A DNA stretch of 21,611 nucleotides from IMG/VR virus record IMGVR_UViG_3300028837_000431, positions 1 through 21,611 of that record. One strand, 5' to 3'. Positions 1 to 21,611 of this stretch are shown one piece after another (the stretch's first letter is position 1; the number at the start of each line of letters is the position of its first letter). Position numbers and translations under genes: made by a program. The stretch comes from a virus. Below the pieces are notes generated by a model. That model saw nothing but the letters and a program-made list of their open reading frames with translations. It made no database searches and was not told where the DNA came from.

Positions 1-592
1 CTGATCCTCCCTGCTGATTGATGAGATCTGCGGCGAAGTCGTACCTGTTGCTGTCGCCTTGTGTAATTTCTGCTACTGCATCTGCAAGGCCGGTGTCTGC
101 CCCACCCCTACCCTGCCAAGCTGCGAAGCCCTTCTGACCCAGATCGTTCAGGGTCTTGGACAGCGCACCAGTGGCCTGTTGGCTAGCTGCGAATTCCTGG
201 GCCTGACCTGCGGCCGCTGCGGAGCTGGAGTTACTGGGCCGGTTGAGCTGGAGTAGGGACTTCAATAGTTCCTCACTCCGCTTCCCACTGAAGTCAGCCT
301 GGGAGTAGAAGTTGTCCATCGAGGCGCTAGCCTTCTCCTTGCTCACTCCCCCACCCGGCATGAGTAGCCGCATGAAGGGGGAGCCATCTGCCCCTGCAAA
401 CTCAAAGTCGTTGATGAGAGCTCGCAGTGCTGCGCGGTCCCCCTTCGCCTCGTTCATGGCGTCGAGTTCCGCCCTGTTCTTCGCGGCGGTTACGGGATCG
501 ACCGCCCCCTTCTTCTTGCCGAACAGCCCACTTACGAATGACGCCGCAATCGGAATCAAGTAGGGTGCTGCTATTGCTAGTGGTCCAGGCAT
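1..592 (-). CDS. Partial virion-associated protein, possible ejection or neck protein (runs off left edge)
   Basis: This frame starts at ATG 592 and stays open for 197 codons to base 1, so the C-terminus is missing. I translated it by hand. The start shares a base with the stop of the acetyltransferase gene (TAATG) and has a strong ribosome site (AAGGAGG, 4 bases before ATG). The N-terminus begins MPGPLAIAAPYLIPIAASFV, a hydrophobic stretch that could be one membrane-spanning helix, followed by a basic GKKKG patch. The rest is Ala, Gln, Ser and Gly rich and probably helical (for example residues 118-140, with SSSAAAAGQAQEF). Small hydrophobic, Ala-rich proteins after the fibre and nozzle genes are often ejection or internal virion proteins, but I see no family signature, so that role is inferred from position and composition only. 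Confidence 0.75.
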   Translation of the reverse strand, partial: MPGPLAIAAPYLIPIAASFVSGLFGKKKGAVDPVTAAKNRAELDAMNEAKGDRAALRALINDFEFAGADGSPFMRLLMPGGGVSKEKASASMDNFYSQADFSGKRSEELLKSLLQLNRPSNSSSAAAAGQAQEFAASQQATGALSKTLNDLGQKGFAAWQGRGGADTGLADAVAEITQGDSNRYDFAADLINQQGGS

Positions 593-1146
593 TATGCCTC
601 CTTGTTGAGCTCATACCAGTCCGGCCGTAGGAGCCGGAGATGAGCGATGTCGTAGACGTTCTTGTCCATCCAGTAGGAAGCCTTCTTCGTGGATTCCCAG
701 GTGAAGCCCCGCTCCCGTAGGAAGTGGAGTCCGCCCTTGTTGATCTTCAAGATGTCCACTTGGACGCGATACGATCCGTTGGCGTAGATCACGCCGAGGA
801 GGTAGTTGAGGACCGCTGAGCCTAAGCCTTGCTCTCGCTTGGTGGGCGATACGAACAAGTACAGGTCGGCTAGCTTTTGGTCTGGGTGCAAGTCTACCGC
901 TGCAAATCCCGCGGGGGCATCCTCAAGATAGATCCCTATGACACCGAAATCGTTCTCTAGATGGTCGCGCTCGAACAGGCCGAGCAGCCCCTCGATGGCG
1001 TTGGCTTGGCCGTTGTAGCCCTTGCCAAAGCCCTGTTGTCGGTTCTCTACTTCGTCTTCCAGCCACTTCTCTTCTGCTGCCATCTGTGCCACTTCGCGTG
1101 TCACTGGGCCAAGTGTGAGTCCCTTGTACTCGCTGACCTCTATCAT
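592..1146 (-). CDS. GNAT-family N-acetyltransferase
   Basis: This 184-residue protein has the layout of the GNAT fold, which moves an acetyl group from acetyl-CoA to an amine. Residues 92-117 fit motif A: a beta strand (LADLYLFVSP), then the acetyl-CoA pyrophosphate-binding loop R104-E-Q-G107-L-G109 and a helix (SAVLNYLL). Residues 128-148 (VQVDILKINKGGLHFLRERG) fit motif B, where a new strand leads to the 'xxxFLxxxGF' helix typical of the family. ATG 1146 is preceded by AGGAGAACCT, a good ribosome site, and the fibre gene ends 8 bases upstream. The substrate cannot be read from the sequence. Lying between a fibre-like gene and a possible ejection protein, it may modify a phage or host protein or a small molecule during late infection. 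Confidence 0.85.
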   Translation of the reverse strand: MIEVSEYKGLTLGPVTREVAQMAAEEKWLEDEVENRQQGFGKGYNGQANAIEGLLGLFERDHLENDFGVIGIYLEDAPAGFAAVDLHPDQKLADLYLFVSPTKREQGLGSAVLNYLLGVIYANGSYRVQVDILKINKGGLHFLRERGFTWESTKKASYWMDKNVYDIAHLRLLRPDWYELNKEA

Positions 1147-1154
1147 AGGTTCTC

Positions 1155-2000
1155 CTAGATTGGGGTGTAAAGCGCCCCGTAAAACGATACGGTATCCGCG
1201 TAGGTATAGGCGGCATTGTTCCTAGAAAAGTTCACTCGGTACTGGATGTAGTCCACAGCGGAGAGAGTGGCAGCCGCTTCTGGGAGGTCCACCCACAGTA
1301 GCTTGTCCGCTACCTTGGAGCTGATGTCCACTGCAAAGGTTTCATTCCACTGAATAGTGGGGCTTGTCAGAAGGTCTTCTGCGACGTACCCGTACCCTGA
1401 AGTGATGATTCTCATGACATCCGCTATCCCTCCAGGGGACCCCCCATCCACATTGAGGGAGTAAAACAGCCGGGTATTGATCCGGGTTTCGTCGGTCCAG
1501 ATCCCTCTGGGTACACCTGAGTGCCATAGAAAGACGGCCGCAGATCCAGTCCCTATGTCGATACCTGCCAGCCGGGAGGAGCCCAAACCGTAGTTCCATT
1601 CCGCTGGAGCAGAGATGTTGGGGGAGAATGCATAGCTCTCTGCGGGTACCCAATAGCCCTCTACCTGGGTGGTGAGAGTACCTAGGTGGGCCGCATTTAT
1701 CCACGATCCACCCTCTCCAGCGGAGGAGTTGTATAGCCTAGTTGGGCGCCCGAACTGGTCCAGAGCCTGGCTCAAACGCATCCCAGACTCCATTGTAGCC
1801 TTCGCGCTACCCCCTCCACGGAGGGCATCCCAGAGGCGCTTGACCTCATCCTCGGCCCAATCCATGTTCTCTTCCAGCTTCTCACTTCGAGGGCGGGGCT
1901 TGAGAAAGGAGTGGCGCCGGGCCATCTCAGGGTCTTGAAACCCCTGCTGCCGGGTCCCCTGGTAGGGGTTCCGCCTGCGTGTATCTTGCGGTCTAGGCAT
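1155..2000 (-). CDS. Putative tail fibre or tail-associated virion protein
   Basis: This 281-residue protein starts at ATG 2000, which overlaps the stop of the nozzle-like gene by one base (TAATG). The first 38 residues are very rich in Arg, Gln and Pro (MPRPQDTRRRNPYQGTRQQG), a basic tail that could bind the particle or DNA. Residues about 39-80 are charged and helical (EENMDWAEDEVKRLWDAL), then the remainder is rich in Gly, Ser, Thr and aromatic residues with alternating hydrophobic positions, as in beta-structured fibre or base-plate proteins. No named domain is recognised. Its place straight after the nozzle-like gene supports a role in the tail; whether it contacts the host receptor is a guess. 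Confidence 0.65.
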   Translation of the reverse strand: MPRPQDTRRRNPYQGTRQQGFQDPEMARRHSFLKPRPRSEKLEENMDWAEDEVKRLWDALRGGGSAKATMESGMRLSQALDQFGRPTRLYNSSAGEGGSWINAAHLGTLTTQVEGYWVPAESYAFSPNISAPAEWNYGLGSSRLAGIDIGTGSAAVFLWHSGVPRGIWTDETRINTRLFYSLNVDGGSPGGIADVMRIITSGYGYVAEDLLTSPTIQWNETFAVDISSKVADKLLWVDLPEAAATLSAVDYIQYRVNFSRNNAAYTYADTVSFYGALYTPI

Positions 2001-4909
2001 TATCGACTAGCCTTCGGAGAGCCAAGAGAGACCGGTGGAGAAGTCCAACCAGGACCACCAGCGGGTGTAGTTGGTGCCGATCCGGGGTGTTCTGCCTTCT
2101 CCCGGCCCAGGTTCTGCCAGCCTACGGAGTATTCAAACAGCCGGAAATTGTCGCCATGCTTGTCTGGATCGAAGATGATTTCGGCCTCAATTTCGGAGCC
2201 AATCAGCCCATATACGTGCCGAATCTGGTTCGAATAGACCGCTCCACCACCTACTGTGAGGGTGGATGCGGAGCCTGTAGTTGCTGCATCTAGGTAGATC
2301 TTGGAGGTCAATGGGCTGTTCGTAGAGCCCGAATCAATGCCCTGTTCGTCCACCAGATAGTCCACATACAGGAATCTCTTGGAGTTGTAGGGCCCCAATT
2401 GGCCGATGATGGGCCGGAACTTGGTCTTGGAGTTGATCTTCATGCTGTTCATCAGCGAGGTGTTTGGCGTGAACAGCAGGGGGTGGTGAGTGGAGAACCC
2501 CAATTCTAGGCCATCGTCATGGGACATTAGAGCCCCAATCAGGCCATTACCGGTGGATAGGGTAGTGGCATCATCTGCCCAGGTGTCGTAGATTGAGAGG
2601 TTCGCTCGCTGAATCAGGCCAAAGTGGTAGGAGTACATCCCAATCCACCGGGCTCGGATCACATCCAGCATACAAGTGATCTCGTTGTTGGACACTTCTG
2701 TCACATCCGAGGTGTCATAGATGACGTTCGGGAAGTCCCCCTGACATCCGAAGTAGAGCACTTGGGAGACCTGATCGTAGTTCATCGTTACCGACCAGCC
2801 GTAGGGCCTACCGAAGTAGGGCCAGGAGTCGTCAGCGTCGATGTTGAAGATGTCCTGCCGACCCTCTAGAAGAGGGGCAATCGCTGCGGAGACCTTCTGT
2901 ACGTTCCCTTGCAAGTAGCGGTAGACTCCCCTGTTCCAGTAGAAGAACACTCCGAAGTCGGTAGCTGCCACTGCGTTCGGGTGAGGGGTTCCCACGCCGG
3001 TATCTGAATCTTCTACCGTGATCTCAACGAAGCTGATCTCCTCCGGGGTACGCCCGGACATCAGGTAGAGATGGTTGTTCTTGAAGACTAGGAGGCCGGT
3101 CTTGTCTCGTACCAGACAGGTCACTTCGTCCCCATCGTCGCCGTAGACGTTGGCCCAGTTGCCGTCCCACCACCAGGATTCCGGGTTGTTGATGTCGGAC
3201 CAGAATAGGGTGGTTCGCGCTGCACCGTCTACATCTGGGCGAGTCCCGAGGCCCCACAGCCGGTCATAGTAGACTACCGGGCTGAAGAGGTCATAAGGCG
3301 GAAGATCACCATGTGCCCAGGGGAGGTCCCCGAGCTCGTCATCCGGGATCTTGTCGTCGTAGGAGAGGGTGTCTCCAGGGCTGGCCCCTTCCTGTGAGGC
3401 CTTGAGCCTCTTCAGGAAGAAGGGGGAGAAGTCATTGTTCAGTGACCGGTAGAGGTAGACGATACCAGTCCCGGTAGCCGGGCCGGAAGGAATGGATCGA
3501 ACCTCGGAGTAGTAGTTGTTGCGGATGTTGACAGGGCCGATTCCACCAGCCGGGGTTGATAGCCCACTTTCCTCACCATCCTCATTGATGTAGGATACCC
3601 AGTATTTGTAGCGACCTCTGGGTGGGCTGTTGTTCTCCTTGATTGTAGACTCGGTAGCGGTCATCGCCGAGGCGTCTAGCCGTTCGAGGCCGATCACCCC
3701 CACAGACGTGGGATCGTCGACATCCAGTGAGAAGGCGGTGCCAGAGTAGCCGTTGAAGAAGTAGGCCTTGCCGTTCATGGTGGCTGACTTCCAGATCCCC
3801 GTAGGTCCTATCTTGGACTGAGACAGGGAGCCCACCGTGTTGACTAGCTCCATCCCCATCCCCATTCCCAGCACCCCGTAGGTGAGGTTCTGGTCGCGTA
3901 CAGGTGCGGAAGGAAAGTAGTGGTAGAGAGTGGTCGTGCCTATTACAGTAGTTGAGTCAGAGGCCCAAGCCACCTGATTCGTGAGCCAGTTCTGGTTGGA
4001 GTCCCAATACTGCTTGGAGTAGGTTGTGCCGTAGTACAGGCGGTGCGAGAAGAAGGGGGTTTCTAACCCCTCTATGAAGGCGCCCGCCTTGTTGTAGCCG
4101 GTCTTGGTCAGGTACCATTCGTCATTCTGGTTGACTGGGCTGTAGTCCCTGTCGTAGAGGAGGAACTGTGAAGAGGTGTTAGCCGGGAACGTGCTGTCCG
4201 GGAAAGCTGAGCCATGGGACACTGAATACTGGTTGGAGGGCTCGTAATCCACGAAGGTATTGACCCCAAAGACCATCGAGCCGGTTTCCCCTGTCACGGT
4301 ATGGGTGAACAGAAGGGTGGCCGTTTGGAGGGTAGTGGTGAATACTGTGGGCATGTTCAGGGTGAACTGCCCCGTCCCATGGGCCCCCACTGTACCGGTG
4401 CCTGAGTCCAGGCTCACGGTCATGGGGTAGTCGTCCCGCTGCTCCCCCATCAGGAAGATGATGTCCCCGTAGTAGAATCTCTGGTCTACCCCACCCTTGG
4501 CGCTCACGGAGATCGTGCTACCCCACGGGTAGGTCATCTGCCGGGATGTGGTAGCTGCCTTGGTGAGCCAGTAGAAGTTGGTAGTATCGTAGGCACCAGC
4601 TTCGGCCACGTTGTCAGCGACTACGATTGTGTCCGACGCGCCCTCATCCCCGTCCTTCAGCTTGGCAATCAAGCTGAGCCCAGGGTAGCGGCCGGAACCT
4701 GTGTCGCCCCACAACTGGCCGTCTGAGCCAATGTCACCTTTGAAGGCGAACGGGACCGCACCCAGGCACTGTCGGAGAGCTCCTTCGGAGAGGAGGTCCA
4801 GCTGGGTGTTGTACATCTCGGCAGGGGCGCCGGGCACAGCGTATCGCTGATCCCGGATAACCCATCCGCGAGAGAAGTCTAGCCTGGAGGTGAAGACGCG
4901 GTTCGACAT
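2000..4909 (-). CDS. Large tail nozzle-like / DNA-stabilisation-type tail protein (969 aa)
   Basis: I take ATG 4909 (MSNRVFTSRLDF) as the start because it overlaps the adaptor stop (TAATG) and follows GGAGATACCAGTA; a TTG at 4963 would extend it 18 residues into the adaptor gene. The protein is almost all beta-type, rich in Tyr, Trp, Gly and Asp. Around residue 460 there is a fibronectin-III-like stretch (YWVSYINEDGEESGLSTP). Around 545-625 the pattern 'YYDRLWGLGTR ... LFWSDINNPESW ... LVFKNNHLYLMSG' resembles the propeller-like repeats in P22 gp10-type and T7 gp12-type nozzle proteins, which form the lower tail tube of podoviruses and keep packaged DNA in place. Position after the adaptor gene fits this. 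The role is inferred from pattern and order, not from a catalytic signature. Confidence 0.7.
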   Translation of the reverse strand: MSNRVFTSRLDFSRGWVIRDQRYAVPGAPAEMYNTQLDLLSEGALRQCLGAVPFAFKGDIGSDGQLWGDTGSGRYPGLSLIAKLKDGDEGASDTIVVADNVAEAGAYDTTNFYWLTKAATTSRQMTYPWGSTISVSAKGGVDQRFYYGDIIFLMGEQRDDYPMTVSLDSGTGTVGAHGTGQFTLNMPTVFTTTLQTATLLFTHTVTGETGSMVFGVNTFVDYEPSNQYSVSHGSAFPDSTFPANTSSQFLLYDRDYSPVNQNDEWYLTKTGYNKAGAFIEGLETPFFSHRLYYGTTYSKQYWDSNQNWLTNQVAWASDSTTVIGTTTLYHYFPSAPVRDQNLTYGVLGMGMGMELVNTVGSLSQSKIGPTGIWKSATMNGKAYFFNGYSGTAFSLDVDDPTSVGVIGLERLDASAMTATESTIKENNSPPRGRYKYWVSYINEDGEESGLSTPAGGIGPVNIRNNYYSEVRSIPSGPATGTGIVYLYRSLNNDFSPFFLKRLKASQEGASPGDTLSYDDKIPDDELGDLPWAHGDLPPYDLFSPVVYYDRLWGLGTRPDVDGAARTTLFWSDINNPESWWWDGNWANVYGDDGDEVTCLVRDKTGLLVFKNNHLYLMSGRTPEEISFVEITVEDSDTGVGTPHPNAVAATDFGVFFYWNRGVYRYLQGNVQKVSAAIAPLLEGRQDIFNIDADDSWPYFGRPYGWSVTMNYDQVSQVLYFGCQGDFPNVIYDTSDVTEVSNNEITCMLDVIRARWIGMYSYHFGLIQRANLSIYDTWADDATTLSTGNGLIGALMSHDDGLELGFSTHHPLLFTPNTSLMNSMKINSKTKFRPIIGQLGPYNSKRFLYVDYLVDEQGIDSGSTNSPLTSKIYLDAATTGSASTLTVGGGAVYSNQIRHVYGLIGSEIEAEIIFDPDKHGDNFRLFEYSVGWQNLGREKAEHPGSAPTTPAGGPGWTSPPVSLGSPKASR

Positions 4910-5700
4910 TACTGGTATCTCCGGGGCGTCCGGTTGATCCAGCCAGTTGCGCGGTTGTTCCAATACTTCCTTCGGGACATCCGGCCAGCACAGGGGATCT
5001 GGTAGTCCTGGTGCGGCAGGGGCTCCATCGGTACTTGGAGCAGGCGGATGAGTAGCATCTCACTCTGGCGCTTCAGATCTACGATGCTCAGGTCCTTCTG
5101 GAGCCGTAGGTAGATCGCGCAGAGGTTGACGTACACCTGATCGAACTTCATCGGGAACGGGGCTGAGTCAGCATCGGCCCAGTCCTGGTAGCCGTAGGAA
5201 ACCACCATGATGGAGCTAGAACCGGCCGTGTTGGGGGGTTGCCCTATCCATAGCTGCTGGCCTTCCCCTGAACTGCCGGGTACGGCCGTCAGGGTGTAGT
5301 AGAGCGGGTCTGCGATGCTCATGGAGTTCGCACCCCACAGGATCTCAGCCAGGAACTCCCAGTCAGCAGGCTTGAGGACAGTGTGTGTTCCACCGGCCGA
5401 GAGGTCGTCCCCCTCGTCGGAGATGTGCACAGCCTCGATGTCCGACCCCACCTGGGTGGTGCCCCACAAGAAGGTCGTCACCGGGTTGGTGATGGCCGAG
5501 TCGTGGTAGGTGATGAACCGGGCGCTGGGGTGCCGCTTGTGGATCAGGGTCGACATGAGCTCAGCATACGCCGCGTCAGCAGCGTAGGCTGTCTCAGTCG
5601 AAGTCCAGAGGGAAGTGTCGGTTCCTTCGGAGTCACCCGCTAGGATCAGGGCTTCCGTCTGGAGTTGGGTCTTCGTTCGTGTCCGGAGATCCAGACTCAT
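4909..5700 (-). CDS. Head-tail adaptor (tail tubular A-like) protein
   Basis: This 263-residue protein starts at ATG 5700, preceded by AGGAGATGAAACAAA. The N-terminal third is helical (RTRTKTQLQTEALILAGD, then AYAADAAYAELMSTLIH), the middle is beta-rich, and residues about 180-225 form a long helical stretch with LCAIYLRLQKDLSIVDLKRQ. This helix-beta-helix plan, and the place just before the nozzle-like gene, match the adaptors that sit between portal and nozzle in podoviruses (T7 gp11 or P22 gp4 type). The start lies 68 bases inside the preceding glycosyltransferase gene, a long overlap for this cluster. The very C-terminus is Arg/Asn rich (GWINRTPRRYQ). Family assignment is by architecture and gene order only. 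Confidence 0.65.
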   Translation of the reverse strand: MSLDLRTRTKTQLQTEALILAGDSEGTDTSLWTSTETAYAADAAYAELMSTLIHKRHPSARFITYHDSAITNPVTTFLWGTTQVGSDIEAVHISDEGDDLSAGGTHTVLKPADWEFLAEILWGANSMSIADPLYYTLTAVPGSSGEGQQLWIGQPPNTAGSSSIMVVSYGYQDWADADSAPFPMKFDQVYVNLCAIYLRLQKDLSIVDLKRQSEMLLIRLLQVPMEPLPHQDYQIPCAGRMSRRKYWNNRATGWINRTPRRYQ

Positions 5701-6427
5701 TTTGTTTCATCTCCTCGATTACGCGTTGCGGGGGCGGGGGGAAGTACGTGTGACTTCCGATGTGCCCAACATGGCATCCAAAGTGGACGGACGGCCGGTA
5801 GCCTGCGATCTGGAGCTTCTTCATAAAGGAGGAGTCCTCCCCGAAGAAGAGGTACTGGCCCTTGCCGGCTGCTACGTCCGGCACCCAGGCAGGTTGGAAT
5901 AGGGGGGCCTTGAGCTTCTTGAAGCAGTCCCCCCGCATGAGGGTGAAAGCTAGGCCAGTCACATCCACAGGGTGGATTGGATTTTCCTCATCCTCGATAT
6001 AGCGCAGGCACCGCTCTTGGACCTTGGCTGCTACCTTCCAGCCGGTCTTGCCTTCGCGCCAGTTCACACAGAAGTTGTTGCTGCCATCCCGTCGAACTGC
6101 CAGAGCGGAGATCAGACCCATTTCGGGGTCCGCCTCCAACGCTGCATGGAGCATGTGGAAATGCTGGGGATGGAATACCATGTCGCTGTCGACCCAGAGT
6201 ACGAAATCCTCGTTTTGAACTCGTGCGGCCAACATCGTCCGGGCTACTGCAACTTCGGCTACGCCGATCATGTCACACATAAATGGGATCTGACCGCGCA
6301 GCTGTAGGAGGCTGTTGACGGTTTGCACGTCGAAGCCTTTGTACGCTGGGATACAGACCCGCAGTGATCGTTCCTTCTTTTCCTCGATCTTGGGATCGCT
6401 TTCGCTCATTGTATCGGGTTTCTCCAT
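5633..6427 (-). CDS. Family 2-like glycosyltransferase (GT-A fold)
   Basis: This 264-residue protein (from ATG 6427) reads as an inverting GT-A glycosyltransferase, which passes a sugar from a nucleotide donor to an acceptor. After about 20 charged residues, the first strand is LRVCIPAYKGF (22-32). Residues 72-84 hold the metal-binding DxD motif in VLWVDSDMVF (D80-S-D82). G196-E-D198 in FFGEDSSFMKKL is at the usual place for the catalytic acidic pair, and H215, H219 and H222 follow in a His-rich loop. The C-terminal 35 residues are Pro/Asp/Glu rich and overlap the adaptor gene. ATG 6427 has no ribosome site and abuts a small hairpin; ATG 6409 with GGAG upstream is an alternative. The acceptor is unknown: a virion protein, cell-wall glycan or DNA base are all possible. 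Confidence 0.8.
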   Translation of the reverse strand: MEKPDTMSESDPKIEEKKERSLRVCIPAYKGFDVQTVNSLLQLRGQIPFMCDMIGVAEVAVARTMLAARVQNEDFVLWVDSDMVFHPQHFHMLHAALEADPEMGLISALAVRRDGSNNFCVNWREGKTGWKVAAKVQERCLRYIEDEENPIHPVDVTGLAFTLMRGDCFKKLKAPLFQPAWVPDVAAGKGQYLFFGEDSSFMKKLQIAGYRPSVHFGCHVGHIGSHTYFPPPPQRVIEEMKQNESGSPDTNEDPTPDGSPDPSG

Positions 6428-6446
6428 AATTGCGTGATGGGCAATT
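6428..6446 (-). promoter_or_regulatory. Small hairpin abutting the glycosyltransferase start
   Basis: AATTGC at 6428-6433 pairs with GCAATT at 6441-6446 around a 7-base loop. In the mRNA this stem ends directly at the ATG at 6427, where a ribosome site would be expected and none is seen. It could hide or space the start and so lower or control translation of the glycosyltransferase. A chance stem of six pairs is also possible. Confidence 0.4.
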
Positions 6447-6457
6447 AGTGAAAAGTG

Positions 6458-6483
6458 GGGTACCCCCCCGAAGGGGGGTACCC
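6458..6483 (-). terminator. Rho-independent terminator-like hairpin with TTCG loop
   Basis: On the minus strand an 11-pair stem (GGGTACCCCCC with its exact complement) closes on a TTCG tetraloop, one of the most stable RNA loops. It lies just after the stop of the 143-residue beta protein, in one of the few non-coding gaps of the cluster. The stem is followed by CAC and then only four T residues, so the U tract is weak. It may be a partial terminator that lowers transcription of the tail genes relative to the capsid genes, or an RNA-stabilising 3' end. Confidence 0.7.
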
Positions 6484-6491
6484 TACAGTGT

Positions 6492-6923
6492 TTACGGACT
6501 GATCGCGTTCTTGCGAAGCGACAGCCACATCTTCGAGTTGGTGAAGCTCGTAGTGCCTCCACCGTAGGTGAAGACGAACCTACCCAGGGCATTGGTAGCT
6601 TTGCCACCCTGGATAATCATCACCGGCCAGAACTCGGCAACTTCACCGTCAGTTCCGGTGGCTACTGCCGAGGCTCCCGTGGGGCTGTTGGCAGCCGCAG
6701 GGGAGGGAATCCAAGAGGTTCCACCATCGGGCGACAGCTCAAGGGCCGCGGTCACAGTCAGGGAAGCCGCATCTCCCGATGCGGTTCCAACGACAGCGAC
6801 GAAGCCAACCTGATCTGCGTCCGAGAAGGAGAACTGCTCGGAGGTTGCTAGGGTTGCGGAATTGCAGGTGATGGCGTTGATGTCTGCCTTGGCTGCAGTC
6901 CGTAGATAACGAAGGACGTTCAT
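6492..6923 (-). CDS. Small beta-rich virion protein, possible capsid decoration or head-completion protein
   Basis: This 143-residue protein starts at ATG 6923 after a strong site (AAGGAGTACAGA). It is rich in Ala, Thr, Ser and Gly, has no Cys apart from one near residue 20, and shows alternating hydrophobic residues (GFVAVVGTASGDAASLTVTA), as in small beta-sandwich virion proteins. The phrase ALELSPDGGTSWIPSP resembles loops found in many phage head and tail surface proteins. It is the last gene before the TTCG hairpin and lies two genes after the capsid gene, and it has a strong ribosome site like the capsid gene, so an abundant particle component is likely. The exact role is not recognised. 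Confidence 0.65.
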   Translation of the reverse strand: MNVLRYLRTAAKADINAITCNSATLATSEQFSFSDADQVGFVAVVGTASGDAASLTVTAALELSPDGGTSWIPSPAAANSPTGASAVATGTDGEVAEFWPVMIIQGGKATNALGRFVFTYGGGTTSFTNSKMWLSLRKNAISP

Positions 6924-6933
6924 TCTGTACTCC

Positions 6934-7446
6934 TTACGATTTGGTGTTGGTTTTCAAACGCTTCCGAAAGGCCTCGTAGAACTCCTCTTCCTGGATTTGG
7001 TGCTTCTTGCTCGTCTTATGACCGTTGACCGCCTGAGCAGTCTGTAGTGACTGGTCACAGAGTTTGCAGTAGAAGCCCTTCTCGCCTTCGGGTTCGAAGA
7101 TCTCAATTGAGAGACCAGTCTCCGTCTCCTTCTCTTTGGCAGCGATGAACTCAACGCCGTACTTAGGATGCGTGGTCAGGAAGTCGATGACCTCCTGTTC
7201 AGACATATTGATGTCCTTTGCACCTGCTTCCGTATCGTAAAAGCCTTGTGCCTTCCCTGCCTCGGACCCTTCCGAGACTGTTGGCAAGCCCGGAGCGTGG
7301 ATGCTAGCTCCCGGTGCGAACTGGAGGAACTTGATCCACTTGGGCTTGTTGATTCGAGGAACTGTACCTTGAGTAGTCTTGACAAAGTCCTCGAAGCCTG
7401 GAACGATTAGAAGTGTCGGGGACTTTCCCCTTGAAAGAAAAATCAT
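6934..7446 (-). CDS. Protein with a single C2H2 (U1/matrin-type) zinc finger, next to the capsid gene
   Basis: This 170-residue protein starts at ATG 7446 with a near-perfect ribosome site (AAGGAG, 5 bases away) that overlaps the end of the capsid gene. Residues 125-149 carry C127-x2-C130-x12-H143-x5-H149, with aromatic residues before the first Cys and SKKH at the end. That spacing and the KKH ending are those of U1-like/matrin zinc fingers, which bind double-stranded RNA or DNA in eukaryotes. Residues 79-105 (INMSEQEVIDFLTTHPKYGV) look like a small helical unit, and the N-terminus is short and beta-like. The C-terminus is a charged helix. In phages such a protein next to the capsid gene might be a head-completion or DNA-binding virion part; this is inference. 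Confidence 0.8.
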   Translation of the reverse strand: MIFLSRGKSPTLLIVPGFEDFVKTTQGTVPRINKPKWIKFLQFAPGASIHAPGLPTVSEGSEAGKAQGFYDTEAGAKDINMSEQEVIDFLTTHPKYGVEFIAAKEKETETGLSIEIFEPEGEKGFYCKLCDQSLQTAQAVNGHKTSKKHQIQEEEFYEAFRKRLKTNTKS

Positions 7447-7455
7447 GAAAGCTCC

Positions 7456-8643
7456 TTACGCAGCGTTCGTGATTCGCCCGTGGGTTTCCTCGAAGGCGCG
7501 GAAAAGGCCGAACTCAGTGATGTACTCGTCCTTTCGTGCGTCCTTGTCGTTGGCCTGGATGTTGGTCTTCAGCTTGGTATCGCGGCCCTTGAGGAACCGG
7601 TAGCCCAGGTTGTCCATATCCAGTACGAAGCCATACTTGCCGTGCGTGGTGCCTTCGAGCAAGTTGTGCTTCGTGACCATGAGGACCCCGTGAGGAGTCA
7701 GAAGTCGAACGATGTCGATACCGAAGGTGTCGTCCTTGGGCACCATCTCAAGGTACTTGATCGCCTCAAGACTGATGTTGGTAACAACACTACGGGCCGC
7801 CAGGAACAACTTCTTTTCGCTGCCGTAGCGGAACACGTCTTCGCAGAAATTGAAGAACGTGACCATGTTGAAAATTCCGCCGAAGTCGGAGTCGTTCGTT
7901 CCGCCATCAGCAATGAATGCGTTGATGCCCCCACTGGACCGAACTGCGGCACCAACGGAGCCATCAGAGAGTGTGTTGGAGGTACCGCGAGAGCCGAACA
8001 ACAGGACGTTTTCGATCTCTACGGAATGCTCCGCAGCCTTCTTCCGGGCCTGATAGCTCAGGTCGGCCTCACCGTAGAGGTCAGTTGCGAGCTCGGTGTT
8101 GGTGAACTCGAACGGAGACCGCTTGATCTCGGTGTAGTTGTAGTCGAAGACCTTCTTCGTGGTCCGGCCGTTCTCAGAGGTCGCGCCTTCGTGCGCCATT
8201 CCGCCGAGGAGGGTCAGACTGTCATTGTCCAGTAGAGCCGCGGCAGAACTAGCGCCCCAGCCTCTGGTGACGGTGACGGTGTTGCCAGAAGCGGACATGG
8301 TGGTTACGCGCATCACCTCGCCAGTCCGCTGTACCTGGACCAGAGAGTTGGTGCCGTAGTACCCACCGTTGTCAACCGTGATAACGGTTGCAGTGGACCA
8401 CGTTCCGCCCGACATGTTGACCGCATCGAGGGTCGGGATATGCTGATCCGTGGACCACTCGAACTTGGAGTTTGCTACAGCCTTCTTACTGATCTTGCTG
8501 GTGAGAAGGGCCAACTGCGCCCGATTGGGTTCCAACAGGTGGACGGCGTCGTCCATCTCGATAATCATTGACTGCGTCGAGATGGCGTAACCCGTGGTTC
8601 CGCCTGCTGACCTCATCGGTGATAGAATAGTAGGTGCTGCCAT
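7456..8643 (-). CDS. Major capsid protein (SU10-like, DUF5309 type, HK97 fold)
   Basis: This 395-residue protein starts at ATG 8643 with the strongest ribosome site of the cluster (GGAGGAAATA before ATG), as expected for the most abundant virion protein. Residues about 60-140 form a beta-rich insertion (TVITVDNGGYYGTNSLVQVQ) and the middle has the long spine-like helix region with DLSYQARKKAAEHSVEIENV. The last 60 residues (GFVLDMDNLGYRFLKGRD, then EYITEFGLFRAFEETHGRI) match the conserved end of SU10-type capsid proteins, where a strand and a Gly-Arg-Asp turn precede a final beta hairpin. A scaffold gene lies directly upstream. There is no protease domain or obvious cleavable N-terminal pro-region. 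Confidence 0.88.
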   Translation of the reverse strand: MAAPTILSPMRSAGGTTGYAISTQSMIIEMDDAVHLLEPNRAQLALLTSKISKKAVANSKFEWSTDQHIPTLDAVNMSGGTWSTATVITVDNGGYYGTNSLVQVQRTGEVMRVTTMSASGNTVTVTRGWGASSAAALLDNDSLTLLGGMAHEGATSENGRTTKKVFDYNYTEIKRSPFEFTNTELATDLYGEADLSYQARKKAAEHSVEIENVLLFGSRGTSNTLSDGSVGAAVRSSGGINAFIADGGTNDSDFGGIFNMVTFFNFCEDVFRYGSEKKLFLAARSVVTNISLEAIKYLEMVPKDDTFGIDIVRLLTPHGVLMVTKHNLLEGTTHGKYGFVLDMDNLGYRFLKGRDTKLKTNIQANDKDARKDEYITEFGLFRAFEETHGRITNAA

Positions 8644-8663
8644 TATTTCCTCCGAACGGAGGT

Positions 8664-9686
8664 CTACCGCATGAACTCGATAGCCTGTGAAGGCCTACCG
8701 GCCCCTAGGATGTCAGCTTTCACTGAATCCTCTTGGGTCCCCTCCGCTTTAGGGGTGATTAGTTTTTGCCCACGCTTGGTTGCGCGAGTTTGTCGTCTGG
8801 TTGTAAGCGGTGCCGGTCCTTTCTTTTCATCAGGCCGTCCTTCTTGGAGCTGGTCATCGGCCCTTTGAACTGCGCGAGATACTGCTAGGGTTGCTGTGAC
8901 GATACCTTGTGGGCTCTTTGCGAGTTCGGGATTGATTTCGAGATACTGGTACAGCATACTACCTTCTCGTTTCTCATCCGCTTCTCGCACGATTGCGGCC
9001 TCTAGGCCACCCATGTTGTACGCCGCCTGCAAACCTGTAGCGAGTTGTGCGCTAAGTGCGTGGCGATTCGCTTCCTCGTCGCTGCCCTCCTTGATGTCCT
9101 GGACCTGCTCTTTGATCCCGCCAATTTCCTTGTTGATAAGGGCTTTGGCCTCAAGGGTAACAAGCGCCTTCATTGTGGTACCGATGGTCTTCGGGTCCGA
9201 GAAGCCCTGGGCTAGTGCAGCCTGGACAGCCGGATCGGAGTAGTCGATCCCACCCTCTTCCTCCACAACCTGCTTCTCAGGCGCGGGGCGCCCGACCGGA
9301 GCTGGCTGGGGAGTGTACGATTTCAACTGGCCTTCTAGAGCAGCCAGCCGTTGCTTCAAAGCTTCGTTCTCAGAGTCGACTGGCTTCGCAGCCGGTTGCT
9401 CTGCATATTCGCTTCTGACACGGGAGAGAACTTCGTCGTACTCAGCCGGGTCCTCTTCTTCTTCTTCGGTTGCCTCTTCGCCCTCTACCGGTGTAGACGT
9501 TTGACCGTCTCTGGCAGGCGTATGTGTCGGCGTCAAACCCTCGTCGGGATCGGGGCCCGTCTCTTCCTGTGCGTCTGGATCGGGGTCTACAAAGTCGGCG
9601 TCTTTCTCGACGATGCCCTCTTCGAAGGGCAAACCGAATTCTTGTAGGTTCCCTTTCCTCTCCACTTGGAGCGGATTATCTGGCAT
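8664..9686 (-). CDS. Scaffold / capsid assembly protein
   Basis: This 340-residue protein sits between the portal-side genes and the capsid gene, the usual place of a scaffold, which guides procapsid assembly from inside and is then lost. It is strongly acidic and low in complexity over residues 25-85 (runs of Asp, Pro and Glu). Residues 104-123 (DSENEALKQRLAALEGQLKS) form a clear coiled coil. A helical C-terminal half follows (GLQAAYNMGGLEAAIVREAD) and the end is basic (TTRRQTRATKRGQK), the part that in known scaffolds contacts the capsid protein. ATG 9686 overlaps the upstream stop (TAATG) and has AAGGA nine bases before it. Confidence 0.82.
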   Translation of the reverse strand: MPDNPLQVERKGNLQEFGLPFEEGIVEKDADFVDPDPDAQEETGPDPDEGLTPTHTPARDGQTSTPVEGEEATEEEEEDPAEYDEVLSRVRSEYAEQPAAKPVDSENEALKQRLAALEGQLKSYTPQPAPVGRPAPEKQVVEEEGGIDYSDPAVQAALAQGFSDPKTIGTTMKALVTLEAKALINKEIGGIKEQVQDIKEGSDEEANRHALSAQLATGLQAAYNMGGLEAAIVREADEKREGSMLYQYLEINPELAKSPQGIVTATLAVSRAVQRADDQLQEGRPDEKKGPAPLTTRRQTRATKRGQKLITPKAEGTQEDSVKADILGAGRPSQAIEFMR

Positions 9687-9988
9687 TAGCTATCGTCCTT
9701 TTCCTGGGCTTCTTGCGCCACCTCGATCTGCTCCTGAATCACTGCTGCATCTAGGTTCAAGATGTCGAGGATGTACGAGCCTTCGCTCACACGCGCCTGT
9801 AGTTGAGCTACAGCACCCACGTTGTTGGGGTCTACCATCACTAGGTGTTCCGCGGCTTTTCGCGCACGGGCTTCGATCAAGACTTTGAAGGCCTCACCAC
9901 CGGGGGACTGCTTGATCTCCGAGATGGCTTTGAACTCATCCAGCCCAATGGCTGTACCTTCGGGTACTTCGGCAAAAAGGTCGATCAT
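9686..9988 (-). CDS. Small helical protein between portal and scaffold
   Basis: This 100-residue protein starts at ATG 9988 inside the portal stop (ATGA), with AAGGAG ten bases upstream. It is mostly helical: residues 16-47 (LDEFKAISEIKQSPGGEAFK, then a basic RARKAAEHL) and a C-terminal acidic helix (AAVIQEQIEVAQEAQEKDDS). I do not recognise the family. Position between portal and scaffold, size and helicity are similar to small accessory head proteins of other podoviruses, whose jobs are often unknown. It could act with the scaffold or the portal during assembly. Confidence 0.65.
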   Translation of the reverse strand: MIDLFAEVPEGTAIGLDEFKAISEIKQSPGGEAFKVLIEARARKAAEHLVMVDPNNVGAVAQLQARVSEGSYILDILNLDAAVIQEQIEVAQEAQEKDDS

Positions 9989-11862
9989 CCCTGTATGTCT
10001 CCTTCACTTGGCGTCTGCGCTCCTAGCTGTGCCGCTTGCATTTCGGCTTCTGAGCCTGCGACACCGGCCTCCCCCTGCGGGGCCTGTTCTGCTGCTAGTT
10101 CCGCAGCCTGTTGTTGCTCTATGACTTGTCGCCCCTGCTGGATCAATCCAGAGGCGTCGTCGAAGCCGAACGATTCGGCCATGTCGAGCATGATTCGCTC
10201 CATCAGGGGATGCTGGAGCGGAATTCCAATTGAACCAAACGTCTGTATTGCTGCATTGGCCCGTTGCAGTTTGACCTGCCGTGACTCGGGCTCGGTGGTT
10301 GATACGTCGATCTTGATGTCCATGTCCAGACCGGTGCGGTTCGCCAGGTCCTCTGGGGTGATGGTCTCGAAGGAGTCCTCCTCGAACATCCCACCGGTGA
10401 TCCTGACCTGCTTATCCGTGTCCATGTAGATCTCGTTGAGCAGCGTGACCAGATACCCCCACTCGTTGAGGGGGCCATCGGTCAGCAGCTTGAACATCAG
10501 GCCCGCTCGGGACCCGGAGGCTTGTGCCAGCAGGTTGGCTTCAGTAGCCGTCCCTCCTGTGAGGTTGGAAGCGAGTCCCTGGAAAGTGTCGGTAGCCCCA
10601 CCAGCCCGTTGTGCCCACATCCGGATCTCGTCCGTCTCGCGGTGGAGAGAAAAATCCATCGGTGCGGTCTGGAGTTCCTCAATGTCACGCATGTCGTCAA
10701 CATAGAGTGCCCCTCCTGGGCGGAACCGAAGTTGCTGGGCAGAGATGTTGGACGTTCGGAGGATCTTGAACATCCGATGGGCTGCATAAAGCAGGTTGTC
10801 CATCCGTGAGCTATGGAGGATGTTGAGCTCGATAGCCAGTGAGTATAGAACCTCCGCAAGAGAGATGCCATAGAACTCCTTGGGCAGCGGGATCGGGCAG
10901 AACTTGATGAAGGGCTTGCGGCCCAGGGGGTTCATCCGGTACTGGATGGGCTCCAGTTGCTCGTTCTCCTTGACTACGGAGACGATCTTGCCGTCATACC
11001 AGCACTCTAGCTCGGTGATCTCCCGTTTGTGGTCGTCGATGCCCAGCAGAAGGTCGCCGAAGGTGGATTTCCGGTTGTCGGCCAGGGTATCGGCCGGGTT
11101 CTCGGCCATATTGCCGGTCTTGCTCCAGTCTAGGAGGGCCCGGACAGCCTTCTCGTCGTAGATCTCTTCGCCAGCCTGCAATGAGGCGACGATTGACTCA
11201 AGGTTCACCTTCCGCTTGTGGATGACCCACGCGCAGGAGTCAATATCCCAACCATCGGGGTCCGGGATGATCTCATCCAGGTCCATGAGGTCAACCCAGG
11301 GGTCATCCCACACTATCATCGGCTGGGTAACGACACTGTTCTCTTCTGTGAACTGCCCTGGGATCTCTAGGAGCCCATCGAGCATGGTCTTGGGCGTTTG
11401 TTCGATCACTCGGGCCAGACGGTTGCGAACTTCCTTGCGGTAGGACAGTTTCCAGATCGCGGTGCCGTAGATCTTCGCATTCTTCACGTAGTCCACGAGA
11501 TGGAGAGGCATCTTGAGTGCATCCCACCCGTAGTCCACCAAGAGGCGGTGTTTACCAGCCCGGCCGCGATCTTCCTCGTTGCGGGGCCACACGTTGATCT
11601 CAGGCTTGTTAGCCGCCAGCCGGGGCATGTAGCTCTCGATGTCCGCGAAGACCAGAGGGATGCCGAGCTCCGACATCTCGCCGTCCATCGGCATCTCGTA
11701 GTACGTGCGGTAGGCCTCGTAGTTCGTGTCCCACTGCGGTTGCCGGTTCTTCACCGGGTCCCAGCCGCGCTTGTAGTTGTCAAAGACTACCTTCGCCTGC
11801 TCCTTCGCAGGGAGCAGCTCATCGGTCCAATCCATTACGCTTGCGGCTTTGTTGTCTGGCAT
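9985..11862 (-). CDS. Portal protein
   Basis: This 625-residue protein forms, by inference, the twelve-fold ring through which DNA is pumped and later leaves. The start ATG 11862 directly follows the terminase stop (TAAATG). Residues 11-60 are helical with DELLPAKEQAKVVFDNYKRG, and residues 68-86 (IPLVFADIESYMPRLAANK) are the conserved 'wing' stretch in which the substrate-facing core of P22/T7-type portals begins. Later segments include KNAKIYGTAIWKLSY and the stem/crown helices with EFYGISLAEVLYSLAIELN. The C-terminal 70 residues are Gln/Ala rich (QQQAAELAAEQAPQGEAG), a common flexible portal tail. Order terminase, portal, scaffold, capsid is classical. Confidence 0.9.
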   Translation of the reverse strand: MPDNKAASVMDWTDELLPAKEQAKVVFDNYKRGWDPVKNRQPQWDTNYEAYRTYYEMPMDGEMSELGIPLVFADIESYMPRLAANKPEINVWPRNEEDRGRAGKHRLLVDYGWDALKMPLHLVDYVKNAKIYGTAIWKLSYRKEVRNRLARVIEQTPKTMLDGLLEIPGQFTEENSVVTQPMIVWDDPWVDLMDLDEIIPDPDGWDIDSCAWVIHKRKVNLESIVASLQAGEEIYDEKAVRALLDWSKTGNMAENPADTLADNRKSTFGDLLLGIDDHKREITELECWYDGKIVSVVKENEQLEPIQYRMNPLGRKPFIKFCPIPLPKEFYGISLAEVLYSLAIELNILHSSRMDNLLYAAHRMFKILRTSNISAQQLRFRPGGALYVDDMRDIEELQTAPMDFSLHRETDEIRMWAQRAGGATDTFQGLASNLTGGTATEANLLAQASGSRAGLMFKLLTDGPLNEWGYLVTLLNEIYMDTDKQVRITGGMFEEDSFETITPEDLANRTGLDMDIKIDVSTTEPESRQVKLQRANAAIQTFGSIGIPLQHPLMERIMLDMAESFGFDDASGLIQQGRQVIEQQQAAELAAEQAPQGEAGVAGSEAEMQAAQLGAQTPSEGDIQG

Positions 11863-13404
11863 TTACGAAATCCCCAAGATTTTAGGTCGCCCTGTCCGTG
11901 GATCTTTCTTCGTGAAGTCTGACTTCTGCTTACGCATCGCCAATGCTCTTGACTGGGCGTATCCGTACCGCTCGTAGTTGTTTTCGACTGACATGTCTTC
12001 TGGGTCTCTCCAGGTGTCGGACAAATAGCGCGGTCGGGCGGTCAGCATATATCGTAGGGCGTCAGGCAAGTGGTCGTCCTTTTTTCTGGGCTTGTCGGGC
12101 TGGTCCAAGTCTGTCCTGTTATTCACTTCCATGAACTGGTAGTTTTCCAGGCTTCGGATCAGTTTCTCGCACTTGACGCTGATGTAGAGCTTCGGGTGTG
12201 TCGTACTGTCCTGTAGTGTTGCTCTCAAATACTGGCTCACCAAGGAGATGCCGGGCATTACGTCATCGTCGGCTTGTCGGGCGTAGATTCCGTTGGCGCG
12301 GTAGACTCTGATTGGGGCGTTGATCTCGGCGTCCCTGGTGTTACCAAATCGTCGCGCCGCGTCGGGCGAGATGTAGGTTTGATAAACTGGCTCGGGACTC
12401 TTGGCTGTGATGTTCTGTGCATGGTCCTCGTGAATCGTGTTGGCCTCTTCGTACTCTCGGAAGATCCAGACGTTGTTATGTTCGTCGACTTTGCCCCAGA
12501 CACAAGCCGTTGGAAGGCGGAATCCGATGTCGATTCCCCGGTTGACTGTCCAATTTGCTTGGACGGGCTGTTTCTCGGGGTCAAAGAGTTGTCCGCCATC
12601 TTCGACGAGTTTGGCTTTGAAGTCGGGGTAGATGAGTCCGCCGAAGTCTTCGAAACTGGCTTCGTACTCTCGTCGCCAGATGATCTCGGGCGTCTGGGCC
12701 TTTTTGGTCTCAAGCCAGTCTTGGTTGACGAAAGGGTTGTCGGCTGTTTTGAAGGTTGAAGCAGCCCAGCCCTTTCCAGCTGTATCATCGTTGAAAGCTC
12801 TGAGGAAGTAGTCATAGAACCAGTTCTTCCCGCGGGGGGTAGAGATGAACAGTGCCCGACCTTCTCGGTCGATGGTCGTTGGCTCCAAATTCTCCAGCCA
12901 GATCATCTCTGAGCAGCGAGCGCATTCGTCGAATACCAGTAGGTCTAGTTGCTCCCCGATGAGGGAGTCCGGCGCCTCGGCAGACTTGCCTCGGACCATC
13001 GACCCCCAAGCCATCTCAATGTATCGGTTATCACGAGTCTTACTCGCCTTGACAACGGCACCGGGTCCGAAGCAATTGTCGAGTACAACCCACTTGTATA
13101 CCCACTCAAATACTCGGTCGGTAAGCTCGTAGTTAGGAGCGACGATCCAAATTTTCCTGTCCGGAAGACCAAGCTCCGCCGTGATCTCAGCGGAAGCGCC
13201 AATAGTTTTTCCAGTCCGTCTTCCCCAGTCGAGTACATTGTACCTCCACTCATCGAAGTGCAACTGCGCCTGTCCAGGGTGCTGCTTGACCCCGTCGAGG
13301 TAGCTGATCTCTTGACCCCTGATCCGAACCTTCAGGTTCGAGAAGAGGGTCTGCTTGTAGAGATTTAGTTGGACTCGGTTTGTGTAGTCGAAGGTTTCAG
13401 CCAA
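11863..13404 (-). CDS. terL: Terminase large subunit (ATPase and nuclease)
   Basis: This 513-residue protein is the DNA-packaging motor and head-filling nuclease. Walker A is W60-GRRTGKT (61-67), with the Arg-rich form usual in terminases. Walker B is DLLVFDE (154-160), with E160 as the catalytic base, and the coupling motif is ISTPRG (187-192). The RNase-H-like nuclease has GIDIGF (D292), SPDAA (D348) and DDHLPDALRYML (443-454), the three acidic clusters expected for metal binding. No ATG is available near the start; TTG 13404 has a good site (AGAGGAAG, 5 bases before) and lies 40 bases inside the small-subunit gene. Length is typical of the family. Confidence 0.95.
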   Translation of the reverse strand: MAETFDYTNRVQLNLYKQTLFSNLKVRIRGQEISYLDGVKQHPGQAQLHFDEWRYNVLDWGRRTGKTIGASAEITAELGLPDRKIWIVAPNYELTDRVFEWVYKWVVLDNCFGPGAVVKASKTRDNRYIEMAWGSMVRGKSAEAPDSLIGEQLDLLVFDECARCSEMIWLENLEPTTIDREGRALFISTPRGKNWFYDYFLRAFNDDTAGKGWAASTFKTADNPFVNQDWLETKKAQTPEIIWRREYEASFEDFGGLIYPDFKAKLVEDGGQLFDPEKQPVQANWTVNRGIDIGFRLPTACVWGKVDEHNNVWIFREYEEANTIHEDHAQNITAKSPEPVYQTYISPDAARRFGNTRDAEINAPIRVYRANGIYARQADDDVMPGISLVSQYLRATLQDSTTHPKLYISVKCEKLIRSLENYQFMEVNNRTDLDQPDKPRKKDDHLPDALRYMLTARPRYLSDTWRDPEDMSVENNYERYGYAQSRALAMRKQKSDFTKKDPRTGRPKILGIS

Positions 13405-13901
13405 AACGCTTCCTCTAGGATCATGTTCTGCTTCTTGTCACCGAGTCCTGCGAAGCCCCCAAGCAACTTCTCGAAGTGGCTCTGGACCTGATTGTGTTCC
13501 AGGCCGTAGGGGTCAACTTCCTGTCGGATCTCGCCCAGGCAAGAGCGGATCTCACCGGCCAGTTTGACCATCTCATTGGAGACTGTGGACAGCCGGAAGT
13601 GGAGCATGAGTTTCTCCGCCACTTCGATCAGCGCGTCCAGCCGGGAGCCGCGGTGGGAGTACATCTTTTCCTTCGCCTCTTCCCGTACCTGCTCCAGCGC
13701 CTGCTCGTACTCCTTCAGCCCCTGCAAGCTCTTGCAGTAGGTGTACATCGTCTGCGGCCGGTACTCCTCCGCGTCCTCGTACTTTTCAATGATGTAGTCG
13801 TAGCTGGCGTTGATCTTGTAGCCGCGAGCTCGCCGGAGATTGAACTCCAGGCGCATCGCGTCGGACCACCCGGCCAACCGGCCGCTGTATTTGTCAGCCA
13901 T
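13365..13901 (-). CDS. Probable terminase small subunit
   Basis: This 178-residue protein overlaps the start of the large terminase by 40 bases, the usual place of the DNA-recognition subunit. ATG 13901 shares a base with the upstream stop (TAATG) and AAGGGG lies about ten bases upstream. The N-terminal third (MADKYSGRLAGWSDAMRLEF, then a basic NLRRARGYK) could be a helix-turn-helix region, followed by a long helical core (QALEQVREEAKEKMYSHRGS) that could be the oligomerisation part. I see no diagnostic motif, so the call rests mainly on gene order, size and helicity. Confidence 0.65.
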   Translation of the reverse strand: MADKYSGRLAGWSDAMRLEFNLRRARGYKINASYDYIIEKYEDAEEYRPQTMYTYCKSLQGLKEYEQALEQVREEAKEKMYSHRGSRLDALIEVAEKLMLHFRLSTVSNEMVKLAGEIRSCLGEIRQEVDPYGLEHNQVQSHFEKLLGGFAGLGDKKQNMILEEAFWLKPSTTQTESN

Positions 13902-16537
13902 TATATATCTACCCCTTCATGGACAAAGGCTTTCCAGCTTTCTCGGGTACCGGCGTGAGATTGAAGTTCCGTCAAAGCCTCAATTACGTCATCGAATCTC
14001 TGCTCCCCCAAAGCTACCGCTGCTTTCTGGGAAAGCTCCTGGGCGCGGTTAAGGGGCACCAGCTTCTTGTGCTCATCGGCGTACTTCTTCATCAAGTCAA
14101 ATACGTGGGCTTCGAATTCATCGTAGGTGTCGAAGGCCTTCACTCCTCTACCCCAGCCTTCTCTTGAGTAGAAGTCGAAGTTGGCCGCTAGGTTCTCCGT
14201 GAACTCTCGCTTGAATCCGTACTTGCTTTTCAACCATCGAAGCGCCTTCTCAACCTTTGGCACTGCGAAGTCGTACCCACCATCTAAGTCGAAAGTGTTG
14301 GAGTCACTCAGCCGGTGGATGATGTCTCCCACATGCTCTAGCGCGGGCTGCATCACTCCCCCGCCCATTTGCCAAGTAGCCTCGTTCATCGCACTTTCCG
14401 GGGCCCCTCGCTGTAAGTCCCCTACTTCCAAGAACCGCGCTCGGGAGACCGGTGCCTCCAGCTTTGCCCAGGCCTGCCGGATTCCCAGGGGGACGTTGTC
14501 CACATACATGGAGAGAGATTCTTGGTCCCCGATCTGTTCGGCATTCTCTCGGAGCTCCCGGTAGATTGGGTCCACGTTCTTCTCGAACTGCTTGAGCTCG
14601 GCGGACTTGAACTTCTCCGGCGCAGTCTTCTTTACGGGGTCTGCTATAACCCGCGCTTCTGGGATGTCCCGTCCGCGGGTCAATCGGCCGAGGGCGTTCT
14701 TAGCCTTCCCACCTCGCACCCCCCATTCAGCGGTGTACTCTTCCAAGTTCCAGTGCGCCTTGTCGAGCTCGTAGATGGGATCTCCGTCTACACCTGGCTT
14801 GTACCCGACCTTCTTTCCCCATGCGGTTATTACGTCGTGATCTACGGGCCACTCGAACATATCGTCTTCGTAGTCCCCGAAGCCGAGGTCATGGGTTCTG
14901 GAGCGGGGGTAGTGGGTAGGCTCTAGCCCCATCTGGCGAAGAACACTACCTTGCACCCGAATGACTCTACCTTGGGGGGCATTGCCAACCATCCGGTGCA
15001 TGATGCCGAAATTCGTATACTCCTGGCTCTTGTGCCTCCGTACTTTGCCGTCCCAGAAATCTATCTTGTCTTGCAAAACCCTTTTCTCAATTGCAACATC
15101 TGGGCCCATCGCATCCAGTAGTTCTCTCTGCTCCGCGCCCGTGTAGTTCTCGCGCCCGATGATTGGCTCGTCTAGCTTGCCGGTTCCGAGGATCTCGGGC
15201 CGAGTTGTCAGGAAGTTCCGGTGGCCCTGGGCCTTTTCGAAGACCTGGCCCGACGGGTACTCCAACTCGTCGTAGCCGATGTCCATGCGGAGGCGGTTGA
15301 TGAGATTTCTTCCCACCTTTCCCTTCGCGGCGATGGGTCCAATTTCAGCTCCGAGCGCGGAGTCCATCGAATTCATAAAGAGGTCGGGGTTCTTATCTGT
15401 TGCACGAATAGAGCCAGAGGGATTCAGTAGTTTCCCCCGCAGTTCATTGTGGGGGTTGTGCACCCTTAGCATTACCCGCTCGACTGCCTCATCATCAAGG
15501 CCGAGTCCCCTGAGGGCATTGGGCAAAGCATTGTACATGGCCTTGGCCTGAACCGGCGTCAGTTCGGTCACGTCGGTGACGTAGGGGATCGAGCCCGCTG
15601 GCGCACTGAATTGGCTGAGCTGTGCAGCGTCATCAGGGTTCGCCGCCTTCCATTTATCGAGGGCCCTTTTGTTGACCATGTTCTTATAGGCTAGCTCCTG
15701 CCCCTCCGCCCTAGCTGTCACTATCGTAAGGCCGAACTGGTCCTCTACTTCCTTCCTAGCTTCCCTTACCCACGCCCCCCATTTGTCGTCGGCCTGCGCC
15801 TTGTTGAAATTGATGTTGTCCAAGTACCCCTCGGTGACTTTAGTTACCACCTTGGGCTTCTCTGTTTCGTAGAGGCCCTGCCCCATCAGATCTCCGCCAG
15901 ATCCACCGCCCGCTTTCCGCAAATCAATCTCGTCCCCCGAGAATTTAACGGGGCCTGCATGCACCCGCTGGTGCGGCTTGGTCCGGGCCTGCTCTAGAAG
16001 CGGAACCAGGATCTCTTCATCCCCTTCCGCGAGCTTGAGAAGCTGCCGGATCGGGGGCGATTCCTCGGCTAGTTCTTTGACCACTTTCTTGAAGTTCCCA
16101 ACGTCGATTGCCTTCGTCAGCCGCTTTACCAGCACAGGCGGCAGGAAGGCCATGATCTTGGCGAGTGGGACGAGCTCTGCTGCCACTTCAATTTGCAGGT
16201 CTACGTTGGTCGAGGGCACCCAGTCGAAGAGGTCTACGCCGGACTGCGCGAGCCACATTTTCGTGGCGTTGTCCGCATCCACATCATCCTGCATTTCCTG
16301 GTTCATCTCAGCCGCTTTGTCCTTCGCGGTCTGGATCTTCTTGAGAATGGGCGTGACGCCATACCGGTCGAGGGCGTGGGTGCCTAGCTCGGCCTCCGTT
16401 TCCTGCACCCGCTTGACTCCCTGAGCTCCCGCCCTTAGAAACGCAATGAGCGCTTCCTGGGTCTTCTCGTAGCTTGGGCCGATTTCTAGCGGCTGGCCCT
16501 GGAGAGCGATGAGGTCCTCGATGGTTTTGATTGCCAT
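13901..16537 (-). CDS. Large 878-residue protein with an ADP-ribosyltransferase-like segment; possible injected or polyvalent protein
   Basis: The protein starts at ATG 16537 (TAATG) with no ribosome site, so it probably depends on coupling to the lectin gene. Residues 1-180 are helical and end in hydrophobic segments (VAAELVPLAKIMAFLPPVLV). Residues 190-240 resemble the opening of ADP-ribosyltransferase-like domains in large phage and plasmid polyvalent proteins: VHAGP (H193) like the usual HG(S/T), a 'KFSGDEIDLRKAGGGSGG' lead, then GQGLYETEKP (219-228, Y223) like G-x-GLYF-x-x-NP. The stretch VMLRVHNPHNEL (355-366) recalls the later strand in such domains. The third catalytic residue is not clear. 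The rest is unassigned; residues 730-878 are helical. Upstream of the terminase genes, it may be an effector carried in the virion. Seen: motifs. Inferred: activity. Confidence 0.6.
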   Translation of the reverse strand: MAIKTIEDLIALQGQPLEIGPSYEKTQEALIAFLRAGAQGVKRVQETEAELGTHALDRYGVTPILKKIQTAKDKAAEMNQEMQDDVDADNATKMWLAQSGVDLFDWVPSTNVDLQIEVAAELVPLAKIMAFLPPVLVKRLTKAIDVGNFKKVVKELAEESPPIRQLLKLAEGDEEILVPLLEQARTKPHQRVHAGPVKFSGDEIDLRKAGGGSGGDLMGQGLYETEKPKVVTKVTEGYLDNINFNKAQADDKWGAWVREARKEVEDQFGLTIVTARAEGQELAYKNMVNKRALDKWKAANPDDAAQLSQFSAPAGSIPYVTDVTELTPVQAKAMYNALPNALRGLGLDDEAVERVMLRVHNPHNELRGKLLNPSGSIRATDKNPDLFMNSMDSALGAEIGPIAAKGKVGRNLINRLRMDIGYDELEYPSGQVFEKAQGHRNFLTTRPEILGTGKLDEPIIGRENYTGAEQRELLDAMGPDVAIEKRVLQDKIDFWDGKVRRHKSQEYTNFGIMHRMVGNAPQGRVIRVQGSVLRQMGLEPTHYPRSRTHDLGFGDYEDDMFEWPVDHDVITAWGKKVGYKPGVDGDPIYELDKAHWNLEEYTAEWGVRGGKAKNALGRLTRGRDIPEARVIADPVKKTAPEKFKSAELKQFEKNVDPIYRELRENAEQIGDQESLSMYVDNVPLGIRQAWAKLEAPVSRARFLEVGDLQRGAPESAMNEATWQMGGGVMQPALEHVGDIIHRLSDSNTFDLDGGYDFAVPKVEKALRWLKSKYGFKREFTENLAANFDFYSREGWGRGVKAFDTYDEFEAHVFDLMKKYADEHKKLVPLNRAQELSQKAAVALGEQRFDDVIEALTELQSHAGTRESWKAFVHEGVDI

Positions 16538-17277
16538 TATGGGTAGCAGCTTGGGTACTTCGTCTGGTAGTAGGACTGCATCAATGCTTGATCCCCTGCC
16601 CCTGCTACCACAAAAAACTCAACAAAGTTCTGGGGGCTAGACACTATAGAGGTATAGTAGGTCAGACGTTTAAGGGACCAAGTGCCGGTGCAGGCTTGGG
16701 GGGTGGCGGAAGTCTTGTCTACCCCATTCACCGTTACTGTCATCGTGTTCGATGCATCCTTGTGGATGTTGAAAACGCTGAAAGTTCCAGATGGGGATGA
16801 GCCACTGGGGGCGATGGTTTTCAAGCTCGTAGCGCCAAGCTCTACACGTATATCCCCTCCGGTATTGAACAGCCACCGGGAGGTGGGGGAGGGGTCGCCT
16901 AGGCAGTAGCTTTGCTCACTGAGTTTGGGCTTAAAGACTATCCAGCAATCGAAAGCCCCCGCAATCGCAATAGGGCTTGCCTCCCTAGCCAGGTAGTCGT
17001 TAACTTCGTCGATGAAGATTGAACTGTACCCATCTAGGGAGTTTGTGGCTACTGAGGGGTAGGTTGTAGTGTCCGCCAGATTCGCAGTGAAATTGAGGCC
17101 ATTCCCGGAGGCGTCCGCCCACGTTCCTAAGATCCCCTCGGAGGCGCCGGCATCAATTCCGTCAGGGTTCAACCAGACGATTGGGCCCAGTGCGGCAGGA
17201 GTCCATGCAGACGGGCCTGAGCCCGCCGCTCCCCACGGGAAATGCTCAACCCCAATGCCAAGACCAAGTCCGCTCAT
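16537..17277 (-). CDS. Concanavalin-A-like lectin/glucanase-fold (LamG-like) protein
   Basis: This 246-residue protein starts at ATG 17277, which overlaps the upstream stop (TAATG); the open frame extends further but would enter that gene. After a Gly/Pro-rich leader, PIVWLNPDGI (32-41) and GTWADASGNGLNFT (51-64) are the opening strands of a LamG/concanavalin-like jelly roll, where 'W.D.SGNG' is a recurring motif. Strands alternate to the end (FDCWIVFKPK, TMTVTVNGVDKTS, LTYYTSIV, FVEFFVVAG). Such domains bind sugars or serve as fibre heads on virions. With an epimerase and glycosyltransferase just upstream, it may bind a glycan on the host surface, or be a decorated virion protein. No catalytic glutamates of glucanases are evident. 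Confidence 0.75.
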   Translation of the reverse strand: MSGLGLGIGVEHFPWGAAGSGPSAWTPAALGPIVWLNPDGIDAGASEGILGTWADASGNGLNFTANLADTTTYPSVATNSLDGYSSIFIDEVNDYLAREASPIAIAGAFDCWIVFKPKLSEQSYCLGDPSPTSRWLFNTGGDIRVELGATSLKTIAPSGSSPSGTFSVFNIHKDASNTMTVTVNGVDKTSATPQACTGTWSLKRLTYYTSIVSSPQNFVEFFVVAGAGDQALMQSYYQTKYPSCYP

Positions 17278-17516
17278 TACTGGCTCTGCCCTTCGACGAC
17301 CCAGATGATCGTGGTAGCTTCTGCCCCGGTGACTTCCACGTCCTTGAGATCCCAAGGGTAGTGGACTCCGGCGAGCAGGTACACCGTGGCGGTGGCTGCG
17401 TCAGCCCGGAGTGCGATGGACATGGTGCCGGACCCGTTGACTACGAAGCCGTCGTTGGGGTCGATGCTGGTGGTGTCTGCGCTGTAGGCTGTGAGCTTCT
17501 TACCGATCTTCGCCAT
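17277..17516 (-). CDS. Small beta-rich protein, possibly virion surface
   Basis: This 79-residue protein starts at ATG 17516 with AGAGG six bases upstream and overlaps the metallopeptidase gene by 17 bases. It begins with a short basic helix (MAKIGKKLT) and then alternates hydrophobic residues in three or four strands (FVVNGSGTMSIALRADAATA, TVYLLAGVHYPW, TTIIWVVEGQ), like a small beta barrel or sandwich. It resembles in style the 143-residue protein at 6.5-6.9 kb, but I cannot claim homology. Its place before the lectin protein suggests the two may work together on the particle. Confidence 0.6.
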   Translation of the reverse strand: MAKIGKKLTAYSADTTSIDPNDGFVVNGSGTMSIALRADAATATVYLLAGVHYPWDLKDVEVTGAEATTIIWVVEGQSQ

Positions 17517-17796
17517 TTTGTACCTCTTCGAGAAGTTGAACTAGCAACGGGGCTAGGGCGTTACAGATGAGTTCTTCGAACTTGATGATGTCAACGATGC
17601 CAGAAACCCTAAGCCATGCGTGCAGGACCTCATGGGCGATAGTGAGATCGGCCACATCTTCTGGAAGGTCAGGGGAGATCCCAATGAAGAAACCTTTTGA
17701 GGTCTCGTGAAACTCACCGAGAGCATCGTCGCCGAAATCTTCGGGTTGAACAGGTATGTGGGCACTATAGACGGGAATCCTCTCGGGCCATCGCAA
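17500..17796 (-). CDS. Small HExxH zinc metallopeptidase-like protein
   Basis: The frame contains HEVLH (H55, E56, H59 counting from the chosen start), the zinc site of many metallopeptidases, followed 15 residues later by E74-E75 and then a conserved-looking ALAPLLVQLLEE helix. This pattern (HE..H, about 15 residues, EE, 'alaPlL..LL') is familiar from small phage-encoded zincin-like proteins related to ImmA/IrrE. No ATG is present. I chose TTG 17796, which gives 98 residues and has GAGGAGG twelve bases upstream; a later non-standard start cannot be excluded. The first 32 bases overlap the glycosyltransferase end. Substrate unknown: it could process a host regulator or a virion part. Confidence 0.7.
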   Translation of the reverse strand: MRWPERIPVYSAHIPVQPEDFGDDALGEFHETSKGFFIGISPDLPEDVADLTIAHEVLHAWLRVSGIVDIIKFEELICNALAPLLVQLLEEVQNGEDR

Positions 17797-18418
17797 TGCG
17801 GTCTGCTGCCTCCTCGAAACCGTCGTACTGCCACTCCTGGAAGACTTGCATGTCCTCCTCGTAGTAGCCGGCGCCGATCTCGTAGGTCGCGTCCATCTCA
17901 CCTTTGCCAGCGTAGGGGTGTTGGTGATCGAACTGGATGTATGGTAGGTACCGCAGGCGTCCGGTCGCCCCAGCCAGTTGGTACCAAGCGGTGTCGAGGA
18001 ACGAGTGCTTCAGTCCTGGGACCGCCCAATATCCAACCGCTCGCATCAGGTTTCCGCCGATGCAGTGATGGGTGCAAAGATCAGGTCCGTGTAATAGATC
18101 GTCGGGATAGGCCACGTAATCCAGCCCAGCTGCCACTTCCAATTGTACCTGCCAGTCGCTTGGCGAAGGTATGACATCGTCCGCCATAAGGCCGTAGCTC
18201 AGGGCATTGGGATAGGATTCTAGACACCAGTTGAGAGTGTCGCACAGATTGCGCCTTGGTCCTATATGGATCGTCCACCCCTTCGTAAAGGGGATACTTC
18301 GGTAGTCCTCTAGCTTCTCGTCGTCTTCGTGGAGATAGACGTGCAGCTCGGAATCCGGGAACTTTTCGGACAACTTTTTTAGCTTCTCGGGCCTTCCTAA
18401 GCTGGGGAGAATCCACAT
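17765..18418 (-). CDS. GT-A-like glycosyltransferase, 217 aa
   Basis: ATG 18418 overlaps the epimerase stop (TAATG) and GAAGAG lies eight bases before it; a TTG seven codons upstream is less likely. The protein starts straight in a first strand (MWILPSLGRPEKL), typical of short GT-A enzymes that begin with a nucleotide-binding strand. LHVYLHEDD (25-33) is the second strand and YGLMADDVIPS (75-85, D80-D81-V) is the metal-binding acidic motif in the expected place. A later segment with LCTHHCIGGNLMR and FLDTAWYQL resembles the acceptor side. It probably uses the product of the upstream epimerase/dehydratase or a related nucleotide sugar. Acceptor unknown. Confidence 0.7.
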   Translation of the reverse strand: MWILPSLGRPEKLKKLSEKFPDSELHVYLHEDDEKLEDYRSIPFTKGWTIHIGPRRNLCDTLNWCLESYPNALSYGLMADDVIPSPSDWQVQLEVAAGLDYVAYPDDLLHGPDLCTHHCIGGNLMRAVGYWAVPGLKHSFLDTAWYQLAGATGRLRYLPYIQFDHQHPYAGKGEMDATYEIGAGYYEEDMQVFQEWQYDGFEEAADRIAMAREDSRL

Positions 18419-19413
18419 TAGATAAGCTCTTCCCGCCAAGTGATTGGTGTTGCTGCCGTTGATATTTCAACAGGGAGATGGTATCGGAAGGGTTTCGTAC
18501 CCCTCTCCCTAATGTGAAGGACAAGGGATTCGAGAGTGTCGACCAGTAGATGACGCGTTTTGTACCCATAGGTCCTCCGAGCTCGATTGGCTGAGCAAAC
18601 CGCGTGCTTGACTTCTTGCGGCCGATCTTCGACGTAGTCTATCATCTTCGGCGCCTCCGGGATGAGATCCCACAGGTGCTTGACTAGCTGGTTGATCGTG
18701 ACTTCCTCCTCGTCAGGACCGATGTTCACAGTGAAGTTCTGTGGACCGTCGATCATCTTGACGAACACCGGTACGATGTCACGGATGTCTGAGAAGCAGC
18801 GCGTCTGCTCTCCGTCGCCATAGACGATGGGCTGCTGTCCTTGCAGCATCCGGTTCGCCATGATGGACGCGACGTTGCGGAAAGGGTCGTCGTACTTCTG
18901 TCGTGGTCCTACAATGTTGTGCGGCACGGCGATGATGTACTCTACGCCGTGCACTTGGGACAACAGCTGGAGGACCTTCTCTGCCGCGACCTTGGCTATC
19001 CCGTAAGGGTCCTGGGGGCGCGGGGTGTCAAACTCGCTGAAGGGGGTTGGCCCTTTTCCGTACCGTGCCATCGAGGAGCAGAAGATGATCCGCCTGACCC
19101 CCGCGGCGATTGCTGCGGAGAAGACCGCTACGCTGGCGCCGAAGATTGACTCGGTGATGGTGTATGGCGAGAAGACGCTCAGGCCTTCGTGGGCCAGTGC
19201 CGCGCAATGAAATACAGTATCCACACCGGCAAGGTCATCGGCTGTGATCTCCTGGCAGTCCTGGGTGTAGTACGGAATCCCGTTCGGGACGTTCTCAGGA
19301 TCGCCACCGCTCATGTTGTCGAAGCCAATGACTTCGTACTCTGGCAGAAGGGCCTCCGCGATGTGAGACCCGAGGAATCCGGCTATACCGGTGATGGCGA
19401 TTCGTCGCTTCAT
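18418..19413 (-). CDS. NAD-dependent sugar epimerase/dehydratase (extended SDR)
   Basis: ATG 19413 (331 residues) overlaps the upstream stop (ATGA); the frame continues upstream to 19548 but inside the previous gene. The Rossmann motif is G9-x2-G12-x2-G15 in ITGIAGFLGSH, with D32 at the end of the second strand for NAD(H) binding. The catalytic set is S113/S114 and Y137-G-I-A-K141. HNIVGPRQ and the later 'YGDGEQTRCFSDIRDIV' match the substrate side of UDP-glucose 4-epimerases and dTDP-glucose 4,6-dehydratases. It would convert a nucleotide sugar in the cytoplasm, supplying the neighbouring glycosyltransferase. Which sugar is changed cannot be settled by eye. Such enzymes are uncommon inside a virion operon. 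Confidence 0.88.
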   Translation of the reverse strand: MKRRIAITGIAGFLGSHIAEALLPEYEVIGFDNMSGGDPENVPNGIPYYTQDCQEITADDLAGVDTVFHCAALAHEGLSVFSPYTITESIFGASVAVFSAAIAAGVRRIIFCSSMARYGKGPTPFSEFDTPRPQDPYGIAKVAAEKVLQLLSQVHGVEYIIAVPHNIVGPRQKYDDPFRNVASIMANRMLQGQQPIVYGDGEQTRCFSDIRDIVPVFVKMIDGPQNFTVNIGPDEEEVTINQLVKHLWDLIPEAPKMIDYVEDRPQEVKHAVCSANRARRTYGYKTRHLLVDTLESLVLHIRERGTKPFRYHLPVEISTAATPITWREELI

Positions 19414-19943
19414 CCCGTGATGTAGTAACCCTGGACGAGAACGTGGTGGTCGACCAGTGCGGTCAAGGTGTCTCCAGTAACCAAGGCGAGATACTGGCCC
19501 TTGTCGCCATCGAGGTATACTGGCTGGCCGCTCTTGGCGAACGTCCACCGGGAGACGAGCATGTCGTCGCCCTGGCCGTAGGATATGTAATCGGTGTCGT
19601 AGCAGTAAGAAGTCCAGTCAGCGTTCGACTGGATCGGGTGGTTCGCATCGGTGAGGGCGTAGAGCAGCTGGTCGGGCACCATGTCCACAGTGCCGTAAAC
19701 GCCGATGGTAATGCCTGCCGTAAGAGCTGCTGCCATCCCGCCGTACCGCTCGGCGTAGAAGCCGCTTCCAGCCGCGGTGTCTTGAATGAAGGGGATGCAC
19801 CGGTTGAGCTGGACCTTCTCACCAGCTGCTGGGGTGAAGGACCAGGTGTGTGCGTCACCATCTGCTGGGAGGATCTGAGTGAAAGTCCCATTCCGCATCA
19901 AGCGGGAGATGAGCTTACTCTGAGGAACTGAATTCGGTTGCAT
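19410..19943 (-). CDS. Beta-rich protein of unknown role, probably virion-associated
   Basis: Two ATGs lie in tandem at 19946 and 19943; the ribosome site GAGGA suits the second (five bases), giving 177 residues. The protein is rich in Thr, Gly, Tyr and Asp with alternating hydrophobic residues (TFTQILPADGDAHTWSFTPA, ITIGVYGTVDMVP, QYLALVTGDTLTALVDHHVL), as in jelly-roll virion proteins. Two Cys (about 48 and 114) and many Tyr are notable (TSYCYDTDYISYGQGDD). No family is recognised. The position before the sugar enzymes leaves open whether it is a substrate of glycosylation or part of the head or tail surface. Confidence 0.65.
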   Translation of the reverse strand: MQPNSVPQSKLISRLMRNGTFTQILPADGDAHTWSFTPAAGEKVQLNRCIPFIQDTAAGSGFYAERYGGMAAALTAGITIGVYGTVDMVPDQLLYALTDANHPIQSNADWTSYCYDTDYISYGQGDDMLVSRWTFAKSGQPVYLDGDKGQYLALVTGDTLTALVDHHVLVQGYYITG

Positions 19944-20331
19944 CATCTTCCTCTTCGTTAATGTCTTCGTACTGGATTGAAACCACTCCGCCTGAGCTCA
20001 GGTCCGTGTCGTTGTCGAAGGGTAGCACAAGCTGCGGCGATGACGTATCCGGGCGCCTCACTTCGATCTTGCACACATTGGGGCGGTCTGCGATTATAGA
20101 TTCCACAACCGCAATCATCTGCGAGGAACTGACAGATCCGTCCGGGTCCCACAATATCTCTGCCGAGTAGCCATCCAGCATTGACACAGCAAGCTCCGCA
20201 TCCTGTGCAATTCCACTCTCCTTCTGAGTCGAGAAAATCTTCGATAAATCTATCCCAGTCTGTGCTTCCACATACTGGTCGATTACCTTCAACGGGATTC
20301 GGAGGAGCTTCTTCGGCTTGAGCTTCCCCAT
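19915..20331 (-). CDS. Second frame overlapping the cysteine-cluster gene; 138-residue protein of unknown function
   Basis: From ATG 20331 this frame is open for 138 codons and covers nearly all of the cysteine-cluster frame, shifted by one base. By my count 87 of its 138 codons end in G or C (about 63%), which looks like its neighbours, and its second positions are AT-richer, the usual pattern of a real gene. The protein has a basic amphipathic start (KPKKLLRIPLKVIDQYVEA), a helical middle, strands near KIEVRRPDTSSPQLVLPF, and an acidic tail (NEEEDDATEFSSSE). The tail codons also carry the ribosome site of the next gene, and the frame overlaps that gene's start. No family recognised. Either this is the main gene, or both are made. 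Confidence 0.55.
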   Translation of the reverse strand: MGKLKPKKLLRIPLKVIDQYVEAQTGIDLSKIFSTQKESGIAQDAELAVSMLDGYSAEILWDPDGSVSSSQMIAVVESIIADRPNVCKIEVRRPDTSSPQLVLPFDNDTDLSSGGVVSIQYEDINEEEDDATEFSSSE

Positions 20332-20335
20332 TCAT
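19958..20335 (-). CDS. YkgJ-like zinc/iron-chelating cysteine-cluster protein
   Basis: ATG 20335 overlaps the upstream stop (TAATG). The 125 residues carry C43-x2-C46-x2-C49-C50, then C68, C75, C77, IY (79-80), RP (83-84) and C87, with C103 later in AACATLRQRHG. This 'CxxCxxCC ... C ... CxIYxxRPxxC' order is the hallmark of the YkgJ family, proposed to chelate zinc or iron and found in many phages, usually as a small protein of this length. Function is not settled in any system. Its codons end in G or C only about 38% of the time, unlike its neighbours, and a second frame runs through the same DNA, so expression needs proof. Confidence 0.7.
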   Translation of the reverse strand: MNGEAQAEEAPPNPVEGNRPVCGSTDWDRFIEDFLDSEGEWNCTGCGACCVNAGWLLGRDIVGPGRICQFLADDCGCGIYNRRPPQCVQDRSEAPGYVIAAACATLRQRHGPELRRSGFNPVRRH

Positions 20336-20697
20336 TACTGCCCCATCAGGGCCCGGAGGAGAGCCACGTTGTCAGGGCTGTTGGCGGACGCTCCGCTCGG
20401 GGTGTTGAGAGCCTGAAGGTCTCCAGCCACGCTGTTGTCCGGGGCAGTGAACCCTGGGTCTGGGTTGGGCTGCTGGGGCTGGTTGAATCCGGCGTCTCCC
20501 GTCATCTGGGAGAGCAGCTCCAAAAGCTGGATCATGGGCGGCATTCCACCGTCACCCGGAAGGGGAGGTTTGACTCCCTGGGACTGGGCCGCTCTTAGAG
20601 CGTCTCCGGTGAGCTGGGCTTGGGGGGACTGGCCTAGGGGATTTGCTCCCTCGGCCCCCATGAGTTCTTGTAGGATGAGAGCTAGCGGGTTCGGCAT
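20335..20697 (-). CDS. Pro/Gln/Gly-rich small protein of unknown function
   Basis: This 120-residue protein starts at ATG 20697 with GAGGAG five bases upstream and overlaps the peptidase gene by 16 bases. It is mostly disordered (Pro, Gln, Gly, Asn, Ser, Asp) with three short hydrophobic helices: LALILQELMG near the N-terminus, PPMIQLLELLSQM in the middle, and VALLRALMG at the very end. The first and last share an L-x-x-LMG pattern. This looks like a linear binding protein with short docking helices, perhaps a virion or scaffold-like partner. No family recognised. Confidence 0.6.
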   Translation of the reverse strand: MPNPLALILQELMGAEGANPLGQSPQAQLTGDALRAAQSQGVKPPLPGDGGMPPMIQLLELLSQMTGDAGFNQPQQPNPDPGFTAPDNSVAGDLQALNTPSGASANSPDNVALLRALMGQ

Positions 20698-21275
20698 GGA
20701 TGCTCCTCAGTGATTGGGCACAGGGGCCTGATGCATTCGTAGTTGTCCGAGTTCACCACGTAGTCCCAGATGTCATCTGGCTGGGCTCGGTAGGCTGGAA
20801 CGCCGAAGGAGAAGCCATAGTCGGCATAGCTTTTCGCAGCTGCGTAGGAACAGATGGGACGGTTGGGCAAGAAGGCCAAACGCCGGAAGAAGTACGCGCC
20901 GTTGAGGAACTTGTCCAGGGCGTGTAAGACGATCTTGGCCCAGCCGTACTTGGTATCCTTGAGACGGGCAGCGCGTTTGGCAATACAGAGGCGGGTCGCC
21001 GGGCGAATGTTCTTGGCGCGAAAGATTGCCACCTGGTGGCCGGTGTTCACATACGCATTCCAGAGGTTGTGGACCAGGTATCTCCACCTGGCCTCTGCGA
21101 TCTCTGCCTTCCGGATACCCCCACCGTTGGAAATCACACCGACGTGATTCACAACGGTCTTGGCTTCCCCAAATCTCCTGGAAGCCCACCGTATAGCAGC
21201 AGAAATAAAGCCCGGTCCTCGTGTAAACACTAGGTCTCCGGGCTGAAGCTGTTCGAAGTACGAATCTTTCCCCAT
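20682..21275 (-). CDS. Permuted papain-fold (YiiX/NlpC-P60-like) cysteine peptidase
   Basis: I chose ATG 21275 (197 residues) rather than the TTG at 21314, because that TTG is part of a promoter -35 box. LQPGDLVFTRG (10-20) is the conserved opening, H44 in VNHVGVI is the catalytic His, and C142 in RPICSYAAAKSYADYGF is the nucleophile; the His-before-Cys order is the circular permutation of YiiX/YebB-like members of the NlpC/P60 superfamily. QPDDIWDY near residues 165-172 is the common 'tPddi' ending. Such enzymes cut peptide or amide bonds, in cell wall or lipid-linked substrates. It is the first gene of the cluster; it could take part in cell-wall passage or lysis, but no signal peptide or membrane helix is seen. 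Confidence 0.8.
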   Translation of the reverse strand: MGKDSYFEQLQPGDLVFTRGPGFISAAIRWASRRFGEAKTVVNHVGVISNGGGIRKAEIAEARWRYLVHNLWNAYVNTGHQVAIFRAKNIRPATRLCIAKRAARLKDTKYGWAKIVLHALDKFLNGAYFFRRLAFLPNRPICSYAAAKSYADYGFSFGVPAYRAQPDDIWDYVVNSDNYECIRPLCPITEEHPCRTR

Positions 21276-21285
21276 TGTTCTGTGT

Positions 21286-21314
21286 ATAGTACCATACTTT
21301 CTGGGATCTGTCAA
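21286..21314 (-). promoter_or_regulatory. Sigma70-like promoter for the late cluster
   Basis: On the minus strand a perfect TTGACA (21309-21314) is followed, after exactly 17 bases, by TACTAT (21286-21291), four of six bases of the -10 consensus. A start point about seven bases on would be near 21279, only a few bases before the ATG at 21275, so the mRNA would be almost leaderless. It is the best promoter-like match I found before the cluster. Confidence 0.65.
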
Positions 21315-21342
21315 CCCCTAAACCACTATATGTTGTGGTATG

Positions 21343-21390
21343 TGGTACAAAAGGTATACAGTTACGTGCAAGTGTAGACGTTTTGTACCA
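21343..21390. repeat. Ten-base inverted repeat, possible operator
   Basis: TGGTACAAAA at 21343-21352 is matched exactly by its complement TTTTGTACCA at 21381-21390, with 28 bases between. A further partial copy (TGTACAA) begins at 21394. The pair lies 29 bases upstream of the -35 box of the late promoter, a plausible place for a regulator to bind. Confidence 0.5.
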
Positions 21391-21482
21391 GAATGTACAA
21401 CCGTACTGGGTAAATGCGTAACACTGGGTAGAAACTACTCACTCTTACCCCCCTATTACTCATTCCCGGCTATCCACTGATT

Positions 21483-21512
21483 CCCTAGGGCCCCTATAGG
21501 GCCCCTATAGGG
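21483..21512. repeat. Tandem CCCTATAGGG palindromes with an 11-base period
   Basis: CCCTATAGGG occurs at 21492-21501 and again at 21503-21512, 11 bases apart, about one helical turn; a shorter relative CCCTAGGG sits at 21483-21490. The unit GGGCCCCTATA repeats in tandem. A further ACTATAGGG occurs at 21569-21577, which equals the 3' half of T7-type promoters. Palindromes on one face of the helix suggest a protein-binding site. Confidence 0.55.
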
Positions 21513-21611
21513 ACCGGTAGGGCTTCTATATAAGCGGTATGATAGTAATAGGGTTCCTTATTACCGTTACTATAGGGTACTTATAGTCTATATACTATAC
21601 TTAATGTCTCT

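Follow-up and report, generated by a model that had tools for sequence, protein, structure and literature searches.

A C2H2 zinc finger of the JAZ/matrin class encoded next to the capsid gene of a tailed phage with an SU10-like head

Described fingers and the class of the window finger

JAZ/matrin fingers are best known as binders of double-stranded RNA (dsRNA) and for their contacts within the spliceosome, and one finger alone usually binds weakly. To our knowledge, such fingers are known almost only from eukaryotes and eukaryotic viruses. The described proteins closest to the one studied here are the JAZ (ZNF346)-type proteins, represented in Pfam by zf-C2H2_jaz (PF12171) and described there as dsRNA-binding, and the ZMAT2/Snu23, SF3A-type, TUT1, and TUT4 proteins. 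Human ZMAT2 is a spliceosomal zinc finger protein of the matrin type. The Ros/MucR proteins are transcription regulators whose zinc-binding domain is larger, and they are not among the families matched by the proteins of the window (i.e., the whole 21,611-nt stretch of viral DNA analyzed here). These bacterial C2H2-like zinc fingers bind DNA (PMC9779718). The class of the finger described below is known, and no phage head operon using it was found in PHROGs or in the open-access literature searched. None of the three orthologs (the window protein and those of the related contigs L002 and L003) matched any family of PHROGs v4, and that literature contained no account of phage heads with a matrin-type finger.

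The finger gene (6934–7446, minus strand) starts with ATG and encodes 170 amino acid residues. A preliminary description had placed in it a U1/matrin-type finger with the spacing C127-x2-C130-x12-H143-x5-H149; the coordinates, residues, and spacing proved exact, and both the aromatic residues ahead of the first Cys (F125-Y126) and the ending S146-K147-K148-H149 are present. The finger occupies residues 125–150 (6997–7074, minus strand) and has C127, C130, H143, and H149 as its ligands. It follows an acidic N-terminal domain (residues 1–114; 7105–7446, minus strand; pI about 5.7), which matched no known family and is conserved only with L002 and L003. The C-terminal tail (residues 151–170; 6937–6996, minus strand) is predicted to be a helix that extends the kinked helix of the finger. 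The two Cys residues of the motif are the only ones in the protein, and when its composition was shuffled 200,000 times, a C-x2-C-x12-H-x3-5-H arrangement arose twice.

The relatives L002 and L003 were found with the capsid protein as query against viral contigs (capsid identity 58–61%). Their finger proteins are 46–47% identical to the window protein and 59% identical to each other. In this small sample of three orthologs, the four ligands as well as G142, S146, and K147 are invariant, so that the Cys/His set, the loss of which in relatives would have spoken against a finger, is retained. The identity was 56–61% in the finger region and 42–59% in the remainder; at the level of sequence, the finger is therefore conserved at least as much as the rest of the protein.

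The window protein reached the cut-off of zf-C2H2_jaz in hmmscan (24.7 vs 22.6 bits), and the same model scored 27.7 bits (E 1.1e-7) at 6997–7074 (minus strand) when the whole record was searched. With this cut-off of 22.6 bits, L002 (22.7 bits) and another phage contig, L016 (26.0 bits), were also matched and L003 was not; the L003 finger lies below the curated Pfam cut-offs. The two profiles named in the preliminary description fared less well. The cut-off of zf-met (PF12874) was narrowly missed by the window protein (20.7 vs 21.2 bits) and exceeded by L016 (22.2 bits), and zf-U1 (PF06220; cut-off 22 bits) did not match the window protein and gave 13.6 bits for L003 and 11.7 bits for L002. 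When a profile of the three orthologs was compared with the PDB, the top match was human ZMAT2 (E 0.004), with TUT4, Snu23, and ZNF622 lower.

The full-length structural model (pLDDT 42) was too poor for use, and the N-terminal domain is therefore left without a fold assignment. The C-terminal fragment, modeled with AlphaFold2 from four sequences (mean pLDDT 79), showed the beta-beta-kinked-alpha pattern expected of such a finger, with strands followed by helices 26–33 and 36–57 and the break falling between the two His residues; the structure-based objection foreseen in the preliminary description was thus not borne out either. Its best Foldseek matches were spliceosomal U2-associated (U2/SF3A-type) chains and TUT1, with E-values that were weak (0.14 at best), as is usual for so short a domain. 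The closest matches superimposed with an rmsd of 0.8–1.3 Å over 37–39 columns, and the JAZ structures 2mkd and 2mkn ranked lower.

The proposed U1/matrin-type class thus stood as regards the JAZ Pfam model, the ZMAT2 profile match, and the fold matches, and failed at the zf-met and zf-U1 cut-offs. Sequence and model together support a finger of the known U1/matrin/JAZ class, although, strictly, JAZ is the only model whose cut-off was reached. The window protein resembles JAZ-type proteins in passing their cut-off, as does L002, in its C-x2-C-x12-H-x5-H spacing, and in the fold matches to 2mkd and 2mkn; it differs from them in having one finger instead of several, placed at the C-terminus of a phage protein, and in that its L003 ortholog is under the cut-off. 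The ZMAT2/Snu23, SF3A-type, TUT1, and TUT4 fingers gave the best profile (ZMAT2) and Foldseek matches, but outside the finger the window protein is unrelated to these proteins. A chance arrangement of Cys and His residues that binds no zinc would agree with the low Pfam scores of the L003 finger. Nevertheless, the invariant ligands, the shuffling result, the ZMAT2 match, and the expected fold make such a coincidence extremely improbable.

The head module and the probable capsid transcript

The 21.6-kb record contains the structural module of a tailed phage whose head is SU10-like. On the minus strand, the order is an 878-aa protein, a 178-aa protein at the small-terminase position, the terminase large subunit (11863–13404), an SU10-type portal (SU10_portal family; 9985–11862), a 100-aa protein, and a pre-capsid protein (8664–9686) that is scaffold-like in place and composition. 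These are followed by the SU10-type major capsid protein (7456–8643; SU10_MCP, 113.8 bits, cut-off 24.1), the finger protein, a 143-aa protein (6492–6923), a glycosyltransferase-like protein, a 263-aa adaptor-like protein, and a 987-aa tail- or nozzle-like protein. The terminase and portal were identified by family matches, and proteins of the module without such a match were given roles by position only.

The finger gene thus sits among capsid, portal, and terminase genes, directly beside the capsid gene as previously described, and this position is conserved. In both L002 and L003, the SU10-type capsid gene is followed by the finger ortholog, the ortholog of the 143-aa protein, and the glycosyltransferase-like and adaptor-like genes. 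Further capsid-based scans returned only these two relatives and the distant contigs L004 and L024. No ORF with a comparable finger was found near the capsid gene in L004, L024, or eight phage records with more distant capsid relatives, and we therefore regard the finger gene as a trait of one lineage. Two Cys-rich pairs in L004 belong to another, endonuclease-looking ORF and are no counterpart of the finger gene. Likewise, tblastn of the finger or of the full protein against 50,697 phage records returned no ortholog; the weak matches seen in Pseudomonas phages, Anabaena phage A-1(L), and Vibrio phage P23 ran antisense to annotated genes, and we dismissed them as coincidental.

Several other genes lie within the structural module, namely those of the glycosyltransferase-like protein (5633–6442), an NAD-dependent sugar epimerase/dehydratase (18418–19548), and a GNAT acetyltransferase (592–1146), all on the minus strand. 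Glycosyltransferase-like and GNAT acetyltransferase genes are also present in L003, in unchanged order. The products of these three genes may modify virion proteins. A putative 125-aa ORF (19958–20335, minus strand) has a Cys cluster like that of CxxCxxCC/YcgN proteins, below the cut-offs; it overlaps a 138-aa ORF (19915–20331) in a different frame, and either of the two may be the real one.

The strong ribosome site noted in the preliminary description directly after the capsid gene is the Shine-Dalgarno sequence TAAGGAG (7452–7458, minus strand), which overlaps the capsid stop codon and lies 5 nt ahead of the ATG. TAAGGAG overlies the capsid stop codon in all three phages, and the finger gene begins 9–14 nt past the stop. 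This overlap and the short gap suggest that the capsid and finger genes are translationally coupled. Behind the gene of the 143-aa protein lies a GC-rich hairpin with a UUCG loop (6455–6486, minus strand; 11 stacked pairs, −28.6 kcal/mol, z −3.8). GC-rich hairpins occur at the matching position in L002 (z −2.4) and L003 (z −1.4); the latter, taken alone, is not significant. The window hairpin was not listed by a simple terminator scan because its T-run is short. The capsid, finger, and 143-aa genes are likely carried on one transcript that ends at this hairpin, and the finger protein is plausibly abundant.

The hairpin also bears on a possible function outside the virion. The finger protein could be an RNA-binder, e.g., a late regulator acting on structured phage mRNA such as the hairpin of the capsid transcript, or an aid to RNA-mediated packaging. 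This would agree with the dsRNA binding attributed to the top-scoring class, with the GC-rich hairpin that lies 3′ of each of the three operons, and with a finger of the same subclass in an unrelated protein of another phage, beyond any capsid region (see below). However, a role as terminator accounts for the hairpin well enough, and the gene keeps its place between two head-module genes. We consider this RNA-directed function unlikely, if worth weighing.

Proposed role of the finger protein

Our tentative preference, which falls short of a firm expectation, is that the protein serves in head assembly, attaching to the head through its N-terminal domain and holding duplex nucleic acid, probably the packaged DNA, with its finger. 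The finger class, the place of the gene, the conservation of both, and the charge pattern are observed; the remaining steps are a proposal. In this tailed phage, with its SU10-type head, the capsid transcript would also direct synthesis of the finger protein, whose N-terminal domain would dock on the capsid lattice or at the portal vertex. A short linker would carry the finger, which would fold around one zinc ion and grip a nucleic-acid duplex. This duplex would most likely be packaged DNA lying at the inner head surface, and the grip could order or anchor the genome or aid its packaging. We base this reading on the finger class, the invariant ligands, the conserved place beside the capsid gene, the TAAGGAG overlap, the hairpin, and the charge distribution. 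It also draws on two parallels detailed in the next section: the finger of the PcaP2EGY portal and that encoded in the phage-like structural module of contig L050.

The charge is split in all three orthologs, with a pI of 4.5–5.7 for the part ahead of the finger and of 9.2–9.7 for the finger and tail. An acidic N-terminal part joined to a basic finger and tail fits, without proving, a docking domain with a nucleic-acid-binding tip. The same split counts against a purely structural module, in which a C-terminal domain steadied by zinc would attach to capsid, scaffold, or portal and make no nucleic-acid contact, as does the retention of S and K between the two His residues. On the other hand, such a protein-protein or folding module would suit a gene placed among head genes, and the spliceosomal U1/matrin fingers, which are the top fold matches, also contact proteins. 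We regard a finger of this kind as possible but improbable; together with the RNA-directed function above, it is one of the two chief alternatives.

Within the head-assembly reading, DNA as the ligand is the weakest step and amounts to a guess because dsRNA is the ligand with which JAZ-type fingers are mainly associated. The weak binding expected of a single finger argues against this reading, as do the phages with related capsids that have no comparable finger gene at this place. The cryo-EM reconstruction of SU10 (PMC9509320), in which minor capsid proteins left no density, also speaks against it.

The protein might instead be carried in the head and injected to act on host nucleic acid, or be a late host-directed factor. 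A protein of the virion module with a small, basic domain whose class binds nucleic acid would suit such a function. Yet no sign of an ejection-protein family was seen, and podovirus ejection-protein genes usually lie further downstream, which leaves this route very unlikely.

In tailed phages, contacts between the head shell and the packaged DNA are mostly held to be unspecific. A zinc finger tied to the head, if the head-assembly reading is true, would make one shell-DNA contact testable by point mutants and chelators.

Related fingers in other phages and in bacteria

In about 1,100 bacterial genomes of three phyla, zf-C2H2_jaz gave a single match over the cut-off. This match was 1 of 301 genomes in the phylum of an Anaerolineae genome (E up to 0.002). 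No match was found in 398 genomes of the phylum of a Rhizobiaceae genome (E up to 0.002, with no positive control) or in 398 genomes of the phylum of a Desulforamulus genome (E up to 1e-5). The last limit was too strict, as a finger like that of the window would be missed in a 4-Mb genome, and absence from this phylum is therefore weakly supported. A profile scan of genome contigs and a search of plasmids also yielded no finger. When 84,980 genomes of bacteria and archaea were scanned for the DNA pattern of GHKxSKxH, six matches arose, which is about the chance expectation by our own estimate; these matches (one of them, L027, in a 49-codon frame) contain no open finger gene and were rejected as chance. 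Scans of viral contigs with DNA patterns returned L002, L003, and one further genuine finger (L015/L016), along with the chance matches L011 and L025.

The further finger ends a 174-aa phage protein (L016:1477–2001; G001) with the sequence GYHCEACDRIFDNASGLNGHKQSKAH. It is of the same subclass and lies outside any capsid region, on a contig (IMGVR_UViG_3300031939_000013) that has no SU10-type capsid, and the protein has additional Cys/His pairs upstream.

The sole genome match over the cut-off is a 108-aa protein (L050:456–782) on a 7.1-kb phage-like contig (L050:1–7128) of a Chloroflexota bin. Judged by place and appearance, its gene is flanked by a beta-rich-looking ORF on one side and an adaptor-like ORF on the other, with a tail-like ORF nearby, and the contig has a holin match (phrog_1299, E 3.7e-10). 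Like the window protein, it is small, combines an N-terminal domain with a C-terminal finger, and is encoded in a phage structural module. It differs in its classic C-x2-C-x12-H-x3-H spacing and in an N-terminal domain that cannot be aligned with that of the window protein.

A finger also ends the portal of Pectobacterium phage PcaP2EGY (WOL25768.1; OR599646.1, L045:1729–3111; Portal_Mu, 208.6 bits). Its C-terminus, GYTCSRCGGSFANAKGLSNHVRSGC, forms a C2HC finger below the Pfam cut-offs. The portals of four PcaP2EGY relatives lack a C-terminal finger and have an acidic tail instead. This portal shares with the window protein a single finger at the end of a head-module protein, but it is a portal and not a small capsid-adjacent protein, and its finger is C2HC with other spacing, so that homology of the two fingers is putative at best (E 0.2). 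An adaptor-gene match to the PcaP2EGY finger in L048 (OR360731.1) was antisense and was dismissed as chance; it is a caution for tblastn searches with short fingers. Portals of Bacillus pumilus Andromedavirus phages share 65–70% identity with the PcaP2EGY portal, whereas the host given in the record is Pectobacterium, a label that may be wrong.

As far as can be read from the encoded proteins, a single finger at the C-terminus is found as an extension of phage structural proteins in more than one case. The finger had been called unusual for a phage head module; its rarity is borne out, but it is not unique, given the PcaP2EGY portal and the L050 protein. A bolder extension of the head-assembly reading would have a eukaryote-type JAZ/matrin finger, present in many copies inside the head, hold the genome, such fingers having been added independently, as C-terminal tags, to different head proteins of different phages (portal and capsid-adjacent); this would be a link between capsid and genome through zinc that has no earlier description. 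We think this extension rather unlikely. The occurrence of the window finger bears on the origin or the travels of JAZ/matrin fingers. Finally, proteins of about 274 aa with an N-terminal C2H2 finger (YTCKICNRQFKSIKALGGHTSGAH) were observed in L034–L038; of three Chloroflexota genomes, two have two copies apiece.
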